This document shows, piece after piece, positions 1-64,000 of a stretch of 64,000 nucleotides of DNA. Source of the stretch: Chloroflexota bacterium (GTDB lineage Bacteria > Chloroflexota > Dehalococcoidia > Tepidiformales > Tepidiformaceae). The notes beneath the pieces are model-generated. The model ran no database searches. It worked only from the letters and a program-made list of their open reading frames with translations, and had not been told where the DNA came from. A program made the position numbers and the translations under genes. The DNA lies in the NCBI GenBank assembly GCA_026705605.1, contig JAPPAK010000001.1:310001-374000 (forward strand). The letters run 5' to 3'. The number at the start of each line of letters is the position of its first letter. The stretch's first letter is position 1.

Positions 1-182
1 GCCGAGTAGACGCCGATCACCTCGGCCCGCGTCTCGCCCGTCGCTGTCTTCACGAGCACGTCCGCCCCCGAGGTGGGAGGCGGATCCGGGAACGTGACCC
101 CGAACCGGTTCGCGATCTCTCTCAAGCCCGACTCAAGGTCTGGCACGATGATGCCCACGTGGAACATGTCTTCGTACTTCAT
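1..182 (-). CDS. VOC/glyoxalase-family protein, N-terminal fragment
   Basis: Only the first 60 codons lie in the window; the gene runs off the left edge. The ATG is at 182 and the protein begins MKYEDMFHVGIIVPDLESGL. The pattern of an initial F-H-V-G-I-I-V-P-D-L strand followed by a helix is the first beta-alpha unit of the vicinal-oxygen-chelate fold, with His8 in the usual position of the first metal ligand. VOC proteins include glyoxalases, dioxygenases and resistance proteins, so the substrate cannot be named. It is transcribed leftwards, divergently from the CoA-transferase at 2641 if the gene between them is a later insertion. Confidence 0.6.
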   Translation of the reverse strand, partial: MKYEDMFHVGIIVPDLESGLREIANRFGVTFPDPPPTSGADVLVKTATGETRAEVIGVYS

Positions 183-197
183 GGGCCGCACCGTACG

Positions 198-221
198 CCC
201 CCGCTCGCCCGCCCCGCAAGC
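198..221. repeat. 24-bp direct repeat, left copy
   Basis: Five C residues, then GCTCGCCCGCCCCGCAAGC. The same 24 bases occur at 2591-2614. The two copies bracket the lower-GC gene at 227-2506. Removing one copy and everything between them restores a short, ordinary divergent intergenic region. Confidence 0.75.
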
Positions 222-226
222 GTGAG

Positions 227-2506
227 CTACAGCCCGAACCGTGTCTTCACGTAGTTGACTAGGTGGGGACCGTACAACTCCGTTGTTGATGGCCCCGTCC
301 GGACAAAGAACTGATCGGGACTGCCTGGCGACTGAAGATACACAGGCTGCGGAGAGCGCTCGCACGAGACCTTGAGAACGCGGCTGTCCTCGTGGCCGTC
401 GAGGGGATAGTCGTCGAACTGCTGGTGCATCAGCGTTGGGATTGCATCCCCCATCCGTGCCTTCACCAGATTCGTCAAGTGTAGGCTCATCTTGTCCTCA
501 CCCTGAAACAGGTCCTTCTCAATGCCGACGGGGGTCCCATCATCAGCCACGCCGATGACAAGTGTGCCGCCACCCGTGTTGAGGAACGCCGCAAGCGTCT
601 TCAGTACGGCGTGCTCCATGCGTCCATCCTTCTCGCCCGTGTTCAGGTTGACTCGCAGCGTCGACTTGAACTCGACGGAGTCGGATTCGCCGCCCGAGAT
701 CAATTCCATAAGAGCGTCGTCACTGCCTTCGACGGGCTGCTCCAGCCCTTCGCTGAGCCTGCCGTAGCCCCGGTGGACTACCTCCGCCATCAGTTCCCGT
801 CGAAGCCTTAGGAACGTCTCATAGTCCAGCGACTCCCAGCCGGGTGGCAGCGCGTGAGCCTCGTACGCGGCTGCCAATTCTCCATCGCTGAAGCCCTTCG
901 TGAGTGCAGGCAGGTACTCCGCCGGGCACTTGTCTGAGGCCTGGATGTTGTCCGACCACTCAACGGAAGCAAGGTTGGCTACCTGATTGATCTGCGTCCG
1001 GTCGGTAATCCCCTGCCCAGCCAAGCAGTTGGCTGGCCAGAGATGGTGGCGCTCGAGTGCTGACCGGTTAGCGTGAAGCGATGGGTCGCTGAGCGCTCCT
1101 ACCCCTTCGCGAGAGAAGAGCGCCGGAGCGTCGAGGATCACCTGTGCCGCTTCGTAGGTAGCCAGTGATGGGCTTGTCGTCGAGGAGGTCGCCAACTCGT
1201 TCGGGAGCGTAATCGTCCAGAAGTCCTCCGTTAGGGTGATCGCGCAGACATGCTCGAGTTGCGAGACGAATCGGTAGCTGTCGTTGACGCCACGCAGCAT
1301 CGCCAGATCCGACTCCATTGCTGACTCCGCCGATGCTGTGTATCGCCCAGTGATGGTGGCCATGAAGAACCATTGCGCGATTACGCGGCGTAGCGTGTGC
1401 TCGGGAACCCGAAACTCCGTTCGCCCAATCAGGTAGAGAACGTAGCAGTAGATCAGCGTTGTCCCCGAGCGGATTGGCTTCCGAAAGCCGGCCCCGTGGA
1501 TGCACTTCAGGAAGTCGTGCCAGTGCTGGAGGTTGATGACGTGCTGCTGTGCTTCCTTCAGGAGTTCAAACTGGGCGACCTGGGCTTCTTCGCTGTACTC
1601 GTTTGCCTCAAGGTCCTTGCCTCGCAGGATGGAGTACACCGACTGGAGACGCGCTCGCCGGAACGCAAGTCCGATGCCGGCCCGGAGTAACTGGTCGGGG
1701 TTGGGTTCGATGAAGTAGTTGAAGGGTGAAGGTCCGTCCTTTGCTGGCGAGCGCGCATCGCGGCAAAACCGCTCTAGAGCTACTCGGCCCTCGTCCCAGA
1801 ACACTGACATGAGCGTCAGGATGAAGTCGGCTTGATTGAGCGGTTTCCCGGTGCTGTTGATCCTCACGAAGACGTCGGCAACGGCCTCCTCCGACGTCTC
1901 AGCAGAGAGCTCAAGCGAGGTCAGGGGGAACATTCTCAACTCATGGAGACGCATGATTGCGTCGTCGATCGCCATGCTCTCCTCATCGGAGATTTGCCTC
2001 GTTGACTCAAGTCCCTTCTTGTAGTCATTCACCAGCCGAAGGATGCCGGTCGACTTGCTCCATACGGCCGAGATGTCGGGTATCCAGACCTTGTCCTGCC
2101 TGATTGCAGCGCTAGCAACCTCGAACCTCTGCTCGAGGGGATTGAATGCGATGCGGATGCGTTCGGTCTTGTAGTTGCTGCGGACCACAGGGGTTCCGTT
2201 AATGATTGCGTAGAGCGCTGTGAGCCGCTGCTGACCATCAACGATCACAAGATTCGGGATTGCCTGCTTTTGATCTGAGCCAATTGCTCGGGGGTTGACA
2301 TGCTCGTGGCTGGCGGGCGTGGTGGCCCAGAAGAGCAGGTAGCCGATCGGATAACCGCGATACATCGAGTCGAACAGGTCGCGAATCTTGACGTTCTTCC
2401 AGACGAAAGGCCGCTGGATATCGGGAAGCCCGATGGACCCGTGGGCAATGTTGCTTAACAGTGTCTGGAGGTCGTATTCGACTCGCTTGAAAATCGTTCC
2501 ACTCAT
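227..2506 (-). CDS. DUF262 - HNH-like - AlbA_2 (Schlafen-like) fusion, putative defence nuclease
   Basis: 759 aa. Residues 1-235 form a DUF262 (GmrS/SspE-like, ParB-type NTPase) domain: QRPFVW at 31-36, IVDGQQR at 88-94 and FVRINSTGKPLNQADF at 213-228. Residues about 480-535 resemble the DUF1524/HNH nuclease region (RHHLWP at 486-491, then NQVANLASVEW). Residues about 600-759 are an AlbA_2 putative nucleic-acid-binding domain: ESDSVEFKSTLR, then FLNTGGGTLVIGVADDG at 641-657 and FFVRTG at 733-738. DUF262/DUF1524 proteins are type IV restriction or phosphorothioate-sensing defence enzymes; adding AlbA_2 is unusual. The gene stands alone, is visibly less GC-rich than its neighbours and is flanked by a direct repeat, which suggests acquisition. 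The defence role is inferred. Confidence 0.8.
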   Translation of the reverse strand: MSGTIFKRVEYDLQTLLSNIAHGSIGLPDIQRPFVWKNVKIRDLFDSMYRGYPIGYLLFWATTPASHEHVNPRAIGSDQKQAIPNLVIVDGQQRLTALYAIINGTPVVRSNYKTERIRIAFNPLEQRFEVASAAIRQDKVWIPDISAVWSKSTGILRLVNDYKKGLESTRQISDEESMAIDDAIMRLHELRMFPLTSLELSAETSEEAVADVFVRINSTGKPLNQADFILTLMSVFWDEGRVALERFCRDARSPAKDGPSPFNYFIEPNPDQLLRAGIGLAFRRARLQSVYSILRGKDLEANEYSEEAQVAQFELLKEAQQHVINLQHWHDFLKCIHGAGFRKPIRSGTTLIYCYVLYLIGRTEFRVPEHTLRRVIAQWFFMATITGRYTASAESAMESDLAMLRGVNDSYRFVSQLEHVCAITLTEDFWTITLPNELATSSTTSPSLATYEAAQVILDAPALFSREGVGALSDPSLHANRSALERHHLWPANCLAGQGITDRTQINQVANLASVEWSDNIQASDKCPAEYLPALTKGFSDGELAAAYEAHALPPGWESLDYETFLRLRRELMAEVVHRGYGRLSEGLEQPVEGSDDALMELISGGESDSVEFKSTLRVNLNTGEKDGRMEHAVLKTLAAFLNTGGGTLVIGVADDGTPVGIEKDLFQGEDKMSLHLTNLVKARMGDAIPTLMHQQFDDYPLDGHEDSRVLKVSCERSPQPVYLQSPGSPDQFFVRTGPSTTELYGPHLVNYVKTRFGL

Positions 2507-2551
2507 GCCCTGAATCTCACCTACATTGGGGTGCTGCTACACAAAAGGCGA

Positions 2552-2557
2552 ACTATA
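2552..2557 (-). promoter_or_regulatory. Predicted -10 box of the DUF262 fusion gene
   Basis: TATAGT on the minus strand, 45 nt upstream of the ATG at 2506, in a locally AT-richer stretch. No good -35 is visible. It lies inside the repeat-bounded segment, so the inserted gene would carry its own promoter. Confidence 0.4.
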
Positions 2558-2590
2558 CCCAGACCACTGGCGGGGCTCACGGTTCACCCC

Positions 2591-2614
2591 CCCCCGCTCG
2601 CCCGCCCCGCAAGC
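2591..2614. repeat. 24-bp direct repeat, right copy
   Basis: Identical over 24 bases to 198-221. It sits 26 nt upstream of the CoA-transferase start. Part of the motif also recurs elsewhere (inside the CoA-transferase gene near 3735 and upstream of 18111), but only these two copies share the full length including the CAAGC end. Confidence 0.75.
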
Positions 2615-2640
2615 ATGTATCGTGCCGCTGGGGGCAACGC

Positions 2641-5151
2641 ATGGCTGGACCGCTCGCCGGAGTCCGCGTCCTCGATCTCTCCCGCGAGGTCGCCGGCGCC
2701 TATGCGACCAAGCTCCTCGCCGACTACGGCGCCGACGTGCTCAAGCTCGAAGCCCCCGGCGGCGGTCCCCTCCGCCGCTTCGGCCCCTTCCCCGGCGATG
2801 AACTGCATCCCGAGCGCTCCGGCCTCTTCCTCCACCTGAACACAAACAAGCGCTCCCGCGTCCTCGACGCCAGCGACCCCGCCAACGCCGACCGCATCCG
2901 CGCTCTCGCCGCCGAGGCCGACATCGTCGTCGAGGACTTCGCGCCGGGCGACCCCGCCTCGTGGGGATGGGGCTGGGAGGCGCTCTCAGCCGGACGCGAC
3001 GACCTCGTGCTCCTTTCTATCACGCCGTTCGGCCAGACCGGTCCCTACCGCCGCTATCGCGGCTCGGAGATTACGGCCCAGGGGTTCGGCGGTCCCATGC
3101 ACATGACGGGCCACGCCAGCCTCGGTCCGCTCAAGCACGCGGGGCACTTCGCCGGCTACCACGCCGGCATCGTCTCCGCCTTCGCCGCCATGCTCGTGCG
3201 CCTCCGCGTGGAGGCGGGTGGCAGTGGCGACTGGATCGATGTCTCCCTGGCCGAATGCCAGGCCAGCTCCCGCGACCGTCGCAGCACGGCCCTCCTCGCC
3301 GCCTCCTACGCCGGCGTCGGTGGTGGGCGTGGAGCCGCTGGCCTGCGCGTCGCAGCTGGCGTGCGTCCCTGCGCCGATGGCTACGTGAACATCATGGGCG
3401 CGGGGCCGCGCCTCCACGCCCTCCTCCACCTCATCCACCGCGAGGATCTGCTCGAACACCCCGATATCAACGCCCCGATGACCCTCATGCCGCCCGCCCT
3501 CGCCGAGGAGATCGAGAACGCCTACCGCACCTGGCTCGGCGAACGCACGAAGCGCGAGATCATCCCCCTCGCCCAGGGCCACCACCTCCCCTGTGGCGCC
3601 CTCCAGACCACGCAGGACCTGCTCGAAGACCCCCACTTCCTCGAACGCGGCGTCTGGGAACCCATCGACCACCCCGAAGCGGGCCGCCTCCACTACCCCG
3701 GCCGCCCCTTCGTCATGTCCGCCACCCCGCGCCCGCTCGCCCGCCCCGCCCCCCTCCTGGGCGAGCACGAAGGCGAGGCGCCCTTCGCACCGCGCCCCAC
3801 TTCGGCCCCGCTCGCGCGCCCCCTCCACGGGGGTCGCCTCCCCCTTGAGGGGATCCGGGTCGCCGAGGTGACGGTCGTGTGGGCCGGCACGCACGTCAGT
3901 CAGCTCCTCGCCGACTGGGGCGCCGAGGTGGTCCGCGTCGAGCCCGTCAACCGCATCCAGCCCGCCACCCGAGGCGCCGAGGGGTCTCTCACCAAGGAGC
4001 AGTCCCAGCGGGTAGCAGAACAGGGCCAGCCCCTCAGCGCCTACCCCGACTTCGACCCCCGCGACGACCCCTGGAACCGCAGCCCCGGCTTCAACGTCGG
4101 CGCCCGCAACAAGCGCTCCATGACCTGCGACATCATGGCCCCCGAGGGACGCGAGACCATCAACCGCCTGGTCTCGAGCTGCGATGTCTTCGTCGAGAAC
4201 AACGTGCCCGAGACGATGGCCCGCGCCGGCATCAGCTACGAGGCCTTCCGCGAGATCAACCCCGGCATCGTCATGCTGCGCATGCCCGCCTTCGGCCTCA
4301 GCGGCCCCTATCGCGACTACCGGGGCTTCGGCATGCACGCCGAGGCCACCGTCGGCCACACCCTTCTGCGCGGCTACCCCGATAGTGAGCCCGAGCTCAC
4401 CGGCGACGCGCTCGCCTCCGACGCCATCGCCGGCGCGCACGGCGCCCTGGCGGTTGTTATGGCGCTCCGCCACCGCCAGCGCACAGGCGAGGGCCAGCAG
4501 ATCGAGATGGCCCTCGCCGAGTCCTTCCTCCCCATCCTCGGCCAGTTCCTCATCGACTACGCCATGAACGGACGCATCGCCAGCGCCCTCGGCAACACCC
4601 ATCCCTGGAACGCCCCCCACGACGCCTACCCCACCCGCGGCGACGACCAGTGGATCGCCATCGATGTCGCCACCGACGACGAGTTTGCCGACCTCTGCCG
4701 CGTGCTCGGCGACGAGTCGCTCGCCGCGGACCCCCGCTTCGCCACCGCCGAGGCCCGCCGCGAGCATCGGACGGCCCTGGACGAAGCGGTCTCCGACCTC
4801 ACCAGCACGCGCGACAAGCACGAGCTGTTCCACGCCCTCCAGGCTCGCGACGTCTGCGCCGCCCCCCTCCTCGACGGCCTCGACGCGCAGGCCGACCCCC
4901 ACCTCAACGCACGGGGCTTCTTCGAAGAGGTCTACCAGCCGAACGTGGGGACCCACCGCTTTCCCGGCCTGAACTTCAAGCTCGCGCAAACTCCTAACGC
5001 CATCCGCCTCCCTCCCCCGGCCCTCGGCGAGCACAACGACTGGGCCTACCTCGATCTCCTCGGCTACACCCGCGCCGAGCTCGACGCCCTCATCGCCAGC
5101 GGTCAGGTCGGCACGCGCTACCCCGCCTCCCTCCTTCCCCAGCGGGGTTAG
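2641..5151 (+). CDS. Double-domain CaiB/BaiF class III CoA-transferase
   Basis: 836 aa, about twice a normal family III CoA-transferase. Half 1 (about 4-375) starts LAGVRVLDLSREVAGAYATK with NTNKRS at 67-72 and TPFGQTGPYR. Half 2 (about 402-836) restarts LEGIRVAEVTVVWAGTHVSQ with ARNKRSM and PAFGLSGPYRDYRG. The family moves CoA between carboxylic acids through a glutamyl/aspartyl anhydride. By eye, the position of the catalytic Asp (Asp169 in formyl-CoA transferase) is Glu205 in half 1 (VSLAEC) and Glu627 in half 2 (MALAES), so the chemistry of both halves is uncertain. A -10-like TATCGT lies at 2617-2622. Substrate unknown; a catabolic CoA-activation role is inferred. Confidence 0.88.
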   Translation: MAGPLAGVRVLDLSREVAGAYATKLLADYGADVLKLEAPGGGPLRRFGPFPGDELHPERSGLFLHLNTNKRSRVLDASDPANADRIRALAAEADIVVEDFAPGDPASWGWGWEALSAGRDDLVLLSITPFGQTGPYRRYRGSEITAQGFGGPMHMTGHASLGPLKHAGHFAGYHAGIVSAFAAMLVRLRVEAGGSGDWIDVSLAECQASSRDRRSTALLAASYAGVGGGRGAAGLRVAAGVRPCADGYVNIMGAGPRLHALLHLIHREDLLEHPDINAPMTLMPPALAEEIENAYRTWLGERTKREIIPLAQGHHLPCGALQTTQDLLEDPHFLERGVWEPIDHPEAGRLHYPGRPFVMSATPRPLARPAPLLGEHEGEAPFAPRPTSAPLARPLHGGRLPLEGIRVAEVTVVWAGTHVSQLLADWGAEVVRVEPVNRIQPATRGAEGSLTKEQSQRVAEQGQPLSAYPDFDPRDDPWNRSPGFNVGARNKRSMTCDIMAPEGRETINRLVSSCDVFVENNVPETMARAGISYEAFREINPGIVMLRMPAFGLSGPYRDYRGFGMHAEATVGHTLLRGYPDSEPELTGDALASDAIAGAHGALAVVMALRHRQRTGEGQQIEMALAESFLPILGQFLIDYAMNGRIASALGNTHPWNAPHDAYPTRGDDQWIAIDVATDDEFADLCRVLGDESLAADPRFATAEARREHRTALDEAVSDLTSTRDKHELFHALQARDVCAAPLLDGLDAQADPHLNARGFFEEVYQPNVGTHRFPGLNFKLAQTPNAIRLPPPALGEHNDWAYLDLLGYTRAELDALIASGQVGTRYPASLLPQRG

Positions 5152-5191
5152 CCGCCGCCCCGACGCGTTGGCCCGCGCTTCCCCCCGCGCC

Positions 5192-5197
5192 TACAGT
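5192..5197 (+). promoter_or_regulatory. -10 box, yihY (near-leaderless)
   Basis: TACAGT ends 8 nt before the ATG at 5206, so transcription would start at or next to the start codon. No Shine-Dalgarno sequence is present. Confidence 0.5.
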
Positions 5198-5205
5198 GGA
5201 AGTCG

Positions 5206-6189
5206 ATGCTCTCCCCCCGGCGCCTCTGGCTGCTGCTCAAGCACTCCGTCTTCGGGTTCCTCGATGACAACTGCCCGCAGATGGCCGCCGCCATCTCCTA
5301 CTACGTCCTCTTCTCCCTCTTTCCCCTCGTGATCGTCTCCATCGGCGTCCTTGGCCTCATCCTCCAGGACGGCGATATCGAGCGCCGGCTCGTCGAGGAG
5401 CTCACCGGCCTGCTGCCCGTCGATGCGGAGGGAGCCGGGAACGTCGAGGACGCCGTCCAGGAGATTACGGGCGCATCCAGCAGCGTTCTCGGCCTCCTCG
5501 GTCTGGCGGTGCTGGCCTGGACCGCGAGCGCCATGTTCGGCGTCATCCGCCGCTCCCTCGACATCGCCTTCGACCTGTCTGGACGGCGCCCCTTTATCCG
5601 CCAGAAGCTCGTCGACTTCGGCATGATGGCCCTGCTCGGCATCATCTTCCTCGCCTCCCTCGGAGCGACGACGACCCTCCGTGTCGCCCGCGAGGGCATC
5701 GACGACACCGCCGTCCTCGGGGACCTCGCCCAGGCGCTGGGGTTCGGCTGGGCCATCGCTGCCTTCATCGTCCCCGCCGCCGTGTCGTTCGTCGCGTTCA
5801 CACTGCTCTACTGGCTCATCCCCGCCCGACATGTGCGTCTCGACCACGTCTGGCCGGGCGCCCTCCTGGCCGCCGTGCTCTTCGAGACGGTCAAGCTGGC
5901 CTTCGGCATCTTCCTCGAGCACTTCGGGCGCTACGACCTCATCTTCGGCTCGCTCGGCGCCGTGGCCGCCTTCCTCTTCCTCGTCTTCCTCAGCGCGAAC
6001 ACGCTCCTGCTCGGCGCGGAGGTCTCCGCCACCTACCCACGCGTTTCCCACGGCGAATTCGACCGACCGCCGGGTGTGCCCCGACCCACCGCACGCGAGC
6101 TTGTCGTGGGCGCCCTCCGCAGCCTTGTCTTTCACCGCGACGACGAGCCGCCACGCAAAGAGCCCGCACCCGACGAGACCCCTCCCTGA
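5206..6189 (+). CDS. YihY/BrkB-family inner membrane protein
   Basis: 327 aa. The N-terminal stretch with LDDNCPQMAAAISYYVLFSL is the family signature, followed by repeated hydrophobic spans (about 35-55, 95-115, 140-160, 180-205, 215-235, 245-270), giving about six membrane helices, and a polar Pro-rich cytoplasmic tail. The family was once annotated as ribonuclease BN but is now considered a membrane protein of unresolved, possibly transport-related function. No RBS is visible; the start is supported by a -10 box 8 nt upstream. The gene precedes a membrane-anchored thioredoxin in the same orientation, but 80 nt separate them. Confidence 0.85.
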   Translation: MLSPRRLWLLLKHSVFGFLDDNCPQMAAAISYYVLFSLFPLVIVSIGVLGLILQDGDIERRLVEELTGLLPVDAEGAGNVEDAVQEITGASSSVLGLLGLAVLAWTASAMFGVIRRSLDIAFDLSGRRPFIRQKLVDFGMMALLGIIFLASLGATTTLRVAREGIDDTAVLGDLAQALGFGWAIAAFIVPAAVSFVAFTLLYWLIPARHVRLDHVWPGALLAAVLFETVKLAFGIFLEHFGRYDLIFGSLGAVAAFLFLVFLSANTLLLGAEVSATYPRVSHGEFDRPPGVPRPTARELVVGALRSLVFHRDDEPPRKEPAPDETPP

Positions 6190-6269
6190 GCCGCGGGCTT
6201 ACCCCGCCTTGCCGTCCCCCTTCGCGCCAGGCGGTCCGCAGTGACACCATAGGGACGGCGAGGTAACCG

Positions 6270-6923
6270 ATGACTGAAAGCGAGCCCCGGGGCCCCATGC
6301 GGCGGTACGGCGGCTATGCCGTGCTCGGGATCGTCGTGGTCGCGGTCGCCGTGCTCGTCGTCTGGCTCTTCGCCTTCGGTGGCGACGAGGGCCACCAGGC
6401 GGCAGCCCCCCTCCAGCTTGACCGACCGGAGCTGCTGGGAACCGTCGGTCTCGAAACCGGCGTCATCGATGGCCACGCCCCCGAGGTCGGCAAGCTCGCG
6501 CCCGACTTCGCCCTCGCCAACGCGCGTGACCCCGAGCGCGTCGTGCGCCTCTCCGACTTCCGCGGGACGCCTGTCGTCCTGAACTGGTACGCGAGCTGGT
6601 GCGGCCCCTGCAAGAGGGAGATTCCCGACTTCCAGAAGGCGTACGAGGCCCTCGACGGCGAGGTCGTGTTCCTCGGCGTGAACCTGCAGGAGGACGCGGC
6701 CCAGGCGGCTGGGCTCCTCGATGTGTTCGTGGCGAAGTACCCCGCCCTGCTCGACACCGAGGGCGAGGTCGCCGTCCACTACCGCATCCCGGGAATGCCG
6801 ACCACCTTCTTCATCGATGCCGACGGTATTGTCCGCTCCATGGGTGCGGGCCTCATCGTGGAAGAGGTGCTTGTGGAGGAACTCGCCCGGATCGGCGTCA
6901 TCTACGAGCCGGAGGACCCCTAG
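6270..6923 (+). CDS. Membrane-anchored TlpA/ResA-like thiol-disulfide oxidoreductase
   Basis: 217 aa. An N-terminal membrane anchor (about 14-36) is followed by a linker and a thioredoxin fold facing outside. Active site WCGPC has Cys111 and Cys114, preceded by PVVLNWYASW, and the cis-Pro lies in PGMPTTFF. PDFALANARDPERVVRLSDFRG is the typical AhpC/TSA-type entry. Members reduce disulfides in exported proteins, for example in cytochrome c maturation. No cytochrome gene is adjacent, so the partner is unknown. Its last 4 nt overlap the convergent oxidoreductase gene. Confidence 0.88.
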   Translation: MTESEPRGPMRRYGGYAVLGIVVVAVAVLVVWLFAFGGDEGHQAAAPLQLDRPELLGTVGLETGVIDGHAPEVGKLAPDFALANARDPERVVRLSDFRGTPVVLNWYASWCGPCKREIPDFQKAYEALDGEVVFLGVNLQEDAAQAAGLLDVFVAKYPALLDTEGEVAVHYRIPGMPTTFFIDADGIVRSMGAGLIVEEVLVEELARIGVIYEPEDP

Positions 6924-7879
6924 AGGTCCGCCACCTGCGGCGCGATCTCGGAGGCGAAGTACTCCGGTCCCTCGTCCGAGTCGAAGTCGATGTGCTGCAG
7001 GACCATCTCCTCCAGCCCCAGCTCGGCCAGCTTCCCCAGCTTCTCGACCACCTCGCCCGTCGTCCCGCTGAGGATGCCCTTCCCCTCCATCCTCTCGACC
7101 ATCACCCGCGGCGACGCCTCCGGGTCCAGGCTGAAGTGCGCCATCGTCTTCGACGCGATGGCGCTGACCGTGCGTTCGTTCGGCCCCGCGATCGGGAACA
7201 CCATCATCGACCGCGCGATCGTCGACGGGTCGCGGCCCACGTCCTCGCAGTGCCGCTCCAGCACCTGCACCTTGTGCGCGTATCCCTCCGGCTCCGTCAC
7301 CGTCACGCAGTTCCATTCGTCCGCGTGCTCGGCCGCGATCCGCAGCGTTCGCCGCTCTCCCGCCCCGCCGATCAGGAGCGGGGGACGCCCCGGCGCCGGC
7401 TGCGACTTGTACCCCGCTTCCTCCAGCCGGTAGAAGCGCCCCTCGAACGAGGCGGGCTGCTCCGTCCACAGCGCCCGCATCAGCCGCACGGCCTCGTCGA
7501 GCCGGTCGAACCGCTCCTTCGTCGGCGGGAAGGGGATGCCGTAGGCCCGGTGCTCAGCCTCGTTCCAGCCCGCACCCAGCCCCATCACGAAGCGCCCCCC
7601 GCTCAGCAAGTCGACCTGCGCGGCCATGCGCGCGTCGTTCACCGGCCGCCGGAACGTGATCGGCGTGACCAGCGCCCCGAACCGGTACGAGTGCGGCTCG
7701 CGTGCAATCGCCGCGAACGACAGCCACGTCTCCAGCGACTGCAGCTGACGGTTCCCCGTGAAGTAGTGGTCCGAACGGAACAGCGAGGCGAACCCCAGCC
7801 GCTCCGTCAGGTTCGCGATGTGCAGCCACCGCTCCCACGTCAGGTCGTTCTGCCCCTCGATCATCAGTCCGATTCGCAT
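6920..7879 (-). CDS. LLM-class F420-dependent oxidoreductase
   Basis: 319 aa TIM-barrel enzyme of the luciferase-like superfamily. Supporting signatures are MRIGLMIEGQNDLTWERW, AERLGF-type packing (TERLGFASLFRSDHY), VTPITFRRP, GGRFVMGLGAGWNEAEHRAYG and RPPLLIGGAGERRTLRIAAEHADEWN. These features match the F420-dependent subgroup rather than the FMN-dependent monooxygenases, but the cofactor is inferred. A GGGAGAG ribosome-binding site precedes the ATG. Hydride transfer to or from an unidentified small molecule is the expected reaction. It is one of three LLM genes in the window. Confidence 0.85.
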   Translation of the reverse strand: MRIGLMIEGQNDLTWERWLHIANLTERLGFASLFRSDHYFTGNRQLQSLETWLSFAAIAREPHSYRFGALVTPITFRRPVNDARMAAQVDLLSGGRFVMGLGAGWNEAEHRAYGIPFPPTKERFDRLDEAVRLMRALWTEQPASFEGRFYRLEEAGYKSQPAPGRPPLLIGGAGERRTLRIAAEHADEWNCVTVTEPEGYAHKVQVLERHCEDVGRDPSTIARSMMVFPIAGPNERTVSAIASKTMAHFSLDPEASPRVMVERMEGKGILSGTTGEVVEKLGKLAELGLEEMVLQHIDFDSDEGPEYFASEIAPQVADL

Positions 7880-7915
7880 CCGTCTCTCCCGTCAGCCTCT
7901 CAGGCGTGAGCGTGT

Positions 7916-8335
7916 TCAGTCTGAATCCTGCCAGCGCCAGCCGACCACGCGTGCGGGCCGCAGCCGGATGAGCGGCAGCGACTCCAGCGCCATCTCCCGG
8001 TAGCGCGGGTACCGGCGGCGCAGTGCGTCGAGCGCGTCCGGCCACTCATCGCCGCGTCCGAGCACGTCCGCGTCGCCCTCGAGGCGCAGCCACGCGAGTT
8101 GCTCCCAGCGCTCCTCGTAGTGGTCGACGAGCAGCGTCGCGCGCGGGTCGCGCTCGATGTTGCGGACGCGGGCGAGGGTCACGCCCTGCTTCGGCTTCTC
8201 GTCGATCGCGATGGCGATTGCCCCCTCGACCAGCGCGAAGCACACCGGTACGAGCTGCGGCAGGCCGCTGCGCGCGATCGTGCCGAGCACGCCCGACCGC
8301 TCGTCCTCCAGCAGACGCTGCTGCCACGCCTCCAT
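7916..8335 (-). CDS. PPOX-class F420-binding oxidoreductase
   Basis: 139 aa, starting MEAWQQRLLEDERSGVLGTI at the ATG at 8335. A single split-barrel domain shows SGLPQLVPVCFAL, DEKPKQGVTLARVRNIERDP and LVDHYEERWEQLAWLRLEGDA, typical of the Rv0121-like group of F420-dependent pyridoxamine-oxidase-like enzymes. It lies upstream of the LLM gene on the same strand with a 36-nt gap, so co-transcription is plausible, and it is divergent from the ROK kinase. Substrate unknown. Confidence 0.78.
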   Translation of the reverse strand: MEAWQQRLLEDERSGVLGTIARSGLPQLVPVCFALVEGAIAIAIDEKPKQGVTLARVRNIERDPRATLLVDHYEERWEQLAWLRLEGDADVLGRGDEWPDALDALRRRYPRYREMALESLPLIRLRPARVVGWRWQDSD

Positions 8336-8389
8336 GCGCGCAGGGTGCGGGCGGAAGTGGGGCCTGTCCAGCGAAAGACCGGCCTCGCG

Positions 8390-8395
8390 TACAGT
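8390..8395 (+). promoter_or_regulatory. -10 box, ROK kinase (leaderless)
   Basis: TACAGT ends 7 nt before the ATG at 8403; no ribosome-binding site is visible. This supports that ATG over longer in-frame readings. Confidence 0.55.
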
Positions 8396-8402
8396 GCGAG
8401 AC

Positions 8403-9344
8403 ATGGCCCGGACCGTGATCGCCGGCGACTTCGGCGGGACGAACCTGCGCGCCGCCCTCGTCAGCGAAGCTGGTGAGGTGCTCGTTCGCCACGAGGTGAG
8501 CACCCCCGCCGACACGTCGCCGGAGGCCGTCCTCGAACGCATCGGCGACCTCCTGGCGGAGGTTCGCGACCGCGGCGAAGACCCCCCGGTGGCCGCCTCC
8601 CTCGCCGTGGCCGGCCTCATCGATGCCGACCGCGGCATTGTCATGGTCTCCCCGAACATCCCCGCCTTCCGCAACCTCTCCCTCACCGCCCCCCTCTCCG
8701 AGCGCCTCGGCATCCCCGTCTCCATCGAGAATGACGCCTCCGCCGCCGCCCTGGGCGAGCACCGCTTTGGCGCCGGACGCGGCGCGCGGCACATCCTCCA
8801 CGCCACCCTCGGGACAGGCATCGGCGGCGGGCTCGTCATCGACGGCCGCCTCTACCGTGGCGCCCAGGGGCTCGCCGGCGAGATCGGCCACATCGTCCTC
8901 GACCCCGCCGGGCCGCCTTGCGGCTGCGGTGCCCGCGGCTGCCTCGAGGCGACCGCCGGAGGCGTCGCCTTCGGGCGGCGCGCCCAGCGCCTCGTCGAGT
9001 CCGGCTCGGCGCCCATCCTTGCCGAGATCGCCGCCGGCCGGCCCGCCACCGCCGGCCACCTCGCCGAGGCCGCCCGCCGCGGCGAAGCCCCCGCCATCGC
9101 CGAGATCCGCAACGGTGGTCACTCCATCGGCATCGGGCTGGGCAGCATCGTCAACATCCTCAACCCCGACGTAGTAACCCTCTCCGGCGGCCTCCTCGGC
9201 ATGGGCGACTTCCTCCTCGACCCCCTCCGCGCCGCCATGGCCTCCCTCGCCTACGGCCCCGCCGCCAACACCCCCGTCCGCACCAGCACCCTCGGCGAGG
9301 ACGCCGGCCTCCTCGGCGCCGCCGCCGTCGCTCTGGCCCACTAG
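8403..9344 (+). CDS. ROK-family sugar kinase (glucokinase-like)
   Basis: 313 aa. The phosphate-binding loop DFGGTN is at 9-14, the catalytic base Asp111 lies in IENDASAAALGEH, and the ATP-site glycines are in LGTGIGGGLVIDG. The ROK zinc site is complete: His163 with Cys173, Cys175 and Cys180 in the CGCGARGC segment. Length matches bacterial glucokinases. ROK kinases phosphorylate glucose, N-acetylmannosamine or related sugars; glucokinase is the best guess. The start at 8403 is set by the -10 box 7 nt upstream and by the position of the first beta strand. Nothing sugar-related is adjacent. Confidence 0.9.
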   Translation: MARTVIAGDFGGTNLRAALVSEAGEVLVRHEVSTPADTSPEAVLERIGDLLAEVRDRGEDPPVAASLAVAGLIDADRGIVMVSPNIPAFRNLSLTAPLSERLGIPVSIENDASAAALGEHRFGAGRGARHILHATLGTGIGGGLVIDGRLYRGAQGLAGEIGHIVLDPAGPPCGCGARGCLEATAGGVAFGRRAQRLVESGSAPILAEIAAGRPATAGHLAEAARRGEAPAIAEIRNGGHSIGIGLGSIVNILNPDVVTLSGGLLGMGDFLLDPLRAAMASLAYGPAANTPVRTSTLGEDAGLLGAAAVALAH

Positions 9345-9368
9345 GATTCACTTCCCCACCATGGCTTC

Positions 9369-11297
9369 GTGATCATCTCGATCCGTCGCCTGGGCGCGGT
9401 GTTCCTGGGCTTCATTTTTCTGGCTGTGACCTTCATCGTGTTGGTGGCGCTCGCCGTGAACGCGACGGTTGCTCGGCCGGACTTCGTCTCCGAACAGCTG
9501 GAGGAGGCGGACGCCTATCAGTTCGTTCTCGATGACCTCGTGCCTGCCCTGCTTGAGGACGCCTGGCAACTGGACCCCGACGCGTTCGGCTTCGAGTTCG
9601 AGGAGAACCCGCTGGCCGCCTCCGGGTTGACCCCGGAACAGCTCGCCGGCGCTATCCGCCGCGCAATCCCGCCCGAGGACCTTGAGGCGCTCGTCACGCC
9701 CGCTGTCGAAGGCGCCATGGATTACCTCACGGGGAGGGAGGACGAAGTCGTGATCAGGATCGACGCAGCCTCGAACCTCGATGCCCTCGTGCGCGAGCTC
9801 TCCGCCGTTTTCCTCGAGAGCGGCGCCTACGAGCGCCTGATGGAACGCGAACTGACCCCCATCTTCGGCCAGTGGGTCGATGAAGGGCTTCCCGCCGGCG
9901 GTGAGAGTTCCGCCTGGGTCGCCATCCTCCGTGGGGGAAGCGGCGAAGAGGGCGGCAGCCTCGTGCGCGTGTTCACGACCGTCGCCACCCCTGAATGGAT
10001 CGCCGCGCAGGTTGAAGGCGCCGGCCACGAGGTCGTTGACTACGTCATCGCCCGGTCCGATGCGCTGGCCATTCGGATCGGGTTCGACGAGGCTGGGATC
10101 GAGAAGGCCGCCAGCGAGATTGCGGCCATCGTCACCGAGGCCGACGCCTTGGACGTCGCCTATGCCAACGTCGTCGAACCTGCGGCGAAGGGGAGTGTCC
10201 CCGAGGTGTCCGCTTTGCCCTACGACATCGCGCTCACCCGGACCGAGGTCCTCGACGCGGTGCGGGACGCCGTCGCCGGGGACTGGCTGGACGCGCAGGC
10301 CTCCACGCTCGCCGGCGACGTGGCCGCCTACATCACCGCCCGGACGGAAGCGTTCACCACCACGTTTGACCTCGCCGCCGCCAAGTTGGACGCTCAGCGC
10401 GCGTTGACGGCGACCGCCACTGCCTCGCTTCGTGAAGGCCTTCGTGGCCTGCCCGACTGCACCACCGTTGCGGAGAGCGCAGCCGCTCGAACGGCGCTCG
10501 AACGGGAGCTGCCCCCCTGCATCCCGCGGGACGTTCCCGTTTCGGACATCGTCGCCATCGCAGTTCCCTCCATCGCCACGTCGATAGAAGAATCGGTCCT
10601 GGACCGCATTCCCGACACCGTGACCTACACGGAGCAGGATCTTCTCGCTGACCTCGAACGAGATGGCGGTCCGGATGCCCTGCTCGCCCTCGACGAAATC
10701 CGTGAACTCTTCAGTGAAGGCTGGACGTACACCGATGACGACCTCCGCGCCGATCTGGACGGCGACGCCTTCGACCTGATCCAGGACGGGCGGCTTGCGC
10801 TCTCCACCGGCTACGTCCTCGATGTGTCCGACGAGTCCGCCGAGGGACTGCAGGACGGGCTGGACGAGGCCCGCAACACGGTGGGCTTTGGGTCGGGCAA
10901 CCTCTGGATTCCGGCCGTCATCGCCTTCGCCCTCCTGCTCCTGGTCGCGTTCCTCGGCGGCAGGAGCTGGCGCGGGCGCCTCGCCTGGGCCGCGGGCGTG
11001 TTGCTGCTCTCCGCCGGACTGCTCGCCATCCTCTTCGGGCCGGTCGCCCAGTCAACCTCGGGCGAGGTGTTCGACGAAATCCGCGCGGAAGCCGCCCCCG
11101 ATCCCGATTCGGAATTCCCCAACACGTCCGAGGCGCTGGTCGACAAGCTGGTCGAGGTGGCCGAATCAGCCGTCGACGAATTCGCCGGGAACATCGCCCG
11201 CAACGCCCTGATCCTGGCCCTCGTGGGCGCCGTTGGGGTCAGCGCTGCGGTCTTCTGGCAGCCTATTGGCGTTCTCCTGGGCCGAGAGCAAGCCTGA
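9369..11297 (+). CDS. Large membrane protein, function unknown
   Basis: 642 aa, GTG start. One N-terminal membrane helix (about 8-30) is followed by a long acidic extracytoplasmic region of roughly 480 residues rich in Glu, Asp and Ala, then two close hydrophobic segments (LWIPAVIAFALLLLVAFL and the LAWAAGVLLLSAGLLAILF span) and a last one near the C-terminus. Cys pairs near the middle (LPDCTTV and PPCIPRD) could form an external disulfide. No known domain was recognised. It starts 24 nt after the ROK gene and may share its transcript. Confidence 0.7.
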   Translation: MIISIRRLGAVFLGFIFLAVTFIVLVALAVNATVARPDFVSEQLEEADAYQFVLDDLVPALLEDAWQLDPDAFGFEFEENPLAASGLTPEQLAGAIRRAIPPEDLEALVTPAVEGAMDYLTGREDEVVIRIDAASNLDALVRELSAVFLESGAYERLMERELTPIFGQWVDEGLPAGGESSAWVAILRGGSGEEGGSLVRVFTTVATPEWIAAQVEGAGHEVVDYVIARSDALAIRIGFDEAGIEKAASEIAAIVTEADALDVAYANVVEPAAKGSVPEVSALPYDIALTRTEVLDAVRDAVAGDWLDAQASTLAGDVAAYITARTEAFTTTFDLAAAKLDAQRALTATATASLREGLRGLPDCTTVAESAAARTALERELPPCIPRDVPVSDIVAIAVPSIATSIEESVLDRIPDTVTYTEQDLLADLERDGGPDALLALDEIRELFSEGWTYTDDDLRADLDGDAFDLIQDGRLALSTGYVLDVSDESAEGLQDGLDEARNTVGFGSGNLWIPAVIAFALLLLVAFLGGRSWRGRLAWAAGVLLLSAGLLAILFGPVAQSTSGEVFDEIRAEAAPDPDSEFPNTSEALVDKLVEVAESAVDEFAGNIARNALILALVGAVGVSAAVFWQPIGVLLGREQA

Positions 11298-11331
11298 CCC
11301 TGGAACCCCTTCCACACCCTCGGCTATGGGG

Positions 11332-11364
11332 TGGGTGCCATATGGCGCTCCCGGCTCCATAGCC
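11332..11364. terminator. Nested inverted repeat after the membrane protein gene
   Basis: GGCTATGG (11332-11339) pairs perfectly with CCATAGCC (11357-11364). The loop contains a second palindrome, GCCATATGGC. It lies 35 nt after the stop codon. There is no T-tract, so it may be a factor-dependent terminator or an mRNA-stabilising hairpin. Confidence 0.4.
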
Positions 11365-11383
11365 GCTCCCCCACCCTCCCCGA

Positions 11384-12013
11384 GTGTTCTCCCCGCCGCC
11401 CCTCCACCAGCTCCTCGTGACCCGCACCGACAACCGCCCCAACCGCCCCTTCGCCGGCGGACTCGCGGCCTTCATCACCATCCACCAGACCGGCAATCCC
11501 CGCCCTACCGCGAACGCCCACGCCCACGCCCGCTGGATGGCCCGCCAGGCGCCCTACTCCTGGCACGCCACTATCGACGACAGTGAGGTCTGGCAGTCCC
11601 TCGACTGGGGCGAGCAGGGCTGGCACGCCGGCGACGGCGCCGGCGGTCCCGGCAACACCACCTCCATCGGCCTCGAGATCTGCATGCACGATGGCATCGA
11701 CGAGGCCGCCGCCGACCTCAACGCCGCCTGGCTCACCGCCCGCCTCCGCCTCGGCGGCCACGGCTACGAGGGCATCGTCCAGCACAACCACTGGACCGGG
11801 AAGGACTGCCCCGCCCTCATCCGCGCCGAGCCCGGACGCTGGGAGCGCTTCCTCGAGCAGGTCGCCCACTTCCAGGAGTCCGAGACCCGCACGCGTCTGG
11901 AACACCGCGTCACCCGCCTGGAGGAGCGCGTCGCCGCCCTCGAATCCGCCCCCGCCATCGCGACGGTGGAGCCAGCGAGAGAGCCGGGCTACCGGAGCGA
12001 GCGCGAAGCGTAA
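11384..12013 (+). CDS. N-acetylmuramoyl-L-alanine amidase (amidase_2)
   Basis: 209 aa. The amidase_2 fold is clear: FITIHQTGN with zinc ligand His34, WHATIDDSEVWQSLDW, SIGLEICMHDG with Glu98, and QHNHWTGKDCP carrying the second His and Cys142. These enzymes cut the amide bond between muramic acid and the stem peptide. After the domain a charged coiled-coil-like helix (about 160-190) ends in an Arg/Glu-rich tail. No signal peptide is seen, so it may be a phage-type or spore-type lysin remnant or be exported by another route. The start is a GTG; a second GTG at 11417 is an alternative. Confidence 0.82.
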   Translation: MFSPPPLHQLLVTRTDNRPNRPFAGGLAAFITIHQTGNPRPTANAHAHARWMARQAPYSWHATIDDSEVWQSLDWGEQGWHAGDGAGGPGNTTSIGLEICMHDGIDEAAADLNAAWLTARLRLGGHGYEGIVQHNHWTGKDCPALIRAEPGRWERFLEQVAHFQESETRTRLEHRVTRLEERVAALESAPAIATVEPAREPGYRSEREA

Positions 12014-12063
12014 CGGCGTATTCGAGCGACCGAGCGAAGCGAGCTACTATTGGGAGCAGAGAC

Positions 12064-12139
<76 letters not shown>

Positions 12140-12195
12140 TCTTGGTGGTTGGTGGTTGGTCCCCCAGCCTCCCACTTGGCGAATGGCCGGCGCCC

Positions 12196-12290
12196 CACTC
12201 AGCCGGGCGCAGCGAAGCGGAGCCCGGCGCTTTCCTCAGGCGGGCGCCAGCCCGCCGCTCCACTCAGCCGCCCGCAGGGCGGCGCTCTCC
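12196..12290. repeat. Modular hairpin array 1 (three hairpins)
   Basis: Three perfect 6-bp stems of different sequence: CCGGGC/GCCCGG (arms 12203-12208 and 12222-12227), GCGGGC/GCCCGC (12240-12245, 12250-12255) and CCGCCC/GGGCGG (12268-12273, 12277-12282). Each is followed by CGCT and a CTCAG-ending linker, giving the constant joint CGCTTTCCTCAG or CGCTCCACTCAG. The array ends exactly on the stop codon of the epoxide hydrolase gene (minus strand), so it would form the 3' end of that mRNA. Confidence 0.75.
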
Positions 12291-13486
12291 TACCGGTACG
12301 GACGCAGCGCCTCCCGGATGTCCTCCACGATCTCCGTCGGACGTTCCGGTGCCGCGAAGTGCCCCCCGCCGTCGCGCGCGCGTGTCCAGACAAGGTTGTA
12401 GTACTCCTCCGTCCAGCCCCGCCCCTGCGAGGTCATGTCCTGCGCCATGAACGAGATGCCCGTCGGCGCCTCCACCACCGGACGCCTGTCGTGCGACGGG
12501 CGCCACGGGTTCTTCGCCACCTCCGCGTAGTACCGCGCCGACGTCACGTACGCGCCCGTCGCCCAGTACAGCATCATCAGCGTCAGCAGGTGGTCCTTCG
12601 AGAACGCCTGCTCGACCGCCCGCTCCCCCCGATCGTTGTCGCTCCACCAGTAGCGCCGGTCGAGAATCCAGGCGCACAGCCCCACCGGCGAGTCGTGCAG
12701 CGCGTACGAGATGGTCTGCGGCTCGTTCATCTGCACGACCGCGTGCGCGCTCCCTGGCCGCGGCCGCAGCACCCCCGGCTCGATCAGGTCCGGGTTGCGA
12801 GCTGCCTGTTCCGGCGTCGTCGTGCGCTGCGCCAGCAGGCGCGTCCCCTCCGGGTCCGCCAGCACCGTCAGCGGGATCGCCCCGGTGATGTGGATCGCCC
12901 CCACGCGGTCCGCGTACTTGTGTCCCAGCTGCGCGCTGATCAGGTTCCCCCAGTCACCCCCGTGCGCCAGGAAACGGTCGTAGCCGAGCACGTCCCCCAT
13001 CAGCTCCGCCCACAGGTCGGCCGTCCGCCAGAAATTGATGCCCGTCACCTCGTGCGGCGCCGAGAACCCGAACCCCGGCAGCGACGGCAGCACCACGTCG
13101 AAGGCGTCGCGCTCATCGCCCCCGTGAGCCGCCGGATCCGTGAGCGGCCCGATTAGCTCGTGGAAGTCCCAGAAGCACCAGGGCCAGCCGTGCGACAGGA
13201 TCAGGGGCTTCGGGTCCGGCCCCTTCCCCCGCTCGTGGATGAAGTGGATGGGAACGCCCTCGATCTCCGTCCGGTAGTTCGCGAACGCGTTCATCTCGCG
13301 CTCCACCGCCCGCCAGTCGTACTCCTCGATCCAGTAGTCGACGAGCTCGCGCAGGTACGCCCCGTTGACCCCGTACCCCCAGTCGTCGTTCGCGAAGTCC
13401 TGCGGGAAGCGCGCATTCACCAGCCGCCGCCGCAGGTCGTCCAGTAGCTCATCCGGAAGATGGATCGTGTAAGGCTCCGCCGCCAT
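12290..13486 (-). CDS. Epoxide hydrolase, EHN family (paralogue 1)
   Basis: 398 aa, from ATG 13486 with GGGAGG upstream. The N-terminal EHN cap region (IHLPDELLDDLRRRL) precedes an alpha/beta hydrolase core: oxyanion HGWP at 99-102, nucleophile Asp178 in HGGDWG, and catalytic His376 in GGGHFAAPERP. These residues match microsomal-type epoxide hydrolases that open epoxides with water to trans-diols. It is closely related to the gene at 37157, so it is a within-genome duplicate. Both ends of the gene border hairpin arrays. It probably serves detoxification or catabolism of oxidised hydrophobic compounds; the substrate is unknown. Confidence 0.9.
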   Translation of the reverse strand: MAAEPYTIHLPDELLDDLRRRLVNARFPQDFANDDWGYGVNGAYLRELVDYWIEEYDWRAVEREMNAFANYRTEIEGVPIHFIHERGKGPDPKPLILSHGWPWCFWDFHELIGPLTDPAAHGGDERDAFDVVLPSLPGFGFSAPHEVTGINFWRTADLWAELMGDVLGYDRFLAHGGDWGNLISAQLGHKYADRVGAIHITGAIPLTVLADPEGTRLLAQRTTTPEQAARNPDLIEPGVLRPRPGSAHAVVQMNEPQTISYALHDSPVGLCAWILDRRYWWSDNDRGERAVEQAFSKDHLLTLMMLYWATGAYVTSARYYAEVAKNPWRPSHDRRPVVEAPTGISFMAQDMTSQGRGWTEEYYNLVWTRARDGGGHFAAPERPTEIVEDIREALRPYR

Positions 13487-13568
13487 CGCACCCTCCCGCA
13501 AGTGGTCGCCGCAGACTACACCGGTGGTCGGTGGTGGGTAGTGCCCCGTCAGCCACCGGGTGGAACGC

Positions 13569-13756
13569 CGCTCCCACTCAGCCCGGCGCAGCGAAGCGGA
13601 GCCGGGCGCTTTCCTCAGGCGGCGAAGACCGCCGCTCTCCTCAGCGAAGCGCCGCAGGCGCAAGCGCTCTCCTCAGCCGGGCCCGCGAGCGCGCAGCAGT
13701 CGAGCGTAGAAATGTAGCCCGGCGCTCCACTCAGGCGGCAACGCCGCCGCTTTCCC
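13569..13756. repeat. Modular hairpin array 2 (five hairpins)
   Basis: Five units joined by CGCTYTCCTCAG-type linkers: CCCGGC/GCCGGG (13582-13587, 13601-13606), GCGG/CCGC (13619-13622, 13629-13632), GCGCC/GGCGC (13649-13653, 13657-13661), CCGGGC/GCCCGG (13677-13682, 13717-13722, 34-nt loop) and GCGGC/GCCGC (13735-13739, 13743-13747). Stems and loops differ while the linker is constant. Unit 1 shares its loop (GCAGCGAAGCGGA) with unit 1 of array 1. The array ends one base before the stop codon of the MMPL gene. Confidence 0.75.
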
Positions 13757-15985
13757 CTACTTGACGGTTTCGCCGTCGCTGCGCAGGTCGCCTTCGATGC
13801 GGATCTCCGGGAGCCACTCGAGCCAGCGTGGCAGGTACCAGTTGAACCTGCCCAGGACCGCCATGCTCGCCGGCACGATGACCGACCGGATGATCGTCGC
13901 GTCGATGATCACCGCTACCCCCAGCCCGAACCCCGCCTGCTGCAGCGGCGCCAGGTCTCCGAGGGCCATGCCCATGAACACCGCCACCATGATCAGGGCC
14001 GCCCCGGTGATGATGCTTCCGGTCGAACGCACCCCGAAGGCCACCGACTCGCGGTTGCTGCCCGTTAGGCCGTACCGCTCCCGGATGCGGCTCAGCAGGA
14101 ACACGTGGTAGTCCATCGAGAGGCCGAACATGATCGCGAACAGGAACAGCGGTAACCATGCCTCGATCGTTCGCGTCTGCTGGAACCCGAAGAGCTCGTT
14201 CCCGATCCCGTGCTGGAACACGATCACGAGCAGCCCGTAAGCCGCCCCGACCGAGAGCAGGTTCATGATGATCGCCTTCACCGGCACGACTATCGATCGG
14301 AACACCAGCAGCAACAGGATGAAGCTCAGCCCCAGCACCACCGAGAACACGATCGGCGTGTACAGCGTGATCACGTCGATCAGGTCGACCTCTTCGGCCG
14401 TCAGGCCGGTCACCAGCACGTTCGCCTCGGTTCCACCGAAGGCCGCCGGGATGTAGTCGCTGCGCAGCCGCCGGATGGCGTCGTACGCCTCCGGGCTGCG
14501 GGGGTCGGTCGTCAGCAACGTCGAGACCAGGGCAAGGTCGCCTGCCTCGTTCGTCGTGGCGGAGACGCTGTCAAACATCGCGTCTTCCTCGATCAGCCCC
14601 GTCAGCGTCGAGATCGCCGCCATCACCGCCGGCGACGACACCTCGGGCGCGTCCACGACCACCTCCACTGGCGACACGAGCCCGGCGCTGAAGTCCTCCT
14701 GCAGGATCTCAAAGGCCCGGCGCTGCTCGTTACCGGCCGGAAGCGTCGAAACCCCCGAGATACCCGACTGGAGCGTGAAGGCCGGTACGGCTGCTGCGAT
14801 TAGCAGGCTGGCCGATACCGACAGGCTGATCAGCGGCTGCCGCATCACCATGCGCACGATGAAGTTCCAGGCCCCCGCACTCGTCCGCTCGTGCAGCCGC
14901 AGGCGCGGCAGGAACGGGATCCGCAGCGCGTCGATCCGGTCCCCGAGCACGCTCAGGAGCGCCGGCAGCAGCGTGAGCGCCGCCAGCACCGCCACCACCG
15001 CCACCGAGATCGCCCCCAGCCCGAGGCTCTGGTAGACGTTGCTGGGTACGAGCAGGAGCCCGAGCAGCCCGATCACCACCGCCCCTCCCGAGAACAGCAC
15101 GGCGCGGTTCGCCGTCGCCCCCGCGCGCGAGATGGCCGCCTCGATCGTGAAGCCGCGCAGCCGCTCCTCGCGATAACGCTGCACGATGAAGAGCGAGTAG
15201 TCGATGCCCACGGCCAGCCCGACCACGGTGATCATGTTCACCACGAAGAACGAGAGTTGGAACCCCTGCCCGACAAGGAACGCCACGCCGAGCGCCGTGA
15301 CGACCGCCACCAACGCCACGACGAGGGGGATTCCCGCCGCCACCGCCGCCCCAAAGACCGCCACCAGGATGAGTAGCGCGATCGGCACGCCGATGCCCTC
15401 GCCCCGGCGCAGGTCGCGCTCCGACGTCTCCGTGAACGTCCGCCCGATGCTGCCCTGCCCCGCCACCAGCGTCTCGAACCCGGCGGGCGCCTCGAAGTCC
15501 TCCACCACCGAAACGAGCGGCCCCGCCGTCGCCTCCGCATCACCGATCTCACCGGCCAGCGTCACCGGGATCAGCGTCGTGCGGCGGTCCGCGGAGACGA
15601 AACCCTCGTACCCCGTCTCGTAGTAGCTCGTGGCCGCCACGACCGTCCCCTCGAGCATCCGGATGCGGGCCAGCAGCTCGCTCGTCACGTCCGCGAAGGC
15701 CGCATCGTCGACGGTGCCGGCCGCGCTTCGCACGACGATGAACTCCTGGGGCGCCTCCGGCCCCCGGAGACGCTCTTCGAGGAGCGTCTCCGCACGCTCC
15801 GACTCGGCGTTGGAGACAACCGCATCGTCTGCCGTGAGAACATCGCCGATGTCGAACGCGAGGCTTCCCGCCACCGCCACCAGCGCGACCCAGGCGCCGA
15901 TGACATACCAGCGATAGCGGGCGCTCACCCTCGCCAGACGGGCGGTGATCGACCCCTCAAGGTACTTGGAGCTACCGCGAGCCAT
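13757..15985 (-). CDS. MMPL-family RND transporter (1)
   Basis: 742 aa from the ATG at 15985, which has GGGGAGAG 6 nt upstream. One N-terminal helix (about 27-47) is followed by a periplasmic domain, five clustered helices, a second single helix, a second periplasmic domain and five more helices: the duplicated MMPL topology. IDYSLFIVQRYREERLRG and LSMDYHVFLLSRIRERYGL are the paired TM4-end and TM10-end motifs that carry the proton-relay Asp-Tyr pair. MMPL proteins export lipids or hydrophobic drugs using the proton gradient. An inverted repeat at 16018-16037 in the leader may be regulatory. Confidence 0.88.
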   Translation of the reverse strand: MARGSSKYLEGSITARLARVSARYRWYVIGAWVALVAVAGSLAFDIGDVLTADDAVVSNAESERAETLLEERLRGPEAPQEFIVVRSAAGTVDDAAFADVTSELLARIRMLEGTVVAATSYYETGYEGFVSADRRTTLIPVTLAGEIGDAEATAGPLVSVVEDFEAPAGFETLVAGQGSIGRTFTETSERDLRRGEGIGVPIALLILVAVFGAAVAAGIPLVVALVAVVTALGVAFLVGQGFQLSFFVVNMITVVGLAVGIDYSLFIVQRYREERLRGFTIEAAISRAGATANRAVLFSGGAVVIGLLGLLLVPSNVYQSLGLGAISVAVVAVLAALTLLPALLSVLGDRIDALRIPFLPRLRLHERTSAGAWNFIVRMVMRQPLISLSVSASLLIAAAVPAFTLQSGISGVSTLPAGNEQRRAFEILQEDFSAGLVSPVEVVVDAPEVSSPAVMAAISTLTGLIEEDAMFDSVSATTNEAGDLALVSTLLTTDPRSPEAYDAIRRLRSDYIPAAFGGTEANVLVTGLTAEEVDLIDVITLYTPIVFSVVLGLSFILLLLVFRSIVVPVKAIIMNLLSVGAAYGLLVIVFQHGIGNELFGFQQTRTIEAWLPLFLFAIMFGLSMDYHVFLLSRIRERYGLTGSNRESVAFGVRSTGSIITGAALIMVAVFMGMALGDLAPLQQAGFGLGVAVIIDATIIRSVIVPASMAVLGRFNWYLPRWLEWLPEIRIEGDLRSDGETVK

Positions 15986-16017
15986 GACCACTCTCCCCGA
16001 CAGGAGCGCCCTTCACC

Positions 16018-16037
16018 CTCACCTTTGGGCAGGTGAG
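16018..16037. promoter_or_regulatory. Operator-like inverted repeat upstream of MMPL (1)
   Basis: CTCACCT (16018-16024) and AGGTGAG (16031-16037) form perfect 7-bp arms around TTGGGC, 33 nt before the MMPL start codon. A second palindrome, GATTACGTAATC, lies at 16085-16096. Either could bind a repressor; no regulator gene is adjacent. Confidence 0.35.
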
Positions 16038-16094
16038 TGTCGCGGTCAACTATGGAGGTTCAGGAGTGGTCAAGGTTCGGTCACGATTACGTAA

Positions 16095-17993
16095 TCACCC
16101 GCCCGCGTACCCCGCCGAACGGAGCGCTTCCGCGATCTCCGGGAGGATGGCGGGGTCGTCGATCGTTGGCGGAACGGTGTACGCCTCGCTGTCCGCGATC
16201 TTCTGCACCGTGCCCCGCAGGATCTTGCCCGAACGCGTCTTCGGCAGCCGTCCAACGACGATCGCTGTCTTGAACGAGGCGACCGGCCCGATCTGTTCGC
16301 GCACGAGCCGCACCGCCTCCCCCTCGATCGCACCTTGCTCGCGGTCGACTTCCGCGTTCAGCACCAGCAGCCCCAGCGGCGTCTGTCCCTTCAGCTCGTC
16401 CGCCACCCCTACCACGGCGCACTCGGCGACGTCGGGGTGGGCAGCCAGCACCTCCTCCATCTGTCCCGTCGAGAGGCGGTGCCCCGCCACGTTGATGACG
16501 TCGTCCGTGCGCGTCATCACGTACACGTAGCCGTCCTCGTCGATGTAGCCCGCGTCGCCCGTCTTGTAGTACCCGGGGAACTCCTCGAGGTACCCCTCGC
16601 GGTACCGGTCCTCCGCCTGCCACAGCGTGGGGAAGCTCCCCGGCGGCAGCGGCAGCCGCGCGACGAGGGCGCCGATGTCGCCCGGCGCGACCTCGCGGTT
16701 CGCCTCGTCCACCACGCGCACGTCCCAACCGGGAACCGGCTTCGTCGGCGAGCCGTGCTTCACCGGCATCAGCTCGATGCCCGCCGGATTGGCGCAGATC
16801 GACCAGCCCGTTTCCGTCTGCCACCAGTGGTCGATAACGGGCACGCCGAGCCGGTCCTCGGCCCACTGCACGGTGTCGGGGTCGGCCCGTTCGCCTGCCA
16901 GGAATAGCGTCCGCAGCCCCGCGATCTGCTCAGGCTGGATGAGCGCCCCGTTCGGATCCTGCTGCTTGATCGCCCGGAAGGCCGTCGGCGCCGTAAACAG
17001 CACCTTCACGTCATGTTCGGCGATCACGCGCCAGTAGACGGCCGCGTCGGGCGTCCCCACCGGCTTCCCTTCGAACAGGACGGTCGTGTTCCCGTGAATC
17101 AGGGGCCCGTAGACGATGTACGAGTGCCCGACCACCCAGCCCACGTCCGAGGCCGCCCAGTACACCTCGCCCGGCTCGACGCCGTAGATGTTGCGCATGC
17201 TCCAGTTGAGCGCGACCAGGTGGCCCCCGTTGTCGCGCACGATGCCCTTCGGCTGCCCCGTCGTCCCCGACGTGTAGAGGATGTAGAGCGGGTCCGTCGC
17301 CTCCACCCAGGTGCACGGGGCCGGCTCTGCCGCCGCTTCCGCCTCCGCCCAGTCGAGGTCCCGCCCCGCCACCATGGCCGCCGCCTCCTGCGGGCGCTGG
17401 AGGATCACGCAGTGGTCGGGCTTGTGCGCGGCGATGTTGATCGCCTCATCCAGCAGCGGCTTGTAGGCGACGATCCGGTTCGGCTCGATCCCGCACGAGG
17501 CCGAGAGCACGACCTTCGGTGTCGCGTCGTCGATGCGCACGGCCAGCTCGCTCGCCGCGAATCCCCCGAACACGACCGAGTGCACCGCCCCCAGCCGTGC
17601 GCACGCCAGCATGGCGATCACCGCTTCGGGCACCATCGGCATGTAGACGAGCACGCGGTCGCCCTTCCCAACTCCCGCCTCCGCCAGCACCCCCGCCACC
17701 CGTGACACCCGATCCAGCAGCTCCCGGTACGTGAACCGTTCGATGACGCCCGTGATCGGGCTGTCGTAGATGAGCGCGAGCTGGTCGCCGCGGCCGCCTT
17801 CGACGTGCCGGTCGAGCGCGTTGTAGCAGGTGTTCGTGACCGCCCCCGGGAACCAGCGGTAGAACGGCGCCCGTGAGTCGTCGAGCACCCGGTCCCAGCG
17901 CCGCTCCCAGTGGATCTCCTCGGCCGCCTCGGCCCAGAACGCCTCGGGGTCGGAGAGGGAGCGGGCATAGATGTCGTCGTAGCTGGCGGCCAT
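16095..17993 (-). CDS. prpE: Acyl-CoA synthetase, propionyl-CoA synthetase-like (AMP-forming)
   Basis: 632 aa, close to the PrpE length (about 630). The P-loop-like YTSGTTGQPKG is at 240-250, the SASCGIEPNRIVAYKPLLDEA segment is typical of PrpE rather than AcsA, and the catalytic Lys590 sits in KTRSGKILRGT. The enzyme would convert propionate (or acetate or another short acid) with ATP and CoA to the acyl-CoA. The start at ATG 17993 fits the family N-terminus (YDDIYARSLSDPEAFW). The gene stands alone on the minus strand; no methylcitrate or methylmalonyl genes are nearby, so the physiological substrate is not certain. Confidence 0.85.
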   Translation of the reverse strand: MAASYDDIYARSLSDPEAFWAEAAEEIHWERRWDRVLDDSRAPFYRWFPGAVTNTCYNALDRHVEGGRGDQLALIYDSPITGVIERFTYRELLDRVSRVAGVLAEAGVGKGDRVLVYMPMVPEAVIAMLACARLGAVHSVVFGGFAASELAVRIDDATPKVVLSASCGIEPNRIVAYKPLLDEAINIAAHKPDHCVILQRPQEAAAMVAGRDLDWAEAEAAAEPAPCTWVEATDPLYILYTSGTTGQPKGIVRDNGGHLVALNWSMRNIYGVEPGEVYWAASDVGWVVGHSYIVYGPLIHGNTTVLFEGKPVGTPDAAVYWRVIAEHDVKVLFTAPTAFRAIKQQDPNGALIQPEQIAGLRTLFLAGERADPDTVQWAEDRLGVPVIDHWWQTETGWSICANPAGIELMPVKHGSPTKPVPGWDVRVVDEANREVAPGDIGALVARLPLPPGSFPTLWQAEDRYREGYLEEFPGYYKTGDAGYIDEDGYVYVMTRTDDVINVAGHRLSTGQMEEVLAAHPDVAECAVVGVADELKGQTPLGLLVLNAEVDREQGAIEGEAVRLVREQIGPVASFKTAIVVGRLPKTRSGKILRGTVQKIADSEAYTVPPTIDDPAILPEIAEALRSAGYAGG

Positions 17994-18080
17994 GCGGGAA
18001 CCTCGGAGCCTGGAGTCGCGAGCGGTAGTCTACGGCGCTCGCCCGCCCCGTTCGCCCGCCCCCCTCTCCGCCACGCGCGG

Positions 18081-18086
18081 TAGGAT
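18081..18086 (+). promoter_or_regulatory. -10 box, LLM gene at 18111
   Basis: TAGGAT, 24 nt before the ATG at 18111, with a strong AAGGAG ribosome-binding site at 18099-18104. This gene therefore has a conventional short leader. Confidence 0.4.
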
Positions 18087-18110
18087 CGCCTCTCCTGCAA
18101 GGAGATGGCG

Positions 18111-19169
18111 ATGAAGGTTTCCAGCACGTACCCCGCGACCTGGCTCGCGGAAGTTGGTCCCCAGGCCCGACGGGCCGAAGAGCTCGGCTACGACAACACC
18201 GGCACCGGCGAGATGGCCCACGACCCCATGATCCTCGCCGCAGCCGCCGCCATGGCCACCGAGACCATCGAGATCGGTACCCTCGCGATCGCCTTCGCGC
18301 GCGCGCCCATGGTGCTCGCGATGGGCGCCTGGGACCTGCAGCAGGCTACCGGCGGCCGCTTCTCGCTCAGCCTCGGCAGCCAGGTGAAGGGCCACATCCA
18401 GCGCCGCTTCGGCATGCCCTGGAGCGCCCCCGCCCCCCGCATGCGCGACTACATCCGCACCCTCCACGCCATCTGGGACTCTTTCGAGACCGGCGAGAAG
18501 CCCGACTACGTCGGCGAGACCTACCAGTACACCCTCATGAATCCTCTGTTCTATCCCGGCCCCAGCGGCTACCCCCGCCCTAAGGTGCTGCTCGCCGCCG
18601 TCGGCGAGAAGATGACCCGCGTCGCCGGCGAAGTTGCGGACGGCGTCCTTCCCCACGGCTTCACAACCGACCGCTACATGCGCGAGGTCTTCCTCCCCAA
18701 CGTCGCGAAGGGCCTCGAGCGCGGCGGACGCACCTGGCAGGACATCGAGGTCTCGGCTGGCGGCTTCACCATCTACGGCGAGGACGAGTCCGAGATCGAG
18801 CAGAAGCGGGAGGCCCTGCGCCAGCCCATCTCCTTCTACGGCTCGACCCGCAGCTACCACGACGTCTTCCGCCTCCACGGCTGGGAAGACCTCGGCAAGC
18901 AGCTCCATTCCATGTCACTCCAGGGCAAGTGGGAGGAGATGAAGGGGGTCATCCCCGAGGACGTCCTCCACGAGTTCGCCCAGTCCTCGACCTACGACAA
19001 CCTCCCCCGGTTCGTGGCCGAACACCGCGAGTACGCCAGCCGCATGCAGTTCGAGATGCCGGTCGACACGCCTGCCCAGCGCGAGCGCTTCCAGCACATC
19101 CTGCGCGAGGTCCAGGCGGTGGAGACGCCGCGCGTCCCCCGCGAACTCGCCGCCCTCGACCCGGCGTGA
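18111..19169 (+). CDS. LLM-class F420-dependent oxidoreductase
   Basis: 352 aa. The AAGGAG site is 6 nt before ATG 18111, which is preferred over the ATG at 18105. Family signatures are EVGPQARRAEELGYDNTGTGE, IEIGTLAIAFARAPMVLAMG, GRFSLSLGSQVKGHIQRRFG and KVLLAAVGEKMTRVAGEVADG, matching a TIGRFAM group of actinobacterial and Chloroflexi F420-type LLM enzymes. It should transfer hydride between F420 and an unidentified substrate. The ketopantoate reductase-like gene follows after 22 nt, suggesting one transcript. Confidence 0.83.
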   Translation: MKVSSTYPATWLAEVGPQARRAEELGYDNTGTGEMAHDPMILAAAAAMATETIEIGTLAIAFARAPMVLAMGAWDLQQATGGRFSLSLGSQVKGHIQRRFGMPWSAPAPRMRDYIRTLHAIWDSFETGEKPDYVGETYQYTLMNPLFYPGPSGYPRPKVLLAAVGEKMTRVAGEVADGVLPHGFTTDRYMREVFLPNVAKGLERGGRTWQDIEVSAGGFTIYGEDESEIEQKREALRQPISFYGSTRSYHDVFRLHGWEDLGKQLHSMSLQGKWEEMKGVIPEDVLHEFAQSSTYDNLPRFVAEHREYASRMQFEMPVDTPAQRERFQHILREVQAVETPRVPRELAALDPA

Positions 19170-19191
19170 CCCCGCCCTCCATCCCCCCGCC

Positions 19192-20127
19192 ATGGCCAGC
19201 GTAGCCGTCATCGGCGCTGGGGCCGTGGGCTCCTACTACGGCGCCCGGCTCGCGCAGGCCGGCCACGACGTGCGTTTCCTCCTGCGCCGCGACTACGACG
19301 CCGTGGCAGAGCACGGGCTGCGCATCGAGTCGCACCACGGTGACTTCGCCCTCGACGGCCCCACCATCGCCCGCGATTCCTCCGACATCGGCCCGGTGGA
19401 CTGGGTCCTTTGTGGTCTCAAGACCACGTCCTTCGAGGAGGCCCCCGCCCTCATCCGCCCCTGCCTCGGCCCCGAGACGCGCGTGCTCGCCATCGTCAAC
19501 GGCCTCGGCATCGAGGAGCAGCTGGCCGCCGCCCTCGGCACCGGGCGCATCTTCGGGGGGCTCGCCTTCACCTGCATCAATCGCGGCGAGCCCGGCGTTG
19601 TCCACCACTACGAGTATGGACAGGTGTCCATCGCCCACCTCGGCGACGACCCCGCCGAGCTCGCCCTCGCCCTTGCCCTCTGGAAGGACGCGACGGTGGA
19701 GGTTTCGACCGCCCCCTCGGTCCTTCGCGCTCGCTGGGAGAAGCTCTGCTGGAACGTCCCCTTCAACGGCCTCACCGTTGCCGCCGGGGCCGTCACTACC
19801 GAGGCCATCGTCACCGACCCTGCCCTCCGCGCCGAAGCCCGCGCGCTCATGGAGGAAGTCGTAGCGGCCGGCAACGCCGCCCTCGCCTCCCGCAACAACC
19901 CCGAGCGCATCGACGGCGAGGCCGTCATCGCGCGCATGTTCACCCTCACCGACGTGATGGGCCCCTACCGCCCCAGCACCCTCATCGACTTCGTCGAGGG
20001 CCGCGCCATCGAGGTCGACGCCATCTTCGCCGAACCCGCCCGCCGCGCCCGCGCCCTCGGCGTCCCTACTCCCCGCCTCGACCAGCTCACCGCGCTCCTC
20101 GCCCGTCTCGACCCCGCCCGGGAGTAG
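19192..20127 (+). CDS. 2-dehydropantoate 2-reductase family (ApbA/PanE)
   Basis: 311 aa. The Rossmann motif GAGAVGSYYG begins at residue 8, and the C-terminal helical domain shows ARWEKLCWNVPFNGLTVAAGA, with the Lys and Asn that bind ketopantoate, and GPYRPSTLIDFVEGRAIEVDAI. It would reduce ketopantoate to pantoate with NADPH in coenzyme A synthesis, or act on another 2-oxoacid, since Chloroflexi often carry several paralogues. The start lacks an RBS but follows the LLM gene closely. Confidence 0.83.
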   Translation: MASVAVIGAGAVGSYYGARLAQAGHDVRFLLRRDYDAVAEHGLRIESHHGDFALDGPTIARDSSDIGPVDWVLCGLKTTSFEEAPALIRPCLGPETRVLAIVNGLGIEEQLAAALGTGRIFGGLAFTCINRGEPGVVHHYEYGQVSIAHLGDDPAELALALALWKDATVEVSTAPSVLRARWEKLCWNVPFNGLTVAAGAVTTEAIVTDPALRAEARALMEEVVAAGNAALASRNNPERIDGEAVIARMFTLTDVMGPYRPSTLIDFVEGRAIEVDAIFAEPARRARALGVPTPRLDQLTALLARLDPARE

Positions 20128-20135
20128 GAGCGGGA

Positions 20136-20579
20136 CTACTGCAGGTGTACCACCTGGAGCCCCGCCTCCGTCGCCGCGAGCCCCTCCGCCACGAGCCTCC
20201 GGTGGCAGTGCTCCGGAGCTGGCTCGCTGCAGAGGAAGCAGGGACTCCGTCGTAGCAGTTCGCGGTCGAACGATCCGTAGGCGTCGCGTTCGTCCATGAG
20301 CTGCCGGAAGCCCCGCTCGAACGTCTCCCAGGCCCCGCCCTGCTTCTTGAACGCGTCGAACAGCTCCTGCGCTGGGGCCAGATTCGGCAGGTGAACGTAC
20401 TCGATGCCCGCGATCTCCCGTGCGAACCAGGCAAGATCGTCCTGCTTCGCGAATCCGGCGAGCTGCGAGCGGTTGTGCAGGCGGATGTCGACCAGCGTCT
20501 CCACGCCCGCTCCCGTCAGCAGCGCGAAGAACTCCTCCGCCGTCTTCCGGGTGAACCCAATCGTGTAGATGGTGCTCAA
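20136..20579 (-). CDS. DUF488 family protein
   Basis: 147 aa beginning MSTIYTIGFTRKTAEEFFAL. The start is a TTG whose last two bases are the first two of the TGA stop of the upstream DDAH gene (TTGA overlap), so translation is probably coupled. The DUF488 pattern is clear: TIGFTRK, VDIRLHNRSQ, ERGFRQLMDE and LLRRSPCFLCSEPAPEHCHRRLVAEGL, whose conserved Cys/His cluster may bind metal. The biochemical function of the family is not settled. Confidence 0.78.
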   Translation of the reverse strand: MSTIYTIGFTRKTAEEFFALLTGAGVETLVDIRLHNRSQLAGFAKQDDLAWFAREIAGIEYVHLPNLAPAQELFDAFKKQGGAWETFERGFRQLMDERDAYGSFDRELLRRSPCFLCSEPAPEHCHRRLVAEGLAATEAGLQVVHLQ

Positions 20580-21403
20580 GGTCGCCCCCGCCCATCGAAC
20601 TCCCTGAACGCGTCCAGCATCAGCACCAGGCACTTCACGCTCCCTCCCGCCTTGATGAACTCGTCCATGGGAGTTTCCGCCACTGCGAATCCATGGTCCC
20701 GAAGCGCGCGCACTGTCTCCCCGCAGCCCGTGTTCAGCACGACGGTCTCGCCGGCGAGAACGGCATTGCAGGCGAAGCGGGCGGCATCGCGCTCGCTCAC
20801 CGCGATCAGCGTCGGGAAGTGTTCCTTCAGCGCCTTTTGCGACGCCTCCGTGAAAGCGAGTGGGTAGAACAGGCCCCGTCCCCCACCGAGCGGAGCGAGA
20901 CACGTATCGAGGTGGTAGAAGCGGGGGTCGGTCAGTTCCAGGCGCACCGTCTCGCGCCCGAGCAGTTCATCGATGTGGTCGAGTGCGCGGAACTCGGTGC
21001 GGAAGCGGTAGCCCGCGAACACGGCGCCGTCCGCCGGCAGCACGTCGCCCTCGCCCTCCCAGAAGTGCGGCTCGTGGACTGTTTCGATGCGGTAGCCGTG
21101 CGTCTCGAACCAGTCAGTGAAGCGCCCTTCCTCCAGCTGCCGTTCGGGAAAGCGGAAGTTCGCGGGGATGAAGCGTTCCCCCACGACCACCCCCGCGTTC
21201 GCCGTGAAGGTCATGTCCGGCGTGTCGGTTCCCTGCTCGACCAGCTCCACCTCCACCCCGAGTGCCGTGAGCGTCTCGCGCAGGCCCCGCCACTGCGCAT
21301 TGGCGCGCTCGGTCCGCACGGCGTTGGCGCGACGCATCCACGGGTTGATCTCGTAGTCGATGCGGTAGTGAACGGGTTCGCACATCAAGACCCTGCGCGT
21401 CAC
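20576..21403 (-). CDS. DDAH-like amidinotransferase-superfamily hydrolase
   Basis: 275 aa, GTG start at 21403 placed 6 nt after a -10 box. The guanidine-modifying fold residues are visible: TANAGVVVGERFIPANF, Glu116/Asp120 in WEGEGD, His164 and Asp166 in YHLDTCLAPLGGG, and the nucleophile Cys258 in GGSVKCL. The family contains dimethylarginine dimethylaminohydrolase and arginine deiminase-like enzymes that release methylamine or ammonia to give citrulline or ornithine. The exact substrate cannot be read. The DUF488 gene overlaps its stop. Confidence 0.85.
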   Translation of the reverse strand: MTRRVLMCEPVHYRIDYEINPWMRRANAVRTERANAQWRGLRETLTALGVEVELVEQGTDTPDMTFTANAGVVVGERFIPANFRFPERQLEEGRFTDWFETHGYRIETVHEPHFWEGEGDVLPADGAVFAGYRFRTEFRALDHIDELLGRETVRLELTDPRFYHLDTCLAPLGGGRGLFYPLAFTEASQKALKEHFPTLIAVSERDAARFACNAVLAGETVVLNTGCGETVRALRDHGFAVAETPMDEFIKAGGSVKCLVLMLDAFREFDGRGRP

Positions 21404-21409
21404 CCCGCA

Positions 21410-21415
21410 AGTGTA
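21410..21415 (-). promoter_or_regulatory. -10 box, DDAH-like gene (leaderless)
   Basis: TACACT on the minus strand ends 6 nt before the GTG at 21403. Transcription would start at the GTG itself; no ribosome-binding site is present. Confidence 0.55.
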
Positions 21416-21443
21416 GGCCAGCGTGCCGCGCTCCTTACCTGCG

Positions 21444-21449
21444 TATCAT
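21444..21449 (+). promoter_or_regulatory. -10 box, LLM gene at 21473
   Basis: TATCAT, 23 nt upstream of ATG 21473, with GGAG at 21461-21464. The divergent DDAH -10 box lies only 28 nt away, so the two promoters nearly abut. Confidence 0.4.
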
Positions 21450-21472
21450 CTCCCGCCGATGGAGACACACAG

Positions 21473-22669
21473 ATGAAGCTTCCCTGGCGGCTCAAGTTCG
21501 GCCTCTTCATGGCCCCCTACCACCCTGTGCGCGACAACATGAACCTCACCATCCGGCGCGATGTCCGCACCATCCAATGGCTCGATGAGCTCGGCTACGA
21601 CGAAGTCTTCATCGGCGAGCACCACTCCGGTGGCTGGGAACCCATCTCCAGCCCCGAGGTCTTCATCGCCCACGTCGCCCAGGAGACGCAATCCATCAAG
21701 CTCGGCACCGGCGTCCTCTCGCTCGGTTACCACCACCCCTACATGATCGCCGAACGCATCCTCCTCCTCGACCAGCTCACCCGCGGGCGTGTCATGCTCG
21801 GCCTCGGCCCCGGCGCCACCGCCCCCGACACCCCCCAGCTTGGGCTCCACCCCACCCAGCTCCGCCCCCGCCTCGACGAGGGCCTCGGCGTCATCCTCCG
21901 TCTCCTCAACGGCGAGGAGGTCACCCACGAGAGCCCCGGCTGGTTCACCCTCAAGAACGCCTCCTGCCAGCTCCAGCCGTACCACGAGGAGGGCATCCCC
22001 GTCTTCGTCACCGCCACCTCCTCGCCCGGCAGCGCCCGCGTCGCCGGAAAGCACGGCGTCGGCATTCTCTCCGGCGGCTCATTCCGCCCCCTCGGCCCGG
22101 GTCTCAAGAGCATCTGGGACACCGCCCTGGACGCGGCCGCCGAGCACGGCCACACACTCGATCGTCGCGACTACCGTGTCATGACCCGCATCTACGTCGC
22201 CGAGAGCCGCGAGCAGGCCTGTCGCGATATCTCCGTGGGCCTGCACGAGTTCGACTTCGAGTACTTCAGCGGCACCCTCGGACGTCCCGCCCCGTCCTAC
22301 GACGGCCCGCCCGAGGGCTACGCCGACTGGTGCGTCGACAATGGCGGCGCCCTCTTTGGCACCCCCGAAGAGGTCACCGCCGGCCTCAAGCAGCTCTGGG
22401 AAGCCAGCGGCGAGGGTTTTGGTGGCATCCTCCTCATGGGGAACGAATTCGCGCCGCCCGAGCGCATGCGCAACCACTACGAGCTGCTCGCCCGCTACGT
22501 CATGCCCCACTTCAACGGCGCCTACGAACGGCCCTCCCGCTCCCACGCGCGCGCCGTGAACGAGCGGGTCGCCAACAACCAGGGCGAGGCCGAAGCCATC
22601 GCCGAGGCCATCCGCGCCGCCGGCGGCGAGGTCCCCGACGTCATCCTCGGCGCTCCCATCAAGAAGTAG
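21473..22669 (+). CDS. LLM-class flavin/F420 monooxygenase-like protein
   Basis: 398 aa from ATG 21473 (start MKLPWRLKFGLFMAPYHP). An earlier ATG at 21459 is closed by a stop after five codons. Signatures: DELGYDEVFIGEHHSGGWE, IKLGTGVLSLGYHHPYM, LTRGRVMLGLGPGATAPD, FVTATSSPGSARVAGKHG and FGTPEEVTAGLKQLWE. The EHHSGGW and PD-ML-G features resemble limonene monooxygenase/alkanesulfonate monooxygenase-type enzymes, so this one may use FMNH2 and oxygen rather than F420. It differs clearly in length and sequence from the other two LLM proteins of the window. Substrate unknown. Confidence 0.83.
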   Translation: MKLPWRLKFGLFMAPYHPVRDNMNLTIRRDVRTIQWLDELGYDEVFIGEHHSGGWEPISSPEVFIAHVAQETQSIKLGTGVLSLGYHHPYMIAERILLLDQLTRGRVMLGLGPGATAPDTPQLGLHPTQLRPRLDEGLGVILRLLNGEEVTHESPGWFTLKNASCQLQPYHEEGIPVFVTATSSPGSARVAGKHGVGILSGGSFRPLGPGLKSIWDTALDAAAEHGHTLDRRDYRVMTRIYVAESREQACRDISVGLHEFDFEYFSGTLGRPAPSYDGPPEGYADWCVDNGGALFGTPEEVTAGLKQLWEASGEGFGGILLMGNEFAPPERMRNHYELLARYVMPHFNGAYERPSRSHARAVNERVANNQGEAEAIAEAIRAAGGEVPDVILGAPIKK

Positions 22670-22680
22670 CCCCGGTCGGG

Positions 22681-23115
22681 ATGTCGACGCAGCAACCCCT
22701 CGGATCGCGCTGGCGCTGCCCCGAATGCTCCCGCGAGTTCGGCCGTACGCGCCAGCAGCACGACTGCGCCCCCGGCCTCACCATCGAGGAGTACTTCGCC
22801 ACGGGGCCGCCCCACGAACGGCCCGTCTTCGAGGCCGTCCACGCCCACCTGGCGCAGTACGACGACCTTTACGTCGAGCCCCTCGCCGTCGGCATCTTCT
22901 TCAAGCGCAGGCGGACGTTCGCGCAGCTCCGCCCCATGCGGCGCTGGGTGCAACTCAGCATGCTGCTGCCCCGCAAAGTCGACGACCCCCGTATCTCCCG
23001 CAAGGTCGTCGATACCGGCAGGAGCTTCTACCACGTCCTCAACATCGCCGTACCCGAACAGGTCGACGAGACCGTGCGCGGCTGGCTCGACGAGGCCTAC
23101 CTCAGCGACAGCTAG
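22681..23115 (+). CDS. Zinc-ribbon plus DUF5655-like protein
   Basis: 144 aa. The first 30 residues carry a treble-clef-like metal site (RWRCPECSREFGRTRQQHDC; Cys13, Cys16, His27, Cys29), followed by LTIEEYFATGPPHERPVFEA and a compact domain with VGIFFKRRRTFAQLRPMRRWVQLSM, the DUF5655 pattern. Function unknown; DUF5655 domains are small and basic and are sometimes attached to nucleic-acid-related proteins. It starts 11 nt after the LLM stop codon, so it is likely co-transcribed. Confidence 0.68.
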   Translation: MSTQQPLGSRWRCPECSREFGRTRQQHDCAPGLTIEEYFATGPPHERPVFEAVHAHLAQYDDLYVEPLAVGIFFKRRRTFAQLRPMRRWVQLSMLLPRKVDDPRISRKVVDTGRSFYHVLNIAVPEQVDETVRGWLDEAYLSDS

Positions 23116-23121
23116 GGGGCG

Positions 23122-24033
23122 TCAGCCGGACCCCGACCCCAGCTCGCCGCCGTTCCACTCCTCCCAGAGCTTCACGATCTCCGTGACCCCTGCCGTGTCG
23201 CCAAGCAGTTCCGCCGCGTCCTTCCACAGATCCCGGGTGCGGGCCAGGATCGGAGCCTCCATCTCCAGCCCCTCGGCCAGGCCCCCGGCGATGCCGACGT
23301 CCTTCGCCATGAGCGCGACGGTGAACCCGGCGCTGAAGTCCCGACTCAGGATCTCCTCCGCGATCTTCCCCTGTGTCGCCGCGCTCCGGCCCGACGACGC
23401 GTTGAGCACGTCGACCATCTTCGCCGGCTCCAGCCCCATGCGGTCCCCCACGATGAGCGCCTCGCAGGCCGACGACAGCGCGGCCGCCGAGCAGTAGTTA
23501 TTCAGCGCTTTCATGGCGTGCCCCGTCCCCGAGCCCCCCATCTCGTAGATGACCCGGCCCAGGTGCTCCAGAACGGGCCGGCAGCGGTCGATCTCGTCCC
23601 GGTCGCCGCCCACCATGATCGCGAGCGACCCGCCCCGCGCCCCGGCCACTCCGCCTGAGACCGGCGCGTCCACCACGGCCACGCCATGAGGCCGCAGGTC
23701 TTCCGCGAGCTGCCGCGTGCCCAGTGGCGCCGAGCTGCTCATGTCGAGGAGCACGCTGCCGTTGGCGAACCCCGCCGCCAGTCCCCCGTCCCCGAGCGCG
23801 ACCTCGCGCACGATGTCGCCGTTGGGCAGCATCGTGATGACCGCGTCGCTTGCCGTCGCCAGCGCCGCCAGGTCAGTCGTCGCCGAGGCCCGGTGCTCCC
23901 CCGCGAACGACTCCGCGACGTCCACCCGTGCGTCGTGCACGGTGAGCGGGTAGTGGGGGTCGAGCAGGTGCGCCATCGGCCACCCCATGTTCCCCAGCCC
24001 CACGAAGCCGATGCGCGTGATCGCCTCAGGCAT
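23122..24033 (-). CDS. 3-hydroxyisobutyrate dehydrogenase-family protein
   Basis: 303 aa from ATG 24033. NAD(P) motif GFVGLGNMGWPMA starts at residue 9, the substrate-binding segment is VVDAPVSGGVAGARGGSLAIMVGG, and the catalytic Lys is in GHAMKALNNY. The family oxidises 3-hydroxyisobutyrate, tartronate semialdehyde or other beta-hydroxyacids. Its first 8 nt overlap the upstream CMD-family gene, so the two are translationally linked. Confidence 0.88.
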   Translation of the reverse strand: MPEAITRIGFVGLGNMGWPMAHLLDPHYPLTVHDARVDVAESFAGEHRASATTDLAALATASDAVITMLPNGDIVREVALGDGGLAAGFANGSVLLDMSSSAPLGTRQLAEDLRPHGVAVVDAPVSGGVAGARGGSLAIMVGGDRDEIDRCRPVLEHLGRVIYEMGGSGTGHAMKALNNYCSAAALSSACEALIVGDRMGLEPAKMVDVLNASSGRSAATQGKIAEEILSRDFSAGFTVALMAKDVGIAGGLAEGLEMEAPILARTRDLWKDAAELLGDTAGVTEIVKLWEEWNGGELGSGSG

Positions 24034-24409
24034 CGCCGTCCACCTCCGCGAATACTTCGCGCGCCACGCGGAATCCGTCGAGCGCGGCCGGAGCCCCGCA
24101 GTAGACGGCCGCCTGCAGCAGCACCTCGCGGATCTCCTCGCGCGAGAGGCCGTTGTTGAGCGCGCCACGAACGTGCAGGCGAAGCTCGTGCGGGCGGTTC
24201 AAGGCCGTCAGCATCCCCAGGTTCAGCAGGCTTCGGTCGCGCCGCGACAGCCCGTCGCGACCCCAGATCGCTCCCCACGCGTGCTCCGTCACCAGCTCCT
24301 GCAGTGGCATCGTGAAGTCGTCGGCCTGCGCCAGCGACCGGTCGACGTACTCGTCCCCGAGCACCTCCCGCCGGATCGCCAGTCCCTTCTCGAACAGCTC
24401 CGAAGGCAT
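24026..24409 (-). CDS. Carboxymuconolactone decarboxylase family protein
   Basis: 127 aa. The helical CMD fold is recognisable from EHAWGAIWGRDGLSRRDRSLLNLGMLTALNRPHELRLHVRGALNNGLSREEIREVLLQAAVYCGAPAALDG-type spacing. It has no AhpD-type CxxC, so it belongs to the PcaC-like branch, which decarboxylates 4-carboxymuconolactone or performs related ring chemistry. It forms an operon with the overlapping dehydrogenase, which suggests a catabolic step on a ring-cleavage or branched-acid intermediate. Confidence 0.85.
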   Translation of the reverse strand: MPSELFEKGLAIRREVLGDEYVDRSLAQADDFTMPLQELVTEHAWGAIWGRDGLSRRDRSLLNLGMLTALNRPHELRLHVRGALNNGLSREEIREVLLQAAVYCGAPAALDGFRVAREVFAEVDGDA

Positions 24410-24487
24410 GCTTCCTCCTCTGCCCGCGACCCACCGCGGGCAGCCGGAGCCTACCCCGAAGCGCCCTCGATTGGTACGGACCGTTCC

Positions 24488-24994
24488 CTACTCCGAGGGA
24501 GCCTCCTGTACCCAGCTCGCCAGCGGGTGCAGGGTCCGCTTGGCGATGCGCCAGCCGTCCTCGGTCCGCACGGCCTGATCGATGTACGTGAGCAGCACGA
24601 GGAAGACGTCGCCGTTCGGCTGGAGGTGCGAAGCGTGCATGTACGTCGACATCTCCGCGCTTTCGCCGTCCTCGCTCGGCACGATGTTCACGCTGCCGAT
24701 GAGGTGCTGCGTCGCGATGTGCCCCATCCCCCGAAACGTCCCCTCCACGAACCCCACCCACTCGTCCGGACCCGTTCGCTGCGTGTCCGGGTTCCCGCTG
24801 ATGGAGATGTCGGCGTCAGGCGTGAACGTCTGGTGGTAGAGCGCGCGCCCCACCTCCGGCTCGTCCCGCCCGATGGCGTCCGTGCCCAGCGCGTAGTTCG
24901 TGGCAAGCTGCCGGATGGCGCTCTCCATGGCAGGCCAGTCAGGCCGATCGCTTCCGCCCGCCGTCTGCAGAACACGTGGGGTCTCGTCGCTCAT
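24488..24994 (-). CDS. SnoaL/NTF2-like protein
   Basis: 168 aa. The cone-shaped NTF2-like fold is suggested by MESAIRQLATNYALGTDAIGRDE, YHQTFTPDADISISG, GMGHIATQHLIGSVNI, STYMHASHLQPNGDVFLVLLTYIDQAVRTEDGWRIAKR-type strands. Members include hydroxysteroid isomerase-like enzymes, dehydratases and dioxygenase small subunits; no catalytic residue can be assigned. Its ATG overlaps the TGA stop of the selenocysteine-containing FrnE gene (ATGA), so the two proteins are made together. Confidence 0.75.
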   Translation of the reverse strand: MSDETPRVLQTAGGSDRPDWPAMESAIRQLATNYALGTDAIGRDEPEVGRALYHQTFTPDADISISGNPDTQRTGPDEWVGFVEGTFRGMGHIATQHLIGSVNIVPSEDGESAEMSTYMHASHLQPNGDVFLVLLTYIDQAVRTEDGWRIAKRTLHPLASWVQEAPSE

Positions 24995-25635
24995 GCCTGC
25001 TCCCCCTCCTCGCGAGGTTCGCGGCCCAGCTCTTTCATGACCGCCTGGAACGTCTCGTACTCCTGCGCCCCCACGACCGCGTACTGCTCGTCGAAGATGA
25101 AGGTCGGCACCGAGCGCACCCCCGCGAGCCGCGCCCCCTCCACCGCCTCTTCCACCTGCTCCCGGTAGACCCCATCCGTAAGCGCCTGCCGCAGCTCCTC
25201 CCCGGGCAGCCCCGCCTCCTCCCCCAGCCGCATGAGCGTGTCGATGTCGCCGATGTCCTCGAGTTCGTCGAAGTACGCATCGAAGACGCGCCGGTGGAAC
25301 GCCTCCGCGCAGTCGCCGTGGTCCGCCGCGAACTCTGCTGCCTGCAGCGCCGGAATCGAGCTCGACCGCATCGTGCGTCCCTCCCTGAACCGCAGACCCA
25401 GCGCCCCGGCGCGGTCTTCCATGTAGGTTCGCGACTCGCTCTTCGGCGCTGAGGGAGGAGGCTGCGGCCGCCCCTCCAGGGGCACGCTCGCGTCGAGCAG
25501 GAATGGTGCGTACTGCACCTCGACGCCCTCGTAGTCGCGCTTCAGCTTGTCGACCTCGCCGAGGCCGATGTAGCACCAGGGTCAGACGAAGTCGGAGACG
25601 ACGGTCAGGACCGTGCGCGCAGGTGTCTCGCTCAT
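24991..25635 (-). CDS. FrnE/DsbA-family selenoprotein (Sec18, UxxC motif)
   Basis: 214 aa if the TGA at 25582-25584 is read as selenocysteine. The protein then begins MSETPARTVLTVVSDFV, followed by Sec18-Pro-Trp-Cys21-Tyr-Ile-Gly: exactly the FrnE active site CPWCYIG with the first Cys replaced by Sec. Downstream the DsbA-like helical insertion (about 60-165) and cis-Pro177 in RSVPTFIFDE are intact. The frame is open on both sides of the TGA, ATG 25635 has a perfect TATACT box 6 nt upstream, and a SECIS-like hairpin follows the codon. FrnE proteins are cytoplasmic DsbA-like thiol oxidoreductases. Automated gene calling would start too late, at 25518, and lose the active site. Confidence 0.85.
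25550..25568 (-). other. SECIS-like hairpin of the FrnE selenoprotein gene
   Basis: Minus-strand stem TCGGCCTC (25568-25561) and GAGGTCGA (25557-25550), 8 bp with one G-U pair, loop GGC at 25560-25558. The stem begins 13 nt after the TGA and the loop G lies 22 nt after it. This agrees with the known bacterial SECIS pattern: a hairpin within the coding region with a G at the start of the apical loop, about 16-37 nt downstream of the UGA. Confidence 0.65.
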
Positions 25636-25641
25636 GCGGCG

Positions 25642-25647
25642 AGTATA
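25642..25647 (-). promoter_or_regulatory. -10 box, FrnE selenoprotein (leaderless)
   Basis: TATACT on the minus strand, 6 nt before ATG 25635. It supports the upstream start codon that places the TGA inside the gene. Confidence 0.6.
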
Positions 25648-25669
25648 CGGAGCCTCGCTTCCGCCGGTG

Positions 25670-28054
25670 CTACTCCCCGACGGCTGCCCCCGGAAGCGGC
25701 TCCCGTGTGCTTGCGTCGGCCAGCCCGAGGCTCGGCAGCACACGGTTGAGCCAGCTCGGCATCCACCAGTTGGCGTCGCTCATCATCTGCATCGCCGCAG
25801 GCACCAGGATCAGCCGGATGACCGTCGCATCGAGGAAGATCGCCACCGCAAGCCCGATTCCGAACTCTTTCACCACCCGCTGGTCGCTCAGCGAGAAGCT
25901 GAGGAACACGGCCACCATGATCGCCGCCGCCGCCGAGATAACGCGGCTGGTGGCCGCCAGGCCCCGAGCCACCGCCTCGGCATTGTCGCCAGTTTCCATG
26001 TACTCCTCGCGTACCCGGCTCACGAGGAACACCTCGTAGTCCATCGACAGTCCGAACAGCACGGCGAACATCATCATCGGCAGGAACGACTCGATCGGCC
26101 CCGTGCCCTCCAGCCCGATCAGGCTGCCGCCCCAGCCCCACTGGAAGATCGCCACGAGAACGCCGAAGGCCGCCCCCGCCGCAAGCACGTTCATCAGCGC
26201 CGCCTTGACCGGCACGAGCAACGATCGGAACACGACCATCAGCAGCAGGAAGCTCGCTCCGATCACCGCCCCCAGGAATACCGGCACCCGATCCTGCACG
26301 CGTTCCCCGATGTCGATGAAGATCGCCGTGGGACCGCCGACCAATGCATCGACTCTGCGTCCCGTGAGTTCTGGCAGCGAGTCCCGGAGATGGTGAACGA
26401 GTTCGCCTGTCTCCTCGTCCTGGGGGGAGCTTCCGGGGATGAGCACGATGCGGCCCGCCGTCCGATCCGGGTTGATGAGCGCGGGCGAGACGCCAACGAC
26501 GTTCGGTTCCGCGGCCAGTGCAGCGGGGAGCGCCTCGAAGACTGCCGCTTCCTCCTCGCTCTCAAGGGCGGCGGCGATCACGATCGGGCCGTTGTAGCCC
26601 GCGCCGAAGCCCTCCGCCAGCAGGTCGTACGAGCGCCGTGACGAGAGCGAGGTGGGATTGCTCCCGGCATCGCTCGAGCCCAGCCGCACGTCGAGTGCCG
26701 GGTACGCGAGCACCAGCAGCGCCGCTGTCGCCACGACGAGCCAAAGCCACGGGGCTCGCTGGATGGTTCGCGCCAGCCAGTACCCCATCCCGCTCTGGTT
26801 CTGGACAGCCGCGACCCGTATCCCGGGCACCCTCAGGCGGTTCACCCGGTGCCCGACGAGGCTCAGGATGGCCGGCAGGACGAAGAGCGCGACCAGTGCC
26901 GCAAGCCCCACGGCGATCGCCGGCCCCATCGCCGTCAGGGACAGGAGCGGGATGCCCATGGCCCACAGCCCCATGAGCGCGATCACTACGCTGCAGCCCG
27001 CGAACAGCACCGAGTGTCCAGCCGTTCCCGCCGCCTTCACGACGGCTTCGGTGACGGTCTCTTCTGTCGTCAGCGCCTCGCGGAAGCGGGTCACGACGAG
27101 GAGGGCGTAGTCGATCCCCACGCCGATGCCAATCATCGCCGCGAACTGCGGCGTGAAGGGGGCGAAGTTCACGAATGAGGCCCCAACCCCGATCAGGAAG
27201 AAGGCCGGGATGAGCGCCAACAGCGCGGTGAAGATCGGCAACCCTGCTGCCGTTACGGACCCGAAGGCGATGAGCAGGATGACAACCGCCGCCGCCAGCC
27301 CCACCAGCTCCGAGCTGCCCGGTGGTTCGCGTTCGCCCGCCGTCGCGACGATTCCGCCCAGCTCGACCTGCAGCTCGCCCGTAGAGACCTCATCCCTCCA
27401 GTCGAAGAGCGCCTCGATGCTGTGGTCGTTGACTTCGTTGGCCCCGACTTCGTACTGCGCCGTGGCGCGCGCGATCGTACCGTCTGGCGAGATGCGTCCC
27501 GGTTCCTCGTAGGGGGAGGCCACTTCCAGCACTTGCGGCAGCTCCGCCGCCTGTTCGAGGAGCGCCTCAATCGCCTCCCGCACCTCCGGGTTCGTGATAC
27601 CCGCCGGAGCGTGGAACACGATCTCGGTCGTGTCGCCTGCGGCGCTTGGGAAACGCTCGGTGAGCAGGTCGCTCAACTCCTGCGACTCCGTTCCCGGCAG
27701 CGTGAAGCTGCCTGTTCCGAATTCGCCGCGCATCGTCCCCCACAGCACCCCACAAACCAGGACGAAGGTCACGGCTCCGGCGATCACGACCCATGGACGC
27801 CGACACGCGAACCGCGGCCAGCGGTCGAACAGGAACGAACCGCTCTCCGCCTCCCCCACTGTCTCCCACGGGACCTGCTGCCCCGGGGACGCCGCCGCCA
27901 CGGCCGGTCGCGCCTGGGGTGCAGGTCGTGCCTGCCGCCGTGCCGTGGGAGTGGTGCGCTCGCCCCCTGTTAGCGTCTGCCAGAGCATCCAGACCGCCCC
28001 GCCGACAACCGCAAGGCCAAGGATTCCGGCAATCAACCGCCCGAAACCGTTCAC
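25670..28054 (-). CDS. MMPL-family RND transporter (2)
   Basis: About 794 aa from a GTG at 28054. It differs from the first MMPL by an extra N-terminal hydrophobic segment (LIAGILGLAVVGGAVWML) and an Ala/Pro/Arg-rich linker before the usual RND architecture. IGVGIDYALLVVTRFREALT and LFGLSMDYEVFLVSRVREEYME are the duplicated motifs with the proton-relay residues, and GTESQELSDLLTERFP begins the first external domain. A lipid or hydrophobic-compound exporter is the expected role. It follows the OYE gene on the same strand with about 100 nt between them; the GTG is the first start after that gap. Confidence 0.85.
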   Translation of the reverse strand: MNGFGRLIAGILGLAVVGGAVWMLWQTLTGGERTTPTARRQARPAPQARPAVAAASPGQQVPWETVGEAESGSFLFDRWPRFACRRPWVVIAGAVTFVLVCGVLWGTMRGEFGTGSFTLPGTESQELSDLLTERFPSAAGDTTEIVFHAPAGITNPEVREAIEALLEQAAELPQVLEVASPYEEPGRISPDGTIARATAQYEVGANEVNDHSIEALFDWRDEVSTGELQVELGGIVATAGEREPPGSSELVGLAAAVVILLIAFGSVTAAGLPIFTALLALIPAFFLIGVGASFVNFAPFTPQFAAMIGIGVGIDYALLVVTRFREALTTEETVTEAVVKAAGTAGHSVLFAGCSVVIALMGLWAMGIPLLSLTAMGPAIAVGLAALVALFVLPAILSLVGHRVNRLRVPGIRVAAVQNQSGMGYWLARTIQRAPWLWLVVATAALLVLAYPALDVRLGSSDAGSNPTSLSSRRSYDLLAEGFGAGYNGPIVIAAALESEEEAAVFEALPAALAAEPNVVGVSPALINPDRTAGRIVLIPGSSPQDEETGELVHHLRDSLPELTGRRVDALVGGPTAIFIDIGERVQDRVPVFLGAVIGASFLLLMVVFRSLLVPVKAALMNVLAAGAAFGVLVAIFQWGWGGSLIGLEGTGPIESFLPMMMFAVLFGLSMDYEVFLVSRVREEYMETGDNAEAVARGLAATSRVISAAAAIMVAVFLSFSLSDQRVVKEFGIGLAVAIFLDATVIRLILVPAAMQMMSDANWWMPSWLNRVLPSLGLADASTREPLPGAAVGE

Positions 28055-28157
28055 GAACTCACGCTCCGGTTGTTCCGTTGGGGTCGCGTCGCATCGAGTG
28101 CTGCAAGCATTCGACGCCGCCGAATACCCTAGCAGGCCCCCCGTTTGCCGCCAGTGC

Positions 28158-30155
28158 CTACACCTCGAGGGCGGCGTAGTGCCCGGAGTGGATCGCCATC
28201 TCCAGCCAGCGCGGCGCCAGCGCGTCGCCCACAACGGTCACGTCTCCCTCGTAGTCGTCCAGCAGCTCCGCGAACTCCGTGTTCGGCACGTTCCCGGACA
28301 TGAGCACGACCATGTCCGCTGGCACCCGCTCCTCCACGTCCGCCGCGTCGAGGTTCCTGACGAGCACGTCCGTCTCCGTGACCTCCGCCAGGTGCGCCCG
28401 CGGGATGATGCGGAAGCCGCTCGGATGGCCCGTCAGTCGCCGCAGCGCCGGCTCCTGCATGAGCGCCCCGGCCACCGCCGACCCCAGCGAGTAGTGCCGC
28501 GTCACGAAGGTGACGCTCAGGCCCGCGTCCAGCAGCTTCTCCGCCACCCCGATCGCCGGGTAGTGGCCCACGTCGTCCAGCACCACCGCCGCGGTTCCCA
28601 GCTCCGCGTTCCCCTCCGCCACGTCGTAGTACGACCACACGTGCGGAAGGTGCAGCCCCTCGGGCGGCTCCGTCGGCCGCAACTGCTGGAAGCCGTCCAC
28701 CCGCGGCGTCGAGCCCGTCGCCACGATCACCGAGTCGGGACGCTCGTGCTCGAGCCAGTCGAACGATCGGTGCCAGCGGTCCCACTGGCCCGCGTCCACA
28801 TTCGCGTTCAGCCGGACATCGACCTCCAGGTTCCGTAGTTGCCCCTCCAGCCAGTCGACAATGCCCCCGATCTCCTCGCGGTGCGGCAGCTGGCGCGCCA
28901 CCTGGATCTGGCCGCCCAGCCGGTCCGTCGCCTCGAACAGCGTCACCCGATGGCCGCGTAGCGCCGCCACCCGCGCCGCCTCCATCCCCGAGGGCCCGCC
29001 CCCAATCACGAAGACCCGCTTCGGCTCCTCCGCCGGCTCGATGTGGTCGTCCCCGAACCGCCCTTCCTGCCCCGCCCCCACGTTGACCGTGCAGCCGAAG
29101 CGCATAAGCGGCCCCGTGCTCCCCCCGATGCACCCCTGGTTGCAGCCGATGCAGGGCCGCGTGTCCGCCTCGCGCCCCTCCTGCGCCTTTCGCACGATGT
29201 CCGGGTCGGCGAGCGTCGCCCGCACCATCGAGACCATGTCCGCCTGCCCCGAGGCGATGATGTCCTCCGCCTCCTGCACGGTGATCACCCGTCCCGTCAC
29301 GATCGTCGGCTTCGAGAGCGCCCGTGTCGCGACAGTGCTGCGTTCCAGCTCGTAGCCGTGCGGCTCGTGCATCCCCCCGATGAACTGGTCGAAGCTGTAG
29401 TAGCTCCCCACCGACACGTCGAAGAAGTCCAGCAGGCCGTCCGCTTCCAGCGCCAGCGCGATCTCGAGGTTCTCCTGCGGCCCGATGCCGTCCGTCACAC
29501 CCTCCGAGGCGGTCAGGCGGATGCCGAGCGGGTAATCGTCCCCGAGTTCGGAGCGCACCGCCGCGATCACCTTGCGCGGGAAGCGCATACGGTTCTCGAA
29601 CGAGCCGCCGTAATCGTCCTCGCGCAGGTTCGTCACCGGCGACATGAACTGGGTCAGCAGGTAGCCGTGAGCCCCGTGGATCTCCACGCCGTCCAGCCCG
29701 CCCTGCTGGCAGTGGCGCGCCGCTCGTGCATACGCCTCCACCACCTCGTCGATCATGCCCTTCGTCATCGGCACGGGAAGCACCGTCGAGAGCGCTCCCA
29801 TCACCCGCGAGGGCGCCCAGGGCGGCCCGCCCGTCAGCGTCATCGCGTTGTTCCCCGCGTGCCAGAGCTGCTGGAACAGCTTCATCCCGTGCCGGTGCGA
29901 GGCCTCCGCGAGCTGTTCGTAGTCGCTCACGATCTCGGGCCGGAAGGCGAGCAGCGACGACGCGGTTGTCGGATGCACCGTCGCCACCTCGAGAATCGTC
30001 AGCCCCACCCCGCCCTTCGCCCGCGCCTCGTGGTAGTCGACGAGTACCTGCAGGCCGCCCGCGTTCAGCCCAGTCCCGTGCGCCGAGCGGATGATGCGGT
30101 TCTTGATCTCGAGCCCGTTGATCGTGATCGGGCTGAAGACGTGGGGGTATGGCAT
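28158..30155 (-). CDS. FadH-like NADH:flavin oxidoreductase (OYE-FeS-FAD)
   Basis: 665 aa with three parts: an old-yellow-enzyme FMN barrel (1-325; IKNRIIRSAHGTG, HGAHGYLLTQFMSP), a [4Fe-4S] site Cys335-x2-Cys338-x3-Cys342-x12-Cys355, and a C-terminal FAD/NAD(P) domain (VIGGGPSGMEAARVAA). This is the layout of 2,4-dienoyl-CoA reductase and trimethylamine dehydrogenase. YEIHGAHGY-type catalytic His is present in VEIHGAHGY. It probably reduces an enone or dienoyl-CoA. It is the last gene of the P450 cluster, 19 nt after the PPOX gene. Confidence 0.9.
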   Translation of the reverse strand: MPYPHVFSPITINGLEIKNRIIRSAHGTGLNAGGLQVLVDYHEARAKGGVGLTILEVATVHPTTASSLLAFRPEIVSDYEQLAEASHRHGMKLFQQLWHAGNNAMTLTGGPPWAPSRVMGALSTVLPVPMTKGMIDEVVEAYARAARHCQQGGLDGVEIHGAHGYLLTQFMSPVTNLREDDYGGSFENRMRFPRKVIAAVRSELGDDYPLGIRLTASEGVTDGIGPQENLEIALALEADGLLDFFDVSVGSYYSFDQFIGGMHEPHGYELERSTVATRALSKPTIVTGRVITVQEAEDIIASGQADMVSMVRATLADPDIVRKAQEGREADTRPCIGCNQGCIGGSTGPLMRFGCTVNVGAGQEGRFGDDHIEPAEEPKRVFVIGGGPSGMEAARVAALRGHRVTLFEATDRLGGQIQVARQLPHREEIGGIVDWLEGQLRNLEVDVRLNANVDAGQWDRWHRSFDWLEHERPDSVIVATGSTPRVDGFQQLRPTEPPEGLHLPHVWSYYDVAEGNAELGTAAVVLDDVGHYPAIGVAEKLLDAGLSVTFVTRHYSLGSAVAGALMQEPALRRLTGHPSGFRIIPRAHLAEVTETDVLVRNLDAADVEERVPADMVVLMSGNVPNTEFAELLDDYEGDVTVVGDALAPRWLEMAIHSGHYAALEV

Positions 30156-30174
30156 GGCTCCGCCCTCCTGAGCC

Positions 30175-30612
30175 TTAGTCGTCGGCCTCCAGCAGGAACG
30201 GCCCGTCGATGCCCCGGCCGCGCACCGAAGTCAGTTCGACGACAATCGCCTTGCCCTTGCGCTCCGGGTCGCGCTGCTGCTCCAGCGGGTGCGAGTTGTC
30301 GTACACGGTGCGGTCGATTTCCGGGTCGTCGTTGAGCCGCGCCCGACCCTTGAACTGGTAGAAGCGCCGCTCCGCCATGTTCGAGTACACCAGCACCACC
30401 ACCGGGTGCGTCTCCAGCGAGGTCGTGAGCGTGCTCCCCGCCGCATCCCGCGTCCAGAACGCCACGGACGAGTCGCCCAGCGTCTGCGCCGTTCCCCGGA
30501 AGCTCACCGTCGGCTCGCCATCGACCGTCACGCCCGCGACCACGATCGGATGCCCTTCTGCGAACGCTTCGTTGAAGTCCCGCTTGACCGACTCCGGCAG
30601 AACGACCGCCAC
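30175..30612 (-). CDS. PPOX-class (F420/FMN split-barrel) protein
   Basis: 145 aa from a GTG at 30612, only 2 nt after the ferredoxin stop codon. The split-barrel signature is KRDFNEAFAEGHPIVVAGVT, GEPTVSFRGTAQTLGDSSVAFWTRD, VVVLVYSNMAERRFYQFKGRARL. It resembles F420-dependent or heme-binding relatives of pyridoxamine oxidase. In this cluster it could reduce a P450 product or scavenge a toxic intermediate; that is inference from position. Confidence 0.78.
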   Translation of the reverse strand: MAVVLPESVKRDFNEAFAEGHPIVVAGVTVDGEPTVSFRGTAQTLGDSSVAFWTRDAAGSTLTTSLETHPVVVLVYSNMAERRFYQFKGRARLNDDPEIDRTVYDNSHPLEQQRDPERKGKAIVVELTSVRGRGIDGPFLLEADD

Positions 30613-30614
30613 TG

Positions 30615-30821
30615 CTAGCTGCCGTCTTCCTCGACCAGGCTGATGGCCTGCGCCGGGCACATCTCGATGGCGTCGGTCGCCTGCTCGATCTGCTCTCCCT
30701 CGGGGTGCTCGATCGTCACGACCGGCCAGTTCTCGTCGTCCCGCTTGAATACATCCGGCTGCAGGTAGGAGCACTGCCCCGACTTGAGGCACAGCCGCCG
30801 CTCGATTACCAGTTTCTGCAT
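30615..30821 (-). CDS. P450-type [3Fe-4S] ferredoxin
   Basis: 68 aa beginning MQKLVIERRLCLKSGQC. Cys11, Cys17 and Cys55 (in EMCPAQAI) give the three-cysteine pattern of single-cluster [3Fe-4S] ferredoxins that feed cytochromes P450. The start at 30821 is chosen because the ferredoxin strand begins there; an ATG 18 codons earlier overlaps the P450 gene. It lies 29 nt after the P450 gene, the usual pairing, and should pass single electrons to that enzyme. No dedicated ferredoxin reductase is adjacent. Confidence 0.9.
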   Translation of the reverse strand: MQKLVIERRLCLKSGQCSYLQPDVFKRDDENWPVVTIEHPEGEQIEQATDAIEMCPAQAISLVEEDGS

Positions 30822-30850
30822 CGCCTGCTCCGTTCTGCCGGTCCGGCCGG

Positions 30851-32098
30851 TCAGCTCTTCGAGGGAGGATCCCACGCCACGGGCAGCGTCTCAACGCCGT
30901 GCAGCACCGGGGCGCTGATCTCCTCCGGCTCGCCCGTGAGCCGCAGGTTCGGCATCCGCTCCAGCACCAGCTTCAGCGCCACCTTCGCCTCCACCCGCGC
31001 CAGGGGAGCCCCCATGCAGTAGTGGATCCCCTGGCCGAAGGCGTAGTGCAGCTTCAGATCCTCGTAGTCCCGTGTCACGTCGAACTTCTCCGGCTCATCC
31101 CACATCTCGGGGTCCAGGTTGGCCGACCCGAACATACAGAGCACCTTCGTATCCTTCGGCACCTGCACGCCCAGGAACTCCGTGTCCTCCACCGCCGTCC
31201 GGAAGAGGCCGTTCACGGGAGCGTCGTAGCGCAGGCTCTCCTCGACGCATGTGTCGTACAGGTCCGGGTTGTTCTTCACCAGCTCCATCTGGTCCGGGTT
31301 CTGGAGCAGCCGGTAGATCATGTTGCCGATGAGCTGCGTCGTCGTCGCGCTCCCCGCGATGAAGAGGAAGCCCATAAACCCGATGATCTCGTCGTCCGTG
31401 AGCGTGCGGCCGTTCAGCTCTGCCGTCACGAGCGCCGTGAGCGTGTCCTGCGGCATCTCCTCGCCGGCGGCGTGCATTGCCCGCCGCTCGGCGATCGTCC
31501 CGAGGAAGTACTGCACCTCCGACATGCTGCGGCTGGTGGTGGAGCGGGCCGCGTCCCTGCCCTCGGACTCGACCTCCGCCGCCATCTGCCGGGCCATCTC
31601 CTCCTGCTCAAGCGCGTTGGCGGCGATGACGCTGTCGGCGCGCGGGCGCATCTGCTGCACGAGGTCCGGGTCGAGCCCCAGCAGCCACGCGATCACGATC
31701 AGCGGGACGGGCACCGCCAGCAGCTGCATGAAGTCGCCCTCGCCCTTGTCGACAAACCCATCGATGATCTCGTCCATCAGATCCGTGATTTGCGGCTCCA
31801 TCGCCAGCAGGCTCGCAGGCGTGAAGGCGCGGTTCACCAGCCGCCGGTCGAACGTGTGCTCCGGCGGGTCGACGCTCACGAGCACGCCTCCGCCGCTCCG
31901 GGCGAGCCCCGGACCCAGCTCGCTCGTCCACTGCTTCCAGTCGTGCAGCAGCGCCCGCACGTCCTTCTCGCGCGTCACCGCGTACCACTCGAACGGCTCC
32001 TCCGCGTGCGCCATCGGGCACTCCTCGCGCATGCGTGCGAAGTGCGGGTGCACGTCTGCCTGGAATTCGGGGTCGAAGAAGTCGAAGTCAGACGCCAT
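30851..32098 (-). CDS. Cytochrome P450 monooxygenase
   Basis: 415 aa soluble bacterial P450. The I-helix oxygen-activation segment is FIAGSATTTQLIGN, the K-helix ExxR is ESLRYDAPV, and the heme loop FGQGIHYCMG places the thiolate ligand at Cys361. The N-terminus has no membrane anchor. A GGAGG site precedes ATG 32098, and a TAGAGT -10 box lies upstream. It should hydroxylate a hydrophobic substrate, with the adjacent ferredoxin as electron donor. The nearby nitroreductase, OYE and PPOX genes suggest a multi-step pathway for a terpenoid, steroid or similar compound, not proven. Confidence 0.92.
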   Translation of the reverse strand: MASDFDFFDPEFQADVHPHFARMREECPMAHAEEPFEWYAVTREKDVRALLHDWKQWTSELGPGLARSGGGVLVSVDPPEHTFDRRLVNRAFTPASLLAMEPQITDLMDEIIDGFVDKGEGDFMQLLAVPVPLIVIAWLLGLDPDLVQQMRPRADSVIAANALEQEEMARQMAAEVESEGRDAARSTTSRSMSEVQYFLGTIAERRAMHAAGEEMPQDTLTALVTAELNGRTLTDDEIIGFMGFLFIAGSATTTQLIGNMIYRLLQNPDQMELVKNNPDLYDTCVEESLRYDAPVNGLFRTAVEDTEFLGVQVPKDTKVLCMFGSANLDPEMWDEPEKFDVTRDYEDLKLHYAFGQGIHYCMGAPLARVEAKVALKLVLERMPNLRLTGEPEEISAPVLHGVETLPVAWDPPSKS

Positions 32099-32118
32099 AG
32101 TGCCTCCGGTGCGGAGTG

Positions 32119-32139
32119 ACTCTACGCGACGAGGCTCGT
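32119..32139 (-). promoter_or_regulatory. P450 promoter with candidate TetR operator
   Basis: A -10 box TAGAGT (32119-32124, minus strand) is preceded by the palindrome ACGAGGCTCGT at 32129-32139, which would sit between the -35 and -10 regions. The TetR gene ends 18 nt further upstream, so repression of the P450 operon by that regulator is a reasonable guess. Confidence 0.35.
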
Positions 32140-32156
32140 ACCGGCCCTCTGGCTTA

Positions 32157-32843
32157 CTAGGGGGTTTCGCTACCCACCGCCGCTCGCTCCGATGGCTGCA
32201 TCGAGAGGCGTCCCTGACGCTCCGCCGCGATGCGCCGGCAACGCTCGGCCGCTTCCCCTGTCGTAGCGCCCGCGAGCATGACGCAGGCTGAACAGATCAT
32301 CATGTCGGTCAGGTCATCCAGGGCGATGCGCCCTCCGGCCCAGTCGATGGTGACGCCGCGGCGTACGCCGCTGAGGAGCGTCGCCAACACGGTTGGGTCC
32401 ACCCAGTCCTGGAGCTCGCCGTCTGAACGCATCTCCTCCACCGCCTCGACCAGCGCCTGCAGCCCCTCAAGGCGGAGCGCCCTCCCCAATCGTCGCCCTC
32501 CCGGCCGCGACCGGAAGGAATCCATGAGCGTCCGGACGTAGTTCGGTTCACGCGTCACCGTCTCCGCGGTCGACGTCAGCATCGCAATAACCCGGTCGAG
32601 GCCACGCACCCCAACGGCGGGTCCGGCCTCCTCCAGGAGCTCCTCGTAGTGCTCAAGCACGGCCTCGTAGAGCAGTTCGTCCTTGCTCCCGAACGTGTTG
32701 TAGAGGGTTGGCGCCGTAACGCTGGCGGCCTCTGCCAACCCCTTCATCGTGACGTTGTCGTACCCGACGCGCCCGACGAACTCTCGCGCAGCGTTCAGGA
32801 TCCGCTTCCGCCGCTCCAGCCGCTTCTCATCCCCTAGTGGCAT
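32157..32843 (-). CDS. TetR/AcrR-family transcriptional regulator
   Basis: 228 aa. The helix-turn-helix lies at about 15-60: RKRILNAAREFVGRVGYDNVTMKGLAEAA, then VTAPTLYNTFGSKDELL. The remaining helical part is the ligand-binding and dimer domain and is not informative by eye. It sits between the nitroreductase and P450 genes on the same strand, and an 11-nt palindrome in the P450 promoter is a candidate target. It has its own TACAAT box 9 nt before the ATG. A substrate-induced repressor of the P450 cluster is inferred. Confidence 0.88.
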   Translation of the reverse strand: MPLGDEKRLERRKRILNAAREFVGRVGYDNVTMKGLAEAASVTAPTLYNTFGSKDELLYEAVLEHYEELLEEAGPAVGVRGLDRVIAMLTSTAETVTREPNYVRTLMDSFRSRPGGRRLGRALRLEGLQALVEAVEEMRSDGELQDWVDPTVLATLLSGVRRGVTIDWAGGRIALDDLTDMMICSACVMLAGATTGEAAERCRRIAAERQGRLSMQPSERAAVGSETP

Positions 32844-32852
32844 AGAGTCTCA

Positions 32853-32858
32853 ATTGTA
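32853..32858 (-). promoter_or_regulatory. -10 box, TetR gene (near-leaderless)
   Basis: TACAAT on the minus strand ends 9 nt before ATG 32843, with no ribosome-binding site between them. Confidence 0.5.
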
Positions 32859-32883
32859 CCAGCGCGAGCCGCCGAGCCGTCCC

Positions 32884-33507
32884 CTACCACTGGTCCCAGT
32901 GGACCGTTTCCTCGACGGGCAGACGCGTGACCGGGCCGAAGTTCCCCATCGGGTAGCCGACCGGCATCATGCAGTAGGCCTCGACCGTGTCCGGCAGACC
33001 CAGGATCTCCTTCACCCGTGCCCGGTCCCGGAGACCCAGCGTCGTCGGCGTGGCGCCGAGCCCGAGGGCTCGCGCCGCCAGCAGCACATTCTGGACCGCT
33101 GGCCAGACGTAGCCCCCGCCCCCCGCCCGCGTCGGGTCGGCCTGCGCCTCGGAAAACTCCAGGCAGCCGATGACCAGCGCCGGGATCTCGTGCATGTGCT
33201 CGATCTGCCAGATCACCGCCTCCCGCATCCGGTCGCGCTTCGCCTTCGGGTGGTGCGGCAGCTCTTCCACCGTGTCGGCCGCCATGAAGGCCGTGAGGTG
33301 CTTGCGGTTCTCCTCCGCCAGCTGCCGCTTCGTCTCGGGGTCGCGCACGATCACCCAGCGAACGTTCTGCACGTTCGAGCCCGTGGGCGCGTGGTTGCCC
33401 GCGTCCGCCAGCTTCAGCAGCAGCTCTTCTGGAACCGGATCCGGCTTGATCCGCCGCATCGCGCGGCAGTTGTACATAACTTCGAAAATGCCCATTTCGT
33501 CGGACAT
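32884..33507 (-). CDS. Nitroreductase-family protein
   Basis: 207 aa. The FMN-dependent nitroreductase fold shows in EVMYNCRAMRRIKPDPVPEELLLKL, DAGNHAPTGSNVQNVRWVIV and VLLAARALGLGATPTTLGLRDR with LPDTVEAYCMMPVGYPMGNFGP. RAMRR is the flavin-phosphate-binding segment. The enzymes reduce nitro groups, quinones or enones with NAD(P)H. A GGGAGGAC site precedes ATG 33507. It is the first gene of the minus-strand oxidation cluster, 40 nt before TetR, and divergent from the enoyl-CoA hydratase. Confidence 0.87.
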   Translation of the reverse strand: MSDEMGIFEVMYNCRAMRRIKPDPVPEELLLKLADAGNHAPTGSNVQNVRWVIVRDPETKRQLAEENRKHLTAFMAADTVEELPHHPKAKRDRMREAVIWQIEHMHEIPALVIGCLEFSEAQADPTRAGGGGYVWPAVQNVLLAARALGLGATPTTLGLRDRARVKEILGLPDTVEAYCMMPVGYPMGNFGPVTRLPVEETVHWDQW

Positions 33508-33575
33508 GGCGTCCTCCCTGTCACGTCTCTCGTGTGTCCGTGCGAGACTACGCGACCCAGCACTGGAGGCTACCC

Positions 33576-34355
33576 ATGCCCGACCTGCTCTACGACAAGC
33601 GCGACCAATTCGCCGTCTTCACCATGAACCGCCCCGAACGCCTCAACGCCCTCGGCGGCACGATGATGGACGACCTGCAGGAAGCCCTCGCCGACTTCAA
33701 CGCCGACCCCGAGATGCGCGCCGGCATCCTCACCGGCACCGGCCGCGCCTTCAGCGCCGGAGCCGACCTGAAGGAGATGAACCAGCGCAACGTCGATCGC
33801 GGCGACCGAAACGCCCCCATCCGCACCTTCGACCCCGCCAACAGCCTCCCCTTCTCCCGCTCCCCCAAGCCGATCATCGCCGCCATCAATGGCCTCTGCA
33901 TCGCCGGCGGCCTCGAGCGCGCCCTCGACTGCGACATCCGCATCTGCTCGACCGAGGCCTTCTTTGGCCTCTTCGAGGTGAAGCGCGGCATCCTCGCCGG
34001 CTACGCCATCCACCACCTCGCCCGCCTCATCCCCTTCAGCGACGCCATGTACATCCTTCTCACCGGCGACCGCATCGAGCCCGACGATGCCCTCCGTATG
34101 GGCCTCGTGCGCGAGGTGCTCGACCCCGACGAGCTGATGCCCCGGGCCGAGGCCATCGCCGGCATGATCGCCGAGAATGCCCCCCTCTCCGTCGAGGGCA
34201 GCAAGTTCATGGCCCAGCAGTGGCGCCAGCTCATGATCGACGAGTCCTACCGCACCGCCGAGTGGGTCAGCCGCGCCGTCCTCAACTCCGAAGACGCAAA
34301 GGAAGGCCCCCGCGCCTTCTCCGAGAAGCGCCCCGCTCGCTGGCAGGGCCGGTAG
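33576..34355 (+). CDS. Enoyl-CoA hydratase/isomerase (crotonase family)
   Basis: 259 aa from ATG 33576 with GGAGG upstream. The crotonase CoA-binding and oxyanion features are MNRPERLNALGGTMMDDL, GTGRAFSAGADLKEM (the G/AFSAGADL loop) and PIIAAINGLCIAGGLERALDCDIRI. The position of the usual catalytic Glu144 holds an acidic residue in the FFGLFEVKRGI segment. It likely hydrates or isomerises an acyl-CoA in fatty-acid or terpenoid breakdown. The Gfo/Idh gene follows after 18 nt. Confidence 0.88.
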   Translation: MPDLLYDKRDQFAVFTMNRPERLNALGGTMMDDLQEALADFNADPEMRAGILTGTGRAFSAGADLKEMNQRNVDRGDRNAPIRTFDPANSLPFSRSPKPIIAAINGLCIAGGLERALDCDIRICSTEAFFGLFEVKRGILAGYAIHHLARLIPFSDAMYILLTGDRIEPDDALRMGLVREVLDPDELMPRAEAIAGMIAENAPLSVEGSKFMAQQWRQLMIDESYRTAEWVSRAVLNSEDAKEGPRAFSEKRPARWQGR

Positions 34356-34373
34356 CAGAAGGAGCACCCCGCG

Positions 34374-35426
34374 ATGACCTCAAACCAGGCACCTCTGCGC
34401 GTCGGCCTCATCGGCGCCGGCGGCAACATGAAGCTGCGCCACATCCCCGGCTTCCGGGAGACCGGTGAGGTCGAGCTGGTCTCCGTCTGCAACCGCAGCG
34501 AGGCCAGCGGCCGCGCCATCGCGGACGAGTACGGCATCCCCCGCGTCGAGCCGGACCCCGCCTCCCTCCTTGCCGCCGACGACATCGACGCCGTTTGCAT
34601 CGGCACCTGGCCCTACATGCACCGCGACCTGACCATCGCTGCCCTCGAGGCGGGCAAGCACGTCCTCTGTGAGGCGCGCATGGCCATGAACGCCACCCAG
34701 GCCCGCGAGATGCTCGCCGCCTCCGAGGCCCGCCAAGACCTCGTCGCCCAGCTCGTGCCCGCCCCCTTCGACTTCAAGAGCTGGCGGACCGTCCGTCGGC
34801 TGCTCGAGGACGGCTCTATCGGCGACGTGCGCGATGTGCACGTCACCGTCCTCGGCGGTGCGTCGCTCAATCTCGATGCTCCGCTCCACTGGCGCGACCG
34901 CACCGACCTCTCCGGCATGAACGTGATGGCCTACGGCATCTACACCGAGATCATCGGACGCTGGTTCGGCCCCACCCGCTCCATCCTCGCCCACGGCGAG
35001 ACGTTCGTCGGCGAGCGCGTGAACGCCGACACCGGCGAGCGCATCGCCATCGAGGTGCCCGACAGCCTCGGCGTCTTCACCGACCTGGAGCGCGGCGGCC
35101 GTGTCACCTACCGCGTCTCGACCGTGCTCCACGCGGCCCCGCCCGAGGCCAACGGCATCTCCGTCTACGGGTCCGCCGGCACCCTCCACTGGCGCCTCGG
35201 CGACACGATGACCTTCGCCCCCCTCGGCGAGGACCCCGCCCCGCTCGACCCCGACCCCGGCACCGCCGGCGAGTGGCGCGTCGAGCAGGACTTCGTCGAT
35301 TCCATCCGCCGTGGCGCCCCCGTCACCCTCACCAGCTTCCCCGACGGCGTCGAGTACATGCGCGTCATCGAGGCCACCCACCGCAGCCGCACCGAGGGCC
35401 GCGCCGTCCCTCTCTCGGAGGTCTAG
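34374..35426 (+). CDS. Gfo/Idh/MocA-family oxidoreductase
   Basis: 350 aa. The N-terminal NAD(P) domain has VGLIGAGGNMKLRHIPGFR and the family loop CEARMAMNATQAREML, with CEAR taking the place of the usual CEKP. This exchanges the conserved Lys that often takes part in catalysis, so a non-standard or non-redox role is possible. The C-terminal alpha/beta domain contains HWRDRTDLSGMNVMAYGIY. AAGGAG precedes the ATG. It follows the enoyl-CoA hydratase gene and probably shares its transcript. The substrate is not predictable. Confidence 0.83.
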   Translation: MTSNQAPLRVGLIGAGGNMKLRHIPGFRETGEVELVSVCNRSEASGRAIADEYGIPRVEPDPASLLAADDIDAVCIGTWPYMHRDLTIAALEAGKHVLCEARMAMNATQAREMLAASEARQDLVAQLVPAPFDFKSWRTVRRLLEDGSIGDVRDVHVTVLGGASLNLDAPLHWRDRTDLSGMNVMAYGIYTEIIGRWFGPTRSILAHGETFVGERVNADTGERIAIEVPDSLGVFTDLERGGRVTYRVSTVLHAAPPEANGISVYGSAGTLHWRLGDTMTFAPLGEDPAPLDPDPGTAGEWRVEQDFVDSIRRGAPVTLTSFPDGVEYMRVIEATHRSRTEGRAVPLSEV

Positions 35427-35513
35427 CCCCGCGCTCGGCTGGATGTTCCCTCTGGGGTACGCTCGAACCCGCGCGTGAGCGGGAACGACCGCGCGCCCCG
35501 AGGATCAACGTTC

Positions 35514-37088
35514 ATGTTCTTTGCCGGCGCGGCCGCCAAGTCCTTCGGAGCGCGCGACGTGATTCGCGACATCTCGTTCGTCGTTAGCGACGGCGAACGG
35601 GTGGGGCTCGTCGGGCCGAACGGTGCGGGCAAGTCGACCGTCCTCAAGCTGCTGGCAGGCGAGCTGGAGCCCGATGAGGGCGAGGCCGGCTTCCGCGGCG
35701 GGCGCCTCGGCTACCTCCACCAGGAGACCGGCCTCACCTCGGACCTGACTCTCGTCGCCGAGATGTGGCGGGCCTTCCCCGACGCCACCGCGATCGAGCA
35801 CGAGCTCACCGAAGTCGCGCACGCCATCGAGAGCGCTGCCGCCGGCTCCCTCGACTCGCTCATCGAGCGGCAGGCCCAGCTCTTCGAGGAGTTCGAGGCC
35901 GTCGACGGCTACCGCATCGAGGCACGCATCGGGCGCGTGCTCGATGGGCTCGGGTTCAGCACGGAGGATCGCGCACGGCCCTGCGGCGATTTCAGTGGCG
36001 GCTGGCAGATGCGCGTGGCGCTCGCCCAGGCCCTCGTCCGCCGTCCCGAGAACCTGCTCCTCGACGAGCCTACGAACCACCTCGACGGCGCCGCCCGCGA
36101 CTGGCTGGCCGGAGAGCTCAGCGAGTACACCGGCTCCCTCATCATCGTCACCCACGACGGCCCCTTCCTCGACCAGGTTGCGGGGCGCATCCTCGACCTG
36201 CGAGACGGCGTGGTCGTGTCGTACACCGGGAACTACACCGACTACCAGCAGCAGAAAGCGGCCAAACTCAAGGCCCAGGACCGCGCCGCCGCCCGCCAGG
36301 AACGTGAGATCGCCCGGCAGGAGCGCTTCATCGAACGCTTCCGGGCGAAGGCCACGAAGGCCTCCGCCGTGCGCAGCCGCGAGCTCCAGGTATCGAAGAT
36401 CGAGCGCATCGAGCGCACCCGCAAGGAGGAGGCCGTCTCCTTCAGCCTCGAGTCCTCGGGTCGCACCGAACGCGATGTGCTGGTGTGCAGCAACGTCTCC
36501 CACGCCTACGACGACCACCTCGTCCTGCTCGACATCGACCTGCACGTCGAACGCTCGCAGAAGGTCGTACTCGTCGGCCCGAACGGGAGCGGCAAGAGCA
36601 CACTCCTCAAGATCGCCGCGGGCGATATCCGCCCCAGCGAGGGGGCAGTCGAGTGGGCGCCCCGCGCCATCCCCGCTTACTACGACCAGCACCAGGATGA
36701 AGCGCTCGACCCCGAGCGCACGGTTCTCGAAGAGGTTTCCGCGGCCGCTCCCGGGGCGCCGGAAGTGCGGTTGCGCTCCATCCTCGGCCAGTTTCTCTTC
36801 CGCGGCGACGCGGTGTTCAAGCGCGTAGCTGTGCTCTCTGGGGGCGAGCGCAGTCGCGTTGCCCTTGCCAAGCTGCTCCTCAGGCCCGCCAACGTCCTCC
36901 TCCTCGACGAGCCCACCAACCACCTCGACCGCACGACCCGCCGCAAGCTGATCGAAGCCCTTGAGCGCTACGACGGCACCCTGCTCTGCGCGAGCCACGA
37001 CCCCGCCCTCGTCGAGCGCGTCGCCACCCGCGTCTACGAAGTCGCGCACTGCGACATCCGCGAAGTGCTGGAGCACCGCAAAGACTAG
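35514..37088 (+). CDS. ABC-F family ATPase
   Basis: 524 aa with two ABC domains on one chain and no membrane part. Domain 1: Walker A GPNGAGKST, signature DFSGGWQMR, Walker B LLLDEPTNHLD. A basic coiled linker (about 240-315, KAAKLKAQDRAAARQERE) follows. Domain 2: GPNGSGKST, LSGGERSRVALAKLLL, LLLDEPTNHLD. This is the Uup/EttA/antibiotic-resistance type that acts on ribosomes. The start at ATG 35514, with a GAGGA site, matches other ABC-F N-termini; a GTG at 35475 would add 13 residues. Which ABC-F subfamily it belongs to is unclear. Confidence 0.9.
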   Translation: MFFAGAAAKSFGARDVIRDISFVVSDGERVGLVGPNGAGKSTVLKLLAGELEPDEGEAGFRGGRLGYLHQETGLTSDLTLVAEMWRAFPDATAIEHELTEVAHAIESAAAGSLDSLIERQAQLFEEFEAVDGYRIEARIGRVLDGLGFSTEDRARPCGDFSGGWQMRVALAQALVRRPENLLLDEPTNHLDGAARDWLAGELSEYTGSLIIVTHDGPFLDQVAGRILDLRDGVVVSYTGNYTDYQQQKAAKLKAQDRAAARQEREIARQERFIERFRAKATKASAVRSRELQVSKIERIERTRKEEAVSFSLESSGRTERDVLVCSNVSHAYDDHLVLLDIDLHVERSQKVVLVGPNGSGKSTLLKIAAGDIRPSEGAVEWAPRAIPAYYDQHQDEALDPERTVLEEVSAAAPGAPEVRLRSILGQFLFRGDAVFKRVAVLSGGERSRVALAKLLLRPANVLLLDEPTNHLDRTTRRKLIEALERYDGTLLCASHDPALVERVATRVYEVAHCDIREVLEHRKD

Positions 37089-37156
37089 GCTCCCCCGGTT
37101 TCCCCGCCGCCCGTGTAAGGTTCCCGGCGCCAGACCCACACACCGGAGGCCCCCAA

Positions 37157-38383
37157 GTGCCGCAGCCCGAACCCTTCACCGTCGCCGTCCCCGATGAGGC
37201 CATCGAGGACCTCCACCGGCGCATCGACAACACCCGCTTCGCCCCCGACTTCGCCAACGAGGACTGGCGCTTCGGCATGAACGGCGAGTACCTCCAGTCG
37301 TTCCTCCACTCCTGGCGCCATGAATACGACTGGCGCGAGACGGAATCCCGCATCAACAGCTTCAACAACTACCAGATCGACTTCGAGGGTGTGCCCCTCC
37401 ACTTCATCCACGAGAAGGGCAAGGGCCCCAACCCCATGCCCCTCATCCTCACCCACGGCTGGCCCTGGACCTTCTGGGACTTCGAGAAGGTCATCCGGCC
37501 CCTCACCGACCCCGCCGCCTACGGCGGCGACCCCGCCGACGCCTTCGACGTCGTCGTGCCTTCCCTCCCCGGCTTCGGCTTCTCCACCCCCCTCCGTGTC
37601 GACGGCCTCCAGACGAGCAAGGGCGTGGACATGTGGGCGGACCTCATGACCGACGTGCTCGGCTACGACCGCTTCGCCGCTGCCGGTGGCGACTTCGGCG
37701 CGATGATGTCGGGTACCCTTGGCGCTCGCTACCCGGACCGCGTCCTGGGCGTCTACATCACCCTGCCCTCCCTCCCCGCCCTCTCCGTCCCCGACAACGT
37801 CCCCGAGCCCGGCAGCACGAGCCAGCTGGTCGGCATGCTCATGGGTCCGGCGATGCGCACCAGCCCGGATGACTTCGCCCCGGAGGAACGCCACCGCTAC
37901 GGCGTCATGGAGGACCGCTGGAAGACCGCCCTCTCCCACATCGCCGTACACACCACCGACCCGCAGACGCTGGCCTTCGCCCTGCACGACTCACCCGCAG
38001 GACTCGCCTCCTGGCTCGTCGAGCGCCGTCGTAACTGGAGCGACAACGAAGGCAATGTGGAGGAGGCGTTCTCGCGCCAGTTCCTGCTCGACACCGTCAG
38101 CATCTACTGGTTCACCGAGAGCTTCGTCACGACCTCGCGCTGGTACTGGCACACCTTCCGCACGCCTCCCCAGGCCGTACCCGACCCGGAGGCCGCCCGG
38201 CAGGTGCCGTTCGGCATGCCCGTCTTCCCCAAGGAGATGATTTTCGTGCCTCGCGCCGCCGCGGAGGCCACGGCCAACGTCATCCACTGGACGGAGCATC
38301 CTCGCGGCGGCCACTTCGCCCCCTCCGAGGTCCCCGACGTCTTCACCGACGACGTCCGCGCCTTCTTCCGCAAGCTCCGCTAG
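37157..38383 (+). CDS. Epoxide hydrolase, EHN family (paralogue 2)
   Basis: 408 aa, GTG start with CCGGAGG upstream. Same architecture as the gene at 12290: EHN cap segment (VAVPDEAIEDLHRRI), oxyanion THGWPW at 99-104, nucleophile Asp179 in GGDFG and catalytic His386 in RGGHFAPSEVP. Long stretches are shared between the two proteins (for example FANEDWRFGMNGEYL versus FANDDWGYGVNGAYL), so they are paralogues with similar chemistry. The GGDFGAM versus GGDWGNL difference beside the nucleophile suggests different substrate pockets. Confidence 0.9.
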   Translation: MPQPEPFTVAVPDEAIEDLHRRIDNTRFAPDFANEDWRFGMNGEYLQSFLHSWRHEYDWRETESRINSFNNYQIDFEGVPLHFIHEKGKGPNPMPLILTHGWPWTFWDFEKVIRPLTDPAAYGGDPADAFDVVVPSLPGFGFSTPLRVDGLQTSKGVDMWADLMTDVLGYDRFAAAGGDFGAMMSGTLGARYPDRVLGVYITLPSLPALSVPDNVPEPGSTSQLVGMLMGPAMRTSPDDFAPEERHRYGVMEDRWKTALSHIAVHTTDPQTLAFALHDSPAGLASWLVERRRNWSDNEGNVEEAFSRQFLLDTVSIYWFTESFVTTSRWYWHTFRTPPQAVPDPEAARQVPFGMPVFPKEMIFVPRAAAEATANVIHWTEHPRGGHFAPSEVPDVFTDDVRAFFRKLR

Positions 38384-38390
38384 GGAGGGG

Positions 38391-38801
38391 TCAGGCGCGC
38401 CCCTCCACAAATGCGAGCACCTCGCCCGCGATCTCCAGTGCCCGCGACGAGTCCGTCGCGTCGTACGCCTCCGCCGGGACCCCTCCGGGGATGGTCGTCG
38501 GGTAGCGTGCCCCGAGGTCGTGCTTGTCCAGCAGGATGGCCATGGACCGGACCGCCTCGAACGTCGGGTCGAACGCCACCGCATCCTCGCAGAGGTCGGC
38601 CAGCGCTCCGCCCCACACCGCCTCCGCTCCCTGCCCCAGCAGGAACGCCGTGACCGCCTTCTCCGCGCACTGCTGCGCGAGGAAGCAGGCCAGCGCGTGC
38701 CGCCCCGCCTCCGCCACCAGCCGCCCGTCCGACAGGTCGTGGCGCGCCTGCGCGAGCCAGCGGGACGCTTCCCGCGCGCTGCTGCGGGGCGAGTCAGGCA
38801 T
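38391..38801 (-). CDS. HEPN-domain protein, partner of MNT-like protein
   Basis: 136 aa. The helical HEPN pattern is seen in EASRWLAQARHDLSDGRLVAEAGRHALACFLAQQCAEKAVTAFLL-type spacing (residues about 11-55), with the hallmark AQQ-AEKA. The Rx4-6H ribonuclease motif of toxic HEPN proteins is not obvious, so this may be a non-catalytic member. It overlaps the upstream nucleotidyltransferase-like gene by 8 nt, the normal HEPN-MNT pairing. Such pairs work as toxin-antitoxin systems in some bacteria; here that is inference. Confidence 0.75.
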   Translation of the reverse strand: MPDSPRSSAREASRWLAQARHDLSDGRLVAEAGRHALACFLAQQCAEKAVTAFLLGQGAEAVWGGALADLCEDAVAFDPTFEAVRSMAILLDKHDLGARYPTTIPGGVPAEAYDATDSSRALEIAGEVLAFVEGRA

Positions 38802-39120
38802 TGTCCGCCAGCGCCCGGCGCAGCACCGGGTCGTCTTCCGCCAACTCCTCGAACTCCTCCGGTGTGTACACCCAGAAGCGAGTCGCCACCCGGGGCTGGA
38901 GGTGTGAGACGAAGAAGTCCGCCCGCTTCCGGAACGGCTCGTCCGTCTCTCGCACCAGCACGAGGTCCAGCGCGCTCCCCACGTCCACCTCCCCCGTTGC
39001 GAGGTCGCCCGTCAGGTACGAACGCTCGACCCCCAGCATCGGGAGCTCCGCCGCCATGCGCTGCAACTCCGCCTCCAGCAGCTCGCGGCGCCGTTCGGCG
39101 AAGCCGATCATCACCGCCAT
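38794..39120 (-). CDS. MNT-type nucleotidyltransferase-like protein, degenerate motif
   Basis: 108 aa from ATG 39120. The segment YLTGDLATGEVDVGSALDLVLV aligns with the GSxxRG...SDxDL motif of minimal nucleotidyltransferases, but GS is GD (38-39) and the first catalytic Asp appears to be Ala50 (SALD for SDxD). The protein may therefore bind but not transfer nucleotides. MNT proteins that act as antitoxins AMPylate their HEPN partner; a degenerate motif would argue for a different way of control. It lies 5 nt after the NHL-repeat gene's stop codon. Confidence 0.68.
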   Translation of the reverse strand: MAVMIGFAERRRELLEAELQRMAAELPMLGVERSYLTGDLATGEVDVGSALDLVLVRETDEPFRKRADFFVSHLQPRVATRFWVYTPEEFEELAEDDPVLRRALADNA

Positions 39121-39125
39121 CGGCG

Positions 39126-40118
39126 TCAGGTCGTGAACAGCGTCGGCGCGCTGAGGGGAGGCATGATCTCGTCCGCTTCGAGCACGTACGCCTCCTTCTC
39201 GTAGATCTGCACCCTGTGCGACCCGAGGTCCGGCACGTACAGGCGCCCTCGCCCATCGACACGCACCGAGCAGGGCGCCCGCAGCAGCCGCTGCTCCTCC
39301 AGGTTCGACATCTCCCGCAGGCGCAGCGTCTTCTGGTTGGCGAGGATGTACCGCCGCCCGATCGCCGAGAGCGTCGCGTCGCCCCGGAACTGCTGCACGT
39401 ACCGCCCGGTGTGCGCGAACAGCTGCACGCGGTTGTTCCCGCGATCCGCCACATAGATATCGCCGTGCTCGTCGACCGCCACCCCGGAAGGCCGGTTGAA
39501 CTCCCCGTTGCCGTCGCCGCTGCCGCCGATGACGAGCAGCGGCTCGCCTCCGGAAGTTAGCTTCTGGACGCGGTCGTTGCGCCAGTCGGCGACAAACACG
39601 TCGCCTTCCTCGTCGACCGTCAGCCCCCAGGGCATGTCGAACTGCCCCGGCTCCGAGCCGTGACTCCCCCACCCGCCGAGGTGCTGCCCCTCGGGCGTGA
39701 AGTGCTGGATGCGGTGGTTCCCAGTATCCGCCACGAGCAGCCGCCCCTCCCCGTCGAAGGCGAGCCCCGAAGGCCGGTCGAGCTGCCCCGGCCCCGAGCC
39801 CTGCTCGCCCCACGTCCGCACCACCTCCCCATCCGGGGTGAGCACGGTAACGGTGTGCCTGCCCTCGTCCGACACGTACAGGTTCCCGTCGGACCCGCGC
39901 ACGATGCACTGGGGCCAGAGGAAGCTCCCAATCGTGCCCAGGTCCTCGTCGTCCTGGCTCAGCCGCCGGATGCTCGCCGCCACCTCCGTGCGGCAGACGA
40001 CGAACAGCACGTCGTCGTCGCCCAGCGCCAGGTCGGTCGGGTACGAGGTCACGCGGCGCATCCCCACCGTCCTCAGGTAGGGGAAGCCCGCTCGCAACAG
40101 CGCATGCGCCTTCGGCAC
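39126..40118 (-). CDS. NHL-repeat beta-propeller protein
   Basis: 330 aa with at least four clear NHL repeats, each a G-Q-F/L-D/N-x-P-x-G-L-A/T-V-D-x-x-G...V-A-D-x-x-N-x-R-V/I-Q pattern: GPGQLDRPSGLAFDGEG, EPGQFDMPWGLTVDEEG, GNGEFNRPSGVAVDEHG and a degenerate final one. NHL propellers usually bind proteins, RNA or peptides. There is no signal peptide. It is 10 nt after DUF1501 on the same strand and is probably part of the DUF1800-DUF1501 operon. Confidence 0.85.
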   Translation of the reverse strand: MPKAHALLRAGFPYLRTVGMRRVTSYPTDLALGDDDVLFVVCRTEVAASIRRLSQDDEDLGTIGSFLWPQCIVRGSDGNLYVSDEGRHTVTVLTPDGEVVRTWGEQGSGPGQLDRPSGLAFDGEGRLLVADTGNHRIQHFTPEGQHLGGWGSHGSEPGQFDMPWGLTVDEEGDVFVADWRNDRVQKLTSGGEPLLVIGGSGDGNGEFNRPSGVAVDEHGDIYVADRGNNRVQLFAHTGRYVQQFRGDATLSAIGRRYILANQKTLRLREMSNLEEQRLLRAPCSVRVDGRGRLYVPDLGSHRVQIYEKEAYVLEADEIMPPLSAPTLFTT

Positions 40119-40128
40119 GGCGTTACCC

Positions 40129-41283
40129 TCAGGCCGCCGCCGTCGTGAACGGCCGGACCTGTTCGAAGTCGCCGCCCACGATCGGCGCCGCTTCCACGCC
40201 CATCCACTGCTCCAGCATCGTGCCGTAGATGCCGCGGAAGTCGATCGTGTGCTTCAGGTCCTCGCCGTTCAGCCAGTCCTTCGGCTTCACCGACGGGTAC
40301 TCGGCGTAGAGGCCGCCCTGCACGTGCTCGCCGAGGATGTAGGCCCCGCCGCCCGAGCCGTGGTCCGTTCCCGACCCATTGTCCTTGATGCGCCGCCCGA
40401 ATTCGGTGAACACGAGCACCGACACGTTGTCGGCGGCGTCGTGGTTGCGCAGGTCGGTCAGGAAGTCCGAGAGCGCCCCGCACAGCTCGTTCAGGAGCCG
40501 GTCGTGATTGCCGGGCTGGTGCGAGTGGTAGTCGTAGCCCGCGTGCTGCGTGTAGAAGACGCGCGTCCCGAGCCCGGCCGTGTGCACCCGCGACACGTCC
40601 CGCAGCGCGGTGGCGATCGGGTTCGTGCCCCACTCGACCGTCGTCGAGTACTGGCCGGGTACCTCCGCCAGCACGTCCGCGCCCGCGAGCACGTCGCGGC
40701 CCGTCTGTCCGAGGTAGTCGCGTACGAGTCCGGCGCCGACCGCCGGCGTGTACATCCGCCGGAACAGGTCGAGGTTCGCCTCGCGCTCCTGCTCCTGCTC
40801 GATGCTCGTCATCAGGCCGTAGGCGTCCAGGTCGCCCACCGAGGTCACGGTCACGCCCGGGGCCGCGCAGGCCCGTGGCAACCCCCGCCCGAAGCTGACC
40901 GCCGTCAACGGGTTCTCGCTGCGCGGGTCCAGCTCCCGCACGAGCTTCGCGATCCAGCCCTCCGTCGAGATCTTGTCCGGCTCGCACGTGTGCCAGATGT
41001 CCATCCCGCGGAAGTGCGAGCGGCTCGAGTTCGGGTACCCGATGCCCTGCACGATCGCCACGTCCCCGTCGTCGAACAGCCCCTTCAGCCGCGAAGCCGC
41101 CGGGTGGAAGCCCAGCGGGCTGTCCTCCGCGAGCGGCAGTACCTGGTCCTGCGGGATTCCCACATGCGGTCGCGAGTCGTAGTACGTCCCCTCCGTGTAG
41201 GGAATGAGCGTGTTCATGAAATCAAGCCCGCCGGTCAGCTGGACGATGACCAGGACCGGATCGCTCGTGCCGTTGCTTGCCAT
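40129..41283 (-). CDS. DUF1501 family protein
   Basis: 384 aa. Opening PVLVIVQLTGGLDFMNTLIPY is the family hallmark (VVVxLxGGxDxxNxxxP), followed by LYFGVYHPxxAxxR-like GFHPAASRLKGLFDDGDVAIVQGIGYPNSSRSHFRGMDIW-type motifs and LVFTEFGRRIKDNGSGTDHGSGGGAYILG. The fold is related to alkaline phosphatase/sulfatase, but activity is not established. Unlike most members it shows no Tat signal. It is paired with DUF1800, as is usual, 10 nt downstream of that gene. Confidence 0.9.
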   Translation of the reverse strand: MASNGTSDPVLVIVQLTGGLDFMNTLIPYTEGTYYDSRPHVGIPQDQVLPLAEDSPLGFHPAASRLKGLFDDGDVAIVQGIGYPNSSRSHFRGMDIWHTCEPDKISTEGWIAKLVRELDPRSENPLTAVSFGRGLPRACAAPGVTVTSVGDLDAYGLMTSIEQEQEREANLDLFRRMYTPAVGAGLVRDYLGQTGRDVLAGADVLAEVPGQYSTTVEWGTNPIATALRDVSRVHTAGLGTRVFYTQHAGYDYHSHQPGNHDRLLNELCGALSDFLTDLRNHDAADNVSVLVFTEFGRRIKDNGSGTDHGSGGGAYILGEHVQGGLYAEYPSVKPKDWLNGEDLKHTIDFRGIYGTMLEQWMGVEAAPIVGGDFEQVRPFTTAAA

Positions 41284-41293
41284 CTCCAGCCTC

Positions 41294-42658
41294 CTAGGCG
41301 AACTGGTACTCGGGCGTCGCCACCACGAGCGTGAGCATTCGCGCGACCCTCTCGCTGTGGTCGCCCGCCTCGGCGCCCGCGAGCAGCGCCTCGCGCGTCT
41401 CGTCGCTGGCCTCCAGCGGCCCCGCGGCCTCCAGGCACCCGTCGACGAGCGTCTCGGCGGGAGCTGACCCGCCGTTCGCGAGCCGCGCCGCCACTGCCTG
41501 CGTCCCCGGCGAAGCGGGATCGCCCACCTGCTGGACCGCGAAGTTCACCCGCTCCATGAGCGTGCCTCCGTCGATCCACTCCTTGCCGGTGTGCCACCCC
41601 TCCACGCTGGGCGGGTCCATCAGCTTCTGGCCCATGGCCCCCATCGCCCCCTGCAGTGCGCCCATCAGCGGCGTCGGGTCCTCGAGCGTCCCCGCGAACT
41701 TGAGCACGCCCGCGACGAACTCCGCCGGCGACTTCACCTTCGCGAACCGCGCCTGCTTGAAGAACTCCGCGTTCAGCAGCGTGCGCATCACCTTGCGCAG
41801 GTCGCCCTCGGTCTCGAGGAAGACCGACGCCAGTTGGTCGATGGCGTCCGGGTCGTTCGGCTCCTGCACGCTCCAGGCCGCAACCTGGGGCTCGTCCGCG
41901 ACGAAGAAGTTGTAGAGGTGGCGCGAGATGAAGCGCGCCGTCGCCTCCTGCCGCACGATGATGTCAATGACGTCTTCGCCGTTGAAGGGACCCGTCTCCC
42001 CCAGGAACGTCTTCTCGCTCTCGTCGTGGTCCTCCGGTCGGTAGACGAACCGCGCCGGATACCCGCCGTGCGGGTAGAGCGGGATGGGCTGCTCGAACGT
42101 CCAGCCCGTGAACGCCCGGCCCGCCATCTTCACGTCAGTCTCGTCGTACGTCCCGATCCCCATCGAGAACAGCTCCAGCAGCTCCCGGCCGTAGTTTTCG
42201 TTCGGGTTGTCGGCGTGGTTCTCGCAGTTGTCGAGCCAGTAGATCATGGCCGGGTCCCGCGAGAGCGCGACTAGCAGGTCCCGCATCTTCCCCAGCCCGT
42301 GCTCGCGGAAGGTCTGGATCTGGTCGGCCATCGAGAGCATGTGCTCGCCCTTGAACCAGGCCGTCGCGAAGACGTGGTGCCAGAACAGCGCCATCTTCTC
42401 CTCGAGCGGGCGCTGCGTGTTCACCATGCGGTACACCCAGCGCCCCGCCGAGGCCGTGGTCGTGTCCGGCGAGGTCATCTGCGGGTAGTAGCGGAAGAGA
42501 ACGTCATCGCTCACTTCCGGAAAACGGTCGGGGTAGAGCAGGTCCTCCACGACCTCCTCGTAGGGCCGCCCGGCGAGCGTCGCCAGCTCGTCCTGGGTGG
42601 CGCCCACCCCCGCCCGTCGCATCAGGTGCGCCAGTAGCGCCGTCCGCTCGTCAGCCAT
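41294..42658 (-). CDS. DUF1800 family protein
   Basis: 454 aa. Family signatures: LMRRAGVGATQDELATLA, KMALFWHHVFAT, NYGRELLELFSMGIGTYDETDVKMAGRAFTGW-type (NENYGRELLELF) and LLNAEFFKQARFAKVKSPAEFVAG. DUF1800 and DUF1501 occur together across many phyla and are thought to act in the envelope or in secreted-material handling, but no biochemistry is agreed. It is the first gene of the three-gene set DUF1800-DUF1501-NHL. Confidence 0.9.
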   Translation of the reverse strand: MADERTALLAHLMRRAGVGATQDELATLAGRPYEEVVEDLLYPDRFPEVSDDVLFRYYPQMTSPDTTTASAGRWVYRMVNTQRPLEEKMALFWHHVFATAWFKGEHMLSMADQIQTFREHGLGKMRDLLVALSRDPAMIYWLDNCENHADNPNENYGRELLELFSMGIGTYDETDVKMAGRAFTGWTFEQPIPLYPHGGYPARFVYRPEDHDESEKTFLGETGPFNGEDVIDIIVRQEATARFISRHLYNFFVADEPQVAAWSVQEPNDPDAIDQLASVFLETEGDLRKVMRTLLNAEFFKQARFAKVKSPAEFVAGVLKFAGTLEDPTPLMGALQGAMGAMGQKLMDPPSVEGWHTGKEWIDGGTLMERVNFAVQQVGDPASPGTQAVAARLANGGSAPAETLVDGCLEAAGPLEASDETREALLAGAEAGDHSERVARMLTLVVATPEYQFA

Positions 42659-42736
42659 CGCTCATCTCCCGGCCCGCACAGCGTGTCCCCGCACTATACC
42701 CAGCCCCGCAAGGCGATTCAGGGTCGGACGGGCGTC

Positions 42737-43408
42737 CTAAAGCTCCATCTCCGGCACGCCCCTGGGCACGGTCAGCGGCGCGTCCGTGAGCGTCACCACC
42801 TCCCCCGGGGCCCACCCCGGCGCGACCTCCCGCAGCATGAGCCCCTCCGGCCCCACCTCCACCACCGCCAGGTCCGTCACGATCAGGTCCACGCAGCCGC
42901 GCGCCGTGAGCGGATAGGTGCATTCGCGCAGGATGCGCGGCCTCCCGTCCTTGGTGGTGTGCTCCATCGCCACGATCAGGCGTCGCGCCCCCACTGCCAG
43001 GTCCATCGCCCCGCCGATGCTGCCCCCGCCCCGCTCGGGCACCGACCAGTTCGCCAGATCGCCCCGCTCTGACACCTGCAGGCCACCGAGCACCGCCGTG
43101 TCGATGTGCCCGCCCCGGATCATCGCGAACGACGCGGCGCTGTCGAAGAAGCTCGCCCCGGGATTGAGCGTGATGGGCTGGCCTCCGGCGTTCACCAGGT
43201 CCTGGTCGTACGCCTCTTCGCTGAAGCCGCCGTAGCCGAGGATGCCGTTCTCCGACTGCAACAGGATGTTCGCGTCGGGCGGCGCGAACGCGGCCACGAG
43301 CGTCGGCATTCCCACGCCCAGGTTCACGGTGCTCCCGGGCGCCAGCTCCTGCGCCACCCGCATCGCGACCAGCTCCCGCGTCAGCCGCGGCTTGTGCTCA
43401 GCGGCCAT
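42737..43408 (-). CDS. 3-oxoacid/glutaconate-type CoA-transferase, beta subunit
   Basis: 223 aa from ATG 43408. Family I CoA-transferase beta fold with the catalytic Glu53 in LLQSENGILGYG (SENG motif), NLGVGMPTLVA and GGHIDTAVLGGLQVS. It forms a heterotetramer with the product of the overlapping upstream gene (11-nt overlap) and moves CoA from succinyl-CoA or acetyl-CoA to a 3-oxoacid. This connects beta-keto acids or ring-cleavage products to central metabolism. Confidence 0.9.
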   Translation of the reverse strand: MAAEHKPRLTRELVAMRVAQELAPGSTVNLGVGMPTLVAAFAPPDANILLQSENGILGYGGFSEEAYDQDLVNAGGQPITLNPGASFFDSAASFAMIRGGHIDTAVLGGLQVSERGDLANWSVPERGGGSIGGAMDLAVGARRLIVAMEHTTKDGRPRILRECTYPLTARGCVDLIVTDLAVVEVGPEGLMLREVAPGWAPGEVVTLTDAPLTVPRGVPEMEL

Positions 43409-44093
43409 CCCAGCGCACCTCCACGGGGTCGCAGCGCACGATCCGGTCCACGTAGACCGCAGGCGTGTGGATTTCGTTCGGGGCCAGTTCACCCGTCTCC
43501 ACGATCTCCTCCACCTCCACGACTACGAGGTCGGCGGCCGTCGCCATAACGGCATTGAAGTTGCGACCCGCCATCCGGTAGCAGAGGTTTCCCAGCCGGT
43601 CCGCTCGGTGCGCCTTCAGGATGGCCACGTCCGCGCGCAGCGGGCGTTCCAGCAGCCACTCCTCCCCCTGCCACGAGAGCACGTCCTTCCCCTCCGCCAC
43701 CTGCGTCCCCACCCCCGTGCGCGTCAGGAACCCACCGATGCCCGCGCCCCCCGCCCGGATGCGCTCCGCCAGGGTCCCCTGCGGCACCAGCTCAAGCTCC
43801 ACCTCGCCCGTGCGGTACTGCTCCTCGAAGCGGCTGGCGCGGGCCGAGGAGGCCCGCACCGCGAAGCTCGCGATCGCCTTCGCGATCTGGCGGTCCTCGC
43901 ACAGCTCGTCGAGCCGGTCCCCGAAGCCGATGTTGGTCGCCATCACCGTCAGGTTGCGCGTGCCCCGCCGCTTCAGGGCGAAGATCAGGTTCGTCGGCGA
44001 GCTTGCCGAGACAAACCCCCCGACCATGACGCGCGCACCGTCGCTGACTCCGTCCAGGGCTTCGTCGGGCGTGTCGTAGATGGTCGCAGTCAT
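43398..44093 (-). CDS. 3-oxoacid/glutaconate-type CoA-transferase, alpha subunit
   Basis: 231 aa from ATG 44093. VSDGARVMVGGFVSASSPTNLIFAL is the GGFxxxGxP-type CoA-binding motif in altered form, followed by GTRNLTVMATNIGFGD and GVGTQVAEGKDVL. It is the partner of the SENG-bearing subunit encoded next. The pair resembles AtoDA or PcaIJ, but the exact acid is not predictable. It is divergent from the tandem SDR cluster; the shared 89-nt gap probably holds both promoters. Confidence 0.88.
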   Translation of the reverse strand: MTATIYDTPDEALDGVSDGARVMVGGFVSASSPTNLIFALKRRGTRNLTVMATNIGFGDRLDELCEDRQIAKAIASFAVRASSARASRFEEQYRTGEVELELVPQGTLAERIRAGGAGIGGFLTRTGVGTQVAEGKDVLSWQGEEWLLERPLRADVAILKAHRADRLGNLCYRMAGRNFNAVMATAADLVVVEVEEIVETGELAPNEIHTPAVYVDRIVRCDPVEVRWDGR

Positions 44094-44182
44094 CGCTGGT
44101 TCATCCGTGCTGAGGAGTCTGGCCGAAAGGCGTAGGCTGCGCGAACCCACGCCACGGCGTCAAAGCCCGGAAGGAGAGAATT

Positions 44183-44989
44183 ATGGCGGGAGAGCTCGAA
44201 GGCAAGGTTTCCATCATCACCGGCGGCGGTTCTGGCATGGGCCGCTCGTCGGCCCTGATGTTCGCCCGCGAGGGCGCCGCCGTCGCTATCGCCGACGTCA
44301 ACGATGAGGGCGGCGAGCAGGTCGCGGCCCAGATCGAGGACAGCGGCGGGAACGCCCTCTTCGTCCACACGGACACGTCCAGCGAGGCGGACGTGCTCAA
44401 CGTCGTGTCGAAGACCGTCGAGAAGTTCGGACGGCTGGACTCGATGGTCACCGCGGCCGGTATCTCCTACGCCAACTACGTCGAGGGCGATGAAGCCACC
44501 GACCCCTTCCTCCACCCCGAAACGGCCACCATCCTCAACAAGCCGACGGAGCGCTGGCAGAAGGTCATCGACGTCAACCTCACAGGCGTCATGCTCTGCG
44601 CGCGCGAGGCCGCCCGCCAGATGGTGGCCGAGGGCCACGGTGGCACGATCGTCAACTTCTCCTCGATCGCGGCTTACGGCCCCTCGCCCGGCATCATGGA
44701 CTACTGCGTCGCGAAGGTCGGCGTCGTCATGCTCACCCGCTGCTTCGCGGTTGAGTTCGGCCCCCACGGCATCCGCGTCAACGCCGTCGCCCCTGGCCCC
44801 ATCGACACGCCCATGACCGCTTCCCTGCAGCGCACGGGCGCGCTCCAGCAGCAGGGCGGCTCACTCCCGCTCGGGCGCATGGCCCAGCCCGAAGAGGTCG
44901 CCGAGGCCGTTCTCTTCTTCACCAGCGACCGCTCCAGCTACGTCACCGGCAAGACGCTCGGCGTCGACGGCGGCACCAACACCGTCTAG
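44183..44989 (+). CDS. Short-chain dehydrogenase/reductase, tandem copy 1
   Basis: 268 aa classical SDR. NAD(P) motif TGGGSGMG at 13-20 and acidic Asp38 after the second strand, favouring NAD(H); catalytic Ser161, Tyr174 and Lys178 (DYCVAK). An unusual 20-odd-residue insertion (about 97-123, YANYVEGDEATDPFLHPE) sits between AAGI and the VIDVNLTG helix and would lie by the active site. AAGGAG precedes the ATG. It oxidises or reduces an unknown alcohol or ketone. It is the most divergent of the four copies in the substrate loop (TASLQRTGALQQQGG). Confidence 0.9.
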   Translation: MAGELEGKVSIITGGGSGMGRSSALMFAREGAAVAIADVNDEGGEQVAAQIEDSGGNALFVHTDTSSEADVLNVVSKTVEKFGRLDSMVTAAGISYANYVEGDEATDPFLHPETATILNKPTERWQKVIDVNLTGVMLCAREAARQMVAEGHGGTIVNFSSIAAYGPSPGIMDYCVAKVGVVMLTRCFAVEFGPHGIRVNAVAPGPIDTPMTASLQRTGALQQQGGSLPLGRMAQPEEVAEAVLFFTSDRSSYVTGKTLGVDGGTNTV

Positions 44990-45004
44990 GCGGAGAAGAG
45001 AACC

Positions 45005-45811
45005 ATGGCGGGAGAGCTCGAAGGCAGGGTTTCCATCGTGACCGGCGGCGGTTCCGGCATGGGCCGGGCGACGGCCCTCATGTTCGCCCGCGAGGGTGCG
45101 GCCGTCGCCATTGCCGACGTCAACGACGAGGGCGGCGAGGCCACCGCGGCCCAGATCGACGACCTCGGCGGGGACTCCCTCTTCGTCCACACCGATGTCT
45201 CCCGCGAACAGGATGTCCTCAACGTGGTTGCCCAGGCGGCCAGCAAATTCGGCCGCCTCGACTCGATGGTCGCCGCCGCCGGTATCTCCTACGCCAACTA
45301 CGTCGAGGGCGACGACGCCACCGACCCCTTCCTCCACCCCGAGACGGGCGCCAGCCTGAACAAGCCAACCGAGCAGTGGCAGAAGGTCATCGACGTCAAC
45401 CTCACCGGCGTCATGCTCTGCGGCCGCGAGGCTGCCCGGCAGATGGTGAACGAGGGGCACGGCGGCACGATCGTCAACTTCGCTTCAATCCTCTCCTACA
45501 ACCCATCCCCCACCCTCATGGACTACTGCGTCTCGAAGGCGGGGGTCGTCATGCTCACCCGCTGCTTCGCCGCCGAGTTCGGCCCCCATGGCATCCGCGT
45601 CAACGCCGTCGCCCCTGGCCCCATCGAGACACCCATGCTGGCCCGTGTGCACAGGGCGAGCGGCGGCAGCGGGCAGGGCGGCCACCTGCCCCTGCAACGT
45701 ACCGCCAAGCCCGAGGAGGTCGCCGATGTCGTCCTCTTCTTCACCAGCGACCGCTCCAGCTACGTCACCGGCAAGACGCTCGGCGTCGACGGTGGTACCA
45801 ACACCGTCTAG
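45005..45811 (+). CDS. Short-chain dehydrogenase/reductase, tandem copy 2
   Basis: 268 aa, mostly identical to copy 1 and with all catalytic residues (TGGGSGMG, NFASIL, DYCVSKAG). The substrate loop reads METPMLARVHRASGGSGQGG-like (ETPMLARVHRAS), unlike copy 1 but like copies 3 and 4, so copies 2-4 share a more recent ancestor. The same acidic insertion DDATDPFLHPETGASLNKP is present. GGAGAAG precedes the ATG, in a linker identical to the next one. Confidence 0.9.
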   Translation: MAGELEGRVSIVTGGGSGMGRATALMFAREGAAVAIADVNDEGGEATAAQIDDLGGDSLFVHTDVSREQDVLNVVAQAASKFGRLDSMVAAAGISYANYVEGDDATDPFLHPETGASLNKPTEQWQKVIDVNLTGVMLCGREAARQMVNEGHGGTIVNFASILSYNPSPTLMDYCVSKAGVVMLTRCFAAEFGPHGIRVNAVAPGPIETPMLARVHRASGGSGQGGHLPLQRTAKPEEVADVVLFFTSDRSSYVTGKTLGVDGGTNTV

Positions 45812-45826
45812 GCGGAGAAGAGAACC

Positions 45827-46636
45827 ATGGCAGGAGAGCTCGAAGGCAAGGTTTCCATCATCACCGGTGGCGGTTCCGGCATGGGCCGCTCGGCGGCCCT
45901 CATGTTCGCGCGCGAGGGTTCGGCCGTCGCCATCGCCGACGTCAACGACGAGGGTGGCGAGGCGACCGCCGCCCAGATCGAGGACCTGGGTGGCGACGCC
46001 CTCTTCATGCACACCGACGTGTCCAGCGAGACGGACGTCGTCAACGTCGTCGCGGAGACGGCCGCCAGGTTCGGACGCCTTGACTCGATGGTCACGGCTG
46101 CCGGCATCTCCTACGCCAACTACGTCGAGGGTGACGACGACACCGACCCCTTCCTCCACCCCGAGGCGGCGAGCAACCTCAACAGGCCCACGGAGTTCTG
46201 GCGGAAGGTCCTCGATGTGAACCTCACGGGCGTCATGCTCTGCGCGCGCGAGGCGGCCCGCCAGATGGTGAACGAAGGCCACGGCGGGGCGATCGTCAAC
46301 TTCGCCTCGATCAACGCCTACAACCCCTCGCCCCTCCTGACGGACTACAGCGTCTCAAAGGCCGGCGTCGTAATGCTGACGCGCTGCTTCGCCGCCGAGT
46401 TCGGTCCCCGGGGCATCCGCGTCAACGCCGTCGCCCCCGGCCCCATCGAGACGCCCATGCTGGCGCGCGTGCACCGGGCTACTCGCGGGTCCGCGGATCC
46501 GTGGGGAAATGTCCCCCTCCGGCGCACCGCCGACCCGGACGAGGTTGCCGAGGCCGTGCTCTTCCTCACCAGCGACCGTTCCAGCTACGTCACGGGCAAG
46601 ACCCTTGGCGTGGACGGCGGCATCGATACCGTCTAG
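45827..46636 (+). CDS. Short-chain dehydrogenase/reductase, tandem copy 3
   Basis: 269 aa. Catalytic set present (TGGGSGMG, NFASINAYNPSPLLTDYSVSK). It differs from copies 1 and 2 mainly in the insertion (DDDTDPFLHPEAASNLNRP) and in the substrate loop (RATRGSADPWG). The C-terminus reads GGIDTV instead of GGTNTV. It shares PTEFW with copy 4, pointing to stepwise duplication rather than one burst. Confidence 0.9.
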   Translation: MAGELEGKVSIITGGGSGMGRSAALMFAREGSAVAIADVNDEGGEATAAQIEDLGGDALFMHTDVSSETDVVNVVAETAARFGRLDSMVTAAGISYANYVEGDDDTDPFLHPEAASNLNRPTEFWRKVLDVNLTGVMLCAREAARQMVNEGHGGAIVNFASINAYNPSPLLTDYSVSKAGVVMLTRCFAAEFGPRGIRVNAVAPGPIETPMLARVHRATRGSADPWGNVPLRRTADPDEVAEAVLFLTSDRSSYVTGKTLGVDGGIDTV

Positions 46637-46684
46637 CGGCCGCGCCCTCGCGCCGCCAAATCAACAGAACCGGAGGAGAGAACC

Positions 46685-47494
46685 ATGGCAGGAGAGCTCG
46701 AAGGAAGGGTTTCAATCGTGACCGGCGGCGGGTCCGGCATGGGCCGGGCGACGTCGCTGTTGCTAGCCCGCGAGGGCGCAGCCGTCGCCATCGCTGACGT
46801 CAACAACGAGGGTGGCGAGCAGACCGCAGCCCAGATCGAGGACCTGGGCGGAGAATCCCTCTTCGTCCACACCGACGTCTCCAGCGAGCAGGATGTCGCC
46901 AATGCCGTCGCTGAAGCGGCCGGCAGGTTCGGCAAGCTCGACTCGATCGTCACGGCTGCCGGCATCTCCTACGCCAACTATCTCGAGGGTGACGACGACA
47001 CCGACCCCTTCCTCCACCCCACGGAGGCTGGGTCCAGCCTCAACCGGCCCACCGAGTTCTGGCAGAAGGTCATCGACGTCAACCTCACGGGCGTCATGCT
47101 CTGTGCGCGCGAGGCCGCCCGCCAGATGGTCAAGGAGGGCCACGGCGGCACGATCGTCAACTTCGCCTCGACGGCCGCCTACAACCCCTCGCCCAACATG
47201 ACCGACTACTGCGTCTCGAAGACCGGCGTGGTCATGCTGACGCGCTGCTTCGCCGAAGAGTTCGGCCCCCACGGCATCCGTGTCAACGCCGTCGCCCCCG
47301 GACCCATTGAGACACCCATGCTCGCGCGCGTGCACCGCGCCCGCGGCGACGCCGGTAGCTTCGACTCCCTGCCCCTGGGCCGCACGGCCCAGCCCGAGGA
47401 GGTTGCCGAGCTCGTCCTCTTCTTCACCAGCGAGCGTTCGAGCTACGTCACCGGCAAGACGCTGGGCGTCGACGGGGGCACCAGCACGCTCTAG
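46685..47494 (+). CDS. Short-chain dehydrogenase/reductase, tandem copy 4
   Basis: 269 aa. Residues for catalysis are intact (TGGGSGMG, NFASTAAYNPSPNMTDYCVSK). The insertion has one extra residue (HPTEAGSSLNRPTEF), and the substrate loop is RARGDAGSFDS. A CGGAGGAG site precedes the ATG in a 48-nt linker that is longer than those between the other copies. Differences between copies concentrate in the loops that touch substrate, so divergence of specificity is the likely reason for keeping all four. Confidence 0.9.
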   Translation: MAGELEGRVSIVTGGGSGMGRATSLLLAREGAAVAIADVNNEGGEQTAAQIEDLGGESLFVHTDVSSEQDVANAVAEAAGRFGKLDSIVTAAGISYANYLEGDDDTDPFLHPTEAGSSLNRPTEFWQKVIDVNLTGVMLCAREAARQMVKEGHGGTIVNFASTAAYNPSPNMTDYCVSKTGVVMLTRCFAEEFGPHGIRVNAVAPGPIETPMLARVHRARGDAGSFDSLPLGRTAQPEEVAELVLFFTSERSSYVTGKTLGVDGGTSTL

Positions 47495-47509
47495 GGGGCG
47501 ACCCCGTCC

Positions 47510-47911
47510 CTACAGCTCCTCGAGCGGACGCGAGGGCCCCTGGGAGACGATCTCGTCCAGCGCCAGCAGCGCCTCGAGCGTGTCCTGCACCCGCAGCGGC
47601 ACCGCGAACTCGCGCGGAATCAGGGGCCGGTTGATCGCCGCGAAGAAGAACTCGCGCGCGTACTTCGGCACGTCCGCCTCGGTCAGCAGCAGGAGCCCGT
47701 AGTTCGCCTGCCGCACGAGCCGTTCCGCCACCTGTTCGTGCGGCGGCCCGAGCGGTTGTTCCGAACCGTCGTCCATGCCCAGCGCGATCGGCCGCGTGCT
47801 CTCGTGGAACGGCCCCTCGCCCTCGTAGGAGATGCGCATGTAGGTGATGACGTGCCCGTCTGCACTCTTTTCTGTGCAGAGCCCGCCGATCCGTTCGAAC
47901 CGTCCCCGCAT
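47510..47911 (-). CDS. Conserved-looking hypothetical protein
   Basis: 133 aa, not recognised. It begins MRGRFERIGGLCTEKSADGH and has mixed alpha/beta character with ITYMRISYEGEGPFHE, RQANYGLLLLTEADVPKYAREFF and a Leu-rich C-terminal helix (VQDTLEALLALDEI). No signal peptide, membrane span or metal motif. It converges on the last SDR gene with 15 nt between stops. Frame-wide coding bias and a clean ATG make it a plausible real gene. Confidence 0.6.
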   Translation of the reverse strand: MRGRFERIGGLCTEKSADGHVITYMRISYEGEGPFHESTRPIALGMDDGSEQPLGPPHEQVAERLVRQANYGLLLLTEADVPKYAREFFFAAINRPLIPREFAVPLRVQDTLEALLALDEIVSQGPSRPLEEL

Positions 47912-48065
47912 TGCAGCCTCCCCGGCCGCCCCCGGCCCGCCGATCGTTACAGGGTTTCGCAGGGGGATCGCAACCCCTCGACCCGTCTGCGTTCCCTACC
48001 ACGCTTCGTATTGCTCGACATTACGAAGTCTTAACGTTCGCCGGGCGGCACGAGCGTGGGAGTCG

Positions 48066-48071
48066 TACGCT
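48066..48071 (+). promoter_or_regulatory. -10 box, DUF6941-like gene
   Basis: TACGCT, followed by GGAGGTGA at 48083-48090 and the ATG at 48098: a conventional short leader with ribosome-binding site, in contrast to the leaderless genes of the window. Confidence 0.4.
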
Positions 48072-48097
48072 AGAGGCAGGCTGGAGGTGAGCGTGAC

Positions 48098-48517
48098 ATG
48101 AAGTGCGAATTCCTGACGCTCGCCGACGCCGCCCAGGTCCAGGGCGACCGCATCCTCATCCTCGGCCGCGGCCTGCGCTGCCTCACGACGGGTGAGGGCT
48201 TCCCCTTCAAGCACCACCTGGGGGTCGCCGCGAGCCTCCTCGTCGGCGGAGTCGAGACGAACCAGCCGCATCACTACGCCTTCCGCGTGAGCCCTGAGGA
48301 CTCCACGAACGAGTTCGTCGACGTCGAGGGCGACTTCGAGAAGACCCGTCCCGACGACACCCCTCTCGACGACGACCAGCACATGCTGCTCGCCGCCAAC
48401 CTCGCCCCCAGCTTCGAGAGCGCCGGCGCCTACGTCCTGCGCATGCTCGTCGACGGCGAGGAGCTCGCCCGCACCAACTTCACCGTGCTCGACTCGGCCT
48501 CTGCTCCCGCCTCCTGA
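48098..48517 (+). CDS. DUF6941-like small protein
   Basis: 139 aa beginning MKCEFLTLADAAQVQGDRILILGRG. The pattern of an initial LxLADxAxxxxGKLxxLG-type strand, then a beta-sandwich-like run ending in YVLRMLVDGEELARTNFTVL, resembles the DUF6941 family of small cytosolic proteins. Function unknown. Strong Shine-Dalgarno. It precedes tRNA-Gln. Confidence 0.68.
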   Translation: MKCEFLTLADAAQVQGDRILILGRGLRCLTTGEGFPFKHHLGVAASLLVGGVETNQPHHYAFRVSPEDSTNEFVDVEGDFEKTRPDDTPLDDDQHMLLAANLAPSFESAGAYVLRMLVDGEELARTNFTVLDSASAPAS

Positions 48518-48576
48518 AGCCCTCCCCGCCCCTCTGGAGCGCCCCATCCCAGCCGTGCTAGGCTCGTAGTGCGAGT

Positions 48577-48650
48577 TGGGGACTCGTCTAATGGTAGGAC
48601 AGCGGATTCTGGATCCGTATGTGGGGGTTCGACTCCTCCGTCCCCAGCCA
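48577..48650 (+). tRNA. tRNA-Gln (anticodon CTG)
   Basis: 74 nt with encoded CCA. Acceptor TGGGGAC pairs with GTCCCCA, discriminator G; anticodon stem GCGGA/TCCGT encloses TTCTGGA with anticodon CTG at 48609-48611; T arm GGGGG TTCGACT CCTCC. The organism also has gatB, so Gln-tRNA may be made by the amidotransferase route. Confidence 0.95.
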
Positions 48651-48763
48651 ACCCCATCCCCTTCCTGACCCCGCCTCCGCCGCGCCTGTAGACGGGCGTC
48701 CGGCGAGGGTTGTCCCTCGTCCCCGAACGGGAAGGTGTGGTAGTAGTAGCGCGGGAGTACTGC

Positions 48764-49720
48764 ATGCCGTTGGACTGGGCGACCGCCGAGTTGCTGGAGC
48801 AGATGGCCGCGGGGGGCGGCAAGCCCCTGCACGAGAGCACCGTCGAGGAGGCGCGGGCGCTCGCTGCCGGCCTGGCCGACCAGGTCGGGCCCGCCCCGGC
48901 GATGGTCCGCGTCGAGGAGCACAGCCTCGCCGTGCCGGACGGCGCCGTGCCGATTCGCGTGCTCGTCCCGCTCGAGCAGCCCGCCGGCGTCATCGTCTAC
49001 TACCACGGAGGCGGCTGGGTCGTCGGCTCGATCGACGAGAGCGACACCGTTGCCCGCAAGCTCGCCGAGCGCACGTCGTGCTCGGTCGTCCTCGTCGACT
49101 ACCGCCTCGCGCCCGAGCACCGTTACCCGGTGGCGGTCGACGACTCATGGGCAGCGCTGGAGTGGGTCGGCGAGCACCTTGCCGAGATCGCCGCGCCGGG
49201 CGTTCCCCTGTTTGTCGCCGGCGACAGCGCCGGCGGCAACCTCGCGGCCGTGATGGCCCTGCGGGCGCGCGATCGCGGGGGACCGCCGATCGCCTCGCAG
49301 ATCCTCATCTACCCGGTTACCGACGCCAACTTCTGGCGGCCCTCCTACACCGATCCGGAGAACCAGCTGCTCCTCACCCGTGAGGCAATGGTCTGGTTCT
49401 GGGACCACTACGCGCCCAACGCCGAACGCCGCAGCGAGGCGGACGCCTCCCCCCTGCGGGCCGCCGACCTCGCCGGGCTTCCCCCGGCGGTCGTCCTGAC
49501 CGCCGAGTACGACGTGCTGCGCGACGAGGGCGAGGCCTACGCCGAGCGCCTCCAGGAAGCCGGGGTGCCGGTGAACTTCCAGCGGTACGAGGGCCAGACG
49601 CACGGCTTCTTCACGCTGCTGGTGCTGCACGGGAGCGAGCGGGGCTTTCAGCAGGTGGTGAAGGCGGTGCGGGCGGTGATCTACGAACGCTCCAGGGAAG
49701 CCGCTGAGTCGGTACAGTAG
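48764..49720 (+). CDS. Alpha/beta hydrolase, HSL-type esterase
   Basis: 318 aa from ATG 48764 with GGGAG upstream. The hormone-sensitive-lipase motif HGGGW (oxyanion) lies in VIVYYHGGGWVVGS, the nucleophile Ser is in GDSAGGNLA, the Asp in TAEYDVLRDEGEAYA and the His in QTHGFFTL. DYRLAPEHRYP is also diagnostic. The family hydrolyses short acyl esters. The BVMO gene follows in the same direction after 45 nt; a BVMO makes esters or lactones that such a hydrolase could open, so a functional pair is likely. Confidence 0.9.
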   Translation: MPLDWATAELLEQMAAGGGKPLHESTVEEARALAAGLADQVGPAPAMVRVEEHSLAVPDGAVPIRVLVPLEQPAGVIVYYHGGGWVVGSIDESDTVARKLAERTSCSVVLVDYRLAPEHRYPVAVDDSWAALEWVGEHLAEIAAPGVPLFVAGDSAGGNLAAVMALRARDRGGPPIASQILIYPVTDANFWRPSYTDPENQLLLTREAMVWFWDHYAPNAERRSEADASPLRAADLAGLPPAVVLTAEYDVLRDEGEAYAERLQEAGVPVNFQRYEGQTHGFFTLLVLHGSERGFQQVVKAVRAVIYERSREAAESVQ

Positions 49721-49765
49721 CCGCGCGAGACGCTCCGCAGGCGCCGCTCGACGAGGAGAACTGAC

Positions 49766-51400
49766 ATGACGACCGACACAAGCCGCGAGGAACTCGACGC
49801 TGTCGTCGTTGGCGCCGGGTTCGCCGGCATGTACATGCTCTACCAGCTGCGCGATGTGCTCGGCCTTTCCGCTCGCGTGTTCGAAGCGGGCGATGACGTC
49901 GGCGGCACCTGGTACTGGAACCGCTACCCCGGGGCCCGCTGCGATTCGGAGTCCTACCTCTACTGCTACTCCTTCGATAAGGACCTTGCCCAGGAGTGGA
50001 CCTGGAGCGGCAAGTATCCGGAGCAGCCCGAGATCCTGCGGTACCTCAGCCACGTCGCCGACCGGTTCGACCTGCGCCCCGGCATCCAGTTCGAGACGCG
50101 GGTCACCGCGGCGCACTTCCGCGAGGACCTGAACCGCTGGGAGATCGAAACGGACCAGGGTGACCGCGTGCTCGCGCGCTACTTCATCACGGGGGTTGGC
50201 TGCATCTCGGCGGGACAGGTCCCCGAGATCCAGGGCCTCGAGAACTTCCAGGGCGAGTGGCACCACACCGGCGCGTGGCCGCACGAAGGTGTCGACTTCG
50301 CGGGCAAGCGCGTGGGCGTGATTGGTACTGGTTCGAGCGGTGTCCAGGCGATTCCGGTTATCGCCAGGCAGGCCGACCACCTGACGGTCTTCCAGCGTAC
50401 GCCGCAGTACACGGTCCCGGCTCGCCACGGCACCGTCACGCCCGAGTTCCTCGAAGAAGTCAAGGAGCAGTACGACGAGATCTTCGAGAAGACTCGCTTC
50501 TCCGCGGGTGGCACGCCCTACGCAGAGCCCGAGCGCTCCGCCCTGGACGTCGACGATGAGGAGCGCCGCGACGTCTACGAGGCCGCCTGGGAGGAGGGCG
50601 GGTTCCGCTTCCTCCTCACGACCTTCAGCGACATCCGCATCGACCGGCGGGCGAACGACACGGCCGCGGAGTTCATCCGCTCGAAGATCCGCGAGACGGT
50701 CGACGACCCGGAAACCGCCGAGAAGCTGCTGCCCCGCGACCACCCCTTCGGGTCGAAGCGCACGCTCATCGACACCAACTACTACGAGACCTACAACCGC
50801 GACAACGTCGACCTGGTCGACATCCGTCACGCCCCCATCGAAGAGATCACGGCGAACGGCCTCCGCACCCGCGACGGCCAGTACGAGCTCGACGTGATCG
50901 TGTTTGCGACCGGCTACGACGGGATGACGGGCGCGTTCAACCGCATCGACATCCGCGGCCGCGATGGGGAGCAGCTCAGGGAGAAGTGGGCGGAGGGGCC
51001 GCGAGCGTACCTGGGGCTATCCCCCGCCGGGTTCCCCAACATGTTCATGATCACCGGCCCCGGCAGCCCGTCGGTGCTGAGCAACATGCCGCCGACGATC
51101 GAGCAGCACGTCGAGTACATCTCGGACTTCATCGCCTACATGCGCGAGCACGATCTCGAGACCGCCGAAGCGGAGGCGGACGCCGAGGACGAGTGGGTCG
51201 ACCACGTGAACCAGACGGCGAGCGAGACGCTCTACATGCTCGCGGACTCCTGGTACCTGGGCGCCAACATCCCCGGCAAGCCGCGGGTCTTCATGCCCTA
51301 CGCGGGCGGCCTCGATGTCTACCGCGAGAAGTGCGACGAGATCGCCGCCGCCGGATACGAGGGGTACGTGCTCCGCAGCCGGGAGCCCGTCGAAGCCTGA
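49766..51400 (+). CDS. Baeyer-Villiger-type flavin monooxygenase
   Basis: 544 aa. FAD motif VVGAGFAG at 14-21, NADPH motif GTGSSG at 187-192, and between them the BVMO fingerprint F-x-G-x3-H-T-x2-W-P at 161-172 (FQGEWHHTGAWP). GGTWYWNRYPGARCDSESY is typical of cyclohexanone and phenylacetone monooxygenase-like enzymes. It inserts oxygen beside a ketone to give an ester or lactone. GAGGAGA precedes the ATG. With the esterase just upstream it would convert a ketone to alcohol plus acid. It is close to the usual type I BVMO length. Confidence 0.93.
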   Translation: MTTDTSREELDAVVVGAGFAGMYMLYQLRDVLGLSARVFEAGDDVGGTWYWNRYPGARCDSESYLYCYSFDKDLAQEWTWSGKYPEQPEILRYLSHVADRFDLRPGIQFETRVTAAHFREDLNRWEIETDQGDRVLARYFITGVGCISAGQVPEIQGLENFQGEWHHTGAWPHEGVDFAGKRVGVIGTGSSGVQAIPVIARQADHLTVFQRTPQYTVPARHGTVTPEFLEEVKEQYDEIFEKTRFSAGGTPYAEPERSALDVDDEERRDVYEAAWEEGGFRFLLTTFSDIRIDRRANDTAAEFIRSKIRETVDDPETAEKLLPRDHPFGSKRTLIDTNYYETYNRDNVDLVDIRHAPIEEITANGLRTRDGQYELDVIVFATGYDGMTGAFNRIDIRGRDGEQLREKWAEGPRAYLGLSPAGFPNMFMITGPGSPSVLSNMPPTIEQHVEYISDFIAYMREHDLETAEAEADAEDEWVDHVNQTASETLYMLADSWYLGANIPGKPRVFMPYAGGLDVYREKCDEIAAAGYEGYVLRSREPVEA

Positions 51401-51422
51401 GCCCCCGGCGCACCTGCTCGCC

Positions 51423-53270
51423 TCACTCGCTGCTGCCGGCTGAGGCTGCGTGCTCGGCGGCGAAGTCCGTGAGTTCGCCCAGCAGGAAGCGGAAGTCGCG
51501 GTAGGCCTCCGTTCCGCTCAGCTCCAGCCGCAGCAGGCGCAACTCCTCCCGCAGCTTCGAGAGGTCTCCGTGCACGCTGGTCGCGTCCGGCTCGGCGTTC
51601 TCGTGCTCCGCCGAGAGTGCGCTGTAGCGATCGGCTGTCAGCGCCACGATCGCCCCCAGCCGGAACAGGGAGTCGTCGAGCGTGTCGAACCGGGAGTCCA
51701 CACGGCCAGCGATGTCGGCCTGCTGGCTGCGCCCCTCCCCCGAGCTCGGGTCGACCCAGCGCACCTCCACCGATCCGAGCGTCACGGGTGTGTCGCCTCC
51801 CTTCATGGGGCCGTCGTCCCCGTGGAGCTCTAGTTCGTAGAAAACCGTCGTGGCTGCCGTCGAGTAAATCTCGGCGAACTCCTTGCGTGCCTCCTCGAAG
51901 GTGTGGTCCGGGGTGACGCGGTTCTCGTACCCGAGAATGCGCCACGCCTTCACGACTCCCGGATCCCAGGTCACCTGCGCGCGCGTCTGGTCGGCGAATG
52001 GCGTCGAGAGGGCGAGCCAGTTCTCGCGGCTGAACGTCTCGCGCGCCTGCTCCGTGTCGTTCAGGTAGCGGTACCAGCCGTTCCCGTGCTGGGCGAGCTG
52101 TTCCAGCAGGTAGTCGTTGTAGTTCCCGAGCCCGACGCCGATGGTGATCAGGCGCAGCGGGTTCAGGCTGTCGGTCTCCGGGGAAGAGCCGAGGATTCCG
52201 AACGGGTCCGTCACGTCCACGTTCGCGACGCCGTCCGACATCAGGATGATGTAGTTGAAGGCTCCCGGACGCTCGCGCCGGGCCGCGTCGGCGAGCCGGA
52301 CGCCGAGGTTGAGCCCGGCCTGCACGTTGGTGGTGTCGTGCGCGTTCAGCCGGGCGATGGACGACACGACGTCCTCGTCACCTGGGGTCGTGTGCTCAAC
52401 CGTGTAGGCGTCGATGACACGCGTGGTGAAGTGCACGACGGCGATGCGGTCGCGTGCGCTCAGGCTCTGGCGGATGGTCTCGGCAGCCTCACGTGCGATG
52501 GCGACCCGGTTGCCGCTGGCCATCGAACCCGACGCGTCGAGCACGAGCGTCACGTTGAGGGGCGTGTCGTCGGGAAGCTGCGGGGCCTGGAAGGCGATGC
52601 GCACGAGGTGCAGGTTGGCCTCGAGCGGATGGCCGGAGGCGGCGGTCGTGATGCCGTAGGCGCCGCTGTCGTTGGGGAGGGGGTAGTCGTAGTCGAAGGC
52701 GTTCACCCACTCCTCGGCTCGCACCGAGTCGGGCTCCACGTTGTAGTGGTTCTTGGCCCAGGTCAGCGCGAGGAGGTACGACGTGCGGTCCACGTCGAGG
52801 CTGAAGGTCGATACCGGGTCGACCGCCGTCGCGACGAAGGGCAGGCGGCTGTAGTCCCTGAACGTCGTGTCCTCGGGTTGAGGCCGCTGGATTGCCCCGA
52901 ACAGTTCGGCGGGGCTTCCTCCGCCCTTGCCGGCCGATCCGCCGATTCCCACCACGGCGCGCCTGCTCTGGGCGTGCACCTGCCCTTGCTTACGGCTGGA
53001 GGTCTGGCTCGCCGCGCAGGTGTCGCAGGAGTATTCCTGTCCGGCCGCTGCCGGCTCCTCGGGGGCGGGTGCTTCCGTGGCCTCGATCTGATCTGCCGTG
53101 TCCGGGGCCGCCCCTTGCTCGCTCCGCTCGCCGGGAGCCATGGTCATGGGGGTTCCCTGGCTGCTGCCGGGGTAGTCGCTGGTGCCGCCGTAGGCGACAG
53201 CCGCCAGCGCGAGCAGCGCAGCGGTTGCGCTTCCGACCAGGATCCGGGACATCCACTTCGTGACTTGCAT
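51423..53270 (-). CDS. VWA-domain protein, YfbK-like
   Basis: 615 aa from ATG 53270 with GGAGG upstream. An N-terminal hydrophobic signal (about 10-32) is followed by a low-complexity, Pro/Glu-rich region, a Cys-x2-Cys element (SCDTCAAS), the YfbK/VWA N-terminal segment (TFSLDVDRTSYLLAL) and a von Willebrand A domain with MIDAS DASGSMASG and a later SDGVANVD. A C-terminal DUF3520-type region (ENRVTPDHTFEEARKEFAEIYS) completes the architecture. Proteins of this kind are exported and bind metal and a partner; function unresolved. It is divergent from the sulfurtransferase. Confidence 0.88.
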   Translation of the reverse strand: MQVTKWMSRILVGSATAALLALAAVAYGGTSDYPGSSQGTPMTMAPGERSEQGAAPDTADQIEATEAPAPEEPAAAGQEYSCDTCAASQTSSRKQGQVHAQSRRAVVGIGGSAGKGGGSPAELFGAIQRPQPEDTTFRDYSRLPFVATAVDPVSTFSLDVDRTSYLLALTWAKNHYNVEPDSVRAEEWVNAFDYDYPLPNDSGAYGITTAASGHPLEANLHLVRIAFQAPQLPDDTPLNVTLVLDASGSMASGNRVAIAREAAETIRQSLSARDRIAVVHFTTRVIDAYTVEHTTPGDEDVVSSIARLNAHDTTNVQAGLNLGVRLADAARRERPGAFNYIILMSDGVANVDVTDPFGILGSSPETDSLNPLRLITIGVGLGNYNDYLLEQLAQHGNGWYRYLNDTEQARETFSRENWLALSTPFADQTRAQVTWDPGVVKAWRILGYENRVTPDHTFEEARKEFAEIYSTAATTVFYELELHGDDGPMKGGDTPVTLGSVEVRWVDPSSGEGRSQQADIAGRVDSRFDTLDDSLFRLGAIVALTADRYSALSAEHENAEPDATSVHGDLSKLREELRLLRLELSGTEAYRDFRFLLGELTDFAAEHAASAGSSE

Positions 53271-53542
53271 GTGAGCCTCCTCTTGAGTCGCCGTGAGCGG
53301 GTTCCCGCCGCCCCTCACCGCGGACCGGCAGTCGGTGTGGGTGTTCGTTGCCGGTCATGGCCCGACTGTAGGGAGGAAAGTCCCGAATTACCCCGTCCGT
53401 TTTCGCCGAATTTCGAGAATTGCTGGCGCTGGTCTCAGGGGCGGCCTTTCGGTTCCTGAAGAGGGGTCGCAGGCTGCCGGCAGGAGGCGGATACTGGGCC
53501 GCGCACAAGCAGATTCAGGACAGGTCCAGACTGGAGCCGACC
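53271..53542. other. Divergent intergenic region, VWA / sulfurtransferase
   Basis: 272 nt without a convincing gene. The left part holds the VWA ribosome-binding site; the middle (about 53380-53420) is the only AT-richer stretch, with AATTACC and TTTTCGCCGAATTTCGAG, and probably carries promoters. No clear -35/-10 pair can be assigned. Confidence 0.4.
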
Positions 53543-54424
53543 ATGCCGTTCACGAATCCGGAGTTCCTCGTCTCGACCGACTGGTTGGCGGAACACCTGC
53601 TGGACGACGATGTCCGCGTCTTCGAAGCGACCGTGTTCCTGCGCCCCGGTGAAAGCGGGGGCTATCGCGTCGAGTCAGGGCGCGGGGAGTACGAGGCGGG
53701 GCACATTCCCGGGGCCGGGTTCCTCGACCTGCAGGCCGACTTCTCCGACAACGAGCAGCGCCTGCGGTTCATGATGCCGTCCGCCGAGGCCTTCGCCGAG
53801 GCGGCCGGACGGCACGGTATCTCCGAGTCCTCGCGACTGGTCCTCTACGACCGCTCCGGTTCGATGTGGGCCGCAAGGCTGTGGTGGATGTTCCAGTCGA
53901 TGGGGTGCCGGCGCGCGGCCCTGCTCGATGGCGGCTGGCTGCGCTGGACCGCCGAAGGCCGTGCCGTCTCCACCGATGCGGCGACACACGAGCCGGCGAC
54001 CTTAACGCCAACTCCGGACCCGGCACGGTTCGCCGATCTCGACGAAGTCCTGGCCTTCGTCGAGTCTGGAGACGCAGCCGGCAGCTGCCTCATCAACTCC
54101 CTCGGGCGAGACCAGCACTCGGGCGCCGACGGCGGGCAGCGGTACGGGCGTGCAGGGCACATCCCCGGCGCCGTCAACGTCCCGGCGATGGAGCTGACCG
54201 ACCGGGAGACCGGCCTCTACCGCCCCGCGGAGGAGCTGGCGTCACTCTTCGAGCAGGCGGGCGCGGACAGGACGCAGCGCGTCGTGACCTACTGCGGGGG
54301 CGGCATCGCCGCCTCCAGCGACGCGTTCGTCCTCTCCCTCCTGGGGTACGAAGACATCGCCGTCTACGATGCCTCGATGTCCGAGTACGCCGCCGATCCG
54401 TCCCTGCCGCTGGTCGTCGACTAG
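53543..54424 (+). CDS. Sulfurtransferase, double rhodanese domain
   Basis: 293 aa from ATG 53543. Two rhodanese-like halves: inactive first half (STDWLAEHLLDDDVRVFEATVF, GHIPGAGFLDLQADF, LYDRSGSMWAARLWWMFQSMG) and active second half (GHIPGAVNVPAMEL, catalytic Cys in VVTYCGGGIAAS). The CGGGIAA loop fits neither the CRKGVTA thiosulfate type nor the CGSGVTA mercaptopyruvate type exactly, but its small uncharged character favours 3-mercaptopyruvate. The role is sulfane-sulfur transfer in the cytoplasm. Confidence 0.88.
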   Translation: MPFTNPEFLVSTDWLAEHLLDDDVRVFEATVFLRPGESGGYRVESGRGEYEAGHIPGAGFLDLQADFSDNEQRLRFMMPSAEAFAEAAGRHGISESSRLVLYDRSGSMWAARLWWMFQSMGCRRAALLDGGWLRWTAEGRAVSTDAATHEPATLTPTPDPARFADLDEVLAFVESGDAAGSCLINSLGRDQHSGADGGQRYGRAGHIPGAVNVPAMELTDRETGLYRPAEELASLFEQAGADRTQRVVTYCGGGIAASSDAFVLSLLGYEDIAVYDASMSEYAADPSLPLVVD

Positions 54425-54450
54425 CCGCCCCACTCCCGGCTCCCCGGGCC

Positions 54451-55710
54451 CTATTCGACCGTGATTGTCGCCGGGTCGACCCCCAGCCTCACGAGGATCG
54501 CGTCGAGCTCCGCCTCCGTCCGCATCTCCCGCACCAGCGACATGAACTCGAGAAGGTCCCCCGTCTCCTCCCACACGCGTTCCACCTTCGGCCCGATCGG
54601 GTCCGACGACTGCGGCAGGGTCGCGTACGACCCGTAAAAGGCGAAGTAGGCCTGGTTGATCTTGCGGATGAAGATTCCGTGTTCCGCCAGGTGCAGCCGG
54701 CGCTCCTCCATCAGCGCCTCCGCCTCGCCCACCCTGCCCGCCGCCAACAGGTCGTCGACCGCGAGCCGCAGTTCCCGCATCTCCGTGCTGAAAGAGAGGG
54801 ACGACCGCTCCCGTGGCGGTGCGCGTCCGTCCGCCCCTTCAGGCAGATCGATCGGGTGCAGTCCCCGGGCGATGCGCGCGATCTCCACCTCTGCCACGTT
54901 CGCCACCGTCTCGTTCAGCGTGGGCCCGTCGGGCGTGTTGTAGGCGATCCCCAGCGGGTAGAAGGCGAGGTAGAAGTGGACCCACTCATGCGCCGCCGTC
55001 CGCAGGATCGAGTAGTACGACCGGTCCTCGCGAATGATCGCGGGGTAGACCGCGAGTCCGCCGATGGGCAGCACCACCGATACCGTGTCCTCGTCGTCCG
55101 TGTGAGCCTCGATTCGCTCGATCGCCTCCAGCGTCAGGTCCGGTTGCAGGAGCGTATACCCCTTGGACCGGATCTCGTCCCGCGGGGAGCGCACGAGCAC
55201 CTGTGGCGGGTTCGTCAGTTCGATGTCCACCGCCGGCCAGAGCATCCTCATATCCCCGAAGAGCGGCAGCGGCCGCTTCAGCCCCGCCGCCACAACCGCG
55301 TCCGTCACGTACCGCTCGATGATCCGCTCGACGTCGTTCTCGTAGAGCGCACGCTCGTTCGCCAGCGCCTCCAACAGTGCTCGGTCCGGCGATTCGGCCT
55401 GCAGTTCGGTCCGGATCGCGGAGGTCAGGCGAAAGTACGCCTCCAGTCGCTCCGCCTCCTCCTGCTCGCTGAGCTCCTCCCCCACGCCCAGCAGACTGAA
55501 GATGGACCCCGCCAGGTGCTCCGCCTCCCATCGCCACACCGAATACTCGTCGCTTCCCACCGGCCCTCGCGTCACCAACAGGCTCAGGGCTATCACGAGC
55601 GCCACCGTGAACGTCGCGGCGGCCGTCGTTGACAGCAGCAGCAGTGGTGGCTGCCAGGGACGCAGGTCCACGGGCGACGAGTCCAGACCGGAGGGGCGCA
55701 AGCGCTTCAC
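54451..55710 (-). CDS. Membrane-anchored HExxH metalloprotease-like protein
   Basis: 419 aa. One hydrophobic anchor at about 23-46, then an external helical domain. His241-Glu242-x2-His245 in TAAHEWVHFYLAF is a zinc-protease motif, and NETVANVAEVE (266-276) supplies a downstream Glu in the spacing of a gluzincin-type third ligand. No standard peptidase family was recognised by eye. The protein may be a Chloroflexota-restricted envelope protease. It is divergent from the RDD gene and convergent with the sulfurtransferase. Confidence 0.72.
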   Translation of the reverse strand: MKRLRPSGLDSSPVDLRPWQPPLLLLSTTAAATFTVALVIALSLLVTRGPVGSDEYSVWRWEAEHLAGSIFSLLGVGEELSEQEEAERLEAYFRLTSAIRTELQAESPDRALLEALANERALYENDVERIIERYVTDAVVAAGLKRPLPLFGDMRMLWPAVDIELTNPPQVLVRSPRDEIRSKGYTLLQPDLTLEAIERIEAHTDDEDTVSVVLPIGGLAVYPAIIREDRSYYSILRTAAHEWVHFYLAFYPLGIAYNTPDGPTLNETVANVAEVEIARIARGLHPIDLPEGADGRAPPRERSSLSFSTEMRELRLAVDDLLAAGRVGEAEALMEERRLHLAEHGIFIRKINQAYFAFYGSYATLPQSSDPIGPKVERVWEETGDLLEFMSLVREMRTEAELDAILVRLGVDPATITVE

Positions 55711-55756
55711 TCCAACAGTCTAGGGTCTGCCTCCCCGCCCCCGCCTTTCCCGGCGA

Positions 55757-55762
55757 TACAAT
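55757..55762 (+). promoter_or_regulatory. -10 box, RDD protein
   Basis: TACAAT. It overlaps the first of three closely spaced in-frame ATGs (55761, 55767, 55773); the expected start of transcription then falls next to the third. Confidence 0.45.
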
Positions 55763-56354
55763 GGGCATGCTCATGGCAGCAGGGTCTCCGGCAGCCCCTG
55801 GAGCGGCGCTCGAACACCCATCCGCGCGCCGCCTGCGTTACGCCTCTTTCGAGATGCGTGTCGCCGCCGTCGCCATCGACGCCCTCGTCCTCTTCTTCGT
55901 AGCGGGAGTGCTCATCATCGCCGGCTCGGTCAACCTCCTCCTCTCCTCGGACTTCGATCGCGTCGACGCGTCCGGCAGCTCCATCAGCCTCTTCTGGGCG
56001 CTCGTCGGGGCTGTGCCTGCCGCCTGCTTCCTCTACTTCTTCCTCGGGTTCGCCTTCTGGGGGAAGACCGCCGGCGCCGCCATGATGCGTATCAGCGTGG
56101 TGCGCTCCGATGGCGGCGACCTCGGCCTGCTGGGCGCCCTCGCCCGCGTGACCGGCATGCTCAGCTACGTGCTCGTCCTGGGAATCGGCGCGGTCCTCGC
56201 CTACGTCCTCCGCGGCACGCCCGCCGCCGCTGCCGTTCTTGTTGGCATCAGCCTGCTCATCTGCGTGGCCGGACTGCTCTGGGCCGTCTTCGACCCCTAC
56301 CGGCGCGCCCTCCACGACCGCATCGCCGGGACCATCGTCGTGCAGGGCGTGTAG
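55761..56354 (+). CDS. RDD-family membrane protein
   Basis: About 193-197 aa depending on which ATG (55761, 55767, 55773) is used. The RDD signature is RLRYASFEMRVAAVAIDALVLFFVAG, then three or four membrane helices with the family motif FWGKTAGAAMMRISVVRSDGG and a final helix ending FDPYRRALHDRIAGTIVV. RDD proteins are small integral membrane proteins with suggested transport roles. The next membrane-protein gene begins 9 nt after its stop, so the two form an operon. Confidence 0.85.
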   Translation: MGMLMAAGSPAAPGAALEHPSARRLRYASFEMRVAAVAIDALVLFFVAGVLIIAGSVNLLLSSDFDRVDASGSSISLFWALVGAVPAACFLYFFLGFAFWGKTAGAAMMRISVVRSDGGDLGLLGALARVTGMLSYVLVLGIGAVLAYVLRGTPAAAAVLVGISLLICVAGLLWAVFDPYRRALHDRIAGTIVVQGV

Positions 56355-56363
56355 GGTGATCGG

Positions 56364-57437
56364 ATGCTGAGCCGCCGTTCGAACTTCCCCCGGCGTGGCC
56401 CCGTCAGCGAGCGCGTCTTCGGCAAGGCCTACGCCGAGGCCGAGCACGGCGGCACCTGGCTCGCTTCCGGGCTGTTCGCCATCGCCCTCTTCCTGTTCAT
56501 CGCTTCCCTCAGCGTGTACGAGATCACCCGCCCCGACCGCGCCGAGTCGCTGCTCGCCGCCGGCATCGCCTCCCTCACCGACATCGACGAGACCCTCGAG
56601 GAGAACCTCCCCGCCCTGCGCGACGAGGCCCGCGCGTCCACCGAGGAGGCGGTGCAGCTGCCCGAGTACCCCCTGCCCATCACCCTGAGCCGCCTTGAGG
56701 CCCTCACCGCGGACACCCCCACCCTCCGCGCCATCGTCCTCGACCGCTCGGCCAAGCTCGTCTACGCCACGGGACTGGACGCCTTCGACGAAACGGGCGA
56801 GCAGGCCTCCGAGCTCTTCTCCATCTACAACGTCATCCGCGAGCTTGTCGGCTTCCTCACCGGCGATGTCCACGACCGCGCCCGCTGGGTGGCGCTCGGC
56901 AGCCTCGTCCTGGCCAGCGTCCTGGGCGCCGCCACCCTCGCCCTCAACCGTGGGTTCGCGCGCTTCACCTCCTTCGGGCTCGCCGTGCTTCTCGCCGCCG
57001 CGCCCGGCTACTTCGTTGCCCGCGGCGCGTCCTATCTCATCGACCGCTTCGGTTCGGAGGACCCCTTCGTCCTCGACCTCCAGGTGCTCGTCCAAATCAT
57101 GCTCGACGTGCCCGAGCGCAACTTCCTGATCGCGGGATCCCTCGGGCTCATCATCGCCTTCGCAGGGCGGGTCCTCGGCTTCATTGCCGATCACCTGTTC
57201 TCCGACGAGTCACTCGACCCCAACGCCTACGACACCGGCCCCACCCTCCCCTTCGCCGCCGTCCCCGGCCCGACGCACGAGCTTTCGCGAGGCACTGGCC
57301 TCCGGTTGCCCAGCCTGAGCGGACTCCGGCAGCGTCTGCGTGGGCTGTCGCTCCCCTCGCGCCCCCCCGCCCCCGCGTCCCCGCCGCCGCCGCCCCGCGA
57401 ACCCGAGGTGGGCGGCCCCCGAGACGAGAACCCCTAG
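56364..57437 (+). CDS. Membrane protein of unknown function
   Basis: 357 aa. One helix at about 32-52, a long acidic external loop (about 55-165), then three hydrophobic segments (about 178-198, 206-226, 258-280) and a Pro-rich cytoplasmic tail (PRPPAPASPPPPPREPE). The layout of single helix, acidic outer domain, then clustered helices recalls the 642-residue protein at 9369, though sequence similarity is not visible. The tail overlaps the convergent DUF1697 gene by 4 nt. Confidence 0.7.
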   Translation: MLSRRSNFPRRGPVSERVFGKAYAEAEHGGTWLASGLFAIALFLFIASLSVYEITRPDRAESLLAAGIASLTDIDETLEENLPALRDEARASTEEAVQLPEYPLPITLSRLEALTADTPTLRAIVLDRSAKLVYATGLDAFDETGEQASELFSIYNVIRELVGFLTGDVHDRARWVALGSLVLASVLGAATLALNRGFARFTSFGLAVLLAAAPGYFVARGASYLIDRFGSEDPFVLDLQVLVQIMLDVPERNFLIAGSLGLIIAFAGRVLGFIADHLFSDESLDPNAYDTGPTLPFAAVPGPTHELSRGTGLRLPSLSGLRQRLRGLSLPSRPPAPASPPPPPREPEVGGPRDENP

Positions 57438-58033
57438 ACCGCGTCTCGAGGCTCCCCATGCGCGGCGTCAGCCGCTGCCGTGGCCAGCTCGAGGAGCTTG
57501 CCGACCGTCCGCCAGTTCCGGCCCGTGCTGGTCGTCGAGAGGGCCGAGTCGAAGTAGCTGTTTGTGAGCTTGGTGCGGGCAAACCCGTTCGGGCAGTGAA
57601 GGAACACCTCGCGGCCAACGACCGCGAACTCGTCGCCGGGCGAGCGATCGGGGTCCAGCGCGTCAACCTGCTCGGGGCGGGGGGCATCGGCGAGGAAGAG
57701 AACGAGCAGCTTGTCCGCTTCGGCAGCGGCGAAAGGGTTCGCCTCCACGGTCGCCCGGAGATCCCCGGCCGTGCGCGTGGTGACCGGAATGCGGTAGCCG
57801 AAGCGTTCCTCAATGGACGCGCTGATCAGTGAAGGGATGGCGTCCGCCGGCGTCGAGCCGGCGCGAAAGAGCACGTTCCCACTCTGGATGTAGGTGCGGA
57901 CGTCCTCGCATCCCGCCTCCCGGAACAAGGCGGCGAGATCCTTCATCGGCAGCTTGTTCTTCCCGCCGACGTTGATCCCGCGAAGCAAGGCGACGTGCAA
58001 GGTGCTCCCCTTGGGGGAAGTTGGTGGGAGCAT
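57434..58033 (-). CDS. DUF1697 family protein
   Basis: 199 aa from ATG 58033. The opening HVALLRGINVGGKNKLPMKDLAALFREAGCEDVRTYIQSGNVLF-type block and KLTNSYFDSALSTTSTGRNWRTVGKLLEL ending are diagnostic of DUF1697, a small family without known activity. In the C-terminal motif, the conserved TxRNWxTxxKL is intact. The endonuclease III gene lies upstream on the same strand, 47 nt away. Confidence 0.85.
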   Translation of the reverse strand: MLPPTSPKGSTLHVALLRGINVGGKNKLPMKDLAALFREAGCEDVRTYIQSGNVLFRAGSTPADAIPSLISASIEERFGYRIPVTTRTAGDLRATVEANPFAAAEADKLLVLFLADAPRPEQVDALDPDRSPGDEFAVVGREVFLHCPNGFARTKLTNSYFDSALSTTSTGRNWRTVGKLLELATAAADAAHGEPRDAV

Positions 58034-58080
58034 ACGCCCCGGGAGTACCGTCTCCCCCCGCCGCCGGATCGGTTCCGCGC

Positions 58081-58749
58081 TCAACCGCCCACCTTGGCCG
58101 GCAACACGCTGCTCGGACACGACGCCTCCAGGGGGCACGCCTCGCAGCTTGGCGTCCGCGCGCTGCACGTCCGCCGCCCGTGCTTGATGAGCAGCATGTG
58201 GAAGCGGTAGTAGAGGTCGGGCGGCACTAGCGCTTCGAGACGTTCGTGCGCTTGCTCCGGCGTCGTCTTCGGCGGCACCAGCGCCAGACGCTTCGCCACG
58301 CGCTCTACGTGCGTGTCGACCGGTAGCGCCGGACGCCCAAGCGCGAAAAGCAGTACACACGCCGCCGTCTTCGGCCCCACCCCCGGCAACCCTCGCAGCC
58401 ACGCGCGAGCCTCCTCCAGCGGTTCCTCCTCCAGGAACGCGAGGTTCCAGTCCGGCGCCCGCTCCCGGACCGCCTCCAGGATGCGCTTGATCCGCGGCGC
58501 CTTCTGCTGCGCCAGCCCCCCTGTCTGGATCGTCGCGATCAGCTCGTCCAGCGGCGCTTCCGCGACCGCGTCCCAGCCTGGGTAGCGACGCATCAGCTGC
58601 ACGAACGCGCGACCGCTGTTCCTGTCCGACGTGTTCTGGGACAGCACCGTCAGCACCAGCTCCGCCACCGCATCGCCGTGGGGCTGCGACTCCGGCTCGC
58701 CGTACAGCTCGCCCAGCGCCTCCATGATCGCGTCGGGATCGAGGGTCAC
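58081..58749 (-). CDS. nth: Endonuclease III-like DNA glycosylase
   Basis: 222 aa from a GTG at 58749. HhH motif LPGVGPKTAA with the catalytic Lys, Asp in LPVDTHVERVAKRL, and the [4Fe-4S] cluster Cys195-x6-Cys202-x2-Cys205-x5-Cys211 are all present. The enzyme removes oxidised pyrimidines and nicks the abasic site in base excision repair. A CAGAAT sequence 6 nt upstream of the GTG fits the leaderless pattern of the window, and no ribosome-binding site is seen. The gene is divergent from selD with a 56-nt gap. Confidence 0.9.
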   Translation of the reverse strand: MTLDPDAIMEALGELYGEPESQPHGDAVAELVLTVLSQNTSDRNSGRAFVQLMRRYPGWDAVAEAPLDELIATIQTGGLAQQKAPRIKRILEAVRERAPDWNLAFLEEEPLEEARAWLRGLPGVGPKTAACVLLFALGRPALPVDTHVERVAKRLALVPPKTTPEQAHERLEALVPPDLYYRFHMLLIKHGRRTCSARTPSCEACPLEASCPSSVLPAKVGG

Positions 58750-58793
58750 CCCGACATTCTGGCACGCCCCGATCCCGCTACGCCTCCGTCCCT

Positions 58794-58799
58794 TACGAT
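58794..58799 (+). promoter_or_regulatory. -10 box, selD (leaderless)
   Basis: TACGAT, 6 nt before the GTG start at 58806, fixing the start that keeps the selenocysteine codon inside the gene. Confidence 0.55.
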
Positions 58800-58805
58800 C
58801 GTCCC

Positions 58806-59855
58806 GTGACTGCACACGAGATCCGGTTGACGGACCTGACCGGCTGCGGCGGCTGAGCGTCCAAGGCGGGCCCTGAGGCCCTGGCGCAGGTTCTGTCGCC
58901 ACTGACCGAGGCGTTCGATCCCGAAGCGCATCCCGATCTCCTCGCCGGGCTCGGGACGCCCGATGATGCCGCCGTCTACCGCATCAACTCGCGCACCGCC
59001 GTCATCGCCACCCTCGACTTCTTCGCCCCGCTCGTCGACGACCCCTGGCAGTACGGGGCCATTGCTGCCGCCAACGCCATGTCCGACGTCTACGCGATGG
59101 GCGGCGAGGTCGTGCTCGCCCTCAACGTCGCCGCCTTCCCCGAGGACCTGCCCCCTGACGTCGCCGCCGAGATCATCCGCGGCGGCGCCGACAAGGTCGC
59201 CGAGGCCGGCGGCGTTGTCGCCGGTGGCCACACCGTCTGGGACGAGGAGCCCAAGTACGGCCTCAGCGTGCTGGGTCTTGTGAACCCCTCCCGCCTGCTG
59301 CGCAAGGCCGCCCTCCGCCCCGGCGACCGCCTCTACCTCACGAAACCACTCGGCACCGGCGTCATCCTCTCTTCAACCGGCAGCGGCCGCGGCGACCCCG
59401 CCTGGCTCGACAGCGCCATCGAGTCGATGCTGCGGCTCAACCGCCACGCCGCCCACCTCGCCACCGGCCACCGCCTGCGCGCCGCCACCGACATCACCGG
59501 CTTCGGCCTCCTCGGCCACCTCTGGGAGATGGTCGAACGCTCCGGTGTCGCCGCCACGATCGACGCCTCCGCCCTCCCCCTCCTCCCCGGCGCGCATGAG
59601 TCCGCCGCCATGGACGCCCATACGGGCGGCGAGGGCCGCAACCGCGACTGGGTCGGCGACAACCTCACGGTCGCCCCTGGCGTCGACGCCGAACTCGCCG
59701 CCATCGCCTTCGACCCCCAGACCTCAGGCGGCCTTCTCCTCGCCTGCCCCGCCCGCAAGTCGAAGGCCCTCGAAGCCGCCTTCGCCGCCGATGCGGAACC
59801 CCTCCACCCCATCGGCCGCGTACGGCGCGGGGATCCCCACCTCACGCTGCGCTAG
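58806..59855 (+). CDS. selD: Selenide, water dikinase (SelD) containing selenocysteine
   Basis: 349 aa with GTG start and an in-frame TGA at 58854-58856 read as Sec17. The N-terminus is then [16 protein letters not shown]-Sec-ASKAGPE, which places Sec at the position of E. coli Cys17 and Lys20 in the essential C/U-x-x-K motif. Downstream, [40 protein letters not shown] (the AIR-synthase-type core) and [12 protein letters not shown] are classic SelD. The enzyme makes selenophosphate from selenide and ATP, the selenium donor for Sec-tRNA. A conventional gene call would begin after the TGA and lose the active site. gatB follows after 32 nt. Confidence 0.93.
58857..58887 (+). other. SECIS-like hairpin of selD
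   Basis: Upper stem GGGCC (58868-58872)/GGCCC (58877-58881) with loop CTGA; lower stem GCG-CCA (58857-58863, one bulged T) with TGGCGC (58882-58887); a 4-nt bulge separates them on the 5' side. The loop G is 19 nt after the TGA, inside the bacterial SECIS window. Confidence 0.6.
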
Positions 59856-59875
59856 CGCCCCCGCCCGCCCCTTCC

Positions 59876-59881
59876 TACACT
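59876..59881 (+). promoter_or_regulatory. -10 box, gatB (leaderless)
   Basis: TACACT, 6 nt before ATG 59888. No ribosome-binding site. Confidence 0.55.
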
Positions 59882-59887
59882 GCCCCC

Positions 59888-61363
59888 ATGACGACCGCTG
59901 CCGCCACCGAGTTCGAGACCGTCATCGGGCTCGAGGTTCACTGCCAGCCCATCACCCAGAGCAAGATGTTCTGCGCGTGTAGCGCCGAGTACTCGGGCGC
60001 CGAGCCGAACACGCACGTCTGCCCGGTTTGCCTCGGGCTGCCCGGCGTCCTGCCCGTCATCAACGAGGAGGCCATCCGCCTCATCGTCAAGACCGGCCTC
60101 GCTCTCAACTGCGAAATCTCTGGCTTCTCCAAGTTCGACCGCAAGAACTACCCCTACCCGGACCTCATGAAGGGCTACCAGGTCAGCCAGTACGACCTCC
60201 CCATCTGCCACGATGGCTGGCTCGATGTTGACGTCGAGGGCGAACGCACGCGCGTGGGCATCACCCGCGTCCACATGGAAGAGGACACCGCCCGCCTCCT
60301 CCACCGCACCGACCCCATCACCGGCGAGGGCTACAGCCTCATCGACATCAACCGCTCGGGCACGCCCCTCATGGAGATCGTGAGCGAACCCGACATCCGC
60401 TCGCCCGAGGAGGCGCGAGCCTACCTCGTGAGCCTTCGCGCCATCCTCCGCGCCATCGACGCCAGCCGCGCCAACATGGAGGAGGGCAACTTCCGCTGCG
60501 ACGCCAACATCAGCCTGCGCCCGCGCGGCCAGGAGGTCTTCGGCTCCAAGGTTGAAGTCAAGAACATGAACAGCTTCCGCGCCGTCTATGAAGCCCTCGT
60601 CTTCGAGATGGCCCGGCAGGCTTCCGTGCTCCGCGAGGGTGGCGACATCCCCCAGGAGACCCGCGGCTGGGACCAGGACCGCCAGGAGACCGTCTCCCAG
60701 CGCTCCAAGGAAGAAGCGAACGACTACCGCTACTTCCCGGAGCCGGACCTCCCCCCGCTCGCCCTCAGCCGCGACTTCGTCGAGGGCGTCCGCGCCGAGC
60801 TTCCCGAGCTGCCCGCCGCTCGTCGCGAGCGCTACCTTGCCCTCGGCCTCTCCGACTTCGAGGCCTCGACCCTCGCCGAGGCCCGCGATCGCTCCGACTT
60901 CGCCGATGCAGTCGCCGCCGCCCTTCCCTTCGACCCCGACCGCGCCGCCAAGCTCGCCGCCAACTGGGTCCTCGGAGAGGTCGGTCGCTGGGCGAACGAC
61001 CACGACGCCGAAGTGGAGCAGTTCCCCCTCGAGCCCGGCGCCCTGGCCGAGCTGATCGAGCTCGCGGAGGGCGGAACGATCACCGGCCAGGTCGCGAAGC
61101 AGGTGTTCGACGAGATGGTCGAGTGCGGCAAGGCTGCTGCTGCGATCGTCGAAGAGGGCGGGCTCGCCCAGGTGCGCGAGAGCGATGAGCTGGTCGCCAT
61201 CGTCCGCCAGGTCATCGCCGAGAACGAGAAGGCGGTTGCCGACTACCGCGGCGGCAAGACGGCCGCCATCAAGCGCCTTCTCGGCGGTGTCATGCGCGAG
61301 ACGAAGGGCCGAGCTAATCCCCAGGTCGCCCAGGAGCTCCTCGCCCGCGAACTCGACCAGTAA
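59888..61363 (+). CDS. gatB: Asp-tRNA(Asn)/Glu-tRNA(Gln) amidotransferase subunit B
   Basis: 491 aa, full family length. [11 protein letters not shown] at the N-terminus, the zinc or CxC region [61 protein letters not shown] and [15 protein letters not shown] are diagnostic, and a YqeY-like C-terminal domain binds tRNA ([19 protein letters not shown]). With GatA and GatC it converts misacylated Glu-tRNA(Gln) or Asp-tRNA(Asn) to the correct forms. gatA and gatC are not beside it, so the operon is split in this genome. Confidence 0.96.
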
Positions 61364-61434
61364 GCCCGTTCGTCATGAGCGGCATAATTTGAGCTCCGGC
61401 ACGTTTATGCCTTCGAGACACGCCCTCCCGCTGG

Positions 61435-61440
61435 TAGACT
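61435..61440 (+). promoter_or_regulatory. -10 box, yvcK
   Basis: TAGACT, 11 nt before ATG 61452, with TTCGAG at 61412-61417 as a possible -35 at 17-bp spacing. It favours ATG 61452 over ATG 61407. Confidence 0.4.
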
Positions 61441-61451
61441 CTCACGACGAC

Positions 61452-62795
61452 ATGCCACGCAGGATGCGAAACCACAGCCTGTTCACCTGGCTCTATCCAG
61501 GGATGCACATCAAGCGGTGGCTCTTTCTTCTGGTCATAGGCATGACTCTTCTCAGCCTGGGCGCGGCCTACCTGCTGCGCGAGGCTTATCTCGCCTACGA
61601 CTTTCCCGGCGTTGCCCACTACCTCACCCTCCAGTTCATCCCCCGCTGGGCGCGCGGCGTCATCTTCGTCTCGCTCGCCCTCGGAAGCGTCGGCATCGCC
61701 TTCTGGAAGCTGAACCAGTCTCTCCTCTATGCGGTCGTCCGGCCGGGCGCCCAGAACGGCAGCATGGCCCAGTCGCTCTACACCAAGCGCGTGCTCAGCC
61801 GCGGTCCCCGCATCGTCGCCATTGGTGGTGGAACCGGTCTCTCCGTGCTCCTGCGCGGCCTGAAGGAGTACACCAGCAACCTCACCGCGATCGTCACCGT
61901 CGCCGATGACGGCGGCTCCTCCGGACGCCTCCGTCAGGACTTTGGCGTCGTCGCCCCCGGCGACATTCGCCAGTGCGTGGCCGCCCTCGCCGAGGCCGAG
62001 CCCCTGATGTCCCGCCTCTTCCAGTACCGCTTCCGCTCGGGAGATGGCCTTGAGGGGCACTCCTTCGGGAATCTCTTCATCGTCGCCATGGCCAACGTCA
62101 CCGGGAACTTCGAGACGGCAGTCCACGAGGCCAGCCGCGTTCTCAACGTTATCGGCAATATCTTTCCCTCAACGCGCGCCGACGTGACGCTCTCCGCGCG
62201 CACCCAGGACGACGAACTCGTCCACGGCGAGCACAACATCACCGAGCACGGCGCCCGCATCCGCGACCTCTTCCTCAATCCCCCCGATGCCGAGGCCCAC
62301 CCCGACGCCGTCCGCGCCATCCTCGATGCCGACGTCGTCGTCATCGGGCCAGGCAGCCTCTACACGAGCGTCATGCCCAACCTTCTCGTCGAGGATCTGC
62401 GCAAGGCGCTGCTCTCGACCAGCGCCCAGCGCCTCTTCGTCTGCAACGTCGCCACGGAGAACGGGGAGACCGACGACTTCGGCGTCGCGGACCACATCGA
62501 GGCCATCGAGCGGCACACCGCTCCGGGCCTGATCGAGGCCGTCATCGCGAACGACAACCTCGGAGCCCTGCCCGAAGAACTGCACTCCACTCCCGTCAGC
62601 CTCGAGCATCCCGACGCCCGCGTGTTCGAGCACGTGCGAGTCGTTCAGGCCGATGTCGTCGCCGGCGAGGACCGCTACCGGCACGACTTCCAGAAACTCG
62701 CCGCTGCAATCCTCGACGTGTACCATGGCCGGGAGAACGGCGCGCTCGAAGCTGAGCGCACACCCTCCGAAGAAACCGCTCTCGCCGCTCGCTGA
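61452..62795 (+). CDS. yvcK: YvcK/CofD-like protein with N-terminal membrane domain
   Basis: 447 aa, about 130 more than Bacillus YvcK. Two membrane helices (about 22-42 and 68-86) precede the YvcK/CofD fold that starts RIVAIGGGTGLSVLLRGLKEY (120-140) and continues VTVADDGGSSGRLRQDFG, APGDIRQCVAAL, HSFGNLF and VVVIGPGSLYTSVMPNLL. YvcK binds UDP-GlcNAc and controls carbon flux to peptidoglycan and cell shape; CofD relatives act in F420 synthesis. The membrane anchor would place it at the envelope. Its stop overlaps the secG start (TGATG). Confidence 0.88.
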   Translation: MPRRMRNHSLFTWLYPGMHIKRWLFLLVIGMTLLSLGAAYLLREAYLAYDFPGVAHYLTLQFIPRWARGVIFVSLALGSVGIAFWKLNQSLLYAVVRPGAQNGSMAQSLYTKRVLSRGPRIVAIGGGTGLSVLLRGLKEYTSNLTAIVTVADDGGSSGRLRQDFGVVAPGDIRQCVAALAEAEPLMSRLFQYRFRSGDGLEGHSFGNLFIVAMANVTGNFETAVHEASRVLNVIGNIFPSTRADVTLSARTQDDELVHGEHNITEHGARIRDLFLNPPDAEAHPDAVRAILDADVVVIGPGSLYTSVMPNLLVEDLRKALLSTSAQRLFVCNVATENGETDDFGVADHIEAIERHTAPGLIEAVIANDNLGALPEELHSTPVSLEHPDARVFEHVRVVQADVVAGEDRYRHDFQKLAAAILDVYHGRENGALEAERTPSEETALAAR

Positions 62796-63013
62796 TGCTG
62801 AACGCCATCCAGATCATCGTTTCCGCGCTCCTCATCGTCGCCGTGCTCCTGCAAGTCAAGGGCTCCGGCTTCGGCGCGGCTCTTGGCGGGCTCTCGGGCG
62901 GCTCCGTCTACCGCACGAAGCGCGGTCTCGAGAAGACACTGTTCCAGGCGACGATCGTTCTTGTCATCGTGTTCCTCTTCGTGTCTTTCCTGAGCGTCCA
63001 GTCGCAGAGCTAA
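62795..63013 (+). CDS. secG: Preprotein translocase subunit SecG
   Basis: 72 aa with two membrane helices (about 4-20 and 48-66) separated by the conserved loop LQVKGSGFGAALGGLSGGSVY, in which the G-F-G...G-G-S pattern is the SecG signature. It supports SecYEG protein export. The start codon shares one base with the yvcK stop, so the two are translationally coupled. The peptide-binding protein gene follows after 9 nt. Confidence 0.93.
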   Translation: MLNAIQIIVSALLIVAVLLQVKGSGFGAALGGLSGGSVYRTKRGLEKTLFQATIVLVIVFLFVSFLSVQSQS

Positions 63014-63022
63014 CCCCACCTC

Positions 63023-64000
63023 ATGCTTCGCGCGGTTGCGAACTCGCGGCGCGCTCTCCTCTTGGCGGCTGTCGTGGCGGTCGGTGTGCTCGCGGCCGCC
63101 GTCATCGCCGTGTTCCTGACCCGGCCCGAAGAGGAGCCCCCCAGGCCCCCTCCAACACCCACGCCCGTCCAGAAGTCCGTCTACGTTGAGGGTGTCGTTG
63201 GCGCCTGGCAGCGCATCAATCCCCTCTTCGCCGCCGAGAATGCAGTCGACCAGGATCTTTCCCGGCTGATCTTCGCCGGCCTCCTGCGCGTCGGCGAGGA
63301 CGGCCGCCTCCTCCCCGACCTCGCCCCCCTCCCTGAGGTCGGCGAGGACGGACGTACGTACACCTTCCGCCTCCACCCCGGCCTGCAGTGGCACGATGGC
63401 GCCCCCGTCCGCTCCCTCGACGTCGCCTTCACGATCGAGCACATCCTCGCCCCGGACTTCCAGGGCGACGCCCGCCTGCAGGCGGCCTGGACCGGCGTCG
63501 AGGTCCGCACCCCCGACCTGCGAACCATCATCATCCGCCTGCCCGAGCCCAGCGCCTCCTTCCTCGCCCGCTTCGCCACCGTCGGCATTCTCCCCGAGCA
63601 CCTGCTGCAGGGACTCGATGGCGCCGACCTCTTTGATGCGCCCTTCAATGCCAGCCCCGTGGGCTCCGGTCCCTACCGGCTCGAGTCCGCCACGTCCGTG
63701 GAGGCCACCCTCAGCGCGTATCCCCGTTACCACCTCGGCCGCCCCCACATCGACATCATCACCGTGCGCTTCCTGCCCGACTTCGCCGCCGTCAAGCACG
63801 CCCTCGAGCAGGGAGACATCGACGGCATCTTCTTGCGGCAGCCCCTCAGCGCCGAGCAACTCGACTCGCTCGACGACATCCCCGGGTTCGTTCACGAGGA
63901 TCTGCAACGCGCTGTCTCGCTTGTCCTCTACCTCAACAACAGCCAGGTTGCCTACTTTCGCGACCCAAAGGTGCGAATCGCCCTCTCTCTCGCTCTCGAC
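63023..64000 (+). CDS. ABC transporter solute-binding protein, family 5 (DppA/OppA-like), 5' part
   Basis: 326 codons to the window edge; the gene continues beyond it. An N-terminal signal or anchor (about 11-32) is followed by a Pro/Thr linker (PPRPPPTPTP) and the SBP_bac_5 domain: NPLFAAENAVDQDLSRLIFAGLL, LPDLAPLPEVGEDGRTYTFRL, then HDGAPVRSLDVAFTIEHIL and VGSGPYRLE-type. These proteins capture peptides or nickel for an ABC importer, whose permease and ATPase genes should lie to the right. It forms one transcript with yvcK and secG. Confidence 0.9.
   Translation, partial: MLRAVANSRRALLLAAVVAVGVLAAAVIAVFLTRPEEEPPRPPPTPTPVQKSVYVEGVVGAWQRINPLFAAENAVDQDLSRLIFAGLLRVGEDGRLLPDLAPLPEVGEDGRTYTFRLHPGLQWHDGAPVRSLDVAFTIEHILAPDFQGDARLQAAWTGVEVRTPDLRTIIIRLPEPSASFLARFATVGILPEHLLQGLDGADLFDAPFNASPVGSGPYRLESATSVEATLSAYPRYHLGRPHIDIITVRFLPDFAAVKHALEQGDIDGIFLRQPLSAEQLDSLDDIPGFVHEDLQRAVSLVLYLNNSQVAYFRDPKVRIALSLALD

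What the first reader, a model, noticed from the sequence alone, without database searches (positions are those of the whole stretch)
24991..25635. FrnE/DsbA-like protein with selenocysteine in place of the first active-site cysteine
Seen: an open frame from ATG 25635 to 24991 is broken only by a TGA at 25582-25584, exactly at the first Cys of the FrnE motif (DFV-TGA-PWCYIG). The second Cys (Cys21) and cis-Pro177 are intact, the -10 TATACT is 6 nt before the ATG, and an 8-bp hairpin with G in its loop begins 13 nt after the TGA. Known: Sec replaces redox Cys in many thioredoxin-fold proteins, and bacterial UGA recoding needs such a hairpin. Inference: a functional Sec-containing FrnE-type oxidoreductase, which standard annotation would report as a truncated protein lacking its active site.
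Basis: partly seen in the sequence, partly recalled or inferred. Interest (0 to 1): 0.88.

Follow-up and report, generated by a model that had tools for sequence, protein, structure and literature searches.

The report
Selenocysteine-containing FrnE-type redox protein
A bacterial gene that looks broken by a stop codon almost certainly makes a complete redox enzyme with selenocysteine in its active site; such enzymes are already known, so this is a well-supported new example and not a new kind of thing.

Summary
The frame 25635-24991 (-) has a single internal TGA (25584-25582), at the first Cys of the CPWC motif of a DsbA/FrnE-fold protein. The genome has a UCA tRNA-Sec, SelA (16), SelB (17) and SelD (50); SelD lies in this window and has its own in-frame TGA (58). 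Of 109 homologous sites read, 75 are TGA, 34 Cys, 0 anything else (37). Of 71 genomes with a TGA form, 62 have SelA over cut-off and 7 of the other 9 have SelB (60, 39). The hairpin meets published bacterial SECIS limits in 62 of 75 TGA genes against 4 of 34 Cys genes (86), and it covaries (44). The AlphaFold model is confident; its nearest solved structure is D. radiodurans FrnE (77, 81). Against novelty: 'DsbA-like' UxxC selenoproteins under COG2761, the COG of frnE, were published in 2005 (PMC1088965; PMC1978522). This is a new member of a known kind, frequent among the relatives searched (Dehalococcoidia). Side result: a -10-like box 6-7 nt before the start codon is conserved, so the mRNA may be leaderless (74). 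Sec incorporation itself is inferred, not shown.

The parts
24991..25635 (-). FrnE-type (DSBA domain) selenoprotein gene, 214 residues, with in-frame TGA at codon 18 read as Sec
   Evidence: Pfam DSBA 101.3 bits against cut-off 25.6; PDB FrnE E = 1.3e-19; model pLDDT 93.8
25582..25584 (-). UGA codon for Sec18 in the motif DFV-U-PWCYIG
   Evidence: TGA, TGC or TGT in 109 of 109 homologous sites
25550..25568 (-). predicted bacterial SECIS hairpin: 8-bp stem, loop GGC, loop 21 nt after UGA, -10.7 kcal/mol
25642..25647 (-). TATACT, -10-like box ending 6 nt before the ATG; suggests a leaderless transcript
   Evidence: TANNNT near this place before a candidate start in 29 of 37 close homologues, against 17 of 3456 ATG/GTG in the window
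24488..24994 (-). SnoaL-like gene whose ATG overlaps the terminal TGA of the frnE frame (ATGA)
   Evidence: Pfam SnoaL_4 67.5 bits; among 7 same-genus copies ATGA in 5, GTGA in 1 and TGATG in 1
58806..59855 (+). selD, itself with an in-frame TGA at codon 17 (GCGG-U-ASK); supplies selenophosphate
   Evidence: TIGR00476 346.7 bits with 1 TGA inside; reading

Best explanation
The gene encodes a complete thioredoxin-fold oxidoreductase of the FrnE/DsbA type, with selenocysteine at position 18 in a UxxC active site (Sec18-Pro-Trp-Cys21). Established bacterial mechanism, inferred here: SelD makes selenophosphate, SelA converts Ser-tRNA-Sec to Sec-tRNA-Sec, SelB brings it to the ribosome, and the hairpin 13 nt after the UGA tethers SelB so that UGA is read as Sec and not as stop. 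The Sec18 selenolate at the start of helix 1, near the Val-Pro177 loop, would attack a substrate disulfide and Cys21 would resolve it, giving a disulfide reductase or isomerase. The N-terminus shows no hydrophobic signal-like stretch by eye, so the protein is probably cytoplasmic. Shown: frame, motif, conservation, machinery genes, hairpin conservation. Predicted: fold. Inferred: Sec insertion, redox activity, substrate, location.
For: Frame and single TGA. DSBA domain and FrnE structural relatives. tRNA-Sec 71.1 bits with anticodon TCA; SelA 518.2 bits; SelB 302.3 bits; SelD 346.7 bits. 109 of 109 sites TGA or Cys. TGA form tracks the Sec machinery: 62 of 71 TGA genomes are SelA+, 20 of 27 Cys-only genomes are SelA-; 7 of the 9 SelA- TGA genomes have SelB over cut-off, and 0 of 4 tested Cys genomes do. 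Hairpin: 28 of 28 close TGA against 0 of 9 close Cys copies with all 8 pairs; bSECIS limits met by 62 of 75 TGA against 4 of 34 Cys; covariation score 0.386 against a shuffled 0.144 for TGA, 0.178 against 0.156 for Cys. Purifying selection after the TGA: dN/dS 0.10-0.31 in 21 same-genus pairs.
Against: No direct proof of Sec insertion. 13 of 75 TGA genes fail my version of the bSECIS limits (contiguous stems only); all 13 lie outside the close set. Two TGA genomes (G077, 94% complete, 470 contigs; G129, 90%, 230 contigs) have no SelA or SelB match over cut-off, only weak or fragmentary ones. 7 of 27 Cys-only genomes keep SelA. The phylogeny-aware test is not significant: 7 independent pairs on supported branches, median p 0.125, though nearly always in the expected direction. 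Hairpin alone in the window: p = 0.077; no single sequence of 109 reached p <= 0.01. The Cys genes also pair better in this register (64% of cells) than when slid (29-47%), because the peptide itself favours it.
Confidence: 0.96

Rival explanations
1. The TGA is a real nonsense mutation or a sequencing error, and the gene is a pseudogene or an ordinary Cys protein.
For: Standard translation gives only a 17-residue start, plus an ORF from GTG 25518 without the active site.
Against: TGA recurs at 75 of 109 homologous sites in 71 genomes, in all 7 of the 9 same-genus genomes that have the gene, and in named assemblies L048-L053. dN/dS after the TGA is 0.10-0.31. Only TGA or Cys codons are found. 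The hairpin is kept with the TGA.
Confidence: 0.01
2. UGA ends translation and the ribosome restarts at GTG 25518, making a 175-residue protein without its redox centre (regulated truncation).
For: That ORF exists and would itself be under purifying selection.
Against: Residues before and around the TGA are conserved (S14, D15, W20, C21, G24 invariant in 30 rows). Cys stands in place of TGA mostly where SelA is missing (20 of 27 Cys-only genomes). The hairpin meets SECIS limits.
Confidence: 0.02
3. UGA is read as some other residue, such as Cys or Trp, by another tRNA.
For: SelA-type systems can load Cys when selenium is short (recalled, not tested).
Against: UGA is a normal stop here: 5 of 9 genes checked by hand end in TGA, this one included. 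A complete Sec system is present. No site of 109 has a Trp codon.
Confidence: 0.01

Closest known systems
DsbA-like selenoprotein family (Sargasso Sea 2005, COG2761; 'DsbA-like protein form 1', PF01323, UxxC)
   Same: Same Pfam domain, same UxxC arrangement, widespread Cys homologues, SECIS-like hairpin after the UGA. COG2761 is the COG given for D. radiodurans frnE (passage of PMC1978522; passages of PMC1088965; of PMC13188914).
   Different: The published members' sequences were not at hand, so no direct alignment was made. The host here is a Dehalococcoidia bacterium (by kinship to named MAGs); the passages that I saw name no Dehalococcoidia for this family.
FrnE of Deinococcus radiodurans (DR_0659; PDB 5cnw, 5co3, 5coh, 5cp1, 5xwh)
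   Same: Best solved-structure match by sequence (E 1.3e-19) and by fold (TM 0.81-0.82 by query length, 28-29% identity); CPWC motif in the same place.
   Different: Sec for the first Cys. The window protein is shorter and lacks the C-terminal CXXXXC that PMC8945050 (passages) describes in drFrnE; that paper says many, not all, FrnE proteins have it.
Rcas_1661 family thioredoxin-like (seleno)lipoprotein, NF041057 (listed as DsbG-like in PMC13188914)
   Same: Weak match over the C-terminal half, 46.2 bits.
   Different: Far below its cut-off of 190 bits; the match (residues 89-201) leaves out the active site.

Membership tests
Bacterial selenoprotein (UGA-encoded Sec) | In-frame UGA aligned with Cys in homologues | tested here: met
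   75 TGA, 34 Cys, 0 other of 109
Bacterial selenoprotein (UGA-encoded Sec) | bSECIS hairpin: loop 3-9 nt, stem 4-16 bp, G in first two loop positions, loop 16-37 nt from UGA, energy <= -7.5 kcal/mol | tested here: met
   8 bp, GGC loop, 21 nt, -10.7 kcal/mol; limits from PMC13188914 section 5
Bacterial selenoprotein (UGA-encoded Sec) | SelA, SelB, tRNA-Sec and SelD in the same genome | tested here: met
Bacterial selenoprotein (UGA-encoded Sec) | Sec present in the protein | not testable with these tools
   needs mass spectrometry or 75Se labelling
FrnE / DsbA family (PF01323, COG2761) | DSBA domain over the Pfam cut-off | tested here: met
   101.3 bits against 25.6. COG2761 itself was not searched; no COG library is on hand.
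FrnE / DsbA family (PF01323, COG2761) | CxxC-type motif at the start of helix 1 and a Pro before the facing strand | tested here: met
   Sec18-PW-Cys21 with helix 19-34; P177 before strand 178-181; positions 18, 21 and 177 invariant in 34 rows. That the Pro is cis was not measured.
FrnE / DsbA family (PF01323, COG2761) | Fold closest to FrnE | tested here: met
   the first 5 of 974 Foldseek matches are D. radiodurans FrnE entries
FrnE as in D. radiodurans | C-terminal CXXXXC pair | tested here: not met
   the 214-residue sequence has no such pair; many, not all, FrnE proteins have it (PMC8945050 passages)
FrnE / DsbA family (PF01323, COG2761) | Disulfide reductase or isomerase activity | not testable with these tools
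   needs an enzyme assay
Rcas_1661 (seleno)lipoprotein NF041057 | Score over the curated cut-off | tested here: not met
   46.2 against 190 bits

The most novel reading that the evidence does not exclude
Sec-FrnE is the common form of this oxidoreductase among the Dehalococcoidia searched and was swapped with Cys repeatedly, mostly where SelA is missing (17 changes on the best tree, at least 7 forced by supported branches). In the window's lineage it is made from a leaderless mRNA, so that UGA recoding happens 17 codons after a ribosome has started with no 5' leader. A search for leaderless, selenoprotein and SECIS together listed 4 papers, none on this by title, so a leaderless bacterial selenoprotein mRNA may be undescribed.
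Probability: 0.45. Interest if true: 0.45.

Novelty: new member of a known kind. Interest (0 to 1): 0.33.

Why it matters
It adds a large, clean set of Sec/Cys forms of one redox protein: 75 Sec and 34 Cys copies in 98 genomes of one class, including a Sec/Cys pair within one genus (g16: G029 Sec and SelA+, G023 Cys and SelA-). That makes it a practical system for asking what selenium buys a FrnE-type enzyme. It also shows how a plain reading of the genetic code splits such genes and hides their active site.

Tried and rejected
Pseudogene or base-calling error, restart at GTG 25518, and UGA read as another residue were each considered and rejected (see rivals). A significance claim from the window's hairpin alone was rejected: synonymous shuffles give p = 0.077, and no single sequence of 109 reached p <= 0.01. 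A phylogeny-corrected claim that the Sec form follows SelA was not made, because the pair test is not significant. Leaderless use throughout the window was looked for: only 4 of 49 gene-like frames have a TANNNT box at that spacing, so it is not claimed. Literature searches for FrnE with selenoprotein (9 papers), DSBA oxidoreductase with selenoprotein (26, 1 paper), Dehalococcoidia with selenocysteine (63, 12 papers) and selenoproteins with Chloroflexota MAGs (70, none) listed no paper that, by title and start of abstract, treats this protein in this class; of these I saw passages of PMC5424206 and PMC4918011 only. Most subscription papers are not held.

Full report
What is there. On the minus strand, ATG 25635 opens a frame that runs to the terminal TGA at 24993-24991 with one internal stop, TGA 25584-25582, codon 18. 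Read through, it is a 214-residue protein with a Pfam DSBA domain (101.3 bits, cut-off 25.6). Its best sequence match among solved structures is D. radiodurans FrnE (E 1.3e-19); in that alignment the first Cys of the CPWC motif stands at the TGA.

Machinery. The window's genome (2.79 Mb in 9 contigs, 94% complete) has one tRNA-Sec over the Rfam cut-off (71.1 bits), called tRNA-SeC with anticodon TCA by ARAGORN. It has SelA at 518.2 bits, with the motif SGDKLLGGPQ, which I recall as the SelA lysine site. It has SelB at 302.3 bits in a 620-residue ORF. It has SelD at 346.7 bits with one TGA inside. SelD lies in the same window at 58806-59855 (+). Its TGA is codon 17, in GCGG-U-ASK, which I recall as the position of the catalytic Cys17 of E. 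coli SelD. So the window holds at least two likely selenoprotein genes. Of the three other DSBA matches in the genome, one passes the cut-off over most of the domain, one passes over its C-terminal part and one does not pass; none has a stop inside.

The site in relatives. A search of 196 genomes (the window's own and its relatives) found homologues in 99. Every listed hit covering the site was read: 109 sites in 98 genomes. 75 are TGA, 25 TGC, 9 TGT and none is another codon. Of 9 same-genus genomes, 7 have the gene, at 76-100% identity, and all 7 have TGA. In the separate genome-contig search, the best 80 of 140 relatives were kept; 79 gave a site (L084 did not), and all 79 were TGA, TGC or TGT. 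The nearest named record is Dehalococcoidia bacterium SB0661_bin_22, 96% identical; the class name for the window rests on this.

Link to the machinery. SelA was searched in 196 genomes chosen the same way, and 123 pass its cut-off. 62 of 71 genomes with a TGA form have SelA; 7 of 27 Cys-only genomes do (Fisher p 1.1e-8, not corrected for kinship). Of the 9 TGA genomes without SelA over cut-off, 7 have SelB over cut-off; G077 and G129 show only weaker pieces. Of 4 Cys genomes tested for SelB, none passes. On a quick protein tree the label changes 17 times, at least 7 forced by well-supported branches. Seven independent pairs on supported branches give a mean of 4.5 in the expected direction and 0.1 against, but the median sign-test p is 0.125, so this is not significant.

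The hairpin. UCGGCCUC-GGC-GAGGUCGA starts 13 nt after the UGA; its loop is 21 nt after it and its energy -10.7 kcal/mol. The published bacterial SECIS limits (section 5 of PMC13188914) are met by 62 of 75 TGA genes and 4 of 34 Cys genes. All 28 close TGA genes keep all 8 pairs; none of 9 close Cys genes does. On 75 TGA genes (71 distinct), 7 of 8 pairs show changes on both sides, and the covariation score is 0.386 against a shuffled mean of 0.144; on 34 Cys genes 4 of 8 pairs do and the score is 0.178 against 0.156. Shuffles ignore kinship, so these numbers are not probabilities. For the window alone the hairpin is compatible with chance given the peptide (p 0.077). A paralogous Sec group (L148, L149, L161, L163, L164, L168) has the hairpin shifted by one base.

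The protein. dN/dS after the TGA is 0.10-0.31 in 21 same-genus pairs. AlphaFold2 on an alignment of 34 gave pLDDT 93.8 and pTM 0.90, with residue 18 just before helix 19-34 and Pro177 just before strand 178-181. The first five fold matches are D. radiodurans FrnE (TM 0.81-0.82 by query length). The protein lacks the C-terminal CXXXXC of drFrnE. The most likely activity is disulfide reduction or isomerisation in the cytoplasm; this is inferred from the family.

Context. The terminal TGA overlaps the ATG of a SnoaL-like gene. In the 7 same-genus copies the junction is ATGA in 5, GTGA in 1 and TGATG in 1, so the two frames stay coupled. A carboxymuconolactone-decarboxylase-like gene and a 3-hydroxyisobutyrate-dehydrogenase-like gene follow, and an MMPL transporter gene lies upstream. 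A TANNNT box 5-8 nt (nearly always 6-7) before a candidate start occurs in 29 of 37 close homologues, against 17 of 3456 ATG/GTG in the window. The homologues had up to four candidate starts each, so the two rates are not counted quite alike. This suggests a leaderless mRNA.

What is known. The Sargasso Sea paper lists 9 DsbA-like UxxC selenoproteins under COG2761 (passages of PMC1088965). COG2761 is the COG given for D. radiodurans frnE (passages of PMC1978522). A 2006 survey lists DsbA-like selenoproteins and counts 3 selenoproteins in Chloroflexi (passages of PMC1794560). A 2016 survey counts 45 DsbA-like selenoproteins in 41 organisms (passages of PMC5029168), and a 2026 review lists 'DsbA-like protein form 1', PF01323, UxxC (passages of PMC13188914). 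Sec machinery, a UGA-containing SelD and a UGA-containing formate dehydrogenase are reported in the Dehalococcoidia isolate Dehalogenimonas alkenigignens (passages of PMC4918011). The finding is therefore well supported but belongs to a known kind.

Noticed in passing
window 58806-59855 (+): selD is itself a UGA-containing gene (TGA at codon 17), a second likely selenoprotein gene in the same window; a plain reading would also truncate it.
   Followed up: yes
window 25642-25647 and the same place in L018-L047, L128-L134: TATACT/TANNNT shortly before the start codon (mostly 6-7 nt) in 29 of 37 close frnE homologues, a sign of leaderless transcription of this gene.
   Followed up: partly
window 58794-58799: TACGAT lies 6 nt before the GTG of selD, the same spacing as at frnE (seen by eye).
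   Followed up: no
L148, L149, L161, L163, L164, L168: A second, paralogous Sec-containing group (motif DYV/DYI-U-PWC) in genomes of the same family, with its hairpin shifted by one base.
   Followed up: partly
G010, G059, G065, G105, G124, G182: Six genomes carry both a Sec and a Cys paralogue of this family.
   Followed up: no
L021 (G001) and its named copy L050: One same-genus copy has His for the Pro after Sec (U-H-W-C); the XX pair tunes redox potential in classical DsbA (recalled).
   Followed up: no
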